The translations under genes were made by a program, and so were the position numbers. Shown here piece after piece: positions 1-64,000 of a stretch of 64,000 bases of DNA. Location of the stretch: positions 1 to 64,000 of the forward strand of contig NZ_JAFKFW010000030.1 of NCBI RefSeq assembly GCF_017308015.1. Direction: 5' to 3'. Position 1 is the stretch's first letter. Each line of letters starts with the position of its first letter. This DNA comes from Allobosea sp. (GTDB lineage Bacteria > Pseudomonadota > Alphaproteobacteria > Rhizobiales > Beijerinckiaceae). Under the pieces are notes generated by a model. The model ran no database searches and was not told where the DNA came from. It worked only from the letters and a program-made list of their open reading frames with translations.

Positions 1-1439
1 GCTACGGGGCGCCTGTCGCCTGTCATCATGAGGATTGTCTCGACCCCACCGTGCCGCAGCGCCGTGAGCGCACCGGCAGACGTCTCGCGCGGCTTGTCGG
101 CGACACTGACGGCGCCGAGAAGATGGTCGCCACGACCCAGGTAAACGACGGTCTCGGCTGTGTCGTGAAGGGCCCTCAGCGCATCGTGATCCAACGCGGC
201 GCCCATGGCCTCGGCCATTCGGCGATTGCCCGCCCAAAGCGGACCGGTTTCGTCTTCACCCGTGATCCCCCTGCTCGGCAGGGCTTTCACGCTCCGTACC
301 TCGCGGACGGGCAGTCCGCGCTGCGAGGCCTCGCGTCGCAGCGCATCGGCGATATGATGCTCGGAATGGGCCTCGAGGCTGGCGAGAGTGGACAGGAAGG
401 CGCTCTCGTCTCCATCAAGGGCGACGACGTCCGTCACGGTGGCCCGGCCAGTCGTCAGCGTTCCGGTCTTGTCGAACGCAAAAACCTTGACGCTTGCCAG
501 GGTTTCAAGCGCTGCGCCGCCCTTGAAGAGAACGCCTCCGCGGGCCGCCGCCGAGAGAGCGGACAGGATCGCGGCCGGCACGGAGATGACGACTGCGCAG
601 GGACTTGCCGCGACCAGCATCGTCGCAGCGCGGTAGAGGGCGGTCTCCCAGCCGTTTCCGAGCCACAGGAAGACACCGAGCGCGACGACGGAGCCGATGA
701 GCACCGCAACCGTGTATCGCTGTCCGAACCAGGCACTGAACCGTTCCGAGGGCGCTTTCGCCGCCTGTGCCTGGGTGACGAGAGCGATCATCCGCGCGAT
801 CGTGCTCTGCTCGAGCGTTTTCGTGATCCGAACCTCGAGAACGCCGTCGAGATTGACCGTCGCCTCGAAAAGAGGCTCGCCCGGCTCCTTGCGGACCGGC
901 ATCGACTCGCCGGTGATCGTGGACTCGTCCAGCGAGCCCCGGCCGGAAACGACCGTGCCGTCTGCCGGCACCCGTGAGCCCGGGCGCAGGATCACCATAT
1001 CGCCGATGCGCAGATCGGTCGCGGCCACCTCCTCGACGTCGCCATGCTGTGTCTTGCGGAACGCTGTTTCCGGCCGCAAGGCCATCAAGGCCTCGATCGC
1101 GCGCTTGGCTCGCCCCATGGCGCGCTCCTCGAGCGTCGTCGACAGGCTGAACAGCGTCAGCAGGACCGCGCCCTCGAGCGAGGCTCCGACGGCCGCTGCC
1201 GCGAGTGCCGCGACGATCATCAGAAGATCGATGTCGAGGATGCGGTCGCGCCAGAGCGCCGTCAGGGCGCGCCAACCTGCAGGTACGCCGCCGGTCAGAT
1301 AGACGAGCGCCGTGCCGAGCAGTGCGACCAGCGCCCCGGACTGGCCATCGATGAGCCATCTGCCCGACGCAGCCAGGGCGAGGCCTGCCACGGTTGCCGT
1401 GGTGAGAACAACGGCGAGGTTCGATAGGAAACGAGACAA
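1..1439 (-). CDS. P1B-type heavy-metal-transporting ATPase (SPC class), 3' end beyond window
   Basis: Integral-membrane P-type ATPase that would export a transition-metal ion; 479 residues are visible and the C-terminus lies beyond the left edge. The frame holds the phosphorylation motif DKTGTLT, the actuator TGES motif and a membrane metal-site motif SPC (in AASPCAVV) where CPC is usual. SPC is characteristic of the P1B-4 group (Co/Fe/Zn exporters of the CtpD/CoaT kind), which is established family knowledge. The usual SEHP motif of the nucleotide domain reads SEHH here. There is no N-terminal metal-binding domain: the protein starts directly in the membrane region. Start: TTG at 1439, chosen because an in-frame TAG lies two codons upstream and TGGAG sits about 6 nt before it. 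No regulator gene is adjacent. Metal specificity is inference. Confidence 0.85.
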   Translation of the reverse strand, partial: MSRFLSNLAVVLTTATVAGLALAASGRWLIDGQSGALVALLGTALVYLTGGVPAGWRALTALWRDRILDIDLLMIVAALAAAAVGASLEGAVLLTLFSLSTTLEERAMGRAKRAIEALMALRPETAFRKTQHGDVEEVAATDLRIGDMVILRPGSRVPADGTVVSGRGSLDESTITGESMPVRKEPGEPLFEATVNLDGVLEVRITKTLEQSTIARMIALVTQAQAAKAPSERFSAWFGQRYTVAVLIGSVVALGVFLWLGNGWETALYRAATMLVAASPCAVVISVPAAILSALSAAARGGVLFKGGAALETLASVKVFAFDKTGTLTTGRATVTDVVALDGDESAFLSTLASLEAHSEHHIADALRREASQRGLPVREVRSVKALPSRGITGEDETGPLWAGNRRMAEAMGAALDHDALRALHDTAETVVYLGRGDHLLGAVSVADKPRETSAGALTALRHGGVETILMMTGDRRPV

Positions 1440-1979
1440 CGGCTACTCCAGTGCGTGACCGGTATCGACGCGACATAGTTTGGAATTGTTCTAATCTATA
1501 GTCATTGTGCTGCATGTGCAACCGCCGGGTCAGTCGGAACGGATCAACGTCGGCAGGTCGTGGATTGGCCGGTCCCGGCGGCGGATCGAAGCCGCTATTC
1601 ACTCTCGGGAGAGATCAGGGTGAGGCTGTCGCGGCGACAGTGGCGACGGCCTTCGCGAAGTCCAGCCCGCGCCCGGGGCGTTTCGCCCAGGCGGTCGCGC
1701 TTGCTGGGGCTCACCGGGGTCGAGCAGTTTGTATGGCCCGTTCAATTCCGCATTGGCGCAGGCCTGCGGCTGGAGATCGACCGACTCCGGAGCGGAGATG
1801 GCTGCTGCTGCCGGATCAGGGGGCGTCGCGTCTCGCAGACGTTCGAGGCCGGGATTCGCTCTGTCCCGATCTTCGATGTCAGGGTTCGATCGCAGCAGGC
1901 CGCTGAAACAGGCGGGTCGGGGTCTCGTTAGCCCCGCGGGGCGGGGCTCATGCCTCCAAAGCCGTGGAGATGGCGCGCG
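1440..1979. other. Intergenic stretch without a supported gene
   Basis: About 540 bases between the metal ATPase and coxA. The open frames here are short, overlap each other on the plus strand and resemble no family I know. The part nearest the ATPase (1470-1510) is AT-rich and probably carries its promoter. On the minus strand it contains a TTAGAA-CAA-TTCCAA element, a rough palindrome that could bind a metal-responsive repressor; this is speculative. The coxA end holds a GC-rich hairpin listed separately. Confidence 0.4.
1930..1948 (-). terminator. GC-rich hairpin downstream of coxA
   Basis: AGCCCCG and CGGGGCT form a perfect 7-bp stem around a 5-nt loop, about 30 bases past the coxA stop on the minus strand. 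No clear U-run follows, so intrinsic termination is uncertain. It may instead protect the 3' end or act with Rho. Confidence 0.4.
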
Positions 1980-3593
1980 TCAGGCTTCATGGTCCGTGCC
2001 GACGATCTGCGGCAGTGTCTCGAACTGGTGGAAGGGCGGCGGCGATGACAGTGTCCACTCCAGCGTCGTCGCGCCTTCGCCCCACGGATTGTCCCCCGCG
2101 GGACGCTTGCGCCAGAAGGCCTCGGCGATCATCGCGGCGAAGACGAGCAGGCTTGCGGCCGAGATGTAGGAGCCGATCGAGGAGACGAAGTTCCAGCCGG
2201 CGAAGGCGTCGGGATAATCGGCATAATGTCGCGGCATCCCGGCGAGTCCGAGGAAGTGCTGCGGGAAGAACACCATGTTCACGCCGATGAACATCATCGC
2301 GAAATGCAGCCGTCCGAGCCATTCGTTGGCCAGGTAGCCGCTCATCTTCGGGAACCAGTAGTAGAAGCCTGCGAAGATGCCGAACACGGCACCGAGCGAC
2401 AGCACATAATGGAAATGGGCAATGACGTAGTAGGTGTTGTGCAGGACGCGGTCGATGCCGACATTGGCCAGCACCACGCCGGTCACGCCGCCGATGGTGA
2501 ACAGGACGATGAAGCCCATTGCCCAGAGCATCGGGACGCGGAAGCGGATCGAGCCGCCCCACATGGTTGCGAGCCAGGAGAAGATCTTGATGCCGGTCGG
2601 CACCGCGATCACCATCGAGGCGAAGGCGAAATAGCGCTGCGTGTTGAGCGACAGCCCGGCGGTGTACATGTGGTGCGCCCACACGATGAAGCCGATCAGG
2701 CCGATTGCGACGATGGCATAGGCCATGCCGAGATAGCCGAAGATCGGCTTCTTCGAGAAGGTCGAGACGACATGGCTGATGATGCCGAAGGCCGGCAGGA
2801 TCATGATGTACACTTCGGGGTGGCCGAAGAACCAGAACAGGTGCTGGTAGAGGATCGGATCGCCGCCACCGGCGGGATCGAAGAAGGTCGTGCTGAAATT
2901 GCGGTCCGTCAGCAGCATGGTGACCGCGCCGGCCAGCACCGGCAGAGCAAAGAGCAGCATGAACGCCGTGACCAGCATGGCCCAGGCGAAGAGCGGCATG
3001 CGGTGCAGGGTCATGCCCGGTGCGCGCATGTTCAGGATCGTGGTGATGAAGTTGATCGCACCGAGAATCGAGGCTGCGCCCGAAAGGTGGATCGACAGGA
3101 TGACGAAATCGACAGCAGGACCGGGCTGGCCCGCGGCGGCGGAAAATGGCGGGTAGAGCGTCCAGCCGCCGCCATGGCCGGAGATGCCCGGCGCGCCCTC
3201 GACGAAGAGCGAGCACAGGAAGAGTACGAAGGACGCGACGAGCAGCCAGAACGAGATGTTGTTCATGCGCGGGAAGGCCATGTCCGGCGCGCCGATCATC
3301 AGCGGCACCAGCCAGTTGCCGAAGCCGCCGATCAGCGCCGGCATGATGACGAAGAAGATCATGATCAGCCCGTGAGCGCTGACCACCACGTTGAACACTG
3401 CGGCGCTTGAGAAGATTTGCATACCCGGCTGCTGCAGTTCCATCCGCATGGCAACCGAGAGGGCAGTCCCGAGTACGCCGGCCAGCGTGGAGAAGATCAG
3501 GTAGAGCGTGCCGATATCCTTGTGGTTGGTCGACAGGAACCAGCGGGTCCAGAAGCCGGGCCTGTGATCGGCAGTCTCCGCGTGAGCCATCAT
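1980..3593 (-). CDS. ctaD: Cytochrome c oxidase subunit I (aa3-type)
   Basis: Catalytic subunit of a haem-copper terminal oxidase: twelve membrane helices, haem a and the haem a3/CuB centre. 537 residues, normal length. Visible signatures: [14 protein letters not shown] (residues about 254-267) with the CuB histidine H258, the D-channel glutamate E260 and the cross-linked tyrosine Y262; [12 protein letters not shown] with the D-channel entrance aspartate D104; HFHYVLS with haem ligands; and [14 protein letters not shown] with the K-channel lysine. This is family A, proton-pumping type. Start at the first of two ATGs, with AGGAGAA five bases upstream. It follows the xdhC-like gene by one base, so the two are co-transcribed. 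Subunit II, subunit III and haem-assembly genes are absent from this neighbourhood, which is unusual for ctaD. Confidence 0.95.
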
Positions 3594-3594
3594 C

Positions 3595-4488
3595 TCATTC
3601 TCCTGCGACGCGCAGCGGTTCGGGACGGGACAGCAAGATCGGAGGCCGTGTCTCCCCCGGCGCGGCCGCTGACGTGTCGCCCGCCTGGCGCGTGGATTTC
3701 CGGTCAGCGCGACTGCGGCGGACGAGCACGATTTCTGCGATGACCGACAACGCGATTTCCTCGGGCGTGTGTGCGCCCAGGGCGATCCCGGCCGGCGCGC
3801 GGACCCGATCGAGCGCCTGACGGTCGAAACCCGCCTTGCGCAGATGGTTCAGCACGAGCCCAGCGCGCCGGCGGCTGGCGATCAGGGCGATATGACCGAC
3901 ATCGCTTGCGAGCAGGTGGAGGAGCGCTTCGTGATCGCCGCGATGCTGGGTCGCCACGATCGCGAAGTCGCCGGCTTCCGGCGCCAGCGCTGCATAGTCC
4001 GGGTCGTCGGTGATGATGCGGGCCGCCGCGGGAAACCGCTCGGCTCCGGCACCGATGTCATTGACGATGACTGCGAATCCCAGGAGAGCGCCCAGGTGGC
4101 ACAGGCATTCGGCGACACGGCCATGCCCCAGAAGCAAGAGTTTCGGCCGCGGCAGAAGCGGCTCGACATAAACCCGCATGCGACCTCCGCAGGGCATGCC
4201 GGCACCGAGCACCTCGCTGTCGAGATCGACGTCGACAAGCTGAGGCTTGCCGCTCGTACAGGCTTCGACGGCAGCGTAGGCAACCATGGATTCGGCGCAG
4301 CCGCCGCCGACCCAGCCGGCGATGATCTCGCCCTCGACATCGAATAATGCCTTCGCACCCGCGCGCCCGGCGCTGGATCCCTGGGCTTCGACGACGACGC
4401 CGAGTGCGAAAGCACGGCCGGCGGCAGACAGCTTGGCGGCCAGTTGGAGGATATCCGTTCCCGTAAAATCGGCAGGGCGCACGCCCAT
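3595..4488 (-). CDS. XdhC/CoxI-family molybdoenzyme maturation protein
   Basis: 297-residue cytoplasmic protein of the family that binds molybdenum cofactor and assists its sulfuration and insertion into xanthine-dehydrogenase-type hydroxylases. N-terminal XdhC/CoxI domain: [22 protein letters not shown] and GMPCGG (canonical GM-CGG). C-terminal Rossmann domain: [11 protein letters not shown], then ASRRRAG and [17 protein letters not shown]. Start: ATG at 4488, because the family conserved region begins about 12 residues later; an in-frame extension upstream to 4605 has no family resemblance. One base before coxA, hence the same transcript. The nearest possible client is the orphan molybdenum subunit at 14155-16503, about 10 kb away. 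A role in that maturation is inference. Confidence 0.85.
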
Positions 4489-4893
4489 GGCATTCCATCC
4501 CCGAAGGCTGGGGCCGCCCGGTTCACGATACGCCGCCGACTTGCGCGGCATGGATGGTGGCGAAGCCCAGTGCCGCCATCTTGCGCCTGCAAAAAAAGCA
4601 AACAAACGAATTTAATGGCAGATTTAATGCAGAAATAGTGCAGTCAAATTCTGGGCGAGTCGAATGTGGAGATCAGGCTCGCGCGACCGTCCGCGGAAAT
4701 CGCGCGGATGCGGCGTCTTGCGAGCGCCGCTGAGCAGCCCGGCGTCAGTCAGCCGCTGCCAGCCGGCGTCAAAGCTCTTGAAGAGCGGCGCGCCTCCGAT
4801 CTTCCTTCCGACATGGTCGGCGATCCGCCGGCGCTGCCAGCTACTTGCGCTGCGTGACACGGTCCGGACGGTGACCGGAGCAAACCTCGGCGG
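4489..4893. other. Intergenic region, probable promoter of the xdhC-coxA operon
   Basis: About 400 bases with no supported gene. The segment 4588-4650 is much more AT-rich than its surroundings and carries three tandem 11-12 bp repeats, listed separately. The rest resembles neither a gene nor a mobile element. Confidence 0.4.
4610..4643. repeat. Three tandem 11-12 bp repeats upstream of xdhC
   Basis: ATTTAATGGCAG (4610-4621), ATTTAATGCAG (4622-4632) and AAATAGTGCAG (4633-4643) follow each other directly, about one helical turn apart. They lie about 120 bases upstream of the xdhC start in an AT-rich patch. Such spacing suits cooperative binding of a regulator on one DNA face. The binding protein is unknown. 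Confidence 0.45.
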
Positions 4894-7515
4894 CTAAGGC
4901 TGCCAGTCCACCATAGCGAGCGCGTTTCCTCCGAGCTTCTGGAAGGCGCGCTGCCGGCAGGAGAAAACGATGATCTGCTGCTCCCGGGACTGGCGATGGA
5001 GGGCGTCGAACATCTTCTCGATACGATCGTCATCGGAATAGACGAGAGCATCGTCGAGAATGACCGGCGCCGGCCGGCCGTCTCGGGCGAGCAACCGGGC
5101 GAAAGCGAGCCGTGTCAACACGGAAAGCTGCTCGCGCATGCCGCCGCTCAGACGTTCGACATCCTCCTCCTGGCCGTTCCGCGAGATGGTCTGGGGCAAA
5201 AGCGTGCGCTCGTCGAAGGTGACCGATACGTCATCGAACAGAAGCCCCAGCAGCGGCCGCAGCTCGGCCATGACGGGCTTCAGATAGAGCTCGCGCGCCT
5301 CTGAACGTGCATCATCGAGCGCCAGCGACAGGCGCTGCAGGACGGCGACCTCCCTCTCGAACGCCGCGACGCGCAGTTCCGCTGCCGACAGGGCCTCGGC
5401 GGTCTCGCGCCAGCTTTCCTCGACAGCCTCGTCCGATCTGGCACGGATCTCGGCATTGAGGCCGGCGACGATCTCCCGCAGGGCTACGATCTGCTGCTCG
5501 GCACCGCTCTGAACCGACCGGGCGCGCTTCAACGCCGCCTCGGCGGATGCCAGATCTACGCCTGAAGCGCGCAATTCGGCAACACGAGCATCCGCTTCGC
5601 TGAATTGGCTTAGGCGTTCGGCCAGCTCTGTGGAAAGCGCCTGTTCGCGTGCGCCTCGCTGATCTTCCGGCCCGAGCTGGGCTTCGACATGAGCTTGTTC
5701 GGTCCGCATCGTGGCCAGCGATATTTCGGCCGCGACGACGGCGTCCTCTGCCCTGCCGCGGGCCGGCTCCGCTTCTCGTAGCGCGTGCCGTGTTTCCGAG
5801 CGGTGTCGCTCGGCCTGCGTGAGCGCGGCGCGAAGCTCTGCCGGATCGCCCTCCGGGCCGGAAACATCGGCCCCTGCGAGGGCCTGCGCCGCGGCATCCT
5901 CGCGGAGCCTTGCGAGCCCCGCCGGAGCGAGCGAGGACAGGCTGCCGCGCAATTCGCGGATCTCGGCGTCGATCTCCTGGGCACGTACCTGACGCTCGCG
6001 CGCTTCGGCCAGCGTCTCGACACCCATCGAGCCGAGCAATCTACGCTGCCTCTCCTCGACCTGTTCCAGGCGGGTGTCGCCGGAGGGCTTCTTGTTGGAG
6101 CGCAGGGAGATCACGCCGATGCCCGGCACAACCAGTTGCGCCTGCCCGTCATAGCTGCGCTCGCGCCCGTCGGCGAGCGGCGCCCCGTCCATTGTCACCT
6201 CGCCCTGGGCGTCCTTCGCATAGGCGACGGCGACGGAGGGGCGCGCGGCTTCGGCGACCGCCCGGAGCCCGGAAAGCTCGACCTCCAGCGCCTGCAGCTC
6301 CTCGATGGCGCCGGGTGGGATTTTGACGAGGGCGAGCTGCGCCTCCGTTTCCTCCAGCGCCTGGCGCCTGGCCTCGGCCTCATTCAGACGCCTGTTCGAC
6401 TCCGCGAGACGTTCAGCCGCCTCCCGCGCCCGCAACGCTGCATCCAGACGGGCCAGCAAGGTACGAGCCTCCTGCTCCTGCATATCCGCCTGGTCCGCCG
6501 CCGCTTGCACTCTCGCGATCAATTCGCCGGCCTCGCGCCGCCGGCCGACAGCCTCGTCGCGCCGACGCTCCCCTTCGATCAACCGCGCCGCGAGCGCCTT
6601 CGCGTTCTGCGAGGTCGTACGAAAGGCATCGAGCGCCCCTTCCGCGCCATCACGCCGCTCGCGGGCAAGTTTCAGCTCGGCTTCCGCGGCTTTCAGCTTC
6701 TCGCCCTGGGCCTGCGCGGCCTCGAACGCTGCCTGTGCTTCCGCCGCTGCCCTCTGGCGCTCCTGCCGCTCATCGGCGCCGTCGAGTTCGGCCAACCGCT
6801 TCTGTGTGGAAGTTCGCTCGTCCAGCGCGTCCCGAAGGGCTGCGACATCGGCGGCGAGCCGTTTCTCGTCCGCGGCCAGCCTGTCGCGGGCTTCGATCGC
6901 TGCGGCGTAGCGCCCGCCCGCCTTGGGGCCGCGCTTGGTCACGACCTTGTCGAGCTCGCCGGCCACCGCCTGGATGATCTCGGCCATGCGCCGGCCGCCC
7001 GTGATGGCCTCGACCTCGCCCTGTACTGATTCGAGCAAGCTGGCGCGCACCTGCTTTTCGCCGTCCTCCTCGGCATTGCTGCGCTTGTCGATGCCGGTCA
7101 CGCCCTGGCGCACCCAGAGCAGGCCCGCCGGCCCGGCCGGTCCTCCCTTGATCAGGGCGCTGATGAAGTTCTCGGCCTCGTCGGCCTGTGCCACGAGGCG
7201 CCCGGTCGCCAGATCGGTGACGCGCGCGTAACCGCCGCCATAATACTGTTTGGTGATGCGCAGGCGATCGTCGCCATGCGAGATATCCGCCTCCACCAGC
7301 GGGTTGCCTCCGCTATAGGGGCGCAGATTTCTCACCGCACCGGACTTGCCCGAATAGGGCTGGAAGAACAGCGTGTGCAGCGCCTCGAAGCTTGTCGACT
7401 TGCCAAATTCATTGGCGGCGCAGAGCACGTTCACGCCATCTCCAATACCCTCGATCGCGACGCCGCGGCCGGCGAAGCGTTTGACGTTGAACAGGCGCAG
7501 CGCCGAGATCTTCAT
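4894..7515 (-). CDS. YhaN/SbcC-like SMC-type ATPase
   Basis: 873-residue ATPase of the Rad50/SbcC/YhaN class, the DNA-tethering partner of the nuclease encoded just upstream. The N-terminus MKISALRLFNVKRFAGRG leads to a P-loop at about residues 32-41, AANEFGKST, with Ala where the first Gly is usual. A long coiled-coil region rich in Ala/Glu/Arg follows (about 180-720), containing no CxxC zinc hook that I can see. The C-terminal half-domain has the ABC signature LSGGMREQL and Walker B PVILDDALVYSDDD. Start: ATG at 7515 overlaps the stop of the nuclease gene (ATGA); a longer frame upstream is the out-of-frame shadow of that gene. Role in double-strand end processing is family knowledge. Confidence 0.85.
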   Translation of the reverse strand: MKISALRLFNVKRFAGRGVAIEGIGDGVNVLCAANEFGKSTSFEALHTLFFQPYSGKSGAVRNLRPYSGGNPLVEADISHGDDRLRITKQYYGGGYARVTDLATGRLVAQADEAENFISALIKGGPAGPAGLLWVRQGVTGIDKRSNAEEDGEKQVRASLLESVQGEVEAITGGRRMAEIIQAVAGELDKVVTKRGPKAGGRYAAAIEARDRLAADEKRLAADVAALRDALDERTSTQKRLAELDGADERQERQRAAAEAQAAFEAAQAQGEKLKAAEAELKLARERRDGAEGALDAFRTTSQNAKALAARLIEGERRRDEAVGRRREAGELIARVQAAADQADMQEQEARTLLARLDAALRAREAAERLAESNRRLNEAEARRQALEETEAQLALVKIPPGAIEELQALEVELSGLRAVAEAARPSVAVAYAKDAQGEVTMDGAPLADGRERSYDGQAQLVVPGIGVISLRSNKKPSGDTRLEQVEERQRRLLGSMGVETLAEARERQVRAQEIDAEIRELRGSLSSLAPAGLARLREDAAAQALAGADVSGPEGDPAELRAALTQAERHRSETRHALREAEPARGRAEDAVVAAEISLATMRTEQAHVEAQLGPEDQRGAREQALSTELAERLSQFSEADARVAELRASGVDLASAEAALKRARSVQSGAEQQIVALREIVAGLNAEIRARSDEAVEESWRETAEALSAAELRVAAFEREVAVLQRLSLALDDARSEARELYLKPVMAELRPLLGLLFDDVSVTFDERTLLPQTISRNGQEEDVERLSGGMREQLSVLTRLAFARLLARDGRPAPVILDDALVYSDDDRIEKMFDALHRQSREQQIIVFSCRQRAFQKLGGNALAMVDWQP

Positions 7516-8633
7516 GGCGTCACCGCCTGCGCATAGGAAAACAGGCGGGCGAGCGCGGCGCGTGCGATCTCGCGTTCCCCGGCCGAGTGTCTTTCGCTCT
7601 CCGCCTCTGCGAGCAGGGCCGCGGCGGCCTCGCGCAAGGCGCCGGCGCGGTCGATCAGGTCGAGATCGCCGGCCTCGCATTCCGTGGTGAGCCCGCTATC
7701 GTCCAGCTCCAGAAAGGCGAAATCAGGCGCCGAGCGCGCCGCTGCTTCCGTCATCGCCGTCCGCCCCGGGAGGCGACTGCGTCCAGTCGCGACCAGTTGC
7801 AGCAACGTCTCCCGCCGCCGGCTCTCCGGAAGCAGCGCTTCCAGCACCTGTACGGGGTCGTCACCGTCGAGGAGCTGAAGATCGAGAATCTGCCAGTCGA
7901 AGCTAGCGGTCGCCAGCGCGCTTACCTCCGGCAAGGCGGACCGGCCGGCAATGCTCACCAGCAGGGCCTCTCCCGGTCGCCTGTGCTTGAACCGATCAGG
8001 CTCGGGCGTTCCACTGTAGCGTGTCCGCGGATCGACGACGAGTGCCCCATGCCAGTCGCCGAGGGCCAGATAGTCGAGACCGGCTCGGGCCGCCCTGTCG
8101 GGTGCGATCACGTCCGACGTTGCTCCTTCTTCCGAGAAGTCCCGGATCGCGCCATGCGCCAGGCCGAGGCGCAGCGTGCCCTCGGGCGTGGTGGCGCCAT
8201 CCATCCACTCGCTCATATCGCGGCCGGGGCGCCGCGTCGTGCAGGGCGCCGGCAACAGCGCGACCTGGGGTGACAGCGGCAGCGCGACCGGCTCGGTCGC
8301 CAGGATCACGTTTTCGGGGGCCTCCGCCTTCAGCATCGCCCAGAGCTGCGCCGCCTGCAGCGAGTCGTGGTTGCCGGGCAGGACCACCCAGCGGACCGGC
8401 GCATGGTCGCGCATCGCGGCGAGTGCTTGCCGGCGAACGTCCGGCGCCGGTGTCTCGGTGTCGAACGTATCGCCCGCGAGCAGGATCGTGTCGGCACCAT
8501 GCTCGCGCGCATGCTGCGCGAGCCGCCCGATGACCCCGTGCCGCGCCTCTCTCAGGCGGCCGGGCAGGTCACCAGTGAATTGGCCGAAGCGCTTGCCGAG
8601 ATGGAGATCGCTGGAATGGATGAAGCGGAACAT
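7512..8633 (-). CDS. SbcD/YhaO-like DNA repair exonuclease (metallophosphoesterase)
   Basis: 373-residue calcineurin-like phosphoesterase, the Mre11/SbcD counterpart of the ATPase that follows it. Metal-binding motifs in order: FIHSSDLHLGKRF at the N-terminus, LLAGDTFDTE, LPGNHDS, then LAHG and LGDWH. The C-terminal 120 residues carry no further recognisable catalytic motif. Start: ATG at 8633, immediately before the first metal motif as in homologues. The frame stays open about 110 codons further upstream, so a longer N-terminus cannot be excluded. Translationally coupled (ATGA) to the SMC-like gene; the pair forms a two-gene nuclease operon. Confidence 0.85.
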   Translation of the reverse strand: MFRFIHSSDLHLGKRFGQFTGDLPGRLREARHGVIGRLAQHAREHGADTILLAGDTFDTETPAPDVRRQALAAMRDHAPVRWVVLPGNHDSLQAAQLWAMLKAEAPENVILATEPVALPLSPQVALLPAPCTTRRPGRDMSEWMDGATTPEGTLRLGLAHGAIRDFSEEGATSDVIAPDRAARAGLDYLALGDWHGALVVDPRTRYSGTPEPDRFKHRRPGEALLVSIAGRSALPEVSALATASFDWQILDLQLLDGDDPVQVLEALLPESRRRETLLQLVATGRSRLPGRTAMTEAAARSAPDFAFLELDDSGLTTECEAGDLDLIDRAGALREAAAALLAEAESERHSAGEREIARAALARLFSYAQAVTP

Positions 8634-9178
8634 ATCTATCCGGCAGGCTGGATGGTCGTGGAATACTGGCGCGCCCGGACGATCGCTGCGTGCTGCCGGG
8701 CAAGCGAGATACTCGACGCCGGGCAATCGTGCGAGATCGCGCGCAAGGTCAGGCTGGTCCAGCAGATCGGGATTGTCCAGGACCGCCGAAGCAATTGCGG
8801 CCAGCGGCTTATCGGCGATCGCGCGGCACGCATCGGTAAACGTCGCCTGCCGCGAGGGGCCGATCTCGGAAGTCGGCTCCTTATCCGAAACGGCTTCGCC
8901 GCTCGATTCTGCGGTCGTGTCCAGCCCGCGCCGGTCGAGGCCGGCGCGCTCGCGGATGCCGCCGCCGGCGGGCAACCAGCCATGAGCGCGGGCCGCCTTT
9001 CGCCCGACGCTAACCCTGCGCCGAGCTCGATCGCGGTGCCCTCGAAACCGTCATGCTGCGGGCCCGAGCCGTCGGTCGCTCCTATCAATAAGTAGATTTT
9101 ATCAAGTTATGAAATTTGATCCTTTTGGGGCAGGGCAGCTTGACGTCTAACGTCGCCCGCAGGGGAGAACGGCAGCGA
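8634..9178. other. Gap between nuclease and liv operons; possible N-terminal extension
   Basis: On the minus strand the nuclease frame remains open from 8633 to 8975. It encodes a fairly protein-like stretch (ADKPLAAIASAVLDNPDLL and onward), but third-position GC is lower than in neighbouring genes. It could be a real N-terminal extension or a decayed gene fragment. The plus-strand end (9085-9130) is AT-rich and includes ATCAA/TTGAT arms at 9101-9120; this is probably the promoter region of the liv operon. Confidence 0.35.
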
Positions 9179-10048
9179 ATGATCACGCAGACGATTGTAA
9201 ACGGGCTGTTGCTTGGAGGGCTGTTCGGCATCGCGTCGATCGGCTTTTCAATCGTCTGGGGCGTGATGGGGGTGATCAATCTGGCGCATACTGCCTTTAT
9301 AACGGTGGGCGCCTACATCGCATTCTCGCTGTTCAGCACCTTCGGCATCGATCCTCTTCTATCGATACCCATATCGATCATCGCGCTGTTCATCCTGGGC
9401 TACGGAATCCAGACGCTCATCATCAATCGTGCGACGCAAACCAATCTGCTGCTGTCCTTCGTGGTTACGTTCGGCATCGATCTGATCATCATCAATGTCG
9501 TCATCCTGCTTTTCACGACCGATTTTTTTTCCGTTCGGCCGAGTTACAGCGGAGCTTCCTTTGAGATTGGTGGCGTCGTGATCCCGGTGGTCCGGGTCAT
9601 CGTATTCGCGCTGGCGTTCCTTCTCGGCCTCGGCTGCTATCTCCTGCTCAATCGGACCCGCCTCGGTCAGGCGATCATGGCTACCGCGCTCGATCGTGAC
9701 ATCGTGCGAACGATGGGGGTCAACCCGCGCCGAATCTACGCGATAGCCGCTGGGCTTGGAGCGGCTCTTGCCGGCGCCGCCGGCAATCTGGCCGCGATCA
9801 TCTACCCCGTATCGCCCTTCATCGGCCTCAAATTCATCGGCGCGGCATTCGTCGTGACCGTGCTCGGCGGCATAGGGAGCGTCGAGGGCTGCATCATCGC
9901 CGGCCTGCTCTACGGATTGATCCAGGCCTTGTCGGCCTCCGTCTTCGGCGTGGAGACGCAAGAGATATCCGCCTTCTTGATCTTCATCCTTATTCTGTTG
10001 CTGCGCCCCCAGGGGTTATTCGGCAAGCGCTTCTTCGGCGAGCATTGA
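9179..10048 (+). CDS. livH: Branched-chain amino acid-type ABC transporter permease (LivH)
   Basis: 289-residue inner-membrane permease of the LivH family. The characteristic opening GLLLGGLFGIASIGFSIVWG and the segments GVINLAHTAFITVGAY and AVVTVLGGIGS-type (here VTVLGGIGSVEG) are visible, with about eight hydrophobic helices. Start: ATG at 9179 with AGGGGAG upstream, preferred over the TTG at 9116 because homologues begin at MITQTIVNG. First gene of a five-gene import operon (permease, permease, ATPase, ATPase, binding protein). LivH systems also carry amides, urea and aromatic acids, so the substrate is open. Confidence 0.9.
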   Translation: MITQTIVNGLLLGGLFGIASIGFSIVWGVMGVINLAHTAFITVGAYIAFSLFSTFGIDPLLSIPISIIALFILGYGIQTLIINRATQTNLLLSFVVTFGIDLIIINVVILLFTTDFFSVRPSYSGASFEIGGVVIPVVRVIVFALAFLLGLGCYLLLNRTRLGQAIMATALDRDIVRTMGVNPRRIYAIAAGLGAALAGAAGNLAAIIYPVSPFIGLKFIGAAFVVTVLGGIGSVEGCIIAGLLYGLIQALSASVFGVETQEISAFLIFILILLLRPQGLFGKRFFGEH

Positions 10049-10995
10049 TGATGATTACCCGGACCCACCTCGCGCTGCTCGGGCTGGTCGCGCTCACGCT
10101 CGCCGCCATGGCTCTGCCCTTTCTGCTCGATGGCTACTGGTTGCGGCTGGCAACGACGATCGCGATGTTTGCGATCGTTACCTGCGGCCTGAACGTCATC
10201 GTCGGTTTCGCGGGCTACCACGCCTTCGGCAACACGGTCTTCTTCGGCTGCGGTGCCTATGCGCTTTCGATCGCCATGAATGCCGGCTGGTCGTTCTCGG
10301 CAAGCCTGCCTCTGGCTCTGCTGGCCCCGATGCTGCTGGCCGGCCTGCTGGGCTGGCCGCTTCTGCGTCTCAAGGGGCATTACTTCGCCATCGCGACGGT
10401 GGCGCTCAACCTCGCCTTCGCCGAACTCGTCACCCAGGCGGGCGGCTTCACCGGCGGCGCCAACGGCATCGCGCTGCCATTGTCGGATCTCGCTCCGCAG
10501 ATCGCCTATCGACGCATCTACTGGATGATGGTTGCAGTGCTGGCTGTCTGCATCGCAGTAACCTGGTGGCTGAGCCGCCATTGGCTCGGCACCGCGCTGC
10601 GCGCCCTCAAGGACAATGAGAGCGGTGCGGAAGTGATGGGGATCGATACGGTCTCCGCCAAAATTCTCGCCTGGATGATCAGCGCGGCAATGACCGGGCT
10701 GGCTGGTGGCATCTGGGCCTACTGGATCACCTTCATCGAGCCGTCCAGTGCATTCGACCCGCTGATCGGAGTCAAAGCTTATATCATGATGCTGATCGGC
10801 GGGATGGGGACGATAGCCGGGCCGCTGATCGGCGCCCTTCTCCTCGAACTGTTCGGCGCCCTGATCTGGGCCCAGTTCCTCGACCTTCACCGCCTGCTGC
10901 TGGGATGCCTCATCGTTGCCACGGCCCTGGCGCTTCCGGGGGGGATCGTGCCCCTGGTCCGGCGGGCACTGCGTCCGGCGAGGCCAGCACGATGA
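10048..10995 (+). CDS. livM: Branched-chain amino acid-type ABC transporter permease (LivM)
   Basis: 315-residue second permease of the importer. It carries the LivM hallmarks GLNVIVGFAGYHAFGN, GWPLLRLKGHYFAIATVAL and LGTALRALKDNESGAEVMGI (cytoplasmic EAA-like loop), then GGMGTIAGPLIGALLLE. The start overlaps the livH stop (TGATG), so the two are translationally coupled. A TTG three bases earlier and a second ATG three bases later are alternatives. Confidence 0.9.
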   Translation: MMITRTHLALLGLVALTLAAMALPFLLDGYWLRLATTIAMFAIVTCGLNVIVGFAGYHAFGNTVFFGCGAYALSIAMNAGWSFSASLPLALLAPMLLAGLLGWPLLRLKGHYFAIATVALNLAFAELVTQAGGFTGGANGIALPLSDLAPQIAYRRIYWMMVAVLAVCIAVTWWLSRHWLGTALRALKDNESGAEVMGIDTVSAKILAWMISAAMTGLAGGIWAYWITFIEPSSAFDPLIGVKAYIMMLIGGMGTIAGPLIGALLLELFGALIWAQFLDLHRLLLGCLIVATALALPGGIVPLVRRALRPARPAR

Positions 10996-11759
10996 CCGAC
11001 GTCCTCACCATCGACAACGTCTCGGTCAACTTCGGTGGCGTCAAGGCGCTGAGCGATGTCAGCTTCGGTTTGCGTCCCGCCGAGGTGCTCGGCCTGATCG
11101 GCCCTAACGGGGCAGGCAAGACGACGTTGCTGAACACGATTTCCGGGATCGCCCCGCTGGCCGGTGGCGATGTCAGGGCTGATGGCGTTTCGCTGGCTGG
11201 AATGCGGCCGTTCCGCATTACGCGGCGCGGAATCGCGCGGACTTTCCAGATTGTCAGGCCCTTCGCTCATCTGACCGTCGCCGAGAACGCGGCGGTAGGC
11301 GCCACTTTCGCCTCGCATGCGCGGCCCTCGCGCGAGGAGGCCGTGGCGCGAGCGTTCGAAGCTCTCGCGCAGGTCGGATTGACAGCGAAGGCGGACGCGC
11401 TTCCGCATCAGCTCACCTTGTCGGAGCGCAAACGCCTCGAACTGGCCCGGGCGCTGGCCATGAAGCCACGCATCCTGCTTCTCGACGAGGTCATGGCCGG
11501 CCTCAACCTTGCCGAGGTTGAGCCGATCATCGAACTGGTCAGAGGTCTCGCGCGCTCCGGTCTCTCCATCATTCTCGTCGAGCACGTCATGAAGGCCGTT
11601 ATGTCGACCTGCGACCGGATCGTGGTGCTCCAGTTCGGGCGCAAGATCGCGGAGGGAACGCCTGAGCAGATCGCGAGCGACCGCAACGTGATCGAGGCCT
11701 ATCTGGGGCAGCGTTTCGCAGAACGGCGGGCCCGCGAAGCAGCGGGGCGCACGGCATGA
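10992..11759 (+). CDS. livG: Branched-chain amino acid-type ABC transporter ATPase (LivG)
   Basis: 255-residue cytoplasmic ATPase. Walker A GPNGAGKTTLLN (about residues 37-48), signature LTLSERKRLELARALA in place of LSGGQ, Walker B ILLLDEVMAGLN, and switch histidine in ILVEHVM. A degenerate signature of this form is common in LivG relatives. Start at ATG 10992 in an ATGA overlap with livM. It pairs with LivF to power the LivHM channel. Confidence 0.9.
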   Translation: MTDVLTIDNVSVNFGGVKALSDVSFGLRPAEVLGLIGPNGAGKTTLLNTISGIAPLAGGDVRADGVSLAGMRPFRITRRGIARTFQIVRPFAHLTVAENAAVGATFASHARPSREEAVARAFEALAQVGLTAKADALPHQLTLSERKRLELARALAMKPRILLLDEVMAGLNLAEVEPIIELVRGLARSGLSIILVEHVMKAVMSTCDRIVVLQFGRKIAEGTPEQIASDRNVIEAYLGQRFAERRAREAAGRTA

Positions 11760-12466
11760 CGATCGAAATCAAGGGCCTCACCGTTCACTACGGCGACAGT
11801 CAGGTGCTGGACCGTATCGACCTCGTTCTGCCCGACCGCGGCATGACGGCGCTCATCGGCGCCAACGGCGCTGGAAAGACGACGTTGCTGCGCACGCTCA
11901 TGGGCCTGGTGAGGCCGACAGCCGGCGAGATCATCGTGGATGGCCGCCGGATGACCGGGCTCGACGCCGAGCAGAGGCCCGCGCTGGGTCTGGCGATGGT
12001 GCCGGAAGGCCGGCGCCTGTTCCAGGGGCTGAGCGTCCACGAGAACCTGCGCATGGGTGCCTTCGCGCGCCGCGACACGGTGCAGATCGCCCGCGATTTC
12101 GAGCGCATCTACGACCAGTTTCCCGCGCTCGTGCCGCTAAGGCGGCAGTTGGCAGGAACATTGTCGGGCGGCCAGCAGCAGATGTGCGCGGTCGGCAGGG
12201 CGCTGATGGCGCGTCCGCGCTATCTGCTCGTCGATGAAATGTCGCTCGGCCTGTCGCCGGTGGTCACCGAGGATCTGGCGCGCACGCTGTCGCGCATCCA
12301 GGAGACGGACGGAACCAGCATCCTCGTGGTTGAGCAGGACGTCGAACTCGCTCTGGACATCACGAACTTTGGCTACGTGATGGAAACGTCCCGCATCGTG
12401 CTGAGCGGTCCGTCGGACACGCTGCGCGCGAATCCGAAGATCAGAGAAGCCTATCTCGGCTTGTGA
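11756..12466 (+). CDS. livF: Branched-chain amino acid-type ABC transporter ATPase (LivF)
   Basis: 236-residue second ATPase. Walker A GANGAGKTTLLRTLMG, signature LSGGQQQMCAVGRALM, Walker B YLLVDEMSLGLSP, switch in ILVVEQDV. The PEGRRLF motif typical of LivF is present (VPEGRRLFQGLSVHENL). ATGA overlap with livG. Confidence 0.9.
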   Translation: MTIEIKGLTVHYGDSQVLDRIDLVLPDRGMTALIGANGAGKTTLLRTLMGLVRPTAGEIIVDGRRMTGLDAEQRPALGLAMVPEGRRLFQGLSVHENLRMGAFARRDTVQIARDFERIYDQFPALVPLRRQLAGTLSGGQQQMCAVGRALMARPRYLLVDEMSLGLSPVVTEDLARTLSRIQETDGTSILVVEQDVELALDITNFGYVMETSRIVLSGPSDTLRANPKIREAYLGL

Positions 12467-12498
12467 CGACGAGATCAATCAAGAAAGGGGATGGAAAG

Positions 12499-13734
12499 AT
12501 GACGCTGACCCAGCAAAACGGCCAGGGCTTCCTGTCGCGACTGCGCAGCCTCGGCCTTGCCGGCCTGGCGCTGTTCGGCCTGGCCGGAACGGCCATGGGC
12601 CAAGATACCATCAAGATCGGCGCCGCCGTCAGCCTGACTGGTAACTTGGCGCGCGAGGGGGTTCTGCTGCGTGATGGCTATGCCTTCTGGCAAGACGCGC
12701 TCAATGCCGCCGGGGGGCTGAAGGTCGGCGACAAGACCTACAAGGTCGAGGTCGTCTACTACGATGACGAAAGCCGGCCGCAGACCTCGGCCCAATTGAC
12801 CGAGAAGCTGATTAGCCAGGACAAGGTCAACTTCATCTTCGGCCCCTATTCGTCCGGCATTGCGCTCGCGACCGCCTCGATCAGCGAGCGCTACAAGGTC
12901 GTGACGATCGCGCCAATGGCGACCGCCGACAACCTGTTCGCCCGGGGCTTCAAGTATCTCTTCACGAATTCGCCCCTCAGCGGAATGACGGCGATCCCGC
13001 TCATCGACGTGCTCGATACGGTCTCCCCGAAGCCCCAGACCGTGGCGATCGTCGGGATGGATGATCTCTTTCCGAACATCTTCGTGGAGGCTCTCAAGAA
13101 GCGGGCCGAGGACAAGGGCTTTAAAGTCGTCTACGTCGGCAAGTATCCCAAGGGCGCTGCCGACCTCTCCGCCGTCGTCACCGCCCTCAAGGCGGCCAAT
13201 CCCGACGTGGTGATGACGAGCGGCTTCGTGCAGGACTCGATCCTGCTGATCCGCCAGATGCACGAACTGCGCTTCGAGCCGAAACTGGTCGGCAGCGCCT
13301 TTGTGCTGAATGTGCCGGAAGTTCGCTCCGTGCTGGGTCCGCAGGCCGAAGGCCTGGTCGGCGTTCTCTACTGGGATCCGAGCATGACCTTCACCGGCCC
13401 GCTCGTCTCTTCGTCCGCCGATTATGCCAAGGCCTTCCGCGAGAAGTTCGGACGGGATCCGAACCACACCTCTGCCAGCGCCACGGCTGCCGGCATCGTT
13501 CTGCAGCAGGCTGTTCAGAACGCTGGTTCTCTCGACAACGAGGCCGTCCGCGACGCTTTGCGCAATCTCAAGATGGAGACCTTCTTCGGCCCGGTGCAAT
13601 TCGACCAGCGCGGCGCCAACGTCCTCGGACCCTCGCTCGTCATCCAGGTGAAGAACGGAACGCCTGTCATCGTCTATCCGAAGGGCGCCGCCGCTACCGC
13701 CGATATCACCTACCCGCGCGCTGCAGCGCGTTGA
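12499..13734 (+). CDS. Periplasmic binding protein of the LivK/leucine-binding family
   Basis: 411-residue type I periplasmic binding protein. Signal peptide: basic-hydrophobic N-terminus with cleavage likely after AGTAMG, giving mature QDTIKIGAAVSLTG. The family-typical opening GxxxxLTG and the YDDESRPQTSAQLTEKLI segment are clear. Start: ATG at 12499 with GGAAAG immediately upstream; an in-frame ATG at 12463-12465 region would add a poor leader. It lies last in the liv operon, where many liv operons place it first. Ligand unknown; the RidA and molybdenum-hydroxylase genes just downstream hint at a nitrogen compound. Confidence 0.88.
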   Translation: MTLTQQNGQGFLSRLRSLGLAGLALFGLAGTAMGQDTIKIGAAVSLTGNLAREGVLLRDGYAFWQDALNAAGGLKVGDKTYKVEVVYYDDESRPQTSAQLTEKLISQDKVNFIFGPYSSGIALATASISERYKVVTIAPMATADNLFARGFKYLFTNSPLSGMTAIPLIDVLDTVSPKPQTVAIVGMDDLFPNIFVEALKKRAEDKGFKVVYVGKYPKGAADLSAVVTALKAANPDVVMTSGFVQDSILLIRQMHELRFEPKLVGSAFVLNVPEVRSVLGPQAEGLVGVLYWDPSMTFTGPLVSSSADYAKAFREKFGRDPNHTSASATAAGIVLQQAVQNAGSLDNEAVRDALRNLKMETFFGPVQFDQRGANVLGPSLVIQVKNGTPVIVYPKGAAATADITYPRAAAR

Positions 13735-13766
13735 ACCTGCCTCTCTTGGATCAAGGAACCCACTTT

Positions 13767-14129
13767 ATGACCATTCAGCGTATCGGATTGCGGCCGGAAA
13801 AGAGCCCACTCTACAACAAGGCGGTGATCCACGGCGGAGTCGCGTATCTGGCCGGGCAGGTGGCGGTGAACCCTGCCCCGACCGCCGCCGAGCAGACCCG
13901 GCAGATTCTCGCGCAGATCGACGATTACCTGTCGCAATGCGGAACGGACAAGTCGCGCCTGCTGACCGCAACCGTGCTGTTCGCGGATATGCGAGACTAC
14001 GCGGCGGTCAACGAGGTCTGGGACGCATGGGTCGTGCCGGGGTCTATCCCCACGCGAACGGCCTTCGAAGCGAAGCTGGTGACGCAACACAACCTGGTTG
14101 CGATCCAGGTATCGGCTGCGATGCCTTGA
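13767..14129 (+). CDS. RidA-family (YjgF/YER057c/UK114) protein
   Basis: 120-residue small cytoplasmic protein of the Rid family, trimeric enamine/imine deaminases or related hydrolases. Visible features: GVAYLAGQVA at the N-terminal sheet, EQTRQILAQIDDYL helix, and IPTRTAFEAKL with the conserved arginine R97 that binds the substrate carboxylate in active Rid proteins. Start: ATG 13767 with AAGGA upstream. It lies 32 bases after the liv binding-protein gene and 25 before the molybdenum subunit, so it is probably in the same transcript. In catabolic operons Rid proteins often remove reactive intermediates of nitrogen compounds; that role here is inference. Confidence 0.85.
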   Translation: MTIQRIGLRPEKSPLYNKAVIHGGVAYLAGQVAVNPAPTAAEQTRQILAQIDDYLSQCGTDKSRLLTATVLFADMRDYAAVNEVWDAWVVPGSIPTRTAFEAKLVTQHNLVAIQVSAAMP

Positions 14130-14154
14130 CCAGCGTCGCGGCGAGATCAGGTCG

Positions 14155-16503
14155 ATGAAGTTCGGAGCCGGCCAACACCTGCTTCGTCGTGAGGACGACC
14201 GGCTCGTCAGGGGAGCGGGGTGCTTCGTCGCCGATATCCATGCGGAAGGCGCGCTGCATCTCGTCCTGCTCCGCTCCCCTCATGCGCATGCGCGGATTCG
14301 CAGCATCGATGTGACAGCAGCGGCCACCTGTCCCGGGGTGGTCGCAGCGATCACCGGCGCCGATCTCGCTGCCGAAGGAATAGGTGCGCTGCCCGGCATT
14401 CGACGATACGAAGCACCCGGCGGCGGTCCCATGCTGGCTCCCCCGCGTCACCTCCTCGCAATCGATTCTGTCCGCCATGTCGGCGAGCCGGTCGTGGCGA
14501 TCGTCGCCCGCACCCAGTCGGAGGCCGACCACGCGCTCGAAGCCGTAGCGATCGATTTCGAGGAGCTGGACGCGGTATCGGGCATCGAGCCGGCCATGCG
14601 GGGAGACGCCCCTCTCGTCTGGCCCGCCGCGGGCTCAAACGTCGTCGCCGTTGCCCGCTTCGGCGACCGCGATGCGACGGCTCGTGCCATCGATCGCGCG
14701 GCCCATCAGGTCGAACTCTCCCTGGTCAACCAGCGCCTCTATGCAGCGCCGTTGGAGCCGCGCGGCGCGCTGGCCGTGCCCGATCTCGCCACGGGGCGGG
14801 TCACTCTATTCGCAGCGACCCAGAACCCGGCTGTCGTCCGCGATCACCTGGCCGAACACGTGCTGAACTGGCCGCCCGAGCGTCTTCGGATCATCGTTCC
14901 GGACATCGGTGGCGGTTTCGGCATGAAGGGTTATCTGTATCCGGAAGATGCGCTCGCCACATATTGCGCGGCGCGGCTTGGGCAGCCCGTTCGATGGATT
15001 GCAACGCGCGGCGAAGATTTCCTGTCGTCCACGCATGCCCGCGATCAGCAGGCGACCGCCACCCTGGCCTTCGACGAGCAATTGCGGGCAACGGCCCTGC
15101 GCATCCGGAGCTTTGGCAATCTCGGGGCCTATCCGGCACCTTCCGGCCCTTTGGTCGCACTCATGTTGGGCGCGAAGGTCGCGACGAGCGTCTACGACAT
15201 CCGGCACGTCGATATCGAAGCCAGCGGCGTGCTCACCAACACACAGGCGACGGCCCCCTACAGAGGGGCCGGTCGGCCGGAGGCCATTTTTCTCATCGAG
15301 CGATTGTTCGACGAAGCCGCTGCGATCCTTGGGCGCGATCCAGCCTCGCTACGGCGCCGCAGCCTCGTTCGCGCCAGCCAGATACCTTACCGCACGGCGC
15401 TCGGAGAGGTCTATGATTCCGGCAATTTCCCCGCTCTGTTGCAGCGCGCGCTTCAGGAAGCCGACTGGAAAGGCTTTGCACGTCGCCGCCGCGGGAGCCG
15501 GAAGAAGGGGCTGCTTCGCGGCCGCGGATTGTCGATGTTCGCCGAGTGGACGGGCGGCAATGCGTTTTCCGAGACGGTTCGGGTCTCTGTCAGGGCCGAT
15601 GGCGTCATCATGGTCGACTCGGCGACGGTTGCGATGGGGCAGGGATTGGAAACCAGCTTCGTCCAGATGATCGCTTCAGTTTTTGGGGTCGATCATGACC
15701 GGATCGTCGTCACGCTCGGGGATACCGACAAGGCACGCGGTTTTGGCAGCTTCGGCTCGCGCTCGCTCTTCGTGGGCGGCAGTGCCGTCGTGCTGGGGGC
15801 ACGCGCAGCACTCGACCTGTGCCACCGGCATGCGGCTGACCATTTCGAAGCAGACCTTGGCGACCTGTCCTATGAGGGCGGCATTTTCCGGATCGTCGGG
15901 ACAGATCGCAGCATCTCGCTGTCCCAGCTTGCAGAATCCGCCGATGAGGGTCGGATAGATCTCGTTTTCGAGAACACCGTCGCGGGCGGAAGCTGGCCGA
16001 ATGGCGCTCATATCTGCGAGATTGAGGTCGATCCGGATACCGGCCAAGCGAAGATAGATCGCTACACTTGCGTCGACGATGTCGGCACCGTCGTTAACCC
16101 GGCGATTGTCGAAGGGCAGATCCAGGGCGGACTCGCGCAGGGAATCGGGCAGGCGCTGCTGGAGGGTGTGGTCTACGAAGAGGGTTCGGGGCAACTGCTG
16201 ACGGCGTCGTTCCAGGACTATGCTGCGCCGCGCGCTGACGATCTGCCGAGCTTCGCCACTGTGGTCGATGAGCGCTGGCCGTGCAGAACCAACCCGCTTG
16301 GCAGCAAAGGAGCCGGAGAATCCGGCACTGTGGGAGCCCCACCGGCAGTGATGGCAGCTCTCCTCGATGCATTACGCCCTCTTGGCGTTACCGATTTGGC
16401 CATGCCGGCGACGCCGCAACGTATCTGGCAGGCGATCCGAAGCGTCCAGATCGACGCCGATGCCGGTGTGAGCGGGCGCGGCATCGCCGCACCGGAGCGC
16501 TGA
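14155..16503 (+). CDS. Xanthine dehydrogenase-family molybdopterin-binding (large) subunit, orphan
   Basis: 782-residue molybdenum-cytosine-dinucleotide-type catalytic subunit (CoxL/CutL/XdhB superfamily) for hydroxylation of an aldehyde or N-heterocycle. Motifs: DIGGGFGMKGYLYPEDA (about 250-266), APYRGAGRPEA (about 367-377; lacks the CODH-type active-site Cys loop), MGQGLETSF, and GSKGAGESGTVGAPPA with the proposed catalytic glutamate E722. Start: ATG 14155, since family proteins begin near FGAGQHLLRREDDRLVRG. Neither a 2Fe-2S small subunit nor an FAD subunit is encoded nearby, although most family members need both. The XdhC-like gene at 3595-4488 could mature it. Possible relatives are isoquinoline, nicotinate or aldehyde oxidoreductases. 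Confidence 0.88.
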   Translation: MKFGAGQHLLRREDDRLVRGAGCFVADIHAEGALHLVLLRSPHAHARIRSIDVTAAATCPGVVAAITGADLAAEGIGALPGIRRYEAPGGGPMLAPPRHLLAIDSVRHVGEPVVAIVARTQSEADHALEAVAIDFEELDAVSGIEPAMRGDAPLVWPAAGSNVVAVARFGDRDATARAIDRAAHQVELSLVNQRLYAAPLEPRGALAVPDLATGRVTLFAATQNPAVVRDHLAEHVLNWPPERLRIIVPDIGGGFGMKGYLYPEDALATYCAARLGQPVRWIATRGEDFLSSTHARDQQATATLAFDEQLRATALRIRSFGNLGAYPAPSGPLVALMLGAKVATSVYDIRHVDIEASGVLTNTQATAPYRGAGRPEAIFLIERLFDEAAAILGRDPASLRRRSLVRASQIPYRTALGEVYDSGNFPALLQRALQEADWKGFARRRRGSRKKGLLRGRGLSMFAEWTGGNAFSETVRVSVRADGVIMVDSATVAMGQGLETSFVQMIASVFGVDHDRIVVTLGDTDKARGFGSFGSRSLFVGGSAVVLGARAALDLCHRHAADHFEADLGDLSYEGGIFRIVGTDRSISLSQLAESADEGRIDLVFENTVAGGSWPNGAHICEIEVDPDTGQAKIDRYTCVDDVGTVVNPAIVEGQIQGGLAQGIGQALLEGVVYEEGSGQLLTASFQDYAAPRADDLPSFATVVDERWPCRTNPLGSKGAGESGTVGAPPAVMAALLDALRPLGVTDLAMPATPQRIWQAIRSVQIDADAGVSGRGIAAPER

Positions 16504-16580
16504 CATCCAAGGCTGCTCGACAAGCACAGGCGCTGTCGATGCGGATAATCGTCTTCGCGTACGATCGGCAGCCGGACGGC

Positions 16581-17513
16581 TTACGCCGGTCGGGCCGAAG
16601 CCTCGGTAGCGCCGTTGCTCCATTTTCCGATCTCCTCGACGAGCCAGGACCGGAATGTATCGACGGCCGCCGACATCGGCGCCGAGCCGGAATAAGCCAG
16701 ATAGTAATCGTGCGAAAGCTTGGGCATGTCGGGGAACAAGATCTCGATATCCCCACCTCCCTTCTCGGCGTCGACCAGAAAACGCGGCAGCAGCGCAACC
16801 CCGGCGCCTGCGGCGGCGGCCCGGGCGAGAATGCCGAACTGGTCGAAGGCGAGCCCGCGATGGCGCAGCGAACCGGTCACCTCGACGCCTGCAAGGGTGA
16901 ACCAATCGTTCCACGCGCTGAAGCGGGTCGCGAGATGCAGGAGGCGGACGTCTTTCACATCCGAGGGCTTCTCGATCCCCTGATCTCGACGAAACGCCGG
17001 GCTGCAGACGGGGAGCATTTCTTCAGTCATGAGATACTCCCCCACCGCGCCGCGCCAGGTGGGTTCGCCGTTGTGGATCGCTGCGTCGACGCCTTCGGCC
17101 CGAATGTCGAAGGGGGCGAGCCGGGTTCGGAAATTGATTGTGATGTCCGGATAGCGCGCGAGAAACCCGGGCAGGCGCGGAATCATCCAGTAGGTCGAGA
17201 ATGTCGGCACCACCGCCAGATTGATCGTCGGCGCGCCGGCCAGTGCCATGATGCGATGAGTGGTTTCGGCCAGTTCGGTAAGAATACGCCTCACATCGAT
17301 CAGGTAGTCGCGACCTTGCTGGGTGATCGTCACACGGCGCTTCGCGCGGACGAACAGGTCGAAGCCGAGAAGGGTTTCCAACTGCCGCACCGAGTGACTG
17401 ACCGCCGCTTGGGTAATGAAGAGCTCCTCCGACGCGCGCGTGAAATTGCTGTGGCGCGCAGCGCATTCAAACACGATCAACAACTGGGTGGAGGGAACCG
17501 AGCCGATCCGCAT
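16581..17513 (-). CDS. LysR-family transcriptional regulator (GcvA-like)
   Basis: 310-residue regulator. N-terminal winged helix-turn-helix: FECAARHSNFTRASEELFIT then QAAVSHSVRQLETLLG (about 15-60). C-terminal effector domain opens with INLAVVPTFSTYWMIPRL, as in the GcvA/AmpR group. Start: ATG 17513; a GTG three codons earlier is possible. Convergent with the molybdenum subunit gene, 77 bases apart. It may control the liv/RidA/molybdenum cluster, but no divergent promoter is shared, so the target is uncertain. Confidence 0.85.
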   Translation of the reverse strand: MRIGSVPSTQLLIVFECAARHSNFTRASEELFITQAAVSHSVRQLETLLGFDLFVRAKRRVTITQQGRDYLIDVRRILTELAETTHRIMALAGAPTINLAVVPTFSTYWMIPRLPGFLARYPDITINFRTRLAPFDIRAEGVDAAIHNGEPTWRGAVGEYLMTEEMLPVCSPAFRRDQGIEKPSDVKDVRLLHLATRFSAWNDWFTLAGVEVTGSLRHRGLAFDQFGILARAAAAGAGVALLPRFLVDAEKGGGDIEILFPDMPKLSHDYYLAYSGSAPMSAAVDTFRSWLVEEIGKWSNGATEASARPA

Positions 17514-17932
17514 GTAATTCACTTTGGCGCGTGAAATCTCGTAATGGAAGAGAGATCATCGGGCCGCCAGAGGATTGCCGGCGCCGCGGACCGCCCGGAT
17601 ATGTGCGTCGCGGCCGGCCTGCCGCAACCGGCGCCGCAGCTCGAGGGTTTCTCTCTGGACAATGCGGCCGGCGCCCAGCGCTCTCGATCATCCCGATTGA
17701 GCTTGACGGACGCTCTTCCCAGGTCTGCGCGAGGTTGACGGAGGAGCCGTCTCATGCAGGCGAGCGCCGTTCCTGAATGCAGGATTTGCATGCAAGGCGC
17801 TTCACTTCCCGTCCTTTGCATGGCGCGCGCGAAGGCCCCGGGGCGATAAAGTCAGCCAGAAAGCCGAGGGGAGTTTTCCTATGATCGCCTCCGTCCCGGT
17901 GGGACGTATGCTGAACGACCCCGACGCTGATC
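17514..17932. other. Intergenic region between two lysR genes
   Basis: About 420 bases with no supported gene: the short open frames on both strands have arginine/proline-rich translations typical of GC-rich non-coding frames. It contains the promoter of the 16581-17513 regulator (minus strand). I see no repeat or mobile element. Confidence 0.35.
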
Positions 17933-18847
17933 TTAAGGGCTCTCAATTCTCCGGTCGATCAGTGCCTGCAAATCGACGGCACGCAGGCGATCCAGTACCG
18001 TTGGTGACAATGCTCCTGAATCGTGCGGGCACGCGTAGATTGCGACGCCCATGGAATGAAAGAGCGTCTCTTCGTCGAGTTGCATGATCTGCCCCCGCTC
18101 CAGGTCGTCGAGTACGAGACTGCGTGGCAACCAGGCGAAGCCCAGCCCTGCGAGCAGCATCTCGCGCAATGCGCTGCTGAGCGAGTTCACGCAGATCGTT
18201 TCGCAGCGGTAGCGCTTGATCAGCTGCGGCATGACCTTCTGCCAGATCACCTCGCCGAAAAAGCTGCGCTGGGGATAGGTCAGGAGCGGCATGGCCTGCT
18301 CCTCATCGGGGGCGAGGGCGGCCGGGCCGACCAGGATCATGTCGTCCCGAGCGCTTGCGACGCGTACGGCGGCCGTCGAGGCGATCGGCTCAAGCGACGG
18401 GCTCAGCTCGTAGCAAATCATCAGATCCACCTCGCCGCGGATTGCCATTTCCACACACTCGGCCCGGTTCGCGCAGCTTAGGTGATAGGCTGGCTGGTAG
18501 CCCTGCTGTCGCAGGATCCCGACGAGGCGCGGGAAGATCGAGAAAGCCAGCGAGTGTTGGATTGCGACCTTGAGGCGCGAGCTTCGGGTCTGCTCGCCGC
18601 GTAGCTGGCTGCGCAGTTCATAGAGCTGATTGAGGCTGCGCTGGAAATCGCCGTAATTCTCCGCTGCGACCGGCGTAAAGCGATGCGGCCGTACGCTCCT
18701 GTCGATCAGAGTGACGCCGAGCCATTCCTCGAGGGACTGGATGCGTCGCGAGAATGCCGACTGGCTGATGTTGCGGCGCTCGGCGGCGGCCGTGAAGCTG
18801 CCGAGCTCGCGCAACGCCAGAAAATCCTCCAGCCACCCCAACTCCAT
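17933..18847 (-). CDS. LysR-family transcriptional regulator (HypT/YjiE-like)
   Basis: 304-residue LysR protein. N-terminal MELGWLEDFLALRELGSF and ERRNISQSAFSRRIQSLE match the subgroup that includes HypT (YjiE). The effector domain spans about residues 90-295. It reads divergently from the gltI-like gene (212 bases between starts), so it is probably the regulator of that importer. A palindromic element close to its start is listed separately. Confidence 0.85.
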   Translation of the reverse strand: MELGWLEDFLALRELGSFTAAAERRNISQSAFSRRIQSLEEWLGVTLIDRSVRPHRFTPVAAENYGDFQRSLNQLYELRSQLRGEQTRSSRLKVAIQHSLAFSIFPRLVGILRQQGYQPAYHLSCANRAECVEMAIRGEVDLMICYELSPSLEPIASTAAVRVASARDDMILVGPAALAPDEEQAMPLLTYPQRSFFGEVIWQKVMPQLIKRYRCETICVNSLSSALREMLLAGLGFAWLPRSLVLDDLERGQIMQLDEETLFHSMGVAIYACPHDSGALSPTVLDRLRAVDLQALIDRRIESP

Positions 18848-18860
18848 CGTGCGCTCCTAT

Positions 18861-18884
18861 ATGCAAAAAACGCATTATATATGC
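18861..18884. promoter_or_regulatory. Putative LysR operator in the lysR/gltI divergent promoter
   Basis: ATGC-N7-GCAT-N5-ATGC, an array of alternating half-sites in an AT-rich patch just upstream of the LysR start. Its place between divergent regulator and transporter genes is where autoregulatory LysR sites normally lie. Assignment is inference. Confidence 0.4.
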
Positions 18885-19058
18885 TGTTCTTTGAGTTTGA
18901 CCCATTCCTTTTTGCCCATACCAATGGCGAGACGCTGCCCCTTGAAGCAGCGACCGCAGAACCTCCGCTCGGACGGAGTGCTTGGGTGAGGAAGCCTCTC
19001 GCTGCTGCTGTCTTCAGGAAAGCAACGCGGCGGAGCGTGCAATGACGAAGGGGATGAG

Positions 19059-19943
19059 ATGTATCGTTCGCTAGGCACAGCGCTTCTGTCGCTGGTGATG
19101 GCTGGCTCGGCCTTGCCCTCAAGGGCTCAGGAAGCGGCCGGAACCCTGGCCAAGATCAAGGCGGCCGGAGAAATCGTGTTCGGCTACAGGGAAACCTCGA
19201 TCCCGTTTTCGTACATCGAGAAGGATCAGACCCCGAAAGGCTATTCGATCGATCTGTGCATGCGCATCGCCGAGGAGGTGAAGCAAAAGATCGGCAATCC
19301 GGTCTTGAAGGTGCGTTTCGTCCCGGTGTCGCCGCAAACGCGAATTCCGCTGCTCATCAATGGCACGATCGACATCGAATGCGGATCGACGACCAACAAC
19401 CTGACGCGTCAGGAGCAGGTCTCCTTTCTGCCGACGACCTTCATCACCGGCACCAAGATCATGGTGAAGGCCAACAGCCCGATCAAGAGCATCGACGATC
19501 TCGTCGGTCATCGCATCGGTCTGCCGCAGGGCACGACGAACGAGCGGGCCGTCAAGAGCTATGTCGACAAAAAGAAGCTCGGTGTCGGCGTCCTCAATGT
19601 GAAGGACCACGCCGAGGGCTTCCTCGCGCTGCAAAGCGATCGTGTCGACGCCTATTCGACCGATCATATCCTTCTCGCCGGCCTGCTGACGAAAGCGCAG
19701 AATCCGGAGGGCTTCAGGATCGTCGGCGATTTCTATTCCTACGACCCCTATGCGCTGATGATCCGCCGCAACGACGCGGATTTCCGCCTTCTCGGCACCA
19801 AGGTGCTGGCTGATCTCTTTCGGTCACGCGAAATCGAGAAAATCTATCGGAAGTGGTTCCAGCCCTTCCCGAACAACGCCAAGGTTTCCGAGCCTCCCAG
19901 CGATCTCCTCAAGGCGTCATGGGAACTGAACGCCCTGCCTTGA
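19059..19943 (+). CDS. gltI: Glutamate/aspartate-type ABC transporter binding protein
   Basis: 294-residue family 3 periplasmic binding protein. Sec signal peptide ending near GSALPSRA, mature QEAAGTLAKIKAAGEIVFGYRE. Typical GltI segments: IPFSYIEKDQTPKGYSIDLC, IECGSTTNNLTRQEQVSF and GLPQGTTNERAV. Start: ATG 19059 with AAGGGG upstream. It heads a four-gene importer operon (binding protein, two permeases, ATPase). The exact ligand (acidic amino acid or related compound) is inferred from family. Confidence 0.87.
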   Translation: MYRSLGTALLSLVMAGSALPSRAQEAAGTLAKIKAAGEIVFGYRETSIPFSYIEKDQTPKGYSIDLCMRIAEEVKQKIGNPVLKVRFVPVSPQTRIPLLINGTIDIECGSTTNNLTRQEQVSFLPTTFITGTKIMVKANSPIKSIDDLVGHRIGLPQGTTNERAVKSYVDKKKLGVGVLNVKDHAEGFLALQSDRVDAYSTDHILLAGLLTKAQNPEGFRIVGDFYSYDPYALMIRRNDADFRLLGTKVLADLFRSREIEKIYRKWFQPFPNNAKVSEPPSDLLKASWELNALP

Positions 19944-19988
19944 CCGCGAGATGGAAGGCATACGGGCCCACGGCATCGGGAAATCGAT

Positions 19989-20690
19989 ATGGAATACAAT
20001 TGGGATTGGTCGATCCTGGTGCAGGAACCCTATCTGTGGTGGTTGATCACCGGTACGGGGTGGACGCTGGCGGTCTCTGCCGCTGCCTGGTGCATCGCCG
20101 TGGTGCTCGGCACGCTGATCGGTATCGCGCGCACTCTGCCGAACCGCTTTGTCGCCGGAATCGCCACGGCCTATACCGAGCTGTTTCGTAACGTTCCGCT
20201 GCTCGTCCAGCTCTTCCTCTGGTATTTCGTCGCTCCGGAAATCCTGCCGGCGCCGATGGGCCACTGGATCAAGCGCGACCTTCCGCTCCCTGAATTCGCC
20301 ACTGCGGTGGTCGGCCTCGGCCTCTACACCGCAGCGCGCGTCTCCATCCAGGTTCGTGCGGGAATTCAGTCGCTGCGCCGCGGCCTGGCGATGGCCGGGT
20401 ATGCGCAGGGGATGACGGTCGCGCAGGTCTATCGCCATATCCTTCTGCCTGTGGCGTTCCGCGTGGTCATCCCTCCGTTCACGACGGAATTCCTGACCGT
20501 TTTCAAGAATTCCTCACTGGCGTTGACCATCGGCGTTCTCGAACTGACGGCGCAGAGCGGGCAGATCTCCGAGTATTCATTCCATAGTTTCGAAGCTTTT
20601 ACGGCGGCGACGGCGATCTACATCCTTATCACCATGACGGTCGCTGCCGCCATGTCGCTCGTCGAGCGACGCCTGCCGGCCGTAGCGTGA
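19989..20690 (+). CDS. gltJ: Amino-acid ABC transporter permease (GltJ-like)
   Basis: 233-residue HisM/GltJ-type permease with a periplasmic-facing N-terminus (MEYNWDWSILVQEPYLWWL), about five helices, YTELFRNVPLLVQLFLWYF, and the cytoplasmic coupling loop AAWRWAGYAQGMT-like (here LAMAGYAQGMTVAQVYRHIL). Second gene of the gltIJKL-like operon. Confidence 0.88.
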   Translation: MEYNWDWSILVQEPYLWWLITGTGWTLAVSAAAWCIAVVLGTLIGIARTLPNRFVAGIATAYTELFRNVPLLVQLFLWYFVAPEILPAPMGHWIKRDLPLPEFATAVVGLGLYTAARVSIQVRAGIQSLRRGLAMAGYAQGMTVAQVYRHILLPVAFRVVIPPFTTEFLTVFKNSSLALTIGVLELTAQSGQISEYSFHSFEAFTAATAIYILITMTVAAAMSLVERRLPAVA

Positions 20691-20697
20691 GGCCGTT

Positions 20698-21351
20698 ATG
20701 ATGAGCGACCTGCAACTCATCCTCCAGTCCCTGCCGTTCCTGCTGGAGGGCCTCGGGCTGTCGCTGCTTCTCACCCTTCTTGTGGCGGTGGGGGGCATTC
20801 TGATGGCGCTCGTGCTGGCCTTGCTTCGGCTCTCGGGCAACCGGGCCTTGTCCACGCTGGCCGCCACTTACGTCAATTTCTTCCGATCTATGCCTCTGAT
20901 CCTGGTAATATTCTGGTTTTTCTTTCTCGTGCCTCTGGTCATTGGCCGGCCGGTCGGCAGTTTCTATTCCGCCCTTATCGCCTTTACGCTCTTCGAGGCG
21001 GCGCATTACACGGAAATCATCCGCGCCGGCATTCTTTCCGTTTCACGCGGGCAGGGCTGGGCGGCGGCGGCCACGGGCCTCACCTATGGTCAGAGCCTGC
21101 GTTACGTCATCTTGCCGCAAGCCTTCCGGAACATGACGCCGTTGCTGCTGACGCAAGGTATTATCCTGTTTCAGGATACCAGCCTCGTCTTCGTCGTGTC
21201 GCTCAGTGATTTTCTGACGTCCGTCACGATCGTTGCCCGGAACGAGGGGCGCCTGGTCAGCATGTATATTTTTGCCGCAGTGGTTTACTTCGCGATCTGC
21301 TTTGTCGCATCGCGATTCGTCCATCAGTTCGAGAAGAAAGCTGTAAGATGA
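20698..21351 (+). CDS. gltK: Amino-acid ABC transporter permease (GltK-like)
   Basis: 217-residue second permease, with [19 protein letters not shown] and the coupling-loop segment [17 protein letters not shown] before [17 protein letters not shown]. It begins 7 bases after gltJ at one of two adjacent ATGs. The stop overlaps the ATPase start. Confidence 0.88.
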
Positions 21352-22079
21352 TCAGCCTGCGTAATGTGGATAAATGGTATGGACAGTTTCATACCCTCAA
21401 AAAATGCTCGGTCGATGTCTCGCGTGGCGAAGTCCTCGTGATCTGCGGGCCTTCTGGCTCGGGTAAATCCACACTGGTCAAATGCGTCAATGGGCTGGAG
21501 AGTTTTCAAGCTGGCGAGATCATCGTCGATGGTGTCTCCGTCGGGGCGCTAGGTACCGATATGCCAAAGCTCAGGGCCAGGATCGGCATGGTTTTCCAGA
21601 GTTTTGAACTCTACCCGCATATGTCTGTGCTGGATAATATCTGCCTCGCTCAGGAGAAGGTGCTGAATCGGTCGCGCGGGGACGCGGAAGAGCGCGCGCG
21701 GGGGCTGCTGGAGCGCGTCGGATTGGCCGAGCACGAGAAGAAACTGCCCTCGCAACTTTCCGGAGGGCAGCAGCAGCGTGTGGCCATCGCGAGGGCGCTG
21801 GCGATGGATCCAATCGCGATGTTGTTCGACGAACCGACCTCGGCCTTGGACCCCGAGATGATCAATGAGGTTCTCGAGGTCATGGTTCAGCTTGCACAGG
21901 ATGGCATGACGATGATGGTCGTCACGCATGAAATGGGCTTCGCGCGCAAGGTCGCGGATCGGGTCATCTTCATGGATCAAGGCGAAATCGTCGAGGATGC
22001 CGACAAGGATGCATTCTTTACGGCACCGTCCAGCGACAGGGCGAAGACTTTCCTCTCCAGGATCCTGGCGCATATTTGA
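21348..22079 (+). CDS. gltL: Amino-acid ABC transporter ATPase (GltL-like)
   Basis: 243-residue polar amino-acid importer ATPase. Walker [20 protein letters not shown]-loop [15 protein letters not shown], signature [17 protein letters not shown], Walker [15 protein letters not shown], switch [14 protein letters not shown] overlap with gltK. Complete importer together with the three preceding genes. Confidence 0.92.
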
Positions 22080-22364
22080 TTGGGCCAGCCCGGCAGGAGG
22101 GCGCCGACGCCGCTTGGATGGCCTGCCTGGACGCGGCGGGCGCGACTCTCGTCAAGCCGATGATCTGTCACCCGTCGGCATGGCTGTGTGTGACGCTCCC
22201 GAGCAGGGCTGATAGTGGTGCTGCTGTCCCGGTTGCCGATGGCCCAGGACAGGATCTCGATCCGCTCGGCGATCTCCGGCTCGACACGCTGCTTGGGGCA
22301 GCATGCCGAACAGGCCGCGGAATGCGATATTGTCGCTCGGGAAGCTGAACCCGCGCATGTCCCG

Positions 22365-23147
22365 TCAGCCTCGCAGCTTCGCGGCGGCGCGTTCCGAGGC
22401 TTCCCGCGCCATGGCGATCGCCTTGCTGCGTGCATGCAGGACGGCGCCGGTTGCGTCGGAGCCGGCCTTGGCCGGGCTGCCGCCGACGAAAGGCGGCTGC
22501 GGGTCGTATTCGAGCGTGAGCTGCGTGCGCTTCGCCCATTCCTCGCCGCGCAGCCGCGCCGAGATCGTCAGGCCGAAATCGATGCCGGCGGTGACGCCGC
22601 CGCCGGTGATCAGGTTGCCATCCTCGACCACGCGTTCGTCTGAGCGGACCGCCCCGAAGATCGGCAGCAGTTCGCGCGTATACCAGTGCGAGGTCGCCCG
22701 ACGGCCCTTCAGGAGCCCCGCCGCGCCGAGTGCGAGCGAGCCGGTGCAGACACTGGTCACGAAGCGGGCGCGAGCGCCCATCTCGCTCAGGAAGGCCAGC
22801 GTTTCGGCATCTTCGAGCAGGGCGGTCGTGCCGGCGAGGCCACCGGGAACGAAGAGGACATCGACGTTCCGCGGGCACTCGGCGAAGGTCGTCGTCGGTG
22901 CGACCGCAATCCCGACATCGGTCGAAACCGGGCTCCGGTCCTTCCAGACCAGATGGGTCTTGCCCATGGTCAGGTTGAACACCGTCAGCGGGCCGGTCAG
23001 GTCGAGCAGGATCATTTTCGGGTGGACGAGCATGGCGAAGCTCGGCGCCGGTCGCGACGGATCGGCCGGAGCGGCTTGTACGCGATCGGCGCCGGCCAGC
23101 AGAAGCCCGGCGGCTCCGAGGCCGAAGGTCACATCTCTACGGTTCAT
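22365..23147 (-). CDS. DJ-1/PfpI-family protein, exported (isonitrile hydratase-like)
   Basis: 260-residue GATase1-like protein with a twin-arginine-type leader (MNRRDVTFGLGAAGLLLAGA, then VQAAP). The nucleophile elbow TSVCTGSLALGAAGLL places the catalytic cysteine at C134. DLTGPLTVF, VPGGLAG and GGGVTAGIDFGL match the cyclohexyl-isocyanide hydratase (InhA) branch. Start: ATG 23147, directly before the leader. Export of an InhA-like enzyme is uncommon and worth noting. Activity is inferred from similarity only. The 285 bases between this gene and gltL hold no supported gene. Confidence 0.8.
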   Translation of the reverse strand: MNRRDVTFGLGAAGLLLAGADRVQAAPADPSRPAPSFAMLVHPKMILLDLTGPLTVFNLTMGKTHLVWKDRSPVSTDVGIAVAPTTTFAECPRNVDVLFVPGGLAGTTALLEDAETLAFLSEMGARARFVTSVCTGSLALGAAGLLKGRRATSHWYTRELLPIFGAVRSDERVVEDGNLITGGGVTAGIDFGLTISARLRGEEWAKRTQLTLEYDPQPPFVGGSPAKAGSDATGAVLHARSKAIAMAREASERAAAKLRG

Positions 23148-23364
23148 GGGGATCTCCGGAATGGCTGTCATGAGGCGTTGCGCAGCCTCGGCTGGCGCCG
23201 GCCGAAGGACCGCGCCGGAAGCTGAAGGAAAGCGCGATGGCGGGATGCCATGCGGGCGTGCCTGCGCAATGGCCGGGTCGAGCGGCCCATCGGGAAGGTT
23301 TCGCGACGAGGCTTGCGCCCGCAAGGGCAGTGATCGCCGGGGTCGGCAATGTGCCAACGGCGGA

Positions 23365-23775
23365 TTATCGCTCGTGCGAAACGGGTGGCGCGCGCGGATG
23401 GATCGGTGATCGTATCACCGGCCGCGCGAGCCAGGCATCTTCGCTATCGAGCTTCGGCTCGGAGAGGAGGTCATGTCGCGTCGTCTCGAAATCCGGTGCC
23501 GCCGTTGGGACGGCATTGCCGGATGCGGTGCAACCGACGGCACAGCAGAGAGCCTCGTCGAGGGGCGGGGAGCCATGCTCTGCCGCTGTCGCGGAGGCGG
23601 CCTCATCGGGCGCGCAAAGCGAGATGGCCAATGTCCGGTCTAGGCGCAAAGTGCCTGCCTTGGCGCCGGCGGCGAGCCCCGTGAAAACCGCCTGAGCAAC
23701 GAGAAGATAGGCGACGGCAAGCGCCACGAGACGCACCGTCGCAGGGGCACGGAAGCGGCGAAGCCACGACCACAT
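23365..23775 (-). CDS. Small exported/membrane protein with CCxxxC motif, unknown function
   Basis: 136 residues. One N-terminal hydrophobic segment (LVALAVAYLLVAQAVFTGLAAG) as a signal anchor, then a mature part with LCAPDEAA and a cysteine cluster LCCAVGC (about residue 78-84). The cysteines could bind a metal such as copper; this is inference. Start: ATG 23775 with GAGG eight bases upstream. The frame is open back to a GTG at 23868 that overlaps the anti-sigma stop (GTGA), which is the alternative start. Last gene of the ECF operon. Confidence 0.6.
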   Translation of the reverse strand: MWSWLRRFRAPATVRLVALAVAYLLVAQAVFTGLAAGAKAGTLRLDRTLAISLCAPDEAASATAAEHGSPPLDEALCCAVGCTASGNAVPTAAPDFETTRHDLLSEPKLDSEDAWLARPVIRSPIHPRAPPVSHER

Positions 23776-23864
23776 CGCGAATGCCTCGCTACCACGGCCG
23801 CTCCGATGGGTGCCGCACCGCGACAGGCGACGCGCAGGAGAATTCGCCATGGCTCCGCCGCGCT

Positions 23865-24632
23865 TCACGGGACATCGCTCAGCCGTTCGGCGGCCCGCGT
23901 GACGAAGGGCGAGCCTGACGAGCCGAGCACCGCATAGCCGAGCTCGCCGGTGAACCAGAAATACGCCACCAGGTCCCCCTCCTGCCGCGATGCGAGCGCT
24001 GCCTTGCGCGGGCTGGCGAGGGTTTTCATGTAAAGCGCCACATGGCCGCCGGCCGGATCGTCATAGACGAACATGCCGCCAGGGCCCTCGTCGCTCGACA
24101 GCAGCCTGCCTCCCCGAAAAGCCAGTCCGAGTCCGGAGAGATCGGGAACCGAGACATTCTGCTTCAGGTGCCGGGACATCATCCGCTTCAGCGCGGCGGT
24201 CTGGGCCGCCGGGACCTCGACTGCGTCGCCCGCACGCCCGGCGAAGGCGCGGAAGGCGATCACCGCATCGGTCATTTGCGGCCGTGGCGGCGGCGTTTCG
24301 GCCGCCTGCCGAGGAATGGCCATTCCAAGCGCGGTGCCAAGAGCGAAGATGCAGATGCCGGCCGCCAGACGCCGGTGGACCGCCATGGTCCGCGCCGCGT
24401 TTCGGCGCCTTACCTCGCTCAGTCGCAAGGAGGCGGGGATCGGCGCGGGACGGCAAAGCTGAGCGGCCGCCCGCAGCGCCTGCGCGTCCGCCCGGAACTG
24501 CTCGGCGCGGATGCGCAGGGCGGGCTCCGATGCGAGGAAGGCCTCGACCTCCCGCTGGCGGACCGGCGCAAGCCGTCCGTCGATGAAAGCCTGGATGTCA
24601 TCGTCGCCGATCGGCCGAGAACCGGAGATCAT
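23865..24632 (-). CDS. Membrane-bound anti-sigma factor
   Basis: 255 residues. The cytoplasmic N-terminal part has a zinc-less anti-sigma-like opening (DDDIQAFIDGRLAPVRQREVEAFLA, given here as two parts: DDDIQAFIDGRL and APVRQREVEAFL), followed by one membrane helix at about 88-106 (LAAGICIFALGTALGMAIP). The periplasmic region of about 150 residues could sense a signal. The start overlaps the sigma-factor stop (ATGA), the usual arrangement that balances the pair. Target: the sigma factor encoded immediately upstream. Confidence 0.8.
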   Translation of the reverse strand: MISGSRPIGDDDIQAFIDGRLAPVRQREVEAFLASEPALRIRAEQFRADAQALRAAAQLCRPAPIPASLRLSEVRRRNAARTMAVHRRLAAGICIFALGTALGMAIPRQAAETPPPRPQMTDAVIAFRAFAGRAGDAVEVPAAQTAALKRMMSRHLKQNVSVPDLSGLGLAFRGGRLLSSDEGPGGMFVYDDPAGGHVALYMKTLASPRKAALASRQEGDLVAYFWFTGELGYAVLGSSGSPFVTRAAERLSDVP

Positions 24633-25144
24633 TTCAGCCTCCGCAATTGAGTCACATTGCCGCCTTCGAGCTCGGAGCGCAGCCGCTCGCGGGCGCGGCT
24701 CAGGCGCGACATCACCGTTCCGATCGGGACATCGGTCACCCTGGCGACTTCTTCATAGGTCATGTCCTCTACCGCGACGAGTTCGAGCGCGATGCGCTGA
24801 TCCTGCGGCAGCCGCGCCAGTGCTGCGAGCGTATCGCCGAGATGCAGCGCCTGCGCGGGGTCGCAGGAGGGGTCGGGATGGTCGGCACCGTCAGCGTCGC
24901 TGAAGCGGGCGAGGTCGCGCTGACGGCCGCGACCCCTGGTGCGATGGAGATTGAACAGGATCTGGAACAGCCAGGCTCGGATGCTCTCCGGCCTTCTTAG
25001 CTGCCGCCAGCGCGAGAGCGCCTGCAGCAGCGTGTCCTGAACCAGTTCGTCGGCATCGTCGGGATTGCGCGCCAGCGAGCGTGCGAACCGCCGTAGCGCC
25101 GGGATCTGGGCCTCGATCTCGAGGTCGGACACGCTGCCGAGCAC
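24629..25144 (-). CDS. ECF-type RNA polymerase sigma factor
   Basis: 171-residue sigma-70 family protein with region 2 (IPALRRFARSLARNPDDADE, then LVQDTLLQAL, and the WLFQILFNLHR stretch) and region 4 (LPQDQRIALELVAVEDMTYE then EEVARVTDVPIGTVMSRLSRAR). No region 1 or 3, as expected for ECF factors. Start: GTG 25144, two bases after the DUF305 stop; a GTG four codons later is possible. It sits inside the operon it presumably controls. I did not identify its -35/-10 target. Confidence 0.88.
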   Translation of the reverse strand: MLGSVSDLEIEAQIPALRRFARSLARNPDDADELVQDTLLQALSRWRQLRRPESIRAWLFQILFNLHRTRGRGRQRDLARFSDADGADHPDPSCDPAQALHLGDTLAALARLPQDQRIALELVAVEDMTYEEVARVTDVPIGTVMSRLSRARERLRSELEGGNVTQLRRLK

Positions 25145-25145
25145 G

Positions 25146-25586
25146 TCACGGTCCCCGGTTGCCGCTCAGCGAGGGATAGTCGTCGTCGCCCTTGCGCAAG
25201 GCTTCCAGGCGTCCGCGCATCCCCTGCATCTCCGTCTGCTGGCCGGCGAGAATGGCCTCGGCGATCTCGCGGACGATCGGGTCCCGTCCGTCGCGCAGCA
25301 CCAGCCTCGCCATCTCGACCGCTCCCCAATGATGGGGAACCATCATAGCGAGGAAGTCGATATCGGGGTCCCCGGACGGTGGATCGGCATGCATGTCCCG
25401 CATCATCTTCTCCATGCCGACATGCATGTCGCTGAGATACGCATCGTAGCCTTTCGGCGCAGTGGCCGCCGCAGCCGCTGTTTCATCAGGGGAAGGCGGC
25501 TTCGCCTTGCCATGATTGGAATGATCATGCACCGGGACGGCGCTCCCAGCGATCTGGGTCAGCATGGATTCGAGAGGAAATCTCAT
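25146..25586 (-). CDS. DUF305-domain protein
   Basis: 146 residues. The C-terminal half carries the DUF305 core: YDAYLSDMHVGMEKMMRDMH, FLAMMVPHHWGAVEMARLVL and AGQQTEMQGMRGRLEAL. The His/Met-rich motifs are thought to bind copper in relatives. There is no clear signal peptide. Start: ATG 25586, preferred because GGAGG lies five bases upstream; the GTG at 25601 overlaps the preceding stop (GTGA) but has no ribosome-binding site. Part of the ECF operon, suggesting a periplasmic-stress or metal-linked role by inference. Confidence 0.8.
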   Translation of the reverse strand: MRFPLESMLTQIAGSAVPVHDHSNHGKAKPPSPDETAAAAATAPKGYDAYLSDMHVGMEKMMRDMHADPPSGDPDIDFLAMMVPHHWGAVEMARLVLRDGRDPIVREIAEAILAGQQTEMQGMRGRLEALRKGDDDYPSLSGNRGP

Positions 25587-25597
25587 CTCGTCCTCCG

Positions 25598-26983
25598 TCA
25601 CGCGGTTTCGCTGCGCGCGCCGGGACGCACATAGACCAGGTTGATCGACTTCTTGTTGCGCAGCTTGCCGGATGGCAGGTCGAGCGTGCCGAGCGGAATC
25701 TGCTTGATGAAGCGCGGCTGCATGGGGTCGCCGATATCGAACGCGCTGCAGACGGTCTGCCCGGCATGGGGGGAGCCGGGCAGTTCGTCGAGTTCATGGG
25801 CGACATAGAGCTTCGTCTTGGACGGATCGGTCCAGATCCCGTGCGCCTCGCGGCCATGGCTGAAGAAATGACCGATGACACGCCGCTTTCCGACAGGCAC
25901 GGAGCGGTCGATGATCGCGATGCGGCTCGACGTCCGGCCTTCCGGACCGTCATCGTCGACCCGCGCGAAGGTGGCGTAAGCGACGCTGCCGCGCGCGTTC
26001 TTGACGAACTCGACATGGTTGGGGCGGGCCTTGTCGCCCAGCGGTACATGGTCGAGCAGTCGATGCTCCCCGCGGGCTTCGTAGACCGAAAGGCAATCCG
26101 CAAGCTTCTGGGATACCCAGAATTCCTGCCCATCGGGCGAGATCTTCACGAACGGCGCGAAACCGAAGCGATCCTGCGCGGAGGTGTCGATCATCGCCTT
26201 GCGCTCGGTCGTCGAGAAGCCTTGCGCGTCGTATTTGACGTTGAACACCTCGATGCGAGGCAGCTTCTGCGAGATCAGGAAGGCGGTCTCACCGCCGGCC
26301 GAGAACCAGACCATCGCCGGGCCGGGCAGGACGGGCATGAACCGACGGATCGCCGCGCCTCGAGCGAGTTCGCCGGCGGATTCGGCGACGGCGCGCTGGA
26401 CGTCGATCACCGCGATCTTGCTCTCGCCGCGCAGCGCGACCCAGACTTCCTTGCCGTTGCGGGTGAAGGTCGGCTCATGCGGCTCGCGTCCGACGAGGAT
26501 GCCGGAGGTCAGGATGTCCGGCGATGTGGTCGTGCCGGCCTGCGGGTTCGGCCGATTGCCGATCACCTTCAGCTTGGTCGTGTCGACGAGATAGAGATTG
26601 CTCGTGCCGCGGCCGGCCGTCGCGAACATGCTGGAATCGGGCGACGGCACACAGCCATGGATCGAGATCGCTCCGTGATAGAGCGGCTTCTGCACCATCT
26701 CGCCATGGGTGGGGGTGACGTTGCCCGTCACGAACCGGAAAGGAGGGCGGGAATCCTCGTCGAAGCTGGTCAGGTTGACCGTCGGCAGGAGCTCGTCTGT
26801 CACCGGATCGATCACGCTCAGCGTGTTGGAATCCTCATTGGTCAGGAAGACCCGGTCTCCGGCGCGCGGCCCCGATTCCGTGGATTTGCTTTGCGCTCTG
26901 GCGACCGCCGGACTCAATGCGACGGCTGCGGCTCCCTGAATCACTGCGCGGCGGCTTGGCTTGATCGGATGACTGCTGGACAT
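25598..26983 (-). CDS. YVTN-type beta-propeller protein with Tat signal
   Basis: 461 residues. Tat-type leader SRRAVIQGAAAVALSPAVA, then repeated blades of the YVTN/NHL type (VFLTNEDSNTLSVIDPVTDE, GTSNLYLVDTTKLKVI, EVWVALRGESKIAVIDVQ and similar). No haem-binding CxxCH motif. Exported folded, hence probably periplasmic. First gene of a five-gene minus-strand operon with DUF305, sigma, anti-sigma and a small cysteine protein. Start: ATG 26983 with AGGAG upstream. Propellers next to DUF305 suggest metal binding or redox partner binding; no enzymatic residues are evident. Confidence 0.82.
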   Translation of the reverse strand: MSSSHPIKPSRRAVIQGAAAVALSPAVARAQSKSTESGPRAGDRVFLTNEDSNTLSVIDPVTDELLPTVNLTSFDEDSRPPFRFVTGNVTPTHGEMVQKPLYHGAISIHGCVPSPDSSMFATAGRGTSNLYLVDTTKLKVIGNRPNPQAGTTTSPDILTSGILVGREPHEPTFTRNGKEVWVALRGESKIAVIDVQRAVAESAGELARGAAIRRFMPVLPGPAMVWFSAGGETAFLISQKLPRIEVFNVKYDAQGFSTTERKAMIDTSAQDRFGFAPFVKISPDGQEFWVSQKLADCLSVYEARGEHRLLDHVPLGDKARPNHVEFVKNARGSVAYATFARVDDDGPEGRTSSRIAIIDRSVPVGKRRVIGHFFSHGREAHGIWTDPSKTKLYVAHELDELPGSPHAGQTVCSAFDIGDPMQPRFIKQIPLGTLDLPSGKLRNKKSINLVYVRPGARSETA

Positions 26984-27566
26984 GCCCTGCTCCTGGTTGA
27001 GCAGGTGAGACGCGCCGCGGCGCTGATTATTCCGCCTGCCGGACCGGCCTCACGCTTCCGTGACAATGACGGCCCCGTCGTTCCTCTCCGCGTTCGAAAG
27101 CCCCGGCCGACGACAGCCCGCCTAGCCCGGGGAGGGCTGTCGTCGGCTTCAGGTGGCGGGATGCGATGCGCAGCTACATCGTTCGTGCCGTAGCTGTGCA
27201 TCGATAGGCTTGGATATCCGCAACTCCCCTTGGTGCGGTGGTCGAAAGGCCCCCGATCGTTCAAAGGAGGGGCTCCTGCGCTGGCCGAACGGGACTGCGG
27301 CTTATCCACCACCATCGCGAGACGACGATGGTCGCAAGCAATGCGGACGCATCGCGAAGCGTCTCGCAAAATTGGCGCAAGCAGCAAAATTTGAAGCGAA
27401 GGCCAAGCTCGGCACCAGGGTCGTTGAGTTTAGTGTGTCATCTAATTCATTGTTTTTACATGATGAATTGACACATTGAACGCAGCGACCGGCGCATCGC
27501 GCCAGCCTTTTCTTGTCGGAATGCTTTGTGCTTGGAGCACCAAAGTTTTTCACGAGACCGATCGCC
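26984..27566. other. Divergent intergenic region between the ECF operon and uppP
   Basis: About 580 bases without a supported gene. It should contain the promoter of the beta-propeller/ECF operon (minus) and that of uppP (plus). The part 27420-27480 is strongly AT-rich and carries an imperfect inverted repeat listed separately. Confidence 0.4.
27434..27475. repeat. Imperfect inverted repeat upstream of uppP
   Basis: TGTGTCA (27434-27440) and ATTCAT (27445-27450) pair with ATGAAT (27463-27468) and TGACACA (27469-27475), leaving a 4-base bulge on the left arm and a 12-base loop. TTGACA inside the right arm resembles a -35 hexamer. Likely an operator or RNA hairpin; the binding factor is unknown. 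Confidence 0.4.
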
Positions 27567-28439
27567 ATGGCCACCGCTTGCTCCACTGGACTCGATACCG
27601 GGTTCGCCACGCTCGATTTCGGGCAGATCGTCGTGCTCGGGCTGGTCCAGGGCGTCACCGAGCTGCTGCCGATTTCCTCGACCGCCCATATGCGGGTGGT
27701 GCCGGCCTTGCTGGGCTGGCCCGATCCGGGCTCGGCCTTTTCGGCGTTGATGCAGCTCGCCGCGCTGGCGGCAGTGATCAGCTATTTCAGGCGTGACCTT
27801 GGCGAGATCGCCGGCGGCGCCCTGGACGGACTCAGGACGCGCCGGTTCACGAAAGGGCCGAGCCGGCTGGCGCTGGGCGTGGTGCTCGCGACGATCCCGA
27901 TCGTCATCGCGGGCATCGCCCTGGCTCCGCTGCTCAACCGCTGCGGCTCTCCGCTGCGTTCGCTCGGCGTGATCGGCGCGGCGTCGCTGGTCATGGCGCT
28001 GCTGCTCGCGGCGACGGAATGGCTCGCCAGCCACCGGCGGGCGGCGGAGCAGGCTGGCTTTCGGGATTTCCTGCTGATCGGCCTGGCTCAGGTCGGTGCG
28101 CTGATCCCCGGCGTGTCCCGCTCCGGCTCCACCCTGACGGCCGCGATGGGGCTCGGCTTCAAGCGTGCCGAAGCGGCGCGACTGTCGTTCCTGCTCGGCC
28201 TGCCGGCCATTGCGCTCGCCGGGTTGAAGGAGGCATGGGAAATCGCGCGGGCCGGGATCGACGCTCACGCCATGGCGCTTCTGATCGTCGGGCTGATCGC
28301 CGGCTCCCTGGCCTCTTTTGCCGCGATTTCCGGGCTCATGCGCTATCTCGAGCGGATGTCGAGTTGGGTCTTCGTGGTCTATCGCGCGGGGATGGGTATC
28401 TTCCTGCTCTGGGCAGTCGCGGCTGGCTGGCTCGCCTGA
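27567..28439 (+). CDS. uppP: Undecaprenyl-diphosphatase (UppP/BacA)
   Basis: 290-residue polytopic enzyme that dephosphorylates undecaprenyl pyrophosphate to recycle the lipid carrier of cell-wall synthesis; overproduction gives bacitracin resistance. Signature 1: LVQGVTELLPISSTAHMRVV (about 26-45) with the catalytic glutamate. Signature 2: PGVSRSGSTLTAAM with the catalytic Ser/Arg. Start: ATG 27567, as homologues begin shortly before the first signature; a TTG 54 bases upstream is less likely. The stop overlaps the next gene (TGATG). Confidence 0.9.
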   Translation: MATACSTGLDTGFATLDFGQIVVLGLVQGVTELLPISSTAHMRVVPALLGWPDPGSAFSALMQLAALAAVISYFRRDLGEIAGGALDGLRTRRFTKGPSRLALGVVLATIPIVIAGIALAPLLNRCGSPLRSLGVIGAASLVMALLLAATEWLASHRRAAEQAGFRDFLLIGLAQVGALIPGVSRSGSTLTAAMGLGFKRAEAARLSFLLGLPAIALAGLKEAWEIARAGIDAHAMALLIVGLIAGSLASFAAISGLMRYLERMSSWVFVVYRAGMGIFLLWAVAAGWLA

Positions 28440-28840
28440 TGCCTGTAGCCTGGGACAGTCATCCCCACACGGTCGTCCATCTGAAGCGTTTCAAGCGGAG
28501 CGAGGCGCGTAGCCATGCGATGCTCGCGATTTTCCTGCTTTGGATTTCGGTGTGGCCGGCATTCGCAGGGCCTTCGGGCGAATGGCGCTATTGCTATGCC
28601 GGCTCCGAGCAGAGTCGCCGCTTCTATGTCTCGCAGCCGTTTCCGAGCTCCGGATCCCCGGATGCCGTCGAGCGGCAGTGGGTCGCCTGGCTCAGCCGGC
28701 AGGTCGTGCGATATGAGACGACAGGGTGTCCGCGCGGGACTGATCGCGCGGCGGTGGCAGCCTCCATCGCATCGGCCGCTCGCTATAACGCTGGCCTGGG
28801 GCGCAGCACGGTCGAACTCGACTGGCAATTCGTTCCATGA
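28439..28840 (+). CDS. Small exported protein of unknown function
   Basis: 133 residues from an ATG overlapping the uppP stop; an internal ATG at 28520 would give 106 residues starting directly in the hydrophobic signal segment (MLAIFLLWISVWPAFAG). Mature part begins about GPSGEWRYCYAGSEQ and has two cysteines (in WRYCYAG and TTGCPRG) that could form a disulfide in the periplasm. No family recognised. Position between uppP and a TRAP permease does not suggest a role. Confidence 0.55.
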   Translation: MPVAWDSHPHTVVHLKRFKRSEARSHAMLAIFLLWISVWPAFAGPSGEWRYCYAGSEQSRRFYVSQPFPSSGSPDAVERQWVAWLSRQVVRYETTGCPRGTDRAAVAASIASAARYNAGLGRSTVELDWQFVP

Positions 28841-28894
28841 GCGACCTGCGCCAGCACAAGGGGCTTTTTGGCAACGTTGCTTCCGGAGCGACTG

Positions 28895-29374
28895 ATGCAG
28901 CTTGCTGTTGACGCGCTCGACCGAAGCCTTGGGTCTCTCTGTCGCGCAGCCCGGTGGCTCGCGTTGCCGCTGGTGCTCCTGCTGTTTCTGCAATGGCCCC
29001 TGCGCGATCTGTTCAAGGGCTGGTCGCGGGAAGCGAACGATCTCGGACAGTGCGTCTTCGCTCTCTATGTCGCGGTCTCGCTGACGGCAGCGACACGCAG
29101 CGGCGCCCATCTGGCCAGTGATGCCCTGGCGCACCGGCATGGGCAACGGCTACGGCGGGCGCTGGAAGTCAGCCTGATCCTGCTCGGAATCCTGCCCTGG
29201 TCGCTCTTTCTGCTGATCATCGGCTGGCCGGCGGTGTTGAGCAGTCTGCGTGTGCTCGAGTCGTTCCCGGATACCGGCAATCCCGGCTATTTCCTGATCC
29301 GGGCCTCGGGCTTCGTCCTGGCGGCGCTCGTCTTCGCCTCAGGCCTCCTCGGCTTGCTGCGGGGCCGGGCATGA
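28895..29374 (+). CDS. TRAP transporter small permease (DctQ-type)
   Basis: 159-residue membrane protein with four hydrophobic helices and the DctQ layout (LPLVLLLFLQWPLRDLF, then SREANDLGQCVFALYVAVSL, and HLASDALA). Start: ATG 28895 with GGAG six bases upstream. Its stop overlaps the large permease start. No DctP binding-protein gene is adjacent, so the system lacks a local substrate receptor. Confidence 0.8.
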   Translation: MQLAVDALDRSLGSLCRAARWLALPLVLLLFLQWPLRDLFKGWSREANDLGQCVFALYVAVSLTAATRSGAHLASDALAHRHGQRLRRALEVSLILLGILPWSLFLLIIGWPAVLSSLRVLESFPDTGNPGYFLIRASGFVLAALVFASGLLGLLRGRA

Positions 29375-30791
29375 GCCAGTGGATCGGCCTTGCCATGCTT
29401 GCCGGCGTTGCGCTGGGCGCGATGGCAACGGGCCTGCCTGTCTGGGGCGTCCTCGTCAGCCTCTCCGCCATGGGCGCGGCCGCCTCGGTCGTGCTGGACG
29501 CATCGAGCGCGGCCGTGCTTGCGGCGCTGCCGAGCCGGCTCGTCGGCTTGCTGGAATCCGACCTGCTGCAGGCGCTGCCGCTTTTCGTCTTCATGGGCGC
29601 GCTGCTGAACCGGCTGCCGCTCGCCCGTATCCTGTTCCGGGCGGCACTGCGCCCCTTCGGTGGAGCGCGCGGCGCGACGCTGGCGCTCGGCGCCATCCTG
29701 GGGCCGATGAACGGCTCGGTCAGCGCCAATGCGATCGCGCTGACCCGTGCGATCGAGCCGGCCCTGGCAGAGCACGAAGTCGCGCCTGCCGAAAGCGTCG
29801 CATTGCTGAGCGTCGCCAGCACGCTCGGCGTGCTCGTCCCGCCTTCTCTGGTGCTGATTTTGCTCGGCGATGCGATGATGGCGGCGCATACGATCGCCTT
29901 GAACGCAGCCGGCCGGGCCGATCGCATCATCAACACGCAGGATGTCTTTCGCGGCGCAATGCTGCCGGCCGGATTGTTTCTCGGAGCCTGTCTTCTCCTG
30001 GCGTTCCTGCGCCGCGAGCCTGGCCGGCGCCTGCCGATACCCATGCTCGGAGAGGCGGTTGTCGCGCTCCTCACCGTCAGCTTCATCGGCGGACTGCTCG
30101 TCGGCGTCGCGCTCGGCTATTTCTATGCGGTGGAGGCGGCCGCCATGGGCGCCGTCGGCCTGCTGGCTGCCGGACTCCTGAGCCGGCAGCTCGATCTCCA
30201 GCGTCTCAAGGCCGCTCTCGACGACACCCTGTCGATGACCGGTGCGCTGATGGCCCTGCTGGTGGCGGCCACGACCTTCACCCTCGTCTTCCGCGTGCTT
30301 GGAAGCGACCGGCTCGTCGCCGGCTGGATGGAGGCGGTGCCTGGCGGCCCCTTGGGAATCCTCGGCGCCGGGCTCGCCCTGATCTTCCTCGCGGCTTTCG
30401 TTCTCGACGCCTTCGAGATCATCTTCGTACTCGTGCCGATCCTGCTGCGCCCATCCTGATGCGGGTCGAGGATGCGCAATGGGTTGCGGTCCTGACCCTG
30501 CTCGTGCTGCAGACGAGTTTCCTGCTTCCACCGCTGGGTTATGCGCTGACCATGACCCGGGCCGCCGCCACGCGTCGCGCGGCGCTGGGCAGCGTGATGA
30601 GCGCGCTCCTGCCCTTCATCCTCGTGCAACTCACGGTGACCGCGGCCGTCATGTGGTGGCCGGGCCTGACGCATGGAGGACGGTCGACTGCCACGGACGT
30701 CGCAGTGCCGTCCGACACGGAAGTCACGCGCCGGTTGCGGGAGATCGCCCCACCCGTCGACCTGCTGGAGATCGGGCCTCCCAAATTCTGA
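29371..30791 (+). pseudogene. TRAP transporter large permease (DctM-type), split by a frameshift
   Basis: The first frame (29371-30459, 362 residues) carries most of the DctM fold: PLFVFMGALLNRLPLARIL, GAILGPMNGSVSANA, VALLSVASTLGVLVPPSLVL and LDAFEIIFVLVPILL. It then stops. The last three-quarters of the final helix bundle continue in another frame (30459-30791, 110 residues: AQWVAVLTLLVLQTSFLLPP, then LGYALTMTR). Adding one G in the CTGCGCCC stretch near 30447 restores LLAPILMRVEDAQW and a 472-residue protein, a normal length. So a single-base deletion or a sequencing error explains the split. The two parts overlap as TGATG, which might allow some reinitiation. A missing DctP fits decay, but the rest of the coding sequence is intact. 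Confidence 0.8.
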
Positions 30792-30872
30792 CGAACGCTT
30801 CTTCGCATTCGCTGCGCAGTCCGGCTTGCCGCGAGTCCGCGCGTTGCACTATCCCAAGGCCAGGAGCCGCGG

Positions 30873-32600
30873 CTACGAGGGAGGTTGCGACGATCCTGCC
30901 ACGTCATCGGCCATCGTCGCCTCTGCGGCGGTCTCGCCTCCCCATCGGATCACGGCTTGGTCGACGCTGTGGAAGATCCGTTCGCCTCCGATCGCACCGA
31001 CGACGCCGAAACGATCCAGCGCGGCGCGGGCTCGCGCCGATTCCACGCGCGCGATCGCGAAAACCGTTCCTTGCGCTTCGCAGGCCTCTGCAACGGCCAG
31101 GAGCGTCTGCGCCGCCGTATAGTCGATGGCGGCGATGCCGCTGGCCTCCAGGACGAGCAGGTGCGGCTTCCGCTGCACGAGCCGGTCGAGCAGCTCCTGC
31201 TGGAAGCCCAGCGCGTTCGCGAAGAGCAGGGGCGCGGGAAAGCCGACGACGAGAATGCCCGGAAGTATCGCCAGGGGCTTGCCCTGTTCCGGCGGCCACC
31301 ACACCGTCGTGCCGGGGATGCGGCCGAACTCGACCAACTGGCTGCGCGTCGTCATCCAGATGCCGTGCAGCAGGGACAGGCCGATGCCGATGGCGACGCC
31401 GCTCTCGATCGGCAGAAGGGTGACGGCCAGGGCGGTCAGCAGGACGAGCGCGAATTCCGGCCGGCTCTGGCGAGCGATCTGCAGGATCAGGCCGATCCTC
31501 AGGATGCGCCCGGCGACGAAGAAAAGGACCCCGGCGAAGGCCGCCTCGGGAACATCGGCCAGCAGATCGGTGCCGAACAGTGCGAGCCCGAGGACCAGCG
31601 CCGCGGCGACGAGCCCGACGACAGGGTTGCGGCCGCCGCTTTCGACAACGATGGCCGTGCGCGGCGGGCTGGCATTGACGGGGAAGGCGCCCGCGAGGCC
31701 GGCAAGCAGATTGGCGCCCGCCAGTCCGAGGTAGTCGCGCCCGGCATCGCTCGCGTGGTCATCGGGGTCGCGGAAGGAGCGGCTGACGGTCGCCGTCTGC
31801 ATCATCACGACAAGCGCGACGATCAGGGCGAGCGGCAGGAGCGCACGGAGATCGGCCCAGGCCAGGGCGAAGCCCGGCCAGGGCGGCAGGCTCTTGGGCA
31901 ATGAACCAAGCACGGCCACGCCATGGCTCTCCAGGTTGAAAGCCATCACGGCCGCTGTCGCCAGCGCGAAGGCGATCAGCGCTCCGGGCAGCGCCGCTGC
32001 CGATTTTTCGCAGAGGATGATGACGCCGAGCACACCGAGCCCGAGCAGAACCGAGACGGGATGGCTCGATGCGCGCTCCGCCCAGATTTCCGCCAGCCGC
32101 GGGACCAGGCTGCTGGTCTCCACATGCAGCCCGAGCAGGCCGGGCAATTGCGACACGACGATATGGGCGGCGATACCGGCCAGGAAACCCGTCACGACCG
32201 GCGTCGACAGGAAATCGGCGATCCAGCCAAAGCGCAGGAATCCAGCGAGCAGCAGCAGGGCGCCGACCAGGATCGCGAGAGTCGGCGCCGCGGCTGGTGC
32301 AACGACACCGCCGACCGCCAGCGTGGTCAGCGCCCCGGCGAAGATCGGCGTAATCGTCGTGTCGGCGCCGACGGTGAGAACCCGGCTGGCGCCCAGCAAC
32401 AGGAACCCGATCGTCGCCGCGACGAAGGCGAACAGGCCGACCTGGACCGGAAAGCCGCCGAGGCGCGCCGTCGCCATCTGCTCGGGGACGGTGATCGCCG
32501 CGAGCGTCAGGCCGGCGAGCAGATCGCGCCCCAGACTTGCAAGGCGCGAAAGGTTTTTTGGAGACCGTTCCGGCCCGGCCAGAGCGCCACCATTCGACAT
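30873..32600 (-). CDS. SulP-family anion permease with STAS domain
   Basis: 575-residue inner-membrane anion transporter (sulfate, bicarbonate or similar). Twelve to fourteen helices with ITVPEQMATARLGG near the N-terminus, in place of the usual VPQ/IPQ-A motif, and NASPPRTAIVVESGGRNPV (about 295). C-terminal STAS domain from about 440 (LLVLEASGIAAIDYTAAQTL). Start: ATG 32600 chosen as the nearest before the conserved region; ATG 32621 and TTG 32642 are alternatives. Divergent to the RNB gene. Substrate is not predictable. Confidence 0.82.
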   Translation of the reverse strand: MSNGGALAGPERSPKNLSRLASLGRDLLAGLTLAAITVPEQMATARLGGFPVQVGLFAFVAATIGFLLLGASRVLTVGADTTITPIFAGALTTLAVGGVVAPAAAPTLAILVGALLLLAGFLRFGWIADFLSTPVVTGFLAGIAAHIVVSQLPGLLGLHVETSSLVPRLAEIWAERASSHPVSVLLGLGVLGVIILCEKSAAALPGALIAFALATAAVMAFNLESHGVAVLGSLPKSLPPWPGFALAWADLRALLPLALIVALVVMMQTATVSRSFRDPDDHASDAGRDYLGLAGANLLAGLAGAFPVNASPPRTAIVVESGGRNPVVGLVAAALVLGLALFGTDLLADVPEAAFAGVLFFVAGRILRIGLILQIARQSRPEFALVLLTALAVTLLPIESGVAIGIGLSLLHGIWMTTRSQLVEFGRIPGTTVWWPPEQGKPLAILPGILVVGFPAPLLFANALGFQQELLDRLVQRKPHLLVLEASGIAAIDYTAAQTLLAVAEACEAQGTVFAIARVESARARAALDRFGVVGAIGGERIFHSVDQAVIRWGGETAAEATMADDVAGSSQPPS

Positions 32601-32717
32601 GACCGGTTCACCACGTTGCATGCGAAGCCCAAACGGTTGCAACTATAGCAGTTCGTATGTCTTCACGCTGGCGCCTTCGCAGCCAGCCGAACGACAGGTG
32701 GAGGCCGGCCGTACGGG

Positions 32718-34103
32718 ATGAAGACGCTCATCGACACCCCCCATGCACTGGTCGGTGGACTGGCCGCGATCCGCCGGCAGTTCAATGTGCCGGAACGGTT
32801 TCCACCCGCTGTTCTCGCTGCAGCGGAAAGCGCTGCCGGTCGCGCGCCGACCGCACATGTCGATCGCACCGGCCGGCCTTTCGTCACGCTCGACCCGGCG
32901 ACCTCGACCGATCTCGACCAGGCCTTTGCGATCGAGCGCAGCGGCAGCGACCTGCTACTGCATTACGCCATCGCCGATGTCGCCTGGTTCGTCGAGGATG
33001 GCGACGCGATCGATCGGGAGGCGTGGCAGCGGGGCACGACGATCTACCTGCCGGACGGCAAGGCCGGGCTGTATCCGCCGATACTCGCGGAGGGGGCCGC
33101 GAGCCTGCTGCCTGCTGTCCCCCGACCGGCGGTGATCTTCACCACCCGGGTCGACGCCGATGGCAACGTCCATCTCGACGGCGCCGAGCGGGCCGTGATC
33201 TGCAGCACGGCCAAGCTCGCCTACGACAGCGTGAGCGCGTCCGAGCTACCGCCCGGTTTCGATGAACTGGCCCGGCGCATCGAGGCGGCCGAAAGCCGGC
33301 GCGGCGCATCGCGCGTCGACCCGCCCGAGCAGGAGGTCGATGCACTCGGCAACGGCCGCTACCAATTGCTCTTCCGCCCGCGTCTGCGTTCCGAACAGCA
33401 GAACGCGACCTTGTCTCTGGCTAGCAATATCGCGATTGCCGACGCGCTCTTGGCGGCACGGACCGGTCTGTTCCGGGTTATGCCGGAACCGGACCAGCAG
33501 GCCGTCCAGCGCCTGCGCCAGACCGCTCGGGCGTTGGGGCTGTCATGGCCGGACATGGAGACGCTCGTCCAGTTCGAGAAAACGCTTGACCCCGCCGACA
33601 GCAGCCACGCTGCCTTCATGCTGGCGGTGCGGCGGACCAGCGGCGGGGCGAGCTATGTTCCCTATCGCGAGGGCATCGTGCCGTGGCATGCGCCGATGGC
33701 GGCGACCTATGCGCATGCCACGGCGCCGCTGCGCCGCCTGGCCGATCGCTATGTCGTGCGCGCTGCGCTCGCGGTAGCCAATGGCAAGCCGGTACCGCCG
33801 GCTGTATCGGCCGCATTCGAACAACTGCCGGCGGTCATGGCGCGGGCCGATGCGCGCGACGGGCAGATCGACCGAAACGTGATCGATCTCGCCGAGGCCC
33901 TGATGCTTCAGGGCAGCGAAGGCACCATTTTTGAGGCGGTGGTGACCGATGCGGACGAGCACGGGCTGCGCATGCAACTCTGCGAACTGCCCGTAGTCGC
34001 CCGCATTCGCGGACCGGGCGGCAAGCCCGGCGACAAGATACGGGTCCGGCTGACATCCGCCATCCCCCTGCAGCATATGGTCAACTTCGAACGGGTCGGG
34101 TGA
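32718..34103 (+). CDS. RNB-domain exoribonuclease (RNase II/R-like)
   Basis: 461 residues consisting mainly of an RNB catalytic domain. The metal-binding motif reads DPATSTDLDQAF (about 59-70): D59, D65 and D67 are kept, but the fourth aspartate of RNase II (DD) is Gln here, as in a known subset of bacterial RNB proteins. Later YAHATAPLRRLADRY matches the RNA-clamping motif. A short C-terminal beta-rich segment (about 405-455) may be an S1-like fold. No N-terminal cold-shock domains. Hydrolyses RNA 3' to 5' in the family; activity of this variant is untested. Coupled to the next gene (GTGA). Confidence 0.85.
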   Translation: MKTLIDTPHALVGGLAAIRRQFNVPERFPPAVLAAAESAAGRAPTAHVDRTGRPFVTLDPATSTDLDQAFAIERSGSDLLLHYAIADVAWFVEDGDAIDREAWQRGTTIYLPDGKAGLYPPILAEGAASLLPAVPRPAVIFTTRVDADGNVHLDGAERAVICSTAKLAYDSVSASELPPGFDELARRIEAAESRRGASRVDPPEQEVDALGNGRYQLLFRPRLRSEQQNATLSLASNIAIADALLAARTGLFRVMPEPDQQAVQRLRQTARALGLSWPDMETLVQFEKTLDPADSSHAAFMLAVRRTSGGASYVPYREGIVPWHAPMAATYAHATAPLRRLADRYVVRAALAVANGKPVPPAVSAAFEQLPAVMARADARDGQIDRNVIDLAEALMLQGSEGTIFEAVVTDADEHGLRMQLCELPVVARIRGPGGKPGDKIRVRLTSAIPLQHMVNFERVG

Positions 34104-34726
34104 GCGCGATGACACTTCGAGAACCCGTCCTGCAGCCGGTGCGGATCACGGAACTGCGTCCGACCCAGATGACCGTCGGCCTCAGGGAGGTCGAGGACAA
34201 GCGCCGGATCTGGCGCGAACGGGACGGCGGCGAGGCGCAGGATTTCCTGGGCCGGCACATGATCCCGGTGATCAAGGGTCCCAAGAACCGGCTTTACGTC
34301 ATCGACCATCATCATCTGGTCCGTGCGCTCCATGACGAGGGGCAGGCCAAGGTCCTCGTCAACGTGATCGCCGATATCTCCTCGCTGACCCAGGCGTCGT
34401 TCTGGACCGTGTGCGAGCACCGGAACTGGGTGCATCCCTATGACAGCAAGGGGCGGCGCTGCGCCACCGATGCCATTCCGAAGAAGATCGGAGACCTCGT
34501 CGACGACCCCTATCGCTCGCTGGCCGGGGAGTTACGCCGCTGTGGCGGCTTCGCCAAGGACACGACGCCCTATTCCGAGTTCCTCTGGGCCGATTTCCTC
34601 AGGCGGCGCCTCACCCGCCAGCAGGTCGATGCCGATTTTGAGAAGGCCGTCCGGAAGGCGCTGAAGCTCGCGCGCAGCAGCGATGCCGACTATCTCCCCG
34701 GCTGGTGTGGCCCGGTCGACGCCTGA
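34100..34726 (+). CDS. ParB-like nuclease-domain protein (ParBc_2 family)
   Basis: 208 residues matching the putative ParB-like nuclease family: LRPTQMTVGLREVEDKR, PVIKGPKNRLYVIDHHHLVR and AEFLWADFLRRR-like (SEFLWADFLRRRLTRQQVDA). The IDHHHLVRAL stretch corresponds to the ParB/Srx-like core. Start: GTG 34100 overlapping the RNB stop; ATG 34109 is the alternative. Function in this family is unknown; no partition sites or ParA are near. Co-transcription with a ribonuclease is suggestive only. Confidence 0.75.
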   Translation: MSAMTLREPVLQPVRITELRPTQMTVGLREVEDKRRIWRERDGGEAQDFLGRHMIPVIKGPKNRLYVIDHHHLVRALHDEGQAKVLVNVIADISSLTQASFWTVCEHRNWVHPYDSKGRRCATDAIPKKIGDLVDDPYRSLAGELRRCGGFAKDTTPYSEFLWADFLRRRLTRQQVDADFEKAVRKALKLARSSDADYLPGWCGPVDA

Positions 34727-34875
34727 CCGGCTTCCACGAGGTCGGGAGAGGCTCGTTGCTCGCTCCACGGCCGAAAGGTTGGTGAAAGCTTGGCGGGCTA
34801 GGGCATGGCCATCGCCACCAAGCCGCCCCCGAGAGCGGTGCCGGGCGAGAGGACGTGAAACCAAGGAGCCTGCCC

Positions 34876-35874
34876 ATGCGCATCCGTGCCGCCATCTATT
34901 CGCTCGCCTTCGCATCGGCCCTTGCCGGTTCGACCGCGGTGCTCGCCGCCGACAAGGTCACCATCATGGTCGGCGGCTACGAGAAGCAGATCTACCTGCC
35001 CGCCAAGCTGGCCGAGAGCCTCGGCTACTTCAAGGATGAGGGTCTCGATGTCGAGCTGCTCAACGAGGCCGCCGGCGTCGATGCCGAGAACGAGATGCTC
35101 GCCGGCGTGGTCCAGGGCGTGGTCGGCTTCTACGACCACTGCGTCGACCTGCAGGCCAAGGGCAAGTTCGTCGAATCCGTCGTCCAGTTCAGCCAGGCTC
35201 CCGGCGAGGTCGAACTTGTTTCGAGCAAGTATCCCGACGTGAAGTCGATGGCCGACCTCAAGGGCAAGAATCTCGGTGTGACCGGCCTCGGCTCATCCAC
35301 CAATTTCCTGACCCAGTATCTGATGGTGAAGTCTGGCGTGCAGCTCAGCGACTTCACCTCCGTGCCCGTCGGAGCCGGCGCCACCTTCATCGCCGCCATG
35401 CAGCAGGACAAGATCCAGGCCGGCATGACCACGGAGCCGACGATCTCGCGCATGCTGAAGACCGGAGAGGCACGCATCCTCGTCGATATGCGCACGATGG
35501 AGAAGACCAAGGCCGCGCTCGGCGGCACCTATCCGGCCGCCTCGCTCTACATGCCCACAGCCTGGGTCGAGAAGAACAAGCCGACCGTGCAAAAGCTGGC
35601 GAACGCCTTCGTCCGGACGCTCAAATACATCAACACTCACAGCGCTGAAGACATCGCCGACAAGATGCCGAAGGACTATTACGTCGGCGACAAGGACGGC
35701 TATGTGAAGGCGCTGGCCGACGGCAAGGCGATGTTCACCGTCGATGGCGTGATGCCGCAGGGTGGCCCCGAGACGGTTCTTGCCGTGCTCTCCGGCTTCT
35801 CGAAGAACATCAAGGGCAAGCAGATCGACCTGTCGAAGACCTACACGACCGAGTTCGTGAAGGCCGCGAAGTAA
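34876..35874 (+). CDS. ABC transporter substrate-binding protein (NMT1/TauA/SsuA type)
   Basis: 332-residue periplasmic protein. Sec signal peptide MRIRAAIYSLAFASALAG, cleaved near VLAA, mature DKVTIMVGGYEKQIYLPAKL. SsuA-like segments include LNEAAGVDAENEMLAGVVQG, MADLKGKNLGVTGLGSSTNF and FIAAMQQDKIQAGMTTEP. Start: ATG 34876 with AAGGAG upstream. Operon with the ATPase and permease that follow. Candidate ligands for the family are sulfonates, nitrate, pyrimidines or aromatic acids. Confidence 0.85.
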   Translation: MRIRAAIYSLAFASALAGSTAVLAADKVTIMVGGYEKQIYLPAKLAESLGYFKDEGLDVELLNEAAGVDAENEMLAGVVQGVVGFYDHCVDLQAKGKFVESVVQFSQAPGEVELVSSKYPDVKSMADLKGKNLGVTGLGSSTNFLTQYLMVKSGVQLSDFTSVPVGAGATFIAAMQQDKIQAGMTTEPTISRMLKTGEARILVDMRTMEKTKAALGGTYPAASLYMPTAWVEKNKPTVQKLANAFVRTLKYINTHSAEDIADKMPKDYYVGDKDGYVKALADGKAMFTVDGVMPQGGPETVLAVLSGFSKNIKGKQIDLSKTYTTEFVKAAK

Positions 35875-35885
35875 CGCGCGCCGCG

Positions 35886-35908
35886 GCGGCCGGGGACAGC
35901 CCGGCCGC
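35886..35908 (+). other. Intercistronic GC-rich hairpin after the binding-protein gene
   Basis: GCGGCCGGG and CCCGGCCGC form a perfect 9-bp stem with a 5-nt loop, eleven bases past the stop codon. Such stem-loops between a binding-protein gene and its permease/ATPase genes often stabilise the upstream mRNA and set a higher binding-protein level. No U-run follows, so it is not an obvious terminator. Confidence 0.5.
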
Positions 35909-35971
35909 TTCATTTCCTGCTTTCCATCGAGCGCGCACCCGTGACGCCGCCATCGCGGCGAAGGAGGCTCC

Positions 35972-36796
35972 ATGCCTGCAACCGACGCGGCCGGCAGCCC
36001 GGTCGTCGAACTGATCAACGTCTCGCGCCGCTTCATCACCCCGGACGGCAAGTCGATGACGGCGATCCGGGATTTCAACATGAGCGTGGCGCGCGGCGAG
36101 TTCGTCGCCGTGGTCGGCCCGACGGGCTGCGGAAAGTCGACGACGCTGAACCTCGTCACAGGTCTCGCCCGCCCCTCGAGCGGCGAGGTTCGGCTCTTCG
36201 GCCAGCCGGTTACCGATATCGACCCGCGCATCGGCTTCGTCTTCCAGACCGATGCGCTGTTCCCCTGGCGCAACGTCATCGACAATGTCGTCGCCGGCCC
36301 GCTCTTTCGCGGCAAGCCGCGTGACGAGGCCTATGCCAAGGCGCGCGAATGGCTCGCCCGCGTCCATCTCAGCGGCCACGAGACGAAGTATCCGCACCAG
36401 CTTTCGGGCGGCATGAGGAAACGCGTCTCGCTGGCGCAGACCTTCATCAACGAGCCGCAGGTGCTGCTGATGGACGAGCCCTTCTCGGCGCTCGACGTGC
36501 AGACTCGAGTCGTGATGCACGAGGTGCTGCTCAACCTCTGGTCGGAGGCCAAGGCCTCCGTGATCTTCGTTACGCACGATCTCGAGGAGGCGATCGCGCT
36601 GGCCGACAAGGTCTATGTGCTGACCGCGGGGCCGGCCACTGTGAGAGCGGTCTATCCGGTTGAGCTGCCGCGCCCGCGCGTCGTCAGCGAGATCCGCTAC
36701 CAGGGCGACTTCATCGAGCTCTCCCGCCGCATCTGGGATGACCTGCGCGCCGAGGTCGAGCGCGGCACCGCCCGCGACGAAGCCCGCGCAGCTTGA
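35972..36796 (+). CDS. ABC transporter ATPase (SsuB/TauB type)
   Basis: 274-residue ATPase. Walker A GPTGCGKSTTLNLVTGL, Q-loop GFVFQTDALFPWRNV, signature LSGGMRKRVSLAQTF, Walker B VLLMDEPFSALDVQT, switch FVTHDLEEAIAL. Start: ATG 35972 with AAGGAGG upstream. It belongs with the binding protein and permease on either side. Confidence 0.9.
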   Translation: MPATDAAGSPVVELINVSRRFITPDGKSMTAIRDFNMSVARGEFVAVVGPTGCGKSTTLNLVTGLARPSSGEVRLFGQPVTDIDPRIGFVFQTDALFPWRNVIDNVVAGPLFRGKPRDEAYAKAREWLARVHLSGHETKYPHQLSGGMRKRVSLAQTFINEPQVLLMDEPFSALDVQTRVVMHEVLLNLWSEAKASVIFVTHDLEEAIALADKVYVLTAGPATVRAVYPVELPRPRVVSEIRYQGDFIELSRRIWDDLRAEVERGTARDEARAA

Positions 36797-36807
36797 GGAG
36801 AGCCACA

Positions 36808-37683
36808 ATGACCGATGCTGCTCTCACCGCGCCCACCGCCTTCGCGCCGGGCACATCCGACGCCGAGATCGAGGCCGCCGCGGCCAAGGCCGCCCGCAAC
36901 CGGCATTACAAGGTGCTGTTCTGGCGCTGGGCCATCCTGTTCGCCATCCTCGGCAGTTGGGAATTCGGCGCCCGCTTCGGCTATATCGACGAGTTCTTCT
37001 TCTCCAGCCCGAGCGCGATCTGGAGCCGCCTCGTCGAATGGACGGTCGAGGGTACTTCGGAAGGCCCGCTCTGGCTCCATCTCTACGTCACGATGGAAGA
37101 GGCCATGCTCGGCTTCGTCATCGGTTCCATAGCAGGCATCGTCGTCGGGATCGCACTCGGCCGCAACCGGATGCTGGCCGATATCTTCTCGATCTACATC
37201 AAGGTGTTCAACTCGATCCCGCGCGTCGTGCTGGCGCCGATCTTCATCATGATCTTCGGGCTCGGCATCGGCTCCAAGGTGGCGCTGGCCTTCATCATGG
37301 TGTTCTTCGTCGTCTTCGCCAACGCCTTCCAGGGCGTGCGTGAGGCCGACCGGAACCTGATGGCCAATGCACAGATCCTCGGCGCGCGTGGCTGGCAGCT
37401 CACACGCTCGGTGGTGATTCCATCCGCGATGAGCTGGATCTTCGCCTCGCTGCATGTGAGCTTCGGCTTCGCCATCATCGGCGCCATCGTCGGCGAGTTC
37501 GTCGGCTCGCGCCACGGCATCGGCCTCTTGATCAACATCGCCAAGGGCACCTTCGACTCGGCCGGCATGTATGCGGCGATCGTGGTGATCATGGTCGTGG
37601 CGCTCGCTGCCGAATACCTGATGACCTGGGTCGAAGGCCGGCTCGCGACCTGGCGCCCGGCGCCGCTGCAGGACCAGCACTGA
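36808..37683 (+). CDS. ABC transporter permease (SsuC/TauC type)
   Basis: 291-residue permease with five to six helices. FNSIPRVVLAPIFIMIFGLG and the coupling loop GVREADRNLMANAQILGARG precede IFASLHVSFGFAIIGAIVGE, the typical SsuC signature. The N-terminal 30 residues are hydrophilic (TSDAEIEAAAAKAARNRHYK). Start: ATG 36808 with GGAGAG upstream. Last gene of the importer operon. Confidence 0.88.
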   Translation: MTDAALTAPTAFAPGTSDAEIEAAAAKAARNRHYKVLFWRWAILFAILGSWEFGARFGYIDEFFFSSPSAIWSRLVEWTVEGTSEGPLWLHLYVTMEEAMLGFVIGSIAGIVVGIALGRNRMLADIFSIYIKVFNSIPRVVLAPIFIMIFGLGIGSKVALAFIMVFFVVFANAFQGVREADRNLMANAQILGARGWQLTRSVVIPSAMSWIFASLHVSFGFAIIGAIVGEFVGSRHGIGLLINIAKGTFDSAGMYAAIVVIMVVALAAEYLMTWVEGRLATWRPAPLQDQH

Positions 37684-37730
37684 AGTATTTTCGAGCGAAG
37701 TGGGACCGGTTCGCGTGAAGAAAATGCGGT

Positions 37731-37779
37731 AAAACAAAAGATCGATCGCTACGCCTCCGGAACGAGGCGTAGCGATCGC
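37731..37779 (-). terminator. Rho-independent terminator of the two-component operon
   Basis: CGATCGCTACGCCTC (37744-37758) and its exact complement (37765-37779) form a perfect 15-bp stem with a 6-base loop. On the minus strand it is followed by a T-rich run (37731-37739). It lies 5 bases after the kinase stop, so it terminates that operon. In the other orientation it may also stop the convergent ABC operon. Confidence 0.85.
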
Positions 37780-37783
37780 AGCC

Positions 37784-39178
37784 TTAGGCTGCCGGCATCT
37801 CTCCGGGAGCGGCCGGCAACCTGACCTCGACGCGCAGCCCCGGCGGGGGCTGCGTTTCCATCAGCGCGATGGTCCCGTCATGGGCGGTGACGATCTCCCT
37901 GACGATGGCGAGTCCGAGCCCGGTTCCCTCGACCGTCGCGGCCGCGAGGCGATGGAAGCGCTGGAACACCCGCTCGCGATCCGCCTCTGGAATGCCCGGG
38001 CCGTTGTCCTCGACGACGAGCAGGAGGCCGGCCTCTCCCTGCTCCAGCTTCACCGCGACGGCACTGCCCTGCGGAATATGGCGCAGCGCGTTCTCGACGA
38101 GGTTGAGCACCAGCTCGCGCAGCAGCGTGACATGCCCACGGACCGGCAGGGCAGCGGTAGCAGCCTCAAAGGACAGGTCGATCGCACGGTCGAAGGCGAT
38201 GCCGGCGAGGCTCTCCAGCGCAGTGCGCGTGACCTCGTTGAAATCGAGGACGTCCTTGCGCAGGGCGGCGCCGCCGGGCTCGGCCCTGGCCAGGGTCAGA
38301 AGCTGGTTCACCAGCCGGGCCATACTGTCGATGCGGCCATCGATGGCCGCGAGCGCTTCGTGGCGGGTCTGCGAATCATCGTCACGGCGCGCCATCGCAA
38401 CCTGCGTCTTCAGAACCGCGAGCGGCGTCCTGAGCTGGTGCGACGCGTCGGCGACGAAGCGCCGTTGCAGGGCGATATAGGCCTGCACGCGGTCGAGCGC
38501 ATGGTTGAGCGCGTCGATGACGGGCCTGAGCTCGCCCTGCACTCGGTTGCGGTCGAGCGCCTTCAGGGATTCCGGATCGCGACTGCGCAATTCGTCGCGC
38601 AGCCGCAGCAGCGGCGCGAGGCCGCGATGCAATCCGAACAGCGTCAGGAGCGCCGCGATGCCGACGAGCAGGAGCTGGTCCCGCAGCGAGGTCTGCCAGA
38701 TCTCGTCGACGAGGCGGTCGCGGCCGTGAAGCGTCGTCGCGACGATCACCAGCGCGTTGCCGCCATCCACCTTTGAGATGACCGGCTGGGCCAGGGCGAC
38801 GGCGCGCATGGCCTCGGTGCGGAACGTGCCCTCGTAATAGGCCGGCTCCAATCCGCGTGGCTGCGCGGGCGGTGCGACGACATCGGGAAAACCGGCGATC
38901 AGTTCGCCCGAAGGCGACAGCACCCGGTAGATCACCTTGTCGCGCTCGGGTGAGGCGAACATCTCGAGAGCCGAAGGCGGGATCAGGGCCTCGACCCGCC
39001 CATCGGCTTCCTTGACCTGCTCGGCGATGACACGAGCGGATGCTAGCAATGTGCGGTCCGTGATCAGGTCGGCCGTCCGCATGGCGTCGCGGTGCAGGCT
39101 CCAGCCATTGAAGGCGACGACCGCCGCCAGCGGCAAAAGCAGCCAGGCCAGGAGTTCGGCGCGCAGGCTCCGGCTCAC
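37784..39178 (-). CDS. Sensor histidine kinase (TctE-like)
   Basis: 464-residue membrane kinase. Two helices (about 8-24 and 168-184) flank a periplasmic sensor of about 140 residues of the 2CSK_N kind. Then the H-box FVADASHQLRTPLAVL with phospho-acceptor H247, N-box NLVENALRH, G1 DNGPGIP and G2 GTGLGLAIV. Start overlaps the response-regulator stop (ATGA). TctE relatives respond to tricarboxylates and switch on tctCBA transport genes; no tct genes are in view, so the target could be the adjacent ABC operon or a distant locus. Confidence 0.87.
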   Translation of the reverse strand: MSRSLRAELLAWLLLPLAAVVAFNGWSLHRDAMRTADLITDRTLLASARVIAEQVKEADGRVEALIPPSALEMFASPERDKVIYRVLSPSGELIAGFPDVVAPPAQPRGLEPAYYEGTFRTEAMRAVALAQPVISKVDGGNALVIVATTLHGRDRLVDEIWQTSLRDQLLLVGIAALLTLFGLHRGLAPLLRLRDELRSRDPESLKALDRNRVQGELRPVIDALNHALDRVQAYIALQRRFVADASHQLRTPLAVLKTQVAMARRDDDSQTRHEALAAIDGRIDSMARLVNQLLTLARAEPGGAALRKDVLDFNEVTRTALESLAGIAFDRAIDLSFEAATAALPVRGHVTLLRELVLNLVENALRHIPQGSAVAVKLEQGEAGLLLVVEDNGPGIPEADRERVFQRFHRLAAATVEGTGLGLAIVREIVTAHDGTIALMETQPPPGLRVEVRLPAAPGEMPAA

Positions 39179-39843
39179 TCCGCCAGCCTCAGGGCATAGC
39201 CAAGGCCGCGCAGCGTGCCGATCGAGACGCTGCTGTCGCCGAGCTTCTTGCGGACGCGATGGACATAGATCTCCAGCGCATTGTCGGTGGCGTCGTCGTC
39301 GAGGCCGAACACCGTCCCGGTCAAAGCCGCCTTCGAGACGACGCGTCCGCCGGCGAGCAGGAGCGCTTCGAGCACGCTGTATTCCCGCGCCGTCAGGTCG
39401 AGCGGCACGTCGTCGAGCGTGAACTGGCGCGCATCCGTCGCCATCACCAGCGGGCCGAACGCGATGCTTACCGTGCGGCTGCCCTGTCGACGCCGCAACT
39501 GGGCCCGGATTCGGGCCTCCAGCTCGTCGGGCTCGAACGGCTTGACCAGATAGTCGTCGGCGCCGGCGTCGAGCCCGGCGACACGGCTCGACACGGCATC
39601 GTTGGCGGTGAGGATGATGACTGGCGTCTGGCCCCGGCGGTGCCGGAAGCGGCGCAGCAATTCGAGGCCGGTCATGTTGGGCAAGCCGATGTCGAGGATG
39701 ACCAGATCGTAGGTCTGCGTCGCCAGCGCGGCATCGGCGTCGACGCCGTCATGGACGCAATCCACGACATAGCGGCTCTTGCGCAGCAGCCGGGCCAGCC
39801 AGTCGGCAAGCTCGCGATTATCCTCGACCAGCAATATCCGCAT
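39175..39843 (-). CDS. OmpR/PhoB-type response regulator (TctD-like)
   Basis: 222 residues. Receiver domain MRILLVEDN with phosphorylation site D51 (LVILDIGLPN), T/K switch residues in VIILTAND and YLVKPFEP. C-terminal winged helix (about 125-220, ending VHRVRKKLGDSSVSIGTLRG). Start: ATG 39843; an ATG four codons upstream is less typical. Operon with the kinase. Confidence 0.88.
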   Translation of the reverse strand: MRILLVEDNRELADWLARLLRKSRYVVDCVHDGVDADAALATQTYDLVILDIGLPNMTGLELLRRFRHRRGQTPVIILTANDAVSSRVAGLDAGADDYLVKPFEPDELEARIRAQLRRRQGSRTVSIAFGPLVMATDARQFTLDDVPLDLTAREYSVLEALLLAGGRVVSKAALTGTVFGLDDDATDNALEIYVHRVRKKLGDSSVSIGTLRGLGYALRLAE

Positions 39844-40145
39844 GCGGCTGAGCACCGAACTTCAGGTTGCCGAAAGGACGGAACCGGACGCCCTTCTCGG
39901 AAACACCTTCCAAGTGATCCGCTCTTCAGGCAACCGCTATTCGCCGCCCGTATGTGGTTATGTCGCCCACGATCTCTCCATTGAGCTCCGGATGCGTCCC
40001 GCCCGGCAGGTTTCGGGATTGCGGGTGTGGTCATAGGTGAAATCGAATCGGCTGAAGGTACCGTCGCTGCGCTGGGATTTGTCGCAGAGATCTGCCACTC
40101 AGCCGGCAGGCGAAGGTTCTTGGGATGACCGGGGCAGCGTTTAGT
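39844..40145. other. Intergenic region upstream of the response regulator
   Basis: About 300 bases between the regulator start and the IS remnant. It must carry the promoter of the two-component operon (minus strand). I see no gene, repeat or clear operator in it. Confidence 0.35.
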
Positions 40146-40590
40146 CTGTGCCTCGCGCGGTTCCCGCTGCCGATCCGGCTCTGATGCGCCGGATCGGCGC
40201 CCTGCATCTGGACTATCGCTTCGCCGGCGGCCGGATGTTGCAGAGCCTGCTCGATGCCGAGGGGCATGTCGCCGGGCGGCTACACGCCGCCACGCTGGCG
40301 AAGCGCAGGGCATCGAGGCGCTCTATTGAAAGCCGCAGGCCTCGAAGCGGGCGCCGGGGCACGCGATCTTCCCCTACCTGCGCGCCGATGCCAGCGTGTC
40401 GGGGCTCGCGCCTCGATCGGTCGGTCTCTCGACTCCGACAACGGCCGGAGATCTCATCAGGGGCTGGTCCGGCAGGCGCCGGACCATGCTTGCTTCAAGG
40501 CGCTGCAGACAATCCCGGCGGCAGCATAACCAAGGCCGAAACCCGCTTAGCCAAAGCCCCAAAACTGTGCGGATCAACCGAGACAGCCCC
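40146..40590 (+). pseudogene. IS3-family transposase (OrfB) remnant with catalytic core deleted
   Basis: The translation in one frame reads ADPALMRRIGALHLDYRFAG then GRMLQSLLDAEGHVAGRLHA, closely matching the N-terminal part of IS3-group OrfB. A frame change then leads to GIEALY, a stop in place of Arg, and KPQASKRAPGHAIFPYL. Immediately afterwards comes the C-terminal part GARASIGRSLDSDNGRRSHQ, ending IPAAA and stop. The whole DDE integrase core between PYLR and the SIGRYLDFYN-type tail is absent, as is orfA. The 3' flank (AACCCGCTTAGCCAAAGCCC) resembles the non-coding end of such elements. Non-functional fossil. Its end abuts the GntR gene's 3' end. Confidence 0.75.
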
Positions 40591-40593
40591 GAG

Positions 40594-41478
40594 CTATCCG
40601 ATCTGGTCTCCGCCACCGCTCCAGCGAAGATGATGCTTCATAAGCTCCGCAGCATCGGAATGCTGTCCGGTCTCTAGCAGATCGAGCAGTTTTAGGTGCT
40701 CCCGAGCATGTTTTTCCACCTGCAGATCGGTGATGAAGCTGTATGCGAACAGGCGACGGAGTCGGTTGAGGCGCTTTAATGTCTCCAACAGTACCGCGTT
40801 CCCCGAGCACTCGGCGACGGCCTCATGAATCTCGCATCCGAAGCGAAAAAGCTCCGGAGGGGTGAAGCGGCCGGGGTTTTCGAGCAGGCGCTGCTGGTGC
40901 TCTCGCACAGGTACCATGAGATCGGCGCGCCATTGGAAAGCGGGTTCGAGAATGCCGCCGGGCTCGATCATCATGCGCAACCTGCCGGTTTCAGCGTAAG
41001 ATCGCGCGCTGTTGAGTGTCTGGGTGAAGCGCCAACCATAACCACGCGAACGTTCGATCCAACCCTCCGAAGCAATCCGGTCCAATAACCTTAAGACCGC
41101 CGCGCGTTTCAGTTCGTAGCGCCGCATGAGTTCGGCTTCGCTGACGACGTCCGGGAGTGCGCCGTTCAAGCGATCCCGTGCAATTCTCAGATAGTGAGCC
41201 TCGCTCTCGTCATCCGCACTCCCCAGCGCTTCGAGCGCAGTTGCGGTGTCGAGCTCATCAACCAGAACGAAGCCCTTGTTCGGGACAGCCTCGGCAATTC
41301 CCTTGGTCACCAGGATTTGCATCGCGCTATGAACCGGTCCGCGAGAGACTCCGAGGCGATTGGCGAAGCGGTGGGGAAACAGCCGCTCGCCACGGCGAAT
41401 GTTGTCGCTTCGCGCGATCTGGATGATTTGCCCGACCAGTTCCAATGTCTTCGGCGAAACCTTTAAATCTGCGCTCAT
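40594..41478 (-). CDS. GntR-family regulator with two winged-helix domains and FCD domain
   Basis: 294 residues, about 60-70 longer than a usual FadR/FCD regulator. First helix-turn-helix unit, about 8-75: IRRGERLFPHRFANRLGVSR then GPVHSAMQILVTKGIAEAV, ending in a wing (PNKGFVLV). A second similar unit, about 93-155: LNGALPDVVSEAELMRRYEL then KRAAVLRLLDRIASEGWI and wing RSRGYGWRF. From about 160 the all-helical FCD effector domain follows (metal/ligand histidines in IHEAVAE and REHLKLLDLLETG). Divergent to the catabolic operon, with palindromes between, so it is very probably that operon's repressor. Duplication by tandem fusion is inference. Confidence 0.82.
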   Translation of the reverse strand: MSADLKVSPKTLELVGQIIQIARSDNIRRGERLFPHRFANRLGVSRGPVHSAMQILVTKGIAEAVPNKGFVLVDELDTATALEALGSADDESEAHYLRIARDRLNGALPDVVSEAELMRRYELKRAAVLRLLDRIASEGWIERSRGYGWRFTQTLNSARSYAETGRLRMMIEPGGILEPAFQWRADLMVPVREHQQRLLENPGRFTPPELFRFGCEIHEAVAECSGNAVLLETLKRLNRLRRLFAYSFITDLQVEKHAREHLKLLDLLETGQHSDAAELMKHHLRWSGGGDQIG

Positions 41479-41528
41479 ATCTGCTCGCCCAAGCCAGTTT
41501 GGCCTCTGATACCATATCCTGACGTCTC

Positions 41529-41554
41529 ATTGACAAACGCTCGTCAATTTGTCA
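41529..41554. promoter_or_regulatory. Overlapping palindromes in the gntR/catabolic-operon divergent promoter
   Basis: TGACAAA (41531-41537) pairs with TTTGTCA (41548-41554), 10 bases apart; within it ATTGAC (41529-41534) pairs with GTCAAT (41543-41548), 8 bases apart. The 185-base divergent gap is AT-rich around it. Likely operator for the adjacent GntR protein. Confidence 0.55.
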
Positions 41555-41664
41555 TTTTCGGCTACAAATAACAAAAATAACCCGGAACGGCAGAGTGACA
41601 ATCCGAGGCACGGAAAAGCTCTCGCGGGTGGAAGTGGAACACCGATGATCGGGGCAGTCAGTCG

Positions 41665-43620
41665 ATGACCACTTTTGAGATTGGGCGTCGCGTTCTGTTC
41701 TTGTCATGTGATCCCGAGTGCGTCAGGCGTCAGCTTGACGGTGGAGACCTGTCTCTCGACGACTGCCGCCCGTTGCGCTCCGAAATCTCGACTGACGAAA
41801 TTACGCCGATCCCGTCACTAGCGTTCTTCGACGAACGTCTGGCATCCCATGCTCATATCGGTTTCAGGGCCGGAGACGACAATCCGATCGGGTTAGGAGC
41901 ACTCGAGAGCGGCGGCTTCTCCACGATTGTCGCCGGGAGCCGATACGGCAAGGGATCCTCCCGCGAGCACGCCCCGGTTGCCGAGCGCATGGCCGGTATC
42001 AGGCTCGTGATCGCGCAAAGCTTCGAGCGGATCTACCGTCAGAACGCCGACAATGTCGGATTGTTTACGTCGACCGATTTTTCCTTGATCGGGCGGATTC
42101 AAGCCGGCGAGGCGATCTCTGTCGACGAATTGCTGGTTGGGCGAGACGCGCTCGCACAGTCCATTCTCCGCGCCGGAGGTCTGCTTGGCTACGGGCGGCA
42201 ACAGCTTGCTCCCATCGAGGCGGTGGAGGTTCCGTCTGACCTTGCTCCACGCACGCTCTTTGAGAAGATCGTGCATCGCCATGCGATCAGGACGATGGAC
42301 ACGCCGGCAGTCAGGGAAATCGGCGACAGCGGCTTCGTGCGGGCCGATATCCGATTTATCCACGACATCTACACGGCCATGGCCCGGCACATGCTCCACC
42401 GCGAGTTCGGGCAGGCGCTCAGTCTGAGCGATCCGTCATCGATCCTGGTTTTCGAGGATCACTATTCGTATACTCATCTGAGCCCGGCACATCGTCATCT
42501 CATGCCGCAGATCCGAGAGCTGTCGGCTGCGCATCGTGCATTCGTCGAGGAGCATGGCCTGCGCCATCATGGCTATCTGAAGGGCGGGCCGGGCTCGGAG
42601 GGCATCTCTCATGCCCTGATGGCTGAGCGCTACGCGTTGCCGGGAGAACTGATCGCCGGCACTGATTCCCACACGCCTCATTCGGGCGCCCTTGGATGCG
42701 TCGCCTTCGGGGTGGGAACAACGGATATCGCCAACAGCTTCGTTACTGGCGCTGTCCGGATGGCAATGCCCGAAAGCATCCTGATCTGGCTGGAGGGAGA
42801 CAGGCCACGTGGCCTGACCGCCAAGGATGTCGTGCTGCACTTGCTGGCGTTGCCTTCGATCCGGTCGGGCGCAGGCGTGGGCCGGGCCTTCGAGTTCGCA
42901 GGCCCGGCCATTGCCGGAATGTCGGTCGACGAGCGGGCCACGCTGACGAACATGGTCGCTGAATTGGGCGGGTTCGCGGGGCTGGTCGCGCCGGATGACG
43001 AGACGGCGCGCTTCATCCGCGAGCGCAGAGGCTTCGATTTCGTCGTCGAGGATTGGATGCGAAGCGATCCGGGCGCCCATTATGCGGAGCGCATTGTCCT
43101 GGATGTTTCCGCCATGGCGCCGATGGTGGCGAAGCCGGGAGATCCCGGCAATGGCATCGACCTGTCGACGCTGACGACGCCTGTGACGATCGATATCGCC
43201 TATGGCGGTTCGTGCACGGCCGGGAAGCGTGAAGACTTCGACAACTACCACGAGGTTCTCGCCTGGGCGGCTGCCAGGGGAATGAAGGTGGCGCCAGGCG
43301 TCACTCTGATCCTGCAGTTCGGAACCATCGATGTTCGCGACTACTGCAAGGCGAAAGGATATCTCGACGCCTTCCGTGCCGTTGGCGCTGAGCTCATGCA
43401 GCCGGCCTGCGGCGCATGTGCGAATTGCGGTCCTGGCTCTTCGACTACGCGCGATCAGGTGACGATTTCAGCGATCAACCGCAATTTTTCCGGCCGTTCG
43501 GGCCCTGGTCAGGTTTGGCTGGCGAGTCCTTTCACCGTCGCGGCCAGCGCAATCGCAGGCAAGATCGCCAGCTTCGACGATATCAGGGCCCGCCCCCCAA
43601 GCGGGCCTGAAACACATTGA
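41665..43620 (+). CDS. Aconitase/isopropylmalate-isomerase-type dehydratase, fused LeuD-LeuC order
   Basis: 651-residue single-chain hydro-lyase. The small swivel domain comes first (1-190), with GSRYGKGSSREHAPVAERMA (91-110) and IAQSFERIYRQNADNVGL. The large domain (about 196-651) has GTDSHTPHSGALGCVAFGVG (332-351), first cluster cysteine in GSCTAGKREDF (C517) and the pair in PACGAC (C582, C585), which would hold a 4Fe-4S cluster. Isopropylmalate isomerase normally has two separate chains, and most fused aconitases place the swivel last. Start: ATG 41665; no strong ribosome-binding site. Would isomerise or dehydrate a 2- or 3-hydroxy di/tricarboxylate. It heads the operon with a CoA-transferase and HMG-CoA-lyase-like enzyme, so its product should be a CoA-activatable branched hydroxyacid. 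Substrate unknown. Confidence 0.85.
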   Translation: MTTFEIGRRVLFLSCDPECVRRQLDGGDLSLDDCRPLRSEISTDEITPIPSLAFFDERLASHAHIGFRAGDDNPIGLGALESGGFSTIVAGSRYGKGSSREHAPVAERMAGIRLVIAQSFERIYRQNADNVGLFTSTDFSLIGRIQAGEAISVDELLVGRDALAQSILRAGGLLGYGRQQLAPIEAVEVPSDLAPRTLFEKIVHRHAIRTMDTPAVREIGDSGFVRADIRFIHDIYTAMARHMLHREFGQALSLSDPSSILVFEDHYSYTHLSPAHRHLMPQIRELSAAHRAFVEEHGLRHHGYLKGGPGSEGISHALMAERYALPGELIAGTDSHTPHSGALGCVAFGVGTTDIANSFVTGAVRMAMPESILIWLEGDRPRGLTAKDVVLHLLALPSIRSGAGVGRAFEFAGPAIAGMSVDERATLTNMVAELGGFAGLVAPDDETARFIRERRGFDFVVEDWMRSDPGAHYAERIVLDVSAMAPMVAKPGDPGNGIDLSTLTTPVTIDIAYGGSCTAGKREDFDNYHEVLAWAAARGMKVAPGVTLILQFGTIDVRDYCKAKGYLDAFRAVGAELMQPACGACANCGPGSSTTRDQVTISAINRNFSGRSGPGQVWLASPFTVAASAIAGKIASFDDIRARPPSGPETH

Positions 43621-43626
43621 CAATTG

Positions 43627-43674
43627 TAGTCCAGTTTTTGTAATTTGAATGGATAAATTACAAAAACTGGACTA
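43627..43674. repeat. Perfect 20-bp inverted repeat after the dehydratase gene
   Basis: 43627-43646 and 43655-43674 are exact reverse complements (arm begins TAGTCCAGTTTTTGTAATT), separated by 8 bases (GAATGGAT). It lies 7 bases past the dehydratase stop and 100 bases before the CoA-transferase start, in an AT-rich pocket of a GC-rich region. In RNA it forms a long hairpin, but no U-run follows the right arm. Candidate operator, attenuator or processing site inside the operon. Confidence 0.85.
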
Positions 43675-43773
43675 GGGCGGTTATGAAAACTACTCCCCGT
43701 GATGAAACGCGGCGAGGCCCGGCGGGAGGCCGTGGTTCGAGCGCTGCTCCCGGCTCGATTAAAGGCAGGTGAT

Positions 43774-44934
43774 ATGAATCCGCTGCCATTGGAGGGCCTG
43801 CGCGTCGTTGAGTTCTCGCAGATGGTCATGGGGCCCTCCTGCGGCATGATCCTCGCCGATCTCGGGGCTGATGTCGTTAAGGTTGAGCCGCCAAAAGGGG
43901 ATCGGACACGTATCTTCAAGGGCGTGGCCTCGGGCTTCTTCAATACCTACAGCCGCAACAAGCGCAGCGTCGTGGTCGATACTGCGACTCCGGAAGGCCG
44001 AGAGACAGCCAGACAGCTTGCTTTGGATGCTGACGTTCTCATCGAGAATTTCCGCCCGGGTCTCCTCGGGCGCTTCGGTCTGGATTATGAAACTTTGGCG
44101 CCGGAAGCTCCCCGGCTCATCTACTGTTCGCTCAAGGGCTACCTGCCCGGCCCTTATGAGAACCGCTTGGCTCTGGACGAGGTCGTTCAGATGATGGGCG
44201 GGCTTGCCTATATGACCGGCCCCCCCGGCAGGCCGATGCGCGCGGGCGCGTCGGTCAACGACATCATGGGCGGGATGTTCGGGGTCATCGCGATCCAGGC
44301 AGCCCTGGCGCAGCGCGAGAAGACAGGCATGGGGACTTACATCCAGAGTGCCCTCTTCGAGAACAACGTCTTTCTCATGGCCCAGGCCATGATGTTTGAA
44401 AGCGTCACAGGGCAGCGCTCTCAACCATGGTCCGTGAAGGAGGCCCCCTGGCCCGTCTACGACCTGTTCGATACCAAGGGCGGCGAGAAGATCTTTGTTT
44501 CGATCGTCGGTGAGGAGCACTGGGTCGGTTTCTGCGAGGCCTTCGATCGAAAAGATTGGTTGAGCGACCCGCGCCTTGCAACCAGTCAGGGGCGCGTCGA
44601 TAACCGCAGTTGGATCATTCCCGAGATCAGGGGCATCATCGCTCGATACGGCAGCGAAGAGATCAGCCAGATTCTGGAACAGCTCGGGCTTCCGTTCGCA
44701 CCGGTAAACACACCCGGCGATCTGTTCGGCGACCCTCATCTCAATGCGTCGGGCGGGTTGATGGACCTGACCACCGATGGCGGTCACCAGGTCAAGACGC
44801 CGGCATTGCCTTTCACGTTCGGCGGCGCGCGTCTGCAAAAGAGGCGCGATCCTCCGAAGATCGGTGAGCACACCGAAGAAGTGCTGGCCGAGCTGATAGC
44901 ACGACGCGCCCGCGCCCACGGCGAGGCGATTTGA
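43774..44934 (+). CDS. CaiB/BaiF-type (class III) CoA-transferase
   Basis: 386-residue cytoplasmic enzyme that moves CoA between carboxylic acids. N-terminal LEGLRVVEFSQMVMGPSCGM, cofactor segment LADLGADVVKVEPPKGDRTR, and the catalytic aspartate D135 in ALDEVVQMMGG; VNDIMGGMFGVIAIQAAL follows. Start: ATG 43774 preceded by AAAGGCAGG; the frame is open upstream but unlike family members. Overlaps the lyase gene (TGATG). In context it should activate the product of the fused dehydratase for cleavage by the lyase, as in itaconate/citramalate-type pathways. Confidence 0.88.
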   Translation: MNPLPLEGLRVVEFSQMVMGPSCGMILADLGADVVKVEPPKGDRTRIFKGVASGFFNTYSRNKRSVVVDTATPEGRETARQLALDADVLIENFRPGLLGRFGLDYETLAPEAPRLIYCSLKGYLPGPYENRLALDEVVQMMGGLAYMTGPPGRPMRAGASVNDIMGGMFGVIAIQAALAQREKTGMGTYIQSALFENNVFLMAQAMMFESVTGQRSQPWSVKEAPWPVYDLFDTKGGEKIFVSIVGEEHWVGFCEAFDRKDWLSDPRLATSQGRVDNRSWIIPEIRGIIARYGSEEISQILEQLGLPFAPVNTPGDLFGDPHLNASGGLMDLTTDGGHQVKTPALPFTFGGARLQKRRDPPKIGEHTEEVLAELIARRARAHGEAI

Positions 44935-45944
44935 TGTCGGTGGAAGTGACCTATCCGACCGATCGGATCGTCCTTCGCGAAGTCGGACTGCGCGACGGCC
45001 TCCAACTCGTCAAAGCATGGCCATCGACGGATCAGAAGCTGGATTGGCTCGCTCGCGAATGCGCGGCCGGCGTCACGCACTTCGAGGTCGGCTCGTTCCT
45101 TCCGGTCGGCCGGTTTCCTCAGTTTGCTGATTTGGCCGGTCTCCTGGAGTTCTTCCGGGATCGGCCGAACCTCCATGCCTCGGCACTTGTGCTGAACGAG
45201 CGCGGCATCGATGACGCGTTCGCGACTGGCATCGCCGAAATTGCCTGCGTGGTCTCGGCGACGGAAGAACACAGCCAGGCGAATATCCGCCGATCGCGTT
45301 CCGCAGCCATCGATCTCGTCCGGGCGGCTGTCGCCAAGCGCAACGCGACAGGACATCCGGCTCTCGTCTCTGTGGGCATCGCGATGGCGTTCGGATGCTC
45401 GATCGCCGGTGACGTCAAGTCCGCGCAGGTCGTCGAGCTCGTCGAACGATGCCTCGAGGCTGGCGCGGATCTGGTCGGAATCGCGGATACGGTTGGCTTT
45501 GCCGGCCCCGATCAGGTGTTCGAACTGTCAAAGGCGGTCCACCAGATCGTTGGCTCAGGTCGCTTCTTCGTTCACCTGCACGACACGCGTGGGATGGCGA
45601 TCGCAAATGCATCCGCCGCGCTCGACGCGGGATGCCGGATTCTGGACGGCTCACTTGGCGGCCTAGGTGGTTGCCCATTCGCGCCCGGTGCGACGGGTAA
45701 CGCAGTTTTCGAGGACCTCGTCTTTCTCTGTGAAAGGAAGGGTTATCGAACGGGCATAGACCTCGATGCTCTGACGGACGTTCGCCGGATCCAGCAAGCT
45801 GCAATGCCGGCGGAGCAGCTCTATGGCGCCATCGCACGCGCTGGCACTCCAAAAAACATTCAATGGGCCAAGGGCGAAAACCGCCAACAACAAGCCCAAG
45901 TCCAGGGAGGAAGTGATGAAGAGACGTACGTTCCTGCAAGGTAG
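44934..45944 (+). CDS. HMG-CoA lyase-family acyl-CoA lyase
   Basis: 336-residue DRE-TIM metallolyase that splits a 3-hydroxyacyl-CoA to a keto acid and acetyl- or acyl-CoA. Catalytic motifs: LREVGLRDGLQLVKAW with Arg/Asp, FVHLHDTRGMAIANA with the metal histidines, and GGLGGCPFAPGATGN with the active-site cysteine, the family signature. Start: ATG 44934 overlapping the CoA-transferase stop. The last 30 residues (GENRQQQAQVQGG) extend beyond the usual end and overlap the next gene by 29 bases. The true substrate may be HMG-CoA, citramalyl-CoA or a homologue. Confidence 0.88.
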   Translation: MSVEVTYPTDRIVLREVGLRDGLQLVKAWPSTDQKLDWLARECAAGVTHFEVGSFLPVGRFPQFADLAGLLEFFRDRPNLHASALVLNERGIDDAFATGIAEIACVVSATEEHSQANIRRSRSAAIDLVRAAVAKRNATGHPALVSVGIAMAFGCSIAGDVKSAQVVELVERCLEAGADLVGIADTVGFAGPDQVFELSKAVHQIVGSGRFFVHLHDTRGMAIANASAALDAGCRILDGSLGGLGGCPFAPGATGNAVFEDLVFLCERKGYRTGIDLDALTDVRRIQQAAMPAEQLYGAIARAGTPKNIQWAKGENRQQQAQVQGGSDEETYVPAR

Positions 45945-47487
45945 CCTGGCTGCGTCTGCCGCCGCGAGCTTGCCCCGGTTCGCGGTTGCTCAGCCGGCGT
46001 CGGTGCTGAAGTTCATTCCTGGCGCTAGTCTTGCGATCCTCGATCCGATCGCGAACACGTCGGCGCCTACGCGTCTCCATGGCTTCATGGTCTATGACAC
46101 GCTGTACGGGCTCGACAGCAATTTCGCGCCTCAGCCTCAAATGGCTGAAGGTCACGAGGTGTCCGCCGACGGTCTGGATTGGACAATCAAGTTGCGCGAC
46201 GGGCTGTTCTTCCATGACGGCGAGCCGGTCCGTGCCAAGGATGTCGTCGCCAGCCTGAATAGATGGAGCAAGCGCGACACATTCGGAAAGACCCTGTTCA
46301 GCAGAACCAACGAGTTGCTCGCAGTCGACGACAAGACGGTGCGCTTCCGCCTGAAGCGTCCCTTCGCGCTCCTGCCGGCAGCGCTGGGTAAGGTCGGCTC
46401 CAACATCGCCGTGATCATGCCGGAGCGCCTTGCTTTGACGGACCCGTCCAAGGCTGTGACCGAAGTCATCGGCAGCGGGCCTTTCTCCTTCGTCGCGAAG
46501 GATTACAGTCCCGGCGCTCTCGTCGCCTACGAGAAATTCAAGAAGTACACGCCCCGCGCCAGCGGCGAGGTCGGCTTCAGCTCCGGCCCGAAGACCGTGC
46601 ATTTCGACCGCGTCGAGTGGCATGTCATCCCGGATGGATCGACCGCGCTCGCCGCGATCCAAAGCGGCGAAATGGACTGGTGGGAGTCCCCCTTGCCGGA
46701 CTTCCTGCCGATCGTGCAGGGCAATCCGAGCATGAAGATCGTGCCGGCCGGCGGTCAGGTCATGTTCCTCCGGCTCAACCATCTTTATCCGCCTTTCAAC
46801 AACCCTGAAATCCGGCGGATCCTGCTTAGCTGCATCGACCGCAAGTCGATCATGCAAGCGGTCGGCGGGGGCGGCGAGTGGCGCGACGATATCGGACTTT
46901 ATCTGGGCTCCATGAAAACGGACGCAGGTATTAAGGAGGCCTTCCGCGGCAGGACCGATTTCGACAACGTCAAGAGCGAATTGGCGGCGGCGGGCTACAA
47001 GGGCGAGCGGATGGTGATGCTCGTCGGGACGGACACTCCCCGCAATCTCGCCGCCAGCCAGGTCGCGGAAAGCACTTTCAAGAAGATGGGGCTGAACGTC
47101 GACTTCCAGTCCCTGGACTGGGGAACCGTCTCGCAGCGCCGCGCAAGCATGGAACCGCCGGAGAAGGGCGGTTGGGCATGCTTCTTCGTCGGGGCGGATT
47201 CCGAGTACTTCCTCGATCCGGCGACGAACTTCCTGGCGCGTGCGAACGGCCGGGACGGCTGGTTCGGTTGGCCTGACAGCTCTCGCATCGAGCAGCTCAC
47301 CGAGGAGTGGTTCAACTCGACCGACGTCGCCGCGCAGAAAGAGATCGCGTCGCAAATCCAGCTCCAAGCCTGGAAAGACATCCCATACGTCCCGATCGGT
47401 GAGGTCCAGGCGCCTGGCTTGGCACGCTCTAATCTCCAGGGCTTCGCGCCGGGCTTCGCCAAGTTCTGGGGCGTGAAACGGACCTAG
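45916..47487 (+). CDS. Peptide/nickel-type ABC substrate-binding protein (family 5), Tat leader
   Basis: 523-residue periplasmic protein. Twin-arginine leader MKRRTFLQGSLAASAAASLP, cleaved near FAVAQ. Family 5 features: MAEGHEVSADGLDWTIKLRD then GLFFHDGEPVRAKDVV, GSGPFSFVAKDY, and WHVIPDGSTALAAIQSGEMD. Start: ATG 45916 with GGGAGG upstream, inside the end of the lyase gene. Operon with DppB/DppC-type permeases. A Tat leader on a family 5 protein means export after folding. Ligand probably an oligopeptide-like or amide-containing compound, by inference. Confidence 0.88.
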   Translation: MKRRTFLQGSLAASAAASLPRFAVAQPASVLKFIPGASLAILDPIANTSAPTRLHGFMVYDTLYGLDSNFAPQPQMAEGHEVSADGLDWTIKLRDGLFFHDGEPVRAKDVVASLNRWSKRDTFGKTLFSRTNELLAVDDKTVRFRLKRPFALLPAALGKVGSNIAVIMPERLALTDPSKAVTEVIGSGPFSFVAKDYSPGALVAYEKFKKYTPRASGEVGFSSGPKTVHFDRVEWHVIPDGSTALAAIQSGEMDWWESPLPDFLPIVQGNPSMKIVPAGGQVMFLRLNHLYPPFNNPEIRRILLSCIDRKSIMQAVGGGGEWRDDIGLYLGSMKTDAGIKEAFRGRTDFDNVKSELAAAGYKGERMVMLVGTDTPRNLAASQVAESTFKKMGLNVDFQSLDWGTVSQRRASMEPPEKGGWACFFVGADSEYFLDPATNFLARANGRDGWFGWPDSSRIEQLTEEWFNSTDVAAQKEIASQIQLQAWKDIPYVPIGEVQAPGLARSNLQGFAPGFAKFWGVKRT

Positions 47488-47523
47488 TCCGTCGCAACAC
47501 AGTGATAACGGGCTCCTCGCGAG

Positions 47524-48465
47524 ATGATGTTCTATATTGGGAAGAGATGCCTTTCCACGATCCCGGTGATGCTGATCGTGGCAGTGCTGATCTTCGGCCT
47601 GCTTTACATCACACCGGGTGATCCCGCTCTCATGATCGCCGGCGATCAGGCAACGCCGGCGGTCGTGGAGCGCATACGCCAGCAGCTTGGCCTGGATTTG
47701 CCGATCTACGTCCGCTTCGGACACTGGCTCTGGGATGTTCTGCGAGGAGACTTCGGGAAGTCCGTTCTCAGCGGCGCGCCCGTGAGCAATCTGATCGCCC
47801 AGCGCATTCAGCCGACCGTCTCGCTGATGCTTGCGACCCTCGTCATCTCGGTGAGCGTCGCCGTGCCGCTGGGCGTTCTCTCTGCGTGGAAACGAGGCTC
47901 GTTAATTGATCGAGCCGTCATGATCTTGTGCGTCGGCGGGTTCTCGCTGCCGGTTTTCGTCACCGGGTACCTTCTCGCCTACACATTCGGTCTGCAGTTG
48001 TCATGGCTTCCCGTTCAGGGTTACGCACGCATCGAGAACGGCGTCCTGCCATGGCTCCGCGGGATCATCCTTCCGTCTCTCGCTCTGAGTCTGGTCTATA
48101 TTTCGCTCATCGCCCGCATCACGCGCGCAACAATGCTTGAGACGATGTCGCGGGACTATATCCGCACGGCCAGGGCAAAAGGTGTCGCTGATCGGTCGCT
48201 TCTGTTCGGGCACGCGCTCAAGAATGCGGCCGTTCCGATCGTGACGGTAGTGGGCACAGGCGTGGCCCTGCTCATCGGCGGTTCGGTCGTAGCCGAAAGC
48301 GTCTTCGCCCTCCCGGGGCTTGGGCGTCTGACGATCGATGCGATCATGGGGCGGGACTACCCTGTCATCCAGGCCGTCGTCCTGATTTTCTCAGCGAGCT
48401 ACGTCTTCGTGAATCTCATCGTCGATCTGCTCTACACGGTGTTCGATCCGAGGATCAGCTATTGA
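47524..48465 (+). CDS. Peptide-type ABC transporter permease (DppB-like)
   Basis: 313-residue permease. N-terminal helix MMFYIGKRCLSTIPVMLIVA and the large periplasmic loop ITPGDPALMIAGDQATPAVV are typical of DppB/OppB. Coupling loop ETMSRDYIRTARAKGVADRS then HALKNAAVPIVTVVG. Two adjacent ATGs; the first is used here. Next gene overlaps by a few bases at the level of start choice. Confidence 0.9.
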   Translation: MMFYIGKRCLSTIPVMLIVAVLIFGLLYITPGDPALMIAGDQATPAVVERIRQQLGLDLPIYVRFGHWLWDVLRGDFGKSVLSGAPVSNLIAQRIQPTVSLMLATLVISVSVAVPLGVLSAWKRGSLIDRAVMILCVGGFSLPVFVTGYLLAYTFGLQLSWLPVQGYARIENGVLPWLRGIILPSLALSLVYISLIARITRATMLETMSRDYIRTARAKGVADRSLLFGHALKNAAVPIVTVVGTGVALLIGGSVVAESVFALPGLGRLTIDAIMGRDYPVIQAVVLIFSASYVFVNLIVDLLYTVFDPRISY

Positions 48466-48467
48466 CC

Positions 48468-49334
48468 ATGACCCTCCCCCTGGCGGCTCGGCGCACCATG
48501 GGCAGCCGATTGCTCCGCTATATGAGCCGCAACACGCTGATCGCATTTCCCAGCGCGCTGCTCGTCGTCTTGGCCTTGATCGCAATCTTCGCGCCGTTCC
48601 TGGGAACCGTCGATCCCGCGCAGCTCAACCCCGCCAATCGACTGAAGCCACCATCGGCCGAGTTCTGGTTCGGTACCGATATGCTCGGCCGCGACATCTA
48701 TTCGCGCGTGATCTACGGCAGCCGGGTGTCTCTGATCGTGGGCCTGTCGGTCGCCTTTTTCGCGTCCGTGTGCGGCGTGATCATCGGGACCATTTCGGGG
48801 TTCGTTCGCAGGTTCGACGCGATCATCATGCGCATCATGGATGGAATGATGTCCATTCCCTCGATCTTGCTGGCGATCGCGATCGTCGCGCTGATCCGAG
48901 GGTCCCTTCTGACCGTGATCGTCGCCATAACGGTCGCCGAGATCCCACGGACATCGCGCCTCGTGCGCAGCGTGGTTCTGTCGATCCGCGAAGAACCTTA
49001 CATCGATGCCGCTATCGTGGCTGGAGCCAGCACGAGCCGGATTGCGATTAGGCACATCTTTCCGAACACCGTCGCGCCGCTATCCGTGCAGGCGACCTAT
49101 GTCTGCGCGGCGGCCCTGATCGCGGAGTCGATCCTCTCCTTCATCGGAGCAGGCCTTCCTCCCATCATTCCAAGCTGGGGTAACATTATCGCCGATGCCC
49201 GGACATTCTGGCAGATCCGGCCGACGATGCTGCTTTTTCCGGCGCTCTTCCTGTCGCTCTGCGTGCTTAGCGTGAATCTGCTCGGCGACGGCCTGAGGGA
49301 AGCGCTCGACCCGAGAATGGCGAAAGACCTGTAG
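48468..49334 (+). CDS. Peptide-type ABC transporter permease (DppC-like)
   Basis: 288-residue partner permease with the N-terminal OppC_N segment (LVVLALIAIFAPFLGTVDPA), FWFGTDMLGRDIYSRVIYGS and coupling loop SIREEPYIDAAIVAGASTSR, then HIFPNTVAPLSVQATY. Start: ATG 48468, three bases after the dppB-like stop; a TTG inside that stop is less likely. No DppD or DppF ATPase gene follows, so the importer must borrow an ATPase from elsewhere. Confidence 0.9.
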   Translation: MTLPLAARRTMGSRLLRYMSRNTLIAFPSALLVVLALIAIFAPFLGTVDPAQLNPANRLKPPSAEFWFGTDMLGRDIYSRVIYGSRVSLIVGLSVAFFASVCGVIIGTISGFVRRFDAIIMRIMDGMMSIPSILLAIAIVALIRGSLLTVIVAITVAEIPRTSRLVRSVVLSIREEPYIDAAIVAGASTSRIAIRHIFPNTVAPLSVQATYVCAAALIAESILSFIGAGLPPIIPSWGNIIADARTFWQIRPTMLLFPALFLSLCVLSVNLLGDGLREALDPRMAKDL

Positions 49335-49377
49335 GTCGCAAACCCGAAGCCGAAGCTTCCAGCTCAGGAGACGCTCC

Positions 49378-50628
49378 ATGTCCCGTATCGCCCGCCGCGA
49401 TCTCACGTCGGTTCTGACGCAGGACCAGGTCGTGTTGCCGAAGCCCGAAGATCAGCTGAGATGGACAACCGCCGAGAAGTTCGTCGCGCACCGGAACATG
49501 CACCATCTGTTTCCGCGGGATGTCATCTCGGCGGGGGAGCATGTTCGTCCGCTTGAAACGGCGGCGAACATCGATGTCAGCTACACCTACCAAGGCAAGC
49601 CCCTGACGCTCGACGGCTACTTCGATGACAACCAGGCGACCGGATTGATCATGCTGAAGGGCGGCAAGATCGTCCTGGAGAAATATGCCCATGGCAACGA
49701 CGCCTCGACGCGTTGGGCGTCGCGCTCGATGGCCAAGTCCTTCACGTCGACGCTGGTCGGGGCCGCCATCCAGGATGGCGCGATCGATGCCGTGGACGAT
49801 CCTGTCTCGAAGTATGTGCCAGAGCTGAAAGACAGCCTCTACGATGGCGTCAGCTTGCGCCAAGTCCTCCAGATGGTCTCGGGCGTGCCCTTTATCGAAG
49901 ACTACAAAGACCCCAATGCCGACGTGTATGCGCTCCAGGCGTGCACCGTCAGGCGTGAAATCGGCTCCTTTCTTCGCCTGCTCAACAAGGTGGCCAATCG
50001 TGTGCCGAAGCAGAGGACTCCCCCCGGCAGCGTCTTTTATTATTCGTCTCTGGATTCCATCCTGTGCGGCATCGTCGTAGAACGGGCTACAGGAAAGCGC
50101 CCGGCAGCCTACCTCTCGGAGAAGATCTGGAAGCCGTTCGGCATGGAAGCCGATGGTTTCTGGAACACGGAAGCTGATGGCGGCACGACGTTCACGGCGT
50201 CGGGTATAGGAGCGACCTTGCGTGATTATGCGCGCTTTGGGCAGTTCATTCTCGAAGGCGGCTCGATCGGAACAACGCAGGTCCTGCCGTCCTGGTGGCT
50301 TTCGGAAGCGACCAAACCCTCCGAGGCCTCGCTGAAGGAACGCGCACCATATGGTTTTCAATGGTGGCTCCATGTTGCCCAAGACGTCAACTCGGTTCGC
50401 GCGGGAGCCGTCGATCCAGGCACGCCCTTCGGCGACCCGGTGCCGTTGCGCGGAGCTGGTTCGATGTTCTACGCACTCGGCAATGCCGGGCAGTCGATTT
50501 CGATTAATTCGACCGAAGGGATCGTCATCGTGAAATGGGCGGCCTGGAGCGATAGCCAGGGGCCGAACGGCCGTGGTCGTCATGCCGACGCTACTCTGTT
50601 TGCAGCACTGATGGATGCAGTTGCTTAG
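49378..50628 (+). CDS. Serine hydrolase of the class C beta-lactamase/NylB-like fold
   Basis: 416 residues, no signal peptide, so cytoplasmic. Catalytic SxxK motif S117-M-A-K120 in WASRSMAKSFTSTLVG; general-base tyrosine in VFYYSSLDSILCG (Y221/Y222); later YGFQWWLH and RGAGSMFYALGNAGQ near the third motif position. The layout resembles 6-aminohexanoate-dimer hydrolase (NylB) and esterase EstB rather than an antibiotic-resistance enzyme. 43 bases after dppC, same strand. In this operon it probably cleaves an amide or ester bond of the imported compound. Substrate unknown. Start: ATG 49378 preceded by AGGAGACGCTCC. Confidence 0.85.
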   Translation: MSRIARRDLTSVLTQDQVVLPKPEDQLRWTTAEKFVAHRNMHHLFPRDVISAGEHVRPLETAANIDVSYTYQGKPLTLDGYFDDNQATGLIMLKGGKIVLEKYAHGNDASTRWASRSMAKSFTSTLVGAAIQDGAIDAVDDPVSKYVPELKDSLYDGVSLRQVLQMVSGVPFIEDYKDPNADVYALQACTVRREIGSFLRLLNKVANRVPKQRTPPGSVFYYSSLDSILCGIVVERATGKRPAAYLSEKIWKPFGMEADGFWNTEADGGTTFTASGIGATLRDYARFGQFILEGGSIGTTQVLPSWWLSEATKPSEASLKERAPYGFQWWLHVAQDVNSVRAGAVDPGTPFGDPVPLRGAGSMFYALGNAGQSISINSTEGIVIVKWAAWSDSQGPNGRGRHADATLFAALMDAVA

Positions 50629-51272
50629 ACGCCAGCAAGGAGGCCGCTGGGGTGCAAGCAACCCCAATCTGGATCGTAAGCGATCTGTCGACGTACGCTG
50701 GGCCAATTCCAGACGTTGCGAGATCGCCAGATTGCAGACATCGATCGGTCGATAGCGCGCCTCGCCGTTAGGGCTTTCACGACGAACTCATCGACGAAAG
50801 CCCTGCCAGGTGATTGGAGCGATCTACCTGGAAGTTGCGCCCGCGTTGGCTGAAGGCTTCCGAAAACGTTCGAAGACCCGGAACCGCCGGCGCAGGGCCT
50901 GCGACAAGCCGAAGCTCATCGGTGCAAGGCGACAGAGCCCACCTTGCAAACCCTGCCGCCTCCGGCGGAGCCGGTTGCGTGGGCGATACGCTTTGATACG
51001 CGGCGCGGCGCGTGGCCGATCTATACTTCGGTATAAATCAGCGATGCCTTGGTCCGATTGATCCTGCTCCCTGCGTCGCGCAAACAGAGCACGGTAGCGC
51101 AACAACGGGGCGGTGCCTTCTCGCATCGTAGCGCTTTCCCGCAGGGGAGGGGGCGTCGGCCGCTGGCGTGGCGGTGCCGACCGCGATTTCGTGCGCCTGC
51201 GGTGTCCCGAATGCCGTGCCGGGCCTTGCCCTGAGCAGAAGACGACTTCGAGCGTATCGAAGGAGACGCATC
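50629..51272. other. Intergenic stretch between catabolic operon and next ABC operon
   Basis: About 640 bases without a supported gene; open frames on both strands have biased Arg/Pro composition. It holds GGGCTTTC (50771-50778) and GAAAGCCC (50796-50803), an 8-bp inverted repeat with a 17-base loop that might be a weak terminator, and CTTCGA/TCGAAG (51246-51262) near the next gene. Confidence 0.35.
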
Positions 51273-51599
51273 ATGACCAATGTCCTCGCCTTTCATCGGC
51301 CAACGCCCGTCATCGGCTTCGGCACGCGCCCAGCCCGTTCCGGCGAAGTCCTCTCCTTTGCCCGGCGCCCGGCGATCCGCGCCCCCCGTCTCGTCGCGGA
51401 ATGGCGCTTCAACGATCGCGTCCAGCGCCTGGAATGCCATTGGCGTTCGGAAGATGACGAAACCGGCTGGCAAGAGGCTTCCCGACGATCCCGCACAGGT
51501 CTTTCCGCAGCCGCGGGGGGCGCTGGGTTGCGACACGCCAGGCGCAAGGCAGCGCGCCGCGTCGGCGATGTCGGCCGCTCTCCAGCAGAGGTGTCGTGA
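51273..51599 (+). CDS. Small protein heading the tandem-permease ABC operon, unknown function
   Basis: 108 residues with the segment RLVAEWRFNDRVQRLECHWR near the middle; Arg/Ala-rich C-terminal part. No membrane segment or signal peptide. Start: ATG 51273 with AAGGAGA upstream. Its stop overlaps the permease start (TGATG), so it is translationally coupled to the ABC transporter genes. No family recognised. Confidence 0.6.
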   Translation: MTNVLAFHRPTPVIGFGTRPARSGEVLSFARRPAIRAPRLVAEWRFNDRVQRLECHWRSEDDETGWQEASRRSRTGLSAAAGGAGLRHARRKAARRVGDVGRSPAEVS

Positions 51600-53350
51600 T
51601 GGCATTCCTGTCCAGCCGTCCGGAGCGGTCCAGCGCGCTCGCGGCCCTCGCCCGCGAGCGCGTACTGCCGAACAGCTACGATCTTGCCGCCTTCGCGCTG
51701 CTCGCCGCGGTCGCTGTGCTGGCATTCCATGGCGCGGCGGCGATGCACACGCCGCTTGCCGGCCTGTCGAGCGCGCCCATCGTGCTCGATCCGGCGTTGC
51801 TGCCTGAATATGCGTTGCGCACGACGATGCGGATGTTCGCAGCGATCACCGCCTCGCTGGTCTTCACCTTCGTCGTCGCGACCCTGGCGGCCAAGAGCCG
51901 CCGCGCCGAGATGCTGATCATCCCGGCGCTCGATATCCTGCAATCGGTCCCGGTGCTCGGCTTCCTGACCTTCACCGTCACCTTCTTCATGGGCCTGTTT
52001 CCCGGCAGTCAGCTCGGCGCCGAATGCGCCTCGATCTTCGCGATCTTCACCAGCCAGGCCTGGAACATGGCCTTCTCCTTCTACCAGTCGCTCAGGACCG
52101 TGCCGCGTGACCTGGACGAGGTCAGCCGCGGCTTCGGTCTGTCGTCCTGGCAGCGCTTCTGCCGGTTGGAGGCGCCCTTCGCGATGCCCGGCCTGGTCTG
52201 GAACACGATGATGTCGATGTCGGGCGGTTGGTTCTTCGTCGTCGCGTCGGAGGCGATCACCGTCGGCGACACCACGGTCCAGTTGCCCGGGCTCGGCTCG
52301 TGGCTCGCGCTCGCCATCAAGGAACAGAATTTCCTCGCAGTGGGCTGGGCCGTGCTCGCCATGGCGGTGGTGATCGGCCTCTACGACCAGCTTCTGTTCC
52401 GCCCGATCGTCGCCTGGGCCGACAAGTTCCGCTTCGAGCAGACGGCCGGGCAGAGCAAGCCGCGCTCCTGGGTCTACGGCCTCGCGCGCCGCACCCGGCT
52501 GGTCAAGCGGCTGGCGACGCCCTTTGCATGGCTCGGCGGGCATCTGCTGCTCCTGCGGTTTCGGCCGGCCTCCGCACGACCGCTCAGAATGGCCCCCGCG
52601 GCCAGCCGCGCGCTGGACTATGCTTGGCTTGGCCTTGTCGTGGCGCTGGGCACTTGGTCGAGCTGGATCGCCGTCTCCTATGTCGGGCAGAGCCTGGGCT
52701 GGGCCGACGCGGGTGACGCGCTGCTGCGCGGGCTGGTCACGCTGCTGCGGGTCGTCGTGCTGATCGCGGTTGCGAGCGTGATCTGGGTGCCGATCGGCGT
52801 GTGGGTCGGCCTGCGTCCCGGCGTCGCCGAACGCGTCCAGCCGGTGGCGCAGTTCCTCGCGGCCTTTCCGGCGAATGTCCTGTTCCCCTTCGCCGTCATC
52901 GCGATCGTGACGACGGGCGCGAGCCCGGAAGTCTGGCTCTCGCCGCTGATGGTGCTGGGCACGCAGTGGTACATTTTGTTCAACGTCATCGCCGGGGCGA
53001 GCGCCTTCCCGACCGACCTGCGCGAGGCGGCGCGTGTCTATCAGCTCCGCTCATGGACCTGGTGGCGCCGCGTCATCCTGCCGGGGATCTTCCCCTATTA
53101 CGTCACCGGCGCGCTCACGGCCTCGGGCGGCTCATGGAACGCCAGCATCGTCGCCGAGGTCGCAAGCTGGGGCGACACCAAGCTCGAGGCCTATGGCCTC
53201 GGCTCCTATATCGCCAACGCGACCGAGGCCGGGAACTTCCCGCGGGTCGTGCTGGGCATCGCCGTGATGTCGCTCTTCGTCACCCTGTTGAACCGCCTGC
53301 TCTGGCGTCCGCTCTATGTCCTCGCCGAGCGCCGCATGCGTCTCGACTGA
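51599..53350 (+). CDS. ABC transporter permease, two fused permease domains
   Basis: 583 residues with about 12 helices in two homologous halves. First coupling loop: YQSLRTVPRDLDEVSRGFGL then SWQRFCRLEAPFAMPGLVW. Second: DLREAARVYQLRSWTWWRRV before ILPGIFPYYVTGALTASGG. This duplicated permease architecture is known for anion-type (nitrate/sulfonate/bicarbonate-like) systems. Start: ATG 51599; GTG 51596 is the alternative. Partner ATPase follows. No binding protein is encoded in the operon. Confidence 0.87.
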   Translation: MAFLSSRPERSSALAALARERVLPNSYDLAAFALLAAVAVLAFHGAAAMHTPLAGLSSAPIVLDPALLPEYALRTTMRMFAAITASLVFTFVVATLAAKSRRAEMLIIPALDILQSVPVLGFLTFTVTFFMGLFPGSQLGAECASIFAIFTSQAWNMAFSFYQSLRTVPRDLDEVSRGFGLSSWQRFCRLEAPFAMPGLVWNTMMSMSGGWFFVVASEAITVGDTTVQLPGLGSWLALAIKEQNFLAVGWAVLAMAVVIGLYDQLLFRPIVAWADKFRFEQTAGQSKPRSWVYGLARRTRLVKRLATPFAWLGGHLLLLRFRPASARPLRMAPAASRALDYAWLGLVVALGTWSSWIAVSYVGQSLGWADAGDALLRGLVTLLRVVVLIAVASVIWVPIGVWVGLRPGVAERVQPVAQFLAAFPANVLFPFAVIAIVTTGASPEVWLSPLMVLGTQWYILFNVIAGASAFPTDLREAARVYQLRSWTWWRRVILPGIFPYYVTGALTASGGSWNASIVAEVASWGDTKLEAYGLGSYIANATEAGNFPRVVLGIAVMSLFVTLLNRLLWRPLYVLAERRMRLD

Positions 53351-53372
53351 CGCTCCCGAAAGGCCCCGACCC

Positions 53373-54704
53373 ATGGACAACATCACTGCGGTTTCCGCAC
53401 TCAACACCAGCCGCTCGACTCCCCTGATTCAGGCGCAGCAGATCTGTCAGAGCTATGACAAGGGCTCGACCGGCTCCCTCGTCGTACTCGACAAGGTCGA
53501 CCTTGAGCTGAACCCCGGCGAGATCGTTGGACTGCTCGGGCGCTCCGGTTCCGGCAAATCGACCTTGCTGCGGGCGATTGCCGGCCTCATCCAGCCGAGC
53601 GGCGGCACCGTCGAATTCTCCGGCCGGCGGGTGACGGGGCCGAATGCCGGCGTCGCCGTCGTCTTCCAGAGCTTCGCGCTGTTCCCCTGGCTGACCGTGC
53701 TCGAGAATGTCGAGCTGGGGCTGGAAGCGCAGGGCGTGGCGTCGGCCCAGCGGCGCAAGCGCGCGCTCGCCGCGATCGACCTGATCGGGCTCGACGGTTT
53801 CGAAAGCGCCTATCCGAAGGAGCTCTCGGGTGGCATGCGCCAGCGGGTCGGGCTCGCTCGCGCGCTGGTCGTGCACCCCAAGGTCCTGCTGATGGACGAG
53901 CCCTTCTCGGCGCTCGACGTCCTGACGGCAGAGACGCTGCGCACCGACCTGCTCGACCTCTGGTGCGAGGGGCGGATGCCGATCGAGGCCATCCTGATGG
54001 TGACCCACAATATCGAGGAGGCGGTGCTGATGTGCGACCGCATCCTGATCTTCGGCTCCAATCCCGGCCGCGTCATCGCCGAATTGCGCGTCGAATTGCC
54101 CCAGCCGCGCAACCGCCTCGATCCGGCTTTCCGCGCGCTGGTGGACGACATCTATTCGCGGATGACCGCCCGTCCGGGTACCCCGGCGCGTGAAGGCTTC
54201 TTTCCGGGCACCGGCATCGCCATGTCGCTGCCGCGCGTCTCGACCAATCTGATGGCCGGCCTCATCGAGGCGATCGCCGCCGAGCCCTACAAGGGCGAAG
54301 CCGATCTGCCGCTGCTGGCCGCGCAGCTCCACCACGAGATCGACGATCTCTTCCCGGTAGCGGAGACATTGCAACTCCTCCGCTTCGCTGACCTCGAAGG
54401 CGGCGACATCAGGCTGACGGCGCCGGGCTTGCGCTTCGCCGACAGCAATGTCGACGAGCGCAAGCGCCTCTTCGCGCAGCAGCTCGCTGCTTACGTGCCG
54501 CTGGCGGCGCATATTCGCCGCGTGCTCGACGAGCGGTCGAGCCACCAGGCCCCCGCCCGGCGCTTCCGCGACGAACTGGAGGACCACATGTCGGAGGACT
54601 ACGCCGCCACGACCCTCAAGGCCGTCACCAACTGGGCCCGCTATGGCGAATACTTCGCTTATGACGAGACGGCCGACCTCTTCACGCTCGAAAATCCGAG
54701 CTGA
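53373..54704 (+). CDS. ABC transporter ATPase with C-terminal AAA-associated domain
   Basis: 443 residues. Nucleotide-binding domain 1-260: Walker [19 protein letters not shown]-loop VVFQSFALFPWLTV, signature LSGGMRQRVGLARALVV, Walker B VLLMDEPFSALDVLT, switch MVTHNIEEAVLM. The remaining about 170 residues (from MAGLIEAIAAEPYKGEADLP) form the AAA-associated C-terminal domain found in ATPases paired with fused permeases; it is thought to be regulatory. Start: ATG 53373. Confidence 0.88.
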   Translation: MDNITAVSALNTSRSTPLIQAQQICQSYDKGSTGSLVVLDKVDLELNPGEIVGLLGRSGSGKSTLLRAIAGLIQPSGGTVEFSGRRVTGPNAGVAVVFQSFALFPWLTVLENVELGLEAQGVASAQRRKRALAAIDLIGLDGFESAYPKELSGGMRQRVGLARALVVHPKVLLMDEPFSALDVLTAETLRTDLLDLWCEGRMPIEAILMVTHNIEEAVLMCDRILIFGSNPGRVIAELRVELPQPRNRLDPAFRALVDDIYSRMTARPGTPAREGFFPGTGIAMSLPRVSTNLMAGLIEAIAAEPYKGEADLPLLAAQLHHEIDDLFPVAETLQLLRFADLEGGDIRLTAPGLRFADSNVDERKRLFAQQLAAYVPLAAHIRRVLDERSSHQAPARRFRDELEDHMSEDYAATTLKAVTNWARYGEYFAYDETADLFTLENPS

Positions 54705-54795
54705 AGCCTTCGCGAGGGAAAGGAGGACTTGTCATTCCCCGGAGGCAACGATCCTCGCCAAATATGTGCGGATTTCCAGTTCTGGAGGCGTCGTC

Positions 54796-55143
54796 ATGGC
54801 CGATAATGGCGATCTCTTCGAGCGATGGCTTGCCGCTCGCCGGCGCAGCCGTCCCATGCGGTCGCTAAGCCGCAAGGCGGCGGGTGCTCCGGGCCGTGTG
54901 GTTCTCTGTTTTTGGCGCATCCGGCTCTTCTGGCCGATCGTCAGCCTGCTGCTCTGGATGTCCGATCGGCTGCTGCGCGTGATCTCGCGGCTCTATTTCG
55001 CCGGCATGCTGTCGCCTCGTGCCACAAGAAGGCTGCTGCGCATGTCCGGTCGGTTTGGAGAGGCCGCGCTGGCATTGATGCAGCAAAGGCGTGAATGGGA
55101 TGTCCGCCATGCCTGCAGGGCCAGGGATCGCGGCCGCTTCTAG
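54796..55143 (+). CDS. Small basic protein with one amphipathic/hydrophobic segment, unknown
   Basis: 115 residues, highly basic at both ends. Hydrophobic stretch at about 43-75 (RLFWPIVSLLLWMSDRLLRV then ISRLYFAGML) that could sit in or on the membrane. Start: ATG 54796. A plausible gene between ABC and two-component operons, with no recognised family. Confidence 0.5.
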   Translation: MADNGDLFERWLAARRRSRPMRSLSRKAAGAPGRVVLCFWRIRLFWPIVSLLLWMSDRLLRVISRLYFAGMLSPRATRRLLRMSGRFGEAALALMQQRREWDVRHACRARDRGRF

Positions 55144-55292
55144 GTAGCTCGCCCACCCCGCAAGAACCGTTCATTGCGATGCAGATACCATGGCGCGACG
55201 AACGACCTTGCGGTACTGGGGCGATGCGCTCGGCGGAATGGACATCGATCCGAAAGACGAAACTGAGGCCACCGGGCGAGAGGCGATGCGCG

Positions 55293-56366
55293 ATGCTCAA
55301 TCCCAAGCGTTTCCGCCTCGGACGAACAGGGATTGGCCTCTGCCTTGCTCTGCTGGCAGGCGTCATCTTCGTCGCGGATACCTATACCGACCTAGAGATC
55401 GCCGTTGCGGTCCTCTATGTCGCGGTAATTCTGGTTTCTGTGCGGTTCGACCGGCCGGCGCTCGTGCTCTGGGTCGGCGGAGCCAGTGCCGGGCTGACGA
55501 TTCTCAGCTATCTGCTCACTCCTCGCGGAGCCCAGCATGCGGGCCTGGTCAACTGCCTCCTGAGCCTCGTCGCGATCGGTGCGACGACCTACCTGGTTCT
55601 TCGGGCGGAGGCTGCCGAAGCGCGGACCCGCGAGGCGGGCGCAGAGCTTGCCCATATGTCCCGGGTCACGATGATGGGCGAGTTGACGGCCTCGATCGCA
55701 CATGAGGTCAGCCAGCCTCTCGCGGGGATCGTTGCCAATGGAAACGCAGCTCTCCGCTGGCTTGCGGCGACTCCTCCCGACGCCGCCGAGGCCAGGCGGG
55801 CGCTGGAACGCGTCGTTGCCGATGCCGACCGCGCCGGGGACGTCATCGGCCGCGTGCGCAGGATGGTGGCGAAAGCACCCCCCTCGCGGGAGTTGGTCGA
55901 CGTGGCCGATCTGGTCGAGAACGTCCTGTCGCTGGTGCGTAGCGAGATCCGGAAAGGGCAAGTGGTCCTGAGGACCGACCTGGCGGACAACATGCCGCCC
56001 GTTTTCGCCGACCGCGTCCAGTTGCAACAGGTGGTCCTCAATCTGGTGGTCAACGCAGCCGAGGCGCTTGGACAGCAGGAAACGGGCCCTCGCGACATTC
56101 TGGTCGGCGCCGCGACGGACGGCATGACCATCACGGTCAGCGTCCGCGATAGCGGCATGAGCCTCGCTCCGGCCGCGATCGAGAAGGTTTTCGACGCCTT
56201 CCACTCGACCAAGCCCGGCGGGATGGGTATGGGGCTGGCGATCAGCCGCTCGATCGTTGAAGCGCATGGGGGGGCGATCTACGCCGCCGCCAATCCGCCG
56301 CGCGGCATGGTCTTCGGCTTCACCTTGCCCACGGGCGGCACCGGATCGGATTGGAGCCATGCCTGA
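55293..56366 (+). CDS. Membrane sensor histidine kinase (FixL/DctB-like class)
   Basis: 357 residues. Three to four N-terminal helices (about 10-110), a short coiled linker, then the H-box GELTASIAHEVSQPLAGIVA with the phospho-acceptor histidine. ATPase domain: N-box VVLNLVVNAAEALG, G1 box DSGMSLAP where DSGPGL is usual, and G2 GGMGMGLAIS. The altered G1 box leaves Asp and first Gly but loses the second Gly. Start: ATG 55293, directly before the first helix. It overlaps the response-regulator gene by 8 bases. Confidence 0.83.
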   Translation: MLNPKRFRLGRTGIGLCLALLAGVIFVADTYTDLEIAVAVLYVAVILVSVRFDRPALVLWVGGASAGLTILSYLLTPRGAQHAGLVNCLLSLVAIGATTYLVLRAEAAEARTREAGAELAHMSRVTMMGELTASIAHEVSQPLAGIVANGNAALRWLAATPPDAAEARRALERVVADADRAGDVIGRVRRMVAKAPPSRELVDVADLVENVLSLVRSEIRKGQVVLRTDLADNMPPVFADRVQLQQVVLNLVVNAAEALGQQETGPRDILVGAATDGMTITVSVRDSGMSLAPAAIEKVFDAFHSTKPGGMGMGLAISRSIVEAHGGAIYAAANPPRGMVFGFTLPTGGTGSDWSHA

Positions 56367-56970
56367 CGGGCAGCCCGTCGTCTTCGTCGTTGATGACGAT
56401 CCCTCCGTCCGCGACGGGTTGGACAGCCTGTTCCGCTCCGTCGGCTATGCGGTCGCGACCTTCGGTTCGGTCCAGGCGTTTTCCCTGCACAGGCGGCCGG
56501 ACAGGCCGAGCTGCCTCGTGCTCGATGTCAGGATGCCCGGACCGAGCGGCATGGACTTCCAGGCGGAGCTTGCTGGCATGGGCGACCCGATCCCGATCGT
56601 GTTCCTGACCGGCCACGGCGACGTGCCCATGGCGGTGCGGGCCATGAAATCCGGCGCGGTGGAATTCCTGCTGAAGCCGTTCCGGGAACAGGATCTGCTG
56701 GACGCGGTGCGCGCAGCGATCGAGCGCGATCGCGCTCGTCGGTCCGAGGAAGCCGCCCTGACGGAACTCAGGGCGCGCTTCACGTCCCTGTCGGCCCGCG
56801 AGAAGGAGATCATGGCCTTCGTCGTCGTCGGCCGCTTGAACAAGCAGATCGCGGGCGAGCTCCAGCTCAGCGAAGTGACGGTGAAGGTGCACCGGGGCCA
56901 GGTGATGCGGAAGATGGGAGCGGCCACGCTGGCCGAACTGATCAGTTTTGCCAGCAAGCTGGCGCGATAG
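56359..56970 (+). CDS. FixJ-type response regulator
   Basis: 203 residues. Receiver: FVVDDDPSVRDGLDSLFRS, phosphorylation site D56 (LVLDVRMPGPSG), switch residues in VFLTGHGD and FLLKPF. LuxR-type helix-turn-helix at about 138-200 (LSAREKEIMAFVVVGRLNKQ then LSEVTVKVHRGQVMRKM). Start: ATG 56359 within the end of the kinase gene. Target genes unknown; it may act on the flanking ABC or TPR-regulator genes. Confidence 0.88.
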   Translation: MPDGQPVVFVVDDDPSVRDGLDSLFRSVGYAVATFGSVQAFSLHRRPDRPSCLVLDVRMPGPSGMDFQAELAGMGDPIPIVFLTGHGDVPMAVRAMKSGAVEFLLKPFREQDLLDAVRAAIERDRARRSEEAALTELRARFTSLSAREKEIMAFVVVGRLNKQIAGELQLSEVTVKVHRGQVMRKMGAATLAELISFASKLAR

Positions 56971-57041
56971 GTCGATCGACGCCACGGTCGAATGTCATTC
57001 GCCGGCGATAAGCGCGTCGCGATGCCGGGCGCGCGCCGCGG

Positions 57042-58586
57042 CTACTCTGGCAGCCCGGCCAGGCGCAGTGTGCCATCGAGAACGTCCGCGAGCTCCGGAG
57101 CGCAATTCACCCCGGCAAACTGGCGACTGAAGCGGAATGCCGGATGGAGTTCGAGCACCCGTGCCGCAGCGCGCCGTGCTTCTTCCAGCCTCCCGAGCTT
57201 CACCAGCGCCGCCGCCAATTGCACATAGGTGATGCTGTGCGCCGGATTGGCCTGCACGGACCTGTAGGCGGCATGGCAGGCTTCGTCATAACGACCGCGC
57301 AGCAGATGGCTCATCGCCTGTGCATCGAAGGCGGCGAAGGCCCATGGATCGAACGGGCTGAGCCGCATGCCCCGCTCGCTCCATGCGATTGCCCGCTCCG
57401 CTTCTCCGGCCCAACCGAACATGACGCTGCCGAGAATATAGGTCAGCGCCGATGACGGACTGATTGCGAGCGCGGCTTCGAAAGCGGTCAAAGCGGCGCC
57501 TCGGTCATGACCGTCCATGCCGATAGAGAATCCGGCAAGCGTCAGCGCGGCTGCATCGTCCTGGCCATGGATCGATGCAAGGCGAGCATGGCGGATCGAG
57601 GCTTCGCGACTGGCTTCTTGCCAGCCGGCGCGAAGGAAAAGACAATGGTGGCACATCGCGGCGTTGCCGTATGCCAGCGCATAGTCGGGGTCGAGTTCGA
57701 TGGCCCGTTCGAGCAGTTGGAGAGCGCGGGCCACCTGCCCGGGCATGCCGGAATCGACGTCGGCCTGGGCTCGCAGCACAAGGTCGTAGGCATCAAGGCT
57801 GTCCGGCCGTTTCCGTTTCACCCGATCGATCTCGGCACGCCGGATGCTCGGCGCGATCGCCCCGACAGCGGACAAGGCGATCTCGTCCTGAAGCGCAAAG
57901 ATATCCTCGGAATCGCGGTCGTAGCGCTCGCCCCAGACATGAGTGCCGGTCGAGGCATCGATCATCTGGACGCCGACGCGAACATGATTGCCTGCCTTGC
58001 GCAGGCTGCCTTCGAGCACGTAGCGCACGCCGAGCTCGTGCCCGACCTGCTTCACGTCGATAGCACGCCCCTTGTAGACCGTCGTCGAATGGCGCGCGAT
58101 GACGAACAGTCCCTTGATGCGGGCGAGACCGGTGACGATGTCGTCGACCATCCCGTCGGCGACGTGGTCCTGCTCCGGGTCGCCGTTCAGATTGGCGAAG
58201 GGCAACACCGCGATCGACGGCCTGTCCGGCAAGGCCAGCCGTATCAACGCGGTAGTCGTCGGATCGCGATCGTCGACCTCGACGGCCGGCCCGATATAGC
58301 GATAGCCTCGCCGCGGCAGTGTTTCGATCCAGCCGGCGCCGCCTTGCGCGTCCAGGGTGCGTCGTATCGCGGCGATCTGAACCGTGAGATTGCTGTCTTC
58401 GATCGCTTGCGCCGGCCAGGCCGCCTCGAACAGGTCCTGCTTTGCGACAGGCCGGCCCGCTCGTTCCACCAATAGCGCGAGCAGCGCGACCGCGCGCTGG
58501 CCGAGCCCAACCGGATCGGCGCCCCGGAATAGGATTCCAGCGCCGGCGTCGAGGCGGTACGGGCCGAATGCGAAGGTCTTCGCCAT
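57042..58586 (-). CDS. Winged-helix/TolB-like/TPR regulator
   Basis: 514 residues. N-terminal OmpR-like winged helix (1-100: FGPYRLDAGAGILFRG, QAIEDSNLTVQIAAIRRTLD, PRRGYRYIG). Central TolB-like N-terminal-type domain (about 120-260: PSIAVLPFANLNGDPEQDHV then ADGMVDDIVTGLARI and ASTGTHVWGERYDRD). C-terminal tetratricopeptide repeats (about 270-480, for example ALQLLERAIELDPDYALAYG). No receiver domain. Start: ATG 58586. Divergent to the cupin gene with a 116-base gap, so it probably controls it. This architecture is common in Hyphomicrobiales as a one-component regulator of unknown ligand. Confidence 0.85.
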   Translation of the reverse strand: MAKTFAFGPYRLDAGAGILFRGADPVGLGQRAVALLALLVERAGRPVAKQDLFEAAWPAQAIEDSNLTVQIAAIRRTLDAQGGAGWIETLPRRGYRYIGPAVEVDDRDPTTTALIRLALPDRPSIAVLPFANLNGDPEQDHVADGMVDDIVTGLARIKGLFVIARHSTTVYKGRAIDVKQVGHELGVRYVLEGSLRKAGNHVRVGVQMIDASTGTHVWGERYDRDSEDIFALQDEIALSAVGAIAPSIRRAEIDRVKRKRPDSLDAYDLVLRAQADVDSGMPGQVARALQLLERAIELDPDYALAYGNAAMCHHCLFLRAGWQEASREASIRHARLASIHGQDDAAALTLAGFSIGMDGHDRGAALTAFEAALAISPSSALTYILGSVMFGWAGEAERAIAWSERGMRLSPFDPWAFAAFDAQAMSHLLRGRYDEACHAAYRSVQANPAHSITYVQLAAALVKLGRLEEARRAAARVLELHPAFRFSRQFAGVNCAPELADVLDGTLRLAGLPE

Positions 58587-58702
58587 GACCCAAGATGGGA
58601 CCGGCCGCGCATTTTTCGCAACAATTTCGGACAAGCTTCGCGACTTGCCGGTGGGGCGAAGACAGGATGCGCCGGAAGCAATCCCAGCCGGTGGAGGATC
58701 AG

Positions 58703-59164
58703 ATGAATGCCGCTCCCGTCATCCGCATGCCCGGGCAGACCCGTGGCGTCACGCTGCGCGGCTATCCCATGGCATTCCTCGTGACCGGCGAGGACACGAA
58801 GCACACGAGCATGTTCGACTGGACGATCCCGGCGGGGTTCGCCACCGGCCAGCATGTCCACCGCGTTCAGGAGGAGACCTTCTACATGCTGGAAGGCGAA
58901 TGCGAGTGGCATGTCGGCGACGAGATCGTCCGCGCCCGTCCGGGGACCTTCCTGTTCCTGCCGCCGGGCGTGCCGCACAACATCACCAATGTCAGCGAAG
59001 CTCCGGCTCGCGTGCTGATGGCGGTTTCACCGCCCGGGCATGAGCACTATTTCGAGGAGTTAGCGGAGCTCGCTGCACGAGGCGCCCCCGATCCAGCGGC
59101 ATTGGCCGATTTGCGGAACCGCTATGATACCACTCAGCTCTCAACCTTGACCACGCGAGCATAA
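58703..59164 (+). CDS. Cupin-domain protein
   Basis: 153 residues with one cupin barrel: motif 1 GFATGQHVHRVQEETFYMLE (metal histidines and glutamate) and motif 2 PGTFLFLPPGVPHNITN. Resembles quercetinase-like or mannose-isomerase-type small cupins. Start: ATG 58703 with GGAGG upstream; an earlier ATG at 58667 lacks a site. Divergent from the TPR regulator. Enzymatic role unknown. The 250 bases after it hold no supported gene. Confidence 0.82.
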   Translation: MNAAPVIRMPGQTRGVTLRGYPMAFLVTGEDTKHTSMFDWTIPAGFATGQHVHRVQEETFYMLEGECEWHVGDEIVRARPGTFLFLPPGVPHNITNVSEAPARVLMAVSPPGHEHYFEELAELAARGAPDPAALADLRNRYDTTQLSTLTTRA

Positions 59165-59413
59165 GATAGCCCCACAGGTTCATGCTCGCTGAACCCGGCC
59201 GCCGTGGCGAGGCCATGACCCGACGCGCGATCTGATCCTCCGAAGCTGAAGTGAACCGCTCCGGGTTTGTCGGAGTGGCCTTCCTTGCCTCGGTCATCCC
59301 TTCCATCCGCTTGGCAAGCCGGAGCAATCGCGGACCAGCTATCTTGTCGATCTGCGGACCCCCACCCTCATCGCGCAAGGAACGTGGGACGAGTTGGCAA
59401 TCGGGAGGAGGTC

Positions 59414-59626
59414 TTGAGCTATAATCTGTCGCCGCTGATTGATATCCTCTGGTTGGAGGATGGCGATCACGTTCTGGAGTCTCGGGTTTCCGGTTTTTCA
59501 GCGGTCGATCATTTCGTGACCATCGCCGACACAACTCTTGCCCGGGTCGAGCGGCTCAAAGACTCGACGGGGCGATATGGATACCGGCAGCCCGCACGAG
59601 CTGCGCCGAGAAAGCGCAAGGGATGA
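59414..59626 (+). CDS. Probable small protein coupled to the DUF2200 gene
   Basis: 70 residues from a TTG start preceded by GGGAGGAGG, a strong ribosome-binding site. Translation includes [20 protein letters not shown] then [20 protein letters not shown], which looks like a folded protein rather than the Arg/Pro-rich shadow frames around it. The stop overlaps the DUF2200 start (ATGA), the usual mark of translational coupling. No family recognised. Could also be the remnant of a longer gene. Confidence 0.5.
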
Positions 59627-59979
59627 CCCAGCACCGCATCTACAGAATGAGCTTTGCCAGGATTTATCCGCTTCTCGTCGCCAAGGCGGAGAGGAAGGGC
59701 CGCACCAAGGCGGAGGTCGACCAGGTCATCCACTGGCTGACCGGCTATGACCAAGGGGCGCTTGCCTCCCAGTTGGCGAAGAACTCGGATTATGAGACCT
59801 TTTTCGTCCAAGCGCCGGCACTCAATCCTGCGCGCTTCGGCATAAAAGGGATTGTCTGCGGTGTCCGCGTCGAGGAAATCGCCGAGCCGGTGATGCGGGA
59901 AATCCGCTACTTGGACAAGCTCATCGATGAGCTTGCTCGAGGGAAGGCGATCGACAAGATCTTACTCCGTCGACCATAG
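59623..59979 (+). CDS. DUF2200-family protein
   Basis: 118 residues matching the family from end to end: [51 protein letters not shown] and [20 protein letters not shown]. Cytoplasmic, function unknown. Start: ATG 59623 overlapping the stop of the small upstream frame. 204 bases separate it from the convergent ABC operon end. Confidence 0.85.
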
Positions 59980-60183
59980 TCGGCGCGCTTGCCCGGGGCG
60001 CGCCGCAACCCGACATTGGATACCTGCCTAAGGCGGGCGTTATTGAGCCGCAGGTCTTGGATCGCCGAAAGAGCACTCCCAGGCGCAATGACCTGTTTCA
60101 CCATATCCGGCCACGGTGGTACTTCGGCTTCGGTGCTTTGCGCGTGGGAAGCGATTACCCTCTTCTGGCCGGCCGCAAATCGC

Positions 60184-61269
60184 TCAGTGTTGTGCTAGGA
60201 GAGCAACATTGCGTCCCGGAAGCCGCAAAACGACGGCCTCTCCACTTTGAAAGAGCCTGTTGCTTACGGGGTTTGAAACGACGACCTGAAAGCAGCGCTC
60301 GCCGCTGCGTATCAGATATTCTGCCCTGGCTCCGAGATAGACCATGCTTTCGATCTGGCAAGCCAGGCCATCGCCATCGCGGGCCAGTTCGAGTGCTTCC
60401 GGTCTCACGACCGCTCTGACTCGTTGGCCGCGGCTGAGCGTGGCCGGCGTCTCGAGGGACCAGCGCAGCCCGTCGACATCGAGGACGGCGGAGCCGGCCC
60501 CAACCTCCCTGACCGTACAGTCGACCAGGTTCGCGCCGCCAAGGAAACCTGCGACGAAGGCCGAGACGGGCCGCTGATAAAGGTCCTCCGCGGTGCCGAT
60601 CTGCGCGATCCGGCCTTCGCTCATGATTGCGATGCGATGCGAGATCGCCATCGCTTCTTCCTGGTCATGGGTCACGTAGACCGTGGTGATCGCCAGTTCG
60701 CGCTGCAGCCTCGCAATTTCGCCGCGCATCTGGACGCGCAGCTTCGCGTCGAGATTGGAGAGCGGCTCGTCGAAGAGAAGCACGCGCGGCCTGATCGCGA
60801 TCGCGCGCGCCAGCGCTACGCGCTGCTGCTGACCGCCCGAGAGTTCGGTGATCATCCGCTCGCCGAAACCCGACAAGCCGACTTGCTCCAGTCCCTCTCC
60901 GACGCGTCGGACGATCTCGTCATGGCCGATGCCCTTGACCCGCAAGCCGTAGGCGACGTTTTCGAAGACCGAGAGATGCGGAAACAACGCGTAGTTCTGG
61001 AAGACGAAGCCGATGTCGCGGCGATTGGCCGGCAGATCGGTGACATCCTGCTCGCCGAAGCGGATCCGGCCGCTGCTGGGTGGCTGAAAGCCGGCGATCA
61101 TCCGCAGCGTCGTCGTCTTGCCGCAGCCGGAGGCGCCGAGCAGCGTCAGAAGCTCGCCGGGCCTGATATCGAGATCAAGCTTGTCCACGGCGGTCACGTC
61201 GCCGCGCCGCTCGTGGCGGAAGACGGCCGAGAGCGCCTCGAGCCGGATACCGAGAGGTTGCGTCGCCAT
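60184..61269 (-). CDS. Fe3+/polyamine-type ABC transporter ATPase
   Basis: 361 residues, FbpC/PotA-like. Walker A GASGCGKTTTLRMIAGF, Q-loop GFVFQNYALFPHLSV, signature [17 protein letters not shown], Walker B VLLFDEPLSNLDAKLR, switch YVTHDQEEAMAI. C-terminal TOBE-type domain (about 280-361). Start: ATG 61269, two bases after the permease stop. Last gene of a three-gene minus-strand importer operon. Confidence 0.9.
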   Translation of the reverse strand: MATQPLGIRLEALSAVFRHERRGDVTAVDKLDLDIRPGELLTLLGASGCGKTTTLRMIAGFQPPSSGRIRFGEQDVTDLPANRRDIGFVFQNYALFPHLSVFENVAYGLRVKGIGHDEIVRRVGEGLEQVGLSGFGERMITELSGGQQQRVALARAIAIRPRVLLFDEPLSNLDAKLRVQMRGEIARLQRELAITTVYVTHDQEEAMAISHRIAIMSEGRIAQIGTAEDLYQRPVSAFVAGFLGGANLVDCTVREVGAGSAVLDVDGLRWSLETPATLSRGQRVRAVVRPEALELARDGDGLACQIESMVYLGARAEYLIRSGERCFQVVVSNPVSNRLFQSGEAVVLRLPGRNVALLAQH

Positions 61270-61271
61270 GC

Positions 61272-62981
61272 TCAGGTTCCGATCTTCGAGACGCGCAGGT
61301 TCGGCGCGGTCAGGTAGCGCAAGGCGCCGTTGAGCAGGCCCGAGACCGCCAGCACGACGACGATGACGAAGACCGAGAAGGCCGCAGCCGGCCCGAGCGC
61401 GACTTCGGTCATGTTCTCCAGGATCTTCACCGTGATCAGCGTCCAGTCGATTGAAACGAGGAAGATGGTGGCGCTGATCGCCGTCATCGAGCGGATGAAG
61501 ACGACTCCGAGGCCGGCGAAGAAGGCGGGCAGGATCAGCGGCAGCATCACCCGCCGGAAGGTGGTGAAGCGATTGGCGCCCAGGCTCGTCGAGGCTTCCT
61601 CCATGCTGCGGTCGATCTGCTGGAGCAGGGCGATGGTGGTGCGGATGCCGGTTGGGCTGTAGCGGAAGACGTAGCACGCGACGATGATCAGTGCTGTGCC
61701 GGTCAGCGCGAAGGGCTTGTCGTTGAAGGCGAGAAGGTAGGCGATGCCGACGATCGTGCCGGGCAGCGCGTAGTTGAGCATGCTGATCAGCTCCATCGCG
61801 CGCCGACCGGTGAACCGGGTGCGCCCGACGAGATAGCCGACGACGATGCCATAGAGCCCGCCGAGCGGCATCCCGATCAGGGCGATGATCAGCGTCTGCC
61901 GGATCGCGGGCAGGCCTTCGGTGAAGATCACATGGTAATGCGCCAGCGTCAGCGTGTGGTTGGCACCGAAAGCCATCACGATCGAGGCGCAGAACAGCAG
62001 GGCGTAGAAATAGAGGATCGCCACGGTGACGAACAGGCACAGCGCGATCAGGCCGAAACGGGCGGCGTGCGAGACGGAGTCGAGCTTCCCGCTGGCGGCC
62101 GCCTTGCCGGTCACGGTGACATAGGAGCGCCCGGCCACGAGCCGCTCCTGCGCATAGTAGACGACGCCGGCGGGGGCGAGCAGCAGCAGCGACAGGATCG
62201 CGCCGCTCTTCAGGTCGAACAGGCCGGTGATCTGAAGATAGGCCTCGGTCGGTAACACCGGGAAGTCGCTGCCGGAGAGGATCAGCGGGGTGGCGAAATC
62301 GGCCAGCGAACAGCCGAATAGCAGCAGGAACGCGTTGGCGAGGCCAGGCAGGATCAGCGGCAGCGTGACCGTCCGGAAGATATGCCAGCGCGAGCCGCCG
62401 AGGCTGAAGGCGGCCTCCTCGAGGCTGGTGCCGATCGAGGCGATCATCGGTCGCAGGGCGAGATAGGCGATCGGGAAATAGGTGAAGGTTTCGGCCGCGA
62501 AGGTGCTGGTGAAGCCGTAGACCTTGGCATTGCCGATGCCGAGCAGGTCATAGGTGATCAGCCCGCGCGGCCCGAAGGAGAAGACGAAGGCGATGGACGT
62601 GGTGAAAGGCGGCGAGATCAGCGGCAGGAAGGTCGCAAGGTCGATCAGCTTCGCCGCGCGCCGCCCCAGCCCGGCCCGTTCGACCGTGAAGGCGAAGACG
62701 AGCCCGACCAGGGTTCCCGCAAACCCCACCATCAGCGCCAGCACAAGGCTGTTGCGCAACGCCCGCAGGTTGTTGGGGTTCTGCACCGCCGCGAGCAGCG
62801 GCGCAGCCGAAAAGCTGCCGTCCTCGAAGACGGTGCGCAGCAGCAAGGCGCCGAGCGGATAGATGATGAACAGCAGCATCAGCGCCCAGAGGGCGAGCAT
62901 CGCGCCCGCCCCCAGCCAGCGTGACGCTCCTGCGGTTGCAGCGGCGCCCGGCGTCATGTCCTGCATCGGGTCAGCTGGCAT
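61272..62981 (-). CDS. Fe3+/thiamine/spermidine-type ABC permease, two fused domains
   Basis: 569 residues with about twelve helices in two homologous halves, like FbpB/ThiP. Coupling loops: GTSLEEAAFSLGGSRWHIFR then TVTLPLILPGLANAF, and RSMEEASTSLGANRFTTFRR then VMLPLILPAFFAGLG. Start: ATG 62981, inside the end of the binding-protein gene; ATG 62966 or 62957 possible. Fused permeases of this type serve Fe3+, thiamine or phosphonate/2-aminoethylphosphonate systems. Confidence 0.88.
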   Translation of the reverse strand: MPADPMQDMTPGAAATAGASRWLGAGAMLALWALMLLFIIYPLGALLLRTVFEDGSFSAAPLLAAVQNPNNLRALRNSLVLALMVGFAGTLVGLVFAFTVERAGLGRRAAKLIDLATFLPLISPPFTTSIAFVFSFGPRGLITYDLLGIGNAKVYGFTSTFAAETFTYFPIAYLALRPMIASIGTSLEEAAFSLGGSRWHIFRTVTLPLILPGLANAFLLLFGCSLADFATPLILSGSDFPVLPTEAYLQITGLFDLKSGAILSLLLLAPAGVVYYAQERLVAGRSYVTVTGKAAASGKLDSVSHAARFGLIALCLFVTVAILYFYALLFCASIVMAFGANHTLTLAHYHVIFTEGLPAIRQTLIIALIGMPLGGLYGIVVGYLVGRTRFTGRRAMELISMLNYALPGTIVGIAYLLAFNDKPFALTGTALIIVACYVFRYSPTGIRTTIALLQQIDRSMEEASTSLGANRFTTFRRVMLPLILPAFFAGLGVVFIRSMTAISATIFLVSIDWTLITVKILENMTEVALGPAAAFSVFVIVVVLAVSGLLNGALRYLTAPNLRVSKIGT

Positions 62982-64000
62982 TCAGGACTTCGGCCACCCA
63001 GCGCTCGACGATGCGCTTGCGGTTCTCGCCCGCCCATTTGTCGTCGATCTCGATGATCTTTGCCTTCTTGAGCACCTCTGCCAGCGCCGGGTCGGGCGCG
63101 ACCTTGGGATGAGCCGGCAGGAAGTTGATCTTGGCGGGGGCGAGCTTCGACTGCATGGCCGGGCTCGTCGCCCAGTCGATCAGCTTGCGGGCGGCTGCCC
63201 CGTTTTTGTTGCCCTTGACCAGGGCGATGCATTCTGCCGCTGAACCGATGCCCTCCTTCGGGAAGGAGATGGCGACATCATAGCCTTTCTGCTGGGTGAA
63301 GAGCGCATCGACGATGAAGAAGATGCCGCCCGCGGCCTGACCGAGACCGACCGGGACGGTGCCGCCGCCACCGCTCTTGGTATAGGCTTGGATGTTCTTG
63401 CGCAGCTTCTTCAGATAGGCGAAGGCGGCGTCCTCGTTGCGGTCATGCACCTGCAGCACCGAGAAGATACGGGTTATCGCGGTGCCGGAGGTGCGGGCGT
63501 CCGCCATCTGCAACTGGCCGGCATAGGCGGGATTCAGCAGGTCCTCCCACGAGGCAGGCGGCTGCAGGTTGTGCTCCTTGAGGAACTTGGCGTTGGTCAT
63601 GAAGACCAGTGGATCGTCGGCGATCGCCGTCCACATCCCCTGCGCGCTCTTGAAGCGAGCCGGCAGATCGGCGGCGCTCGGCGGCACATAGGCCTCGAAT
63701 ATTCCTTGCTGCTCACCGGCGGTGAACGTCTCGACCGGGCCGCCGAACAGCAGATCGACCTGGGGATTGTTCTTCTCGGCGATCAGGCGCGCCAGAGCTT
63801 CCCCGGACGAGAAGCGGATGAAGGTCACCTTGATGCCGGTTTCCTTCTCGAAGGCTTCAAGCATCGGCCGGGCGTAGTTCTCCGGCCAGATCGCGTAGGC
63901 TTTCAGGCTCTCGGCAGCGGCGGCCCTTCCGGCGATGAAAGGCGCCGCAATCGCGCCTGCCATGGCGGTGGTGACGCTGCGCCGGCTAAGATATGGGGCG
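62971..64000 (-). CDS. Fe3+/polyamine-type ABC substrate-binding protein, 5' end beyond window
   Basis: 343 residues are visible, and the start lies past the right edge. The frame is open to the edge and includes the twin-arginine-like stretch LSRRSVTTAMAGAIAAPFIA, then AGRAAAAESLKAYAIWPENY. Family 1/AfuA-like features: FEKETGIKVTFIRFSSGEAL, DLLFGGPVETFTAGEQQGIF and ADARTSGTAITRIFSVLQ. It overlaps the permease start by 11 bases. The family binds Fe3+, thiamine, spermidine or aminoethylphosphonate. Choosing the internal ATG at 63963 would remove the arginine pair of the leader. Confidence 0.85.
   Translation of the reverse strand, partial: APYLSRRSVTTAMAGAIAAPFIAGRAAAAESLKAYAIWPENYARPMLEAFEKETGIKVTFIRFSSGEALARLIAEKNNPQVDLLFGGPVETFTAGEQQGIFEAYVPPSAADLPARFKSAQGMWTAIADDPLVFMTNAKFLKEHNLQPPASWEDLLNPAYAGQLQMADARTSGTAITRIFSVLQVHDRNEDAAFAYLKKLRKNIQAYTKSGGGGTVPVGLGQAAGGIFFIVDALFTQQKGYDVAISFPKEGIGSAAECIALVKGNKNGAAARKLIDWATSPAMQSKLAPAKINFLPAHPKVAPDPALAEVLKKAKIIEIDDKWAGENRKRIVERWVAEVLNAS

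Follow-up and report, generated by a model that had tools for sequence, protein, structure and literature searches.

Eight genes between positions 40,591 and 50,703 of the window (the complete 64,000-nucleotide stretch of Allobosea sp. DNA that was analysed) form a real unit. Three of them, which encode a LeuD-LeuC fusion protein (DC), a class III CoA-transferase (CaiB) and a lyase of the HMGL-like family (HMGL), constitute a conserved trio. On balance, we lean towards reading the unit as a self-contained module for the breakdown of substituted malic acids. We infer that DC, by homology, would interconvert 3-R-malate and 2-R-malate, that CaiB would load CoA onto the acetyl-side carboxylate with succinyl-CoA as the probable donor, and that HMGL would cleave 2-R-malyl-CoA to yield acetyl-CoA and a 2-oxo acid, R-CO-COOH. 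Such a scheme would amount to leucine/homophenylalanine-type chain elongation run in reverse, with CoA activation added.

The fusion gene and six further genes occupy positions 41,665-50,628 on the forward strand, and the gene for a GntR/FCD-type regulator, which probably controls the operon, is divergent from them (Table 1). The 10.1-kb block from this regulator to the SxxK hydrolase is 89.5% shared with Bosea robiniae (locus L010) by alignment, and its flanks differ between the stretches compared. Because B. robiniae carries the same block between other flanks, the association of the eight genes is beyond chance. A preliminary description had proposed a tightly packed operon divergent from a GntR regulator. 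The divergent arrangement is confirmed, with the regulator inside the shared block, and Pfam recovers the gene families named there (fusion, CoA-transferase, HMGL-like protein, importer parts and hydrolase). Tight packing is borne out at several junctions: the CaiB stop and HMGL start overlap as TGATG (44,932-44,936), the start of the solute-binding protein (SBP) gene lies inside the HMGL tail (29-base overlap), and the two permease genes either overlap by 4 bases (TTG start) or are separated by 2 bases (ATG start). It fails between DC and CaiB, which are spaced by 153 bases that include a long stem-loop, given the CaiB start at ATG 43,774; this start is preferred to GTG 43,699 (CoA_transf_3 begins at residue 31 of the longer frame).

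Table 1. Features of the gene cluster in window coordinates
Feature	Position	Strand	Evidence
GntR/FCD-type regulator, probably of the operon	40594..41478	-	Pfam GntR 42 bits, FCD 53.4 bits, both above cut-off
Divergent promoter region	41479..41664		AAATAACAAAAAT and TGACAAA...TTTGTCA inverted repeat; sequence, L010 alignment
LeuD-LeuC fusion (DC), hydro-lyase resembling isopropylmalate isomerase, swivel domain N-terminal	41665..43620	+	Pfam Aconitase_C then Aconitase
Perfect 20-bp inverted repeat, 8-base loop, in DC-CaiB spacer	43627..43674		Core kept in L010
Class III (CaiB/BaiF) CoA-transferase	43774..44934	+	Pfam CoA_transf_3 372.8 bits (cut-off 23.3)
HMGL-like lyase, divergent subfamily	44934..45944	+	Pfam HMGL-like 146 bits; motifs
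TAT-exported family-5 SBP	45916..47487	+	Pfam SBP_bac_5 222 bits, TAT_signal; 8vdx_A E 3e-147
ABC permease, Opp/DppB type	47524..48465	+	Pfam BPD_transp_1 132 bits
ABC permease, Opp/DppC type (alternative start TTG 48462)	48468..49334	+	Pfam BPD_transp_1 91 bits
SxxK serine hydrolase (S117-M-A-K120), NylB/PIB-1-like	49378..50628	+	Pfam Beta-lactamase 128 bits

The divergent region holds a predicted promoter-like site (41,549-41,578), although counts of such sites are not above those in shuffled sequence (4 found, 2.4 expected); terminator-like sites number 5 against 8.9 expected. The spacer stem-loop has a predicted RNA fold of -31 kcal/mol (z -8.9), and the core of its repeat resembles a promoter half-site. 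Rfam models matched nothing, this stem-loop included.

DC is a single protein of 651 amino acids that belongs to the aconitase/isopropylmalate isomerase superfamily, as judged from both domains, three Fe-S cysteines and a Ser-Arg swivel motif. Fifteen of its 16 catalytic positions are invariant across all 93 sequence rows, and the remaining one is kept in 92. With the catalytic residues present, DC is, on sequence grounds, isopropylmalate-isomerase-like, and its best PDB relative is an isopropylmalate/citramalate isomerase. It falls under the NCBIfam equivalog cut-offs for LeuC (165.8 versus 560.25) and LeuD (54.8 versus 245.85), and below the cut-off of every NCBIfam model among 25 of the 26 listed. 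Aconitase or homoaconitase activity was considered and rejected, because in a gapless, provisional alignment the swivel loop lacks an Arg where aconitase has R580 and where homoaconitase has its YLRT motif. In Streptomyces, a 41% homologue of DC is flanked by LeuA- and LeuB-family genes and adjoins NRPS/PKS genes.

Among the 16 rows linked to the trio, 15 have F, H or Y at residue 11 of the DC loop and one has Arg (Ralstonia, L070). The unlinked class numbers 72 rows, and the 28 with Arg at this position all belong to Burkholderia, Caballeronia, Paraburkholderia or Trinickia. At least three rows of that class (L167, L168, L170) are in fact near HMGL and were placed there because the flanks examined spanned 1.5 kb. 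All five rows with CaiB only carry His. Because the linked and unlinked rows differ in this way, some lone DCs may act on another substrate.

The trio is conserved as a set. CaiB and HMGL are encoded within 10 kb of DC at 14 of 80 loci, representing nine named genera, and the other 66 loci are without a linked pair. HMGL and CaiB share one reading frame at three loci (L011, L012 and L024), and on a Roseomonas plasmid a one-frame HMGL-CaiB gene directly precedes DC. We chose 30 DC genomes from the 66 loci without a linked pair, mostly large Burkholderiales with some other orders, and found HMGL at E<=1e-120 in 19, with CaiB beside it at all 19 loci. The corresponding figure for order-sample controls (seed left out) is 9 of 249, an enrichment (Fisher 2e-15) that is uncorrected for kinship or genome size and involves a control imperfect in both. 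Two of four DC genomes in the order sample carry HMGL, in each case within 3 kb of DC. The co-conservation of fusion and lyase anticipated in the preliminary description is thus upheld by linkage in nine genera and occurrence in further genomes. A catabolic unit with the order of reactions it suggested (isomerise, activate with CoA, split) is likewise supported.

Seven of the nine control genomes with an HMGL-CaiB pair are without DC. Like the 66 loci without a linked pair, they speak against the malate module, and they would be expected if the pair carried out 3-hydroxy-3-methylglutarate (HMG) or leucine-type catabolism, in which CaiB makes HMG-CoA, HMGL cleaves it to acetyl-CoA and acetoacetate, and DC is a bystander. 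CaiB reaches no substrate-specific NCBIfam model, and its best match, succinate-glutarate CoA-transferase, lies under the cut-off; its best structure chains include solved HMG CoA-transferases. The best family for the lyase is HMG-CoA lyase, and two trio relatives (L093 and L012) pass that cut-off with scores of 270.8 and 283.4. However, the window HMGL scores 229.1 against a cut-off of 246 and a leucine-type lyase 446.9, and its motifs match the trio group and differ from those of two leucine-type lyases. Moreover, DC adjoins the HMGL-CaiB pair in many lineages, and aconitase-type enzymes require an alpha-hydroxy acid. We therefore regard HMG breakdown as very unlikely. The Chloroflexus (R)-citramalyl-CoA lyase is a precedent within the HMGL family.

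For the substituted malate module, our tentative first choice of R, drawn from genomic context, is benzyl or 4-hydroxybenzyl (eucomate-like), with methyl or isobutyl/isopropyl less likely. Genes for 4-hydroxyphenylpyruvate dioxygenase above cut-off lie near HMGL-CaiB at four of 19 loci (L212, L219, L222 and L229), and a split copy is found at L093. Across the 80 DC loci, all 14 trio loci among them, no gene for this enzyme is present, and support for an aromatic R therefore comes from Burkholderiales relatives. The nearby gene is the only one above cut-off in three of the four genomes (G995, G1171 and G545; G535 has a second) and may therefore simply serve tyrosine breakdown, which slightly lowers the probability of both an aromatic R and the plant-malate route discussed below. 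The host genome has one dioxygenase gene over cut-off, located elsewhere, whose product could receive a (hydroxy)phenylpyruvate; mere presence is uninformative, because 40 of 44 genomes have one. The window HMGL forms a long branch (1.94) and shares 40-47% identity with the members of the trio group compared; its R group may differ from that of its relatives. The next HMGL-like match in the host genome is only 28% identical to it.

Citramalate, named in the preliminary description, keeps a place among the candidates, but the dioxygenase near CaiB-HMGL in some relatives favours a larger R and would be useless for pyruvate. We thus consider it unlikely that the trio converts the C5 acids citraconate, 3-methylmalate or (R)-citramalate into acetyl-CoA and pyruvate, despite the isopropylmalate/citramalate isomerase that is the closest solved relative of DC. 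The lyase of the Pseudomonas Ict-Ich-Ccl route is of CitE type, and the eight proteins include neither a CitE-type lyase domain nor an itaconyl-CoA hydratase, as an itaconate degradation cluster would. Activation with CoA followed by citramalyl-CoA cleavage does correspond to the described itaconate/(S)-citramalate route (PMC9875883). P. putida with the Pseudomonas aeruginosa cluster used itaconate and (S)-citramalate but neither (R)-citramalate nor citraconate (PMC9875883), a niche that a C5 module could fill.

The preliminary description also envisaged import of a peptide-like conjugate and its cytoplasmic hydrolysis, with the trio finishing the released acid. The cluster encodes the SBP and two permeases of a Dpp/Opp-type importer, with no ATP-binding subunit among its genes; elsewhere in the host genome there are 39 oligo_HPY matches, 34 above cut-off. 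The host acid may enter as an ester or amide using borrowed ATPases, and the SxxK hydrolase, in which no signal peptide or hydrophobic N-terminus was seen, may free it. Importer and hydrolase both lie within the block shared with B. robiniae, and the structure-chain matches of the SBP point to similarity with binders of peptides and opines (8vdx appeared only in an unrelated context in the literature searched). In Acetobacteraceae, SBPs of about 50-53% identity are found close to the trio (L014-L017, L024 and L091). The transporters beside the trio in relatives are otherwise of other kinds (MFS, TctC and others), which would suit a free organic acid.

Hydrolase distribution also argues against the conjugate. 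In the stretches examined around the 14 trio loci, a hydrolase match at E<=1e-15 is present in B. robiniae and absent from the other 13, and the proposed co-conservation of hydrolase and fusion is therefore not supported. Searches of the order found the hydrolase in its own genome only at 1e-90 (1 of 397) and in 11 of 150 genomes, its own included, at 1e-45. None of the ten other loci has a DC, CaiB or HMGL match within the 1.5-kb flanks examined, and one has an adjacent SBP homologue. On these results, the hydrolase was rejected as part of a conserved core. Two Variovorax plasmids carry a hydrolase homologue beside a 32% CaiB. Because the importer recurs only partly and the hydrolase is in none of the 13 other trio loci, the conjugate step is unproven and the weakest part of the scheme, and a pathway defined by an ester or amide substrate is doubtful. 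Plant 2R-benzylmalate and 2R-isobutylmalate do occur as glucosyloxybenzyl esters (PMC6385127, PMC12364843), and tubers of some Gymnadenia contain such ester glycosides at levels of milligrams per gram (PMC12364843).

A more specific version of the malate module, which we offer as a possibility somewhat short of our aromatic assignment, is an undescribed route for plant 2-substituted malates (eucomate, 2-benzylmalate and 2-isobutylmalate) and their esters. It would run leucine-type elongation in reverse with the isomerase, the CoA-transferase and a new 2-R-malyl-CoA lyase subfamily and, if R is 4-hydroxybenzyl, would feed homogentisate catabolism. The enzyme kinds are known and their combination is apparently undescribed: as in the preliminary description, no pathway with exactly this set emerged from the literature searched, and none of the matches listed, in which subscription journals are thinly covered, describes such a set breaking down benzyl-, isobutyl- or isopropylmalate. 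If correct, this route would explain what an isomerase and a lyase subfamily do in many Alpha- and Betaproteobacteria; plasmid annotations currently call their members 'aconitase family protein' and 'hydroxymethylglutaryl-CoA lyase'. It would also provide a bacterial sink for plant alkyl- and benzylmalates, and would be a case of anabolic chain elongation operating backwards through one extra CoA-transfer step.

DC resembles LeuCD and the methanogen isopropylmalate-citramalate isomerase in fold, Fe-S cysteines and active-site residues, but is a single chain that starts with the swivel domain, has catabolic neighbours and lies under the NCBIfam cut-offs listed. HMGL shares its protein family and catalytic motifs with the HMG-CoA lyase of leucine degradation and differs in score and subfamily motifs. 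The hydrolase, with its Beta-lactamase domain and SxxK motif, belongs with NylB 6-aminohexanoate-dimer hydrolase and PIB-1, for which 8rlj is cited (PMC13269358). It is a distant relative (8rlj_A, E 1e-68; NylB chains, about 1e-25). The Pseudomonas Ict-Ich-Ccl system likewise uses a CoA-transferase and then a C-C lyase to yield acetyl-CoA and a 2-oxo acid, but has an itaconyl-CoA hydratase step and no isopropylmalate-type isomerase in the available description (PMC9875883). The Nostoc HphA/HphB/HphCD homophenylalanine pathway is biosynthetic and has a synthase and a dehydrogenase, whereas the cluster has a CoA-transferase and a lyase, with no 2-benzylmalate synthase or 3-benzylmalate dehydrogenase among its eight proteins. 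HphCD, to which DC is likened by description rather than sequence, is described as a 3-benzylmalate dehydratase that acts as an isomerase on benzylmalates (PMC12961565), and the cluster would perform the same chemistry in the other direction.

The preliminary description placed on the plus strand a LeuD-LeuC fusion, a CoA-transferase, a lyase, an importer and an amide-type SxxK hydrolase, divergent from a GntR regulator. Gene calls and Pfam matches uphold this set as the fusion, a class III CoA-transferase (CaiB), an HMG-CoA-lyase-family protein (HMGL), a family-5 solute-binding protein, two permeases and a beta-lactamase-type hydrolase, and assign the regulator to the GntR/FCD type. We regard the cluster as a real, apparently mobile catabolic unit with a conserved core, likely serving a substituted-malate pathway, in which the fusion, CaiB and HMGL (the trio) are proposed to yield acetyl-CoA and a 2-oxo acid.

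Likely gene starts and the intergenic repeat in the cluster
Feature	Position	Strand	Remark
Perfect 20-bp inverted repeat	43627-43674		8-base loop; between fusion and CaiB
CaiB	43774	+	
HMGL	44934	+	TGATG overlap
Solute-binding protein	45916	+	29 bases inside HMGL
Second permease (PermC)	48462 or 48468	+	

Among the best 80 of 288 loci bearing the fusion, 14 have both CaiB and HMGL no more than 10 kb away; another six carry a CaiB (50-52%) without HMGL. The trio loci come from Bosea, Methylobacterium (two), Microvirga, Pseudoroseomonas (three), Roseomonas, an Acetobacteraceae MAG, Hydrogenophaga, Azohydromonas, a Burkholderiales MAG, Sphaerotilus and Ralstonia. A single frame encodes HMGL together with CaiB in L011, L012 (both domains confirmed) and L024, and also immediately ahead of the fusion on a Roseomonas mucosa plasmid (L091). 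The expected co-occurrence of fusion and lyase was borne out, but that with the SxxK hydrolase was not, since only the Bosea robiniae locus (L010) of the 14 contains it. In 30 genomes whose fusion stands unpaired, HMGL is present (E<=1e-120) in 19, always followed by CaiB (19/19), and lies close to the fusion in one (G531), being unlinked in the rest. As a control, 250 Burkholderiales genomes were sampled evenly: HMGL occurs in 10, the fusion in 5 and both in three, or two without the seed genome (Fisher p = 0.007 without it, uncorrected for kinship or genome size). The contrast between 19/30 and 9/249 control genomes gives p = 2e-15, likewise uncorrected for either.

Comparison of the whole window with the 21.95-kb L010 by blastn gives one alignment, 40591-50703 (89.5% identity), which runs from the regulator end to 75 bases beyond the hydrolase; the L010 flanks (8.9 kb upstream, 2.9 kb downstream) have no match to the window. 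All eight genes therefore seem to move as one set. The fusion (E<=1e-100) occurs in 2 of 149 genomes of the family sample, the window's own and one other, and in none of six same-genus genomes listed from it; the block is therefore accessory. GC content is 0.61-0.62 across 40-50 kb, compared with 0.63-0.69 in most of the window; a second low-GC stretch lies at 18-22 kb. The repeat core, TTTTGTAATTT-N8-AAATTACAAAA, is conserved in L010, and the operon promoter carries a near copy of one half; the repeat is therefore a candidate second operator for the GntR protein, or else a candidate attenuator.

The hydrolase has an SxxK motif and no signal, and resembles PIB-1 and NylB; our guess is that it frees the acid from a conjugate. 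Homologues adjoin a 45% solute-binding protein and a long ORF without NCBIfam match in one genome (L220, ~5.5-10 kb), and a 32% CaiB on two Variovorax plasmids (L251, L252, ~7-9.3 kb). The binding protein carries a TAT signal (nearest structure 8vdx). No ATPase gene lies within the cluster; elsewhere in the genome there are 39 oligo_HPY matches, 34 over the cut-off. In Acetobacteraceae, binding proteins of 50-53% identity lie near the trio without matches to the two permeases. Transporters beside trio genes elsewhere include MFS (annotated; c4 by similarity) and TctC (annotated), and TRAP or SsuABC-like genes were named by reading of sequences.

Related hydro-lyase genes occur in other settings. 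The window's own genome holds a separate, unfused LeuC/LeuD-type pair (G000:C35, ~24.1-26.3 kb; L002, L122). After the pair comes a gene for a methylisocitrate-lyase-like protein that scores 287.2 bits, under the prpB cut-off of 354.4; we take these genes as a second hydro-lyase and C-C lyase set without CoA. Lone fusion genes, mostly in Burkholderiales (L018-L089), form LysR-fusion-MFS or LysR-fusion-TctC-RraA units; most of the MFS type have a swivel-loop Arg, a residue suggesting that these may act on a different substrate. Upstream of the fusion in L035, L036, L045 and L047 are a 52% CaiB and apparent four-carbon acid-sugar (tetronate) genes, named by reading of sequences, without HMGL. 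On a Streptomyces sp. KN37 plasmid (L092, 4991-11951), LeuA- and LeuB-family genes flank a fusion homologue that adjoins two crotonyl-CoA carboxylase/reductase genes and NRPS/PKS genes, perhaps a cassette for elongating amino acids or extender units.

Neighbouring genes bear on the side chain (R group) of the malate. Across 19 HMGL-CaiB loci (L211-L219, L221-L230; 5.5 to 18 kb each), a 4-hydroxyphenylpyruvate dioxygenase scoring above its family cut-off is encoded in four: as the next gene (L222), one gene away (L219), past LysR on the divergent side with genes for a VOC-like protein and then fumarylacetoacetase behind it (L212), or ~3 kb beyond CaiB, from which TctC and a gene on the opposite strand separate it (L229). 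None was found in the best 80 of 288 fusion loci (1.64 Mb). Caballeronia sp. Sq4a plasmid p1 (L093) has the order HMGL, CaiB, split dioxygenase, MFS, fusion; this dioxygenase, in two frames (6250-7367), is absent from the PLSDB gene table. Genomes G995, G1171 and G545 have no copy above that threshold other than the nearby one, which may therefore be an ordinary tyrosine-pathway gene there; the L222 genome (G535) has another above it besides its operon copy. On our reading of the neighbour-gene pattern, the trio product in dioxygenase-linked lineages would be (hydroxy)phenylpyruvate. For the window itself, an aromatic R group is our first guess, at less than even odds; a C5 group seems rather unlikely, a branched alkyl group unlikely, and any other side chain slightly less likely again.

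No pathway with such a gene set was found described in the open-access literature searched. Relevant to the R group are HphCD, reported as the 3-benzylmalate dehydratase (an isomerase) of the Nostoc homophenylalanine pathway (PMC12961565), and the plant products eucomate and 2R-benzyl- and 2R-isobutylmalate esters (PMC9477820, PMC12364843, PMC6385127).
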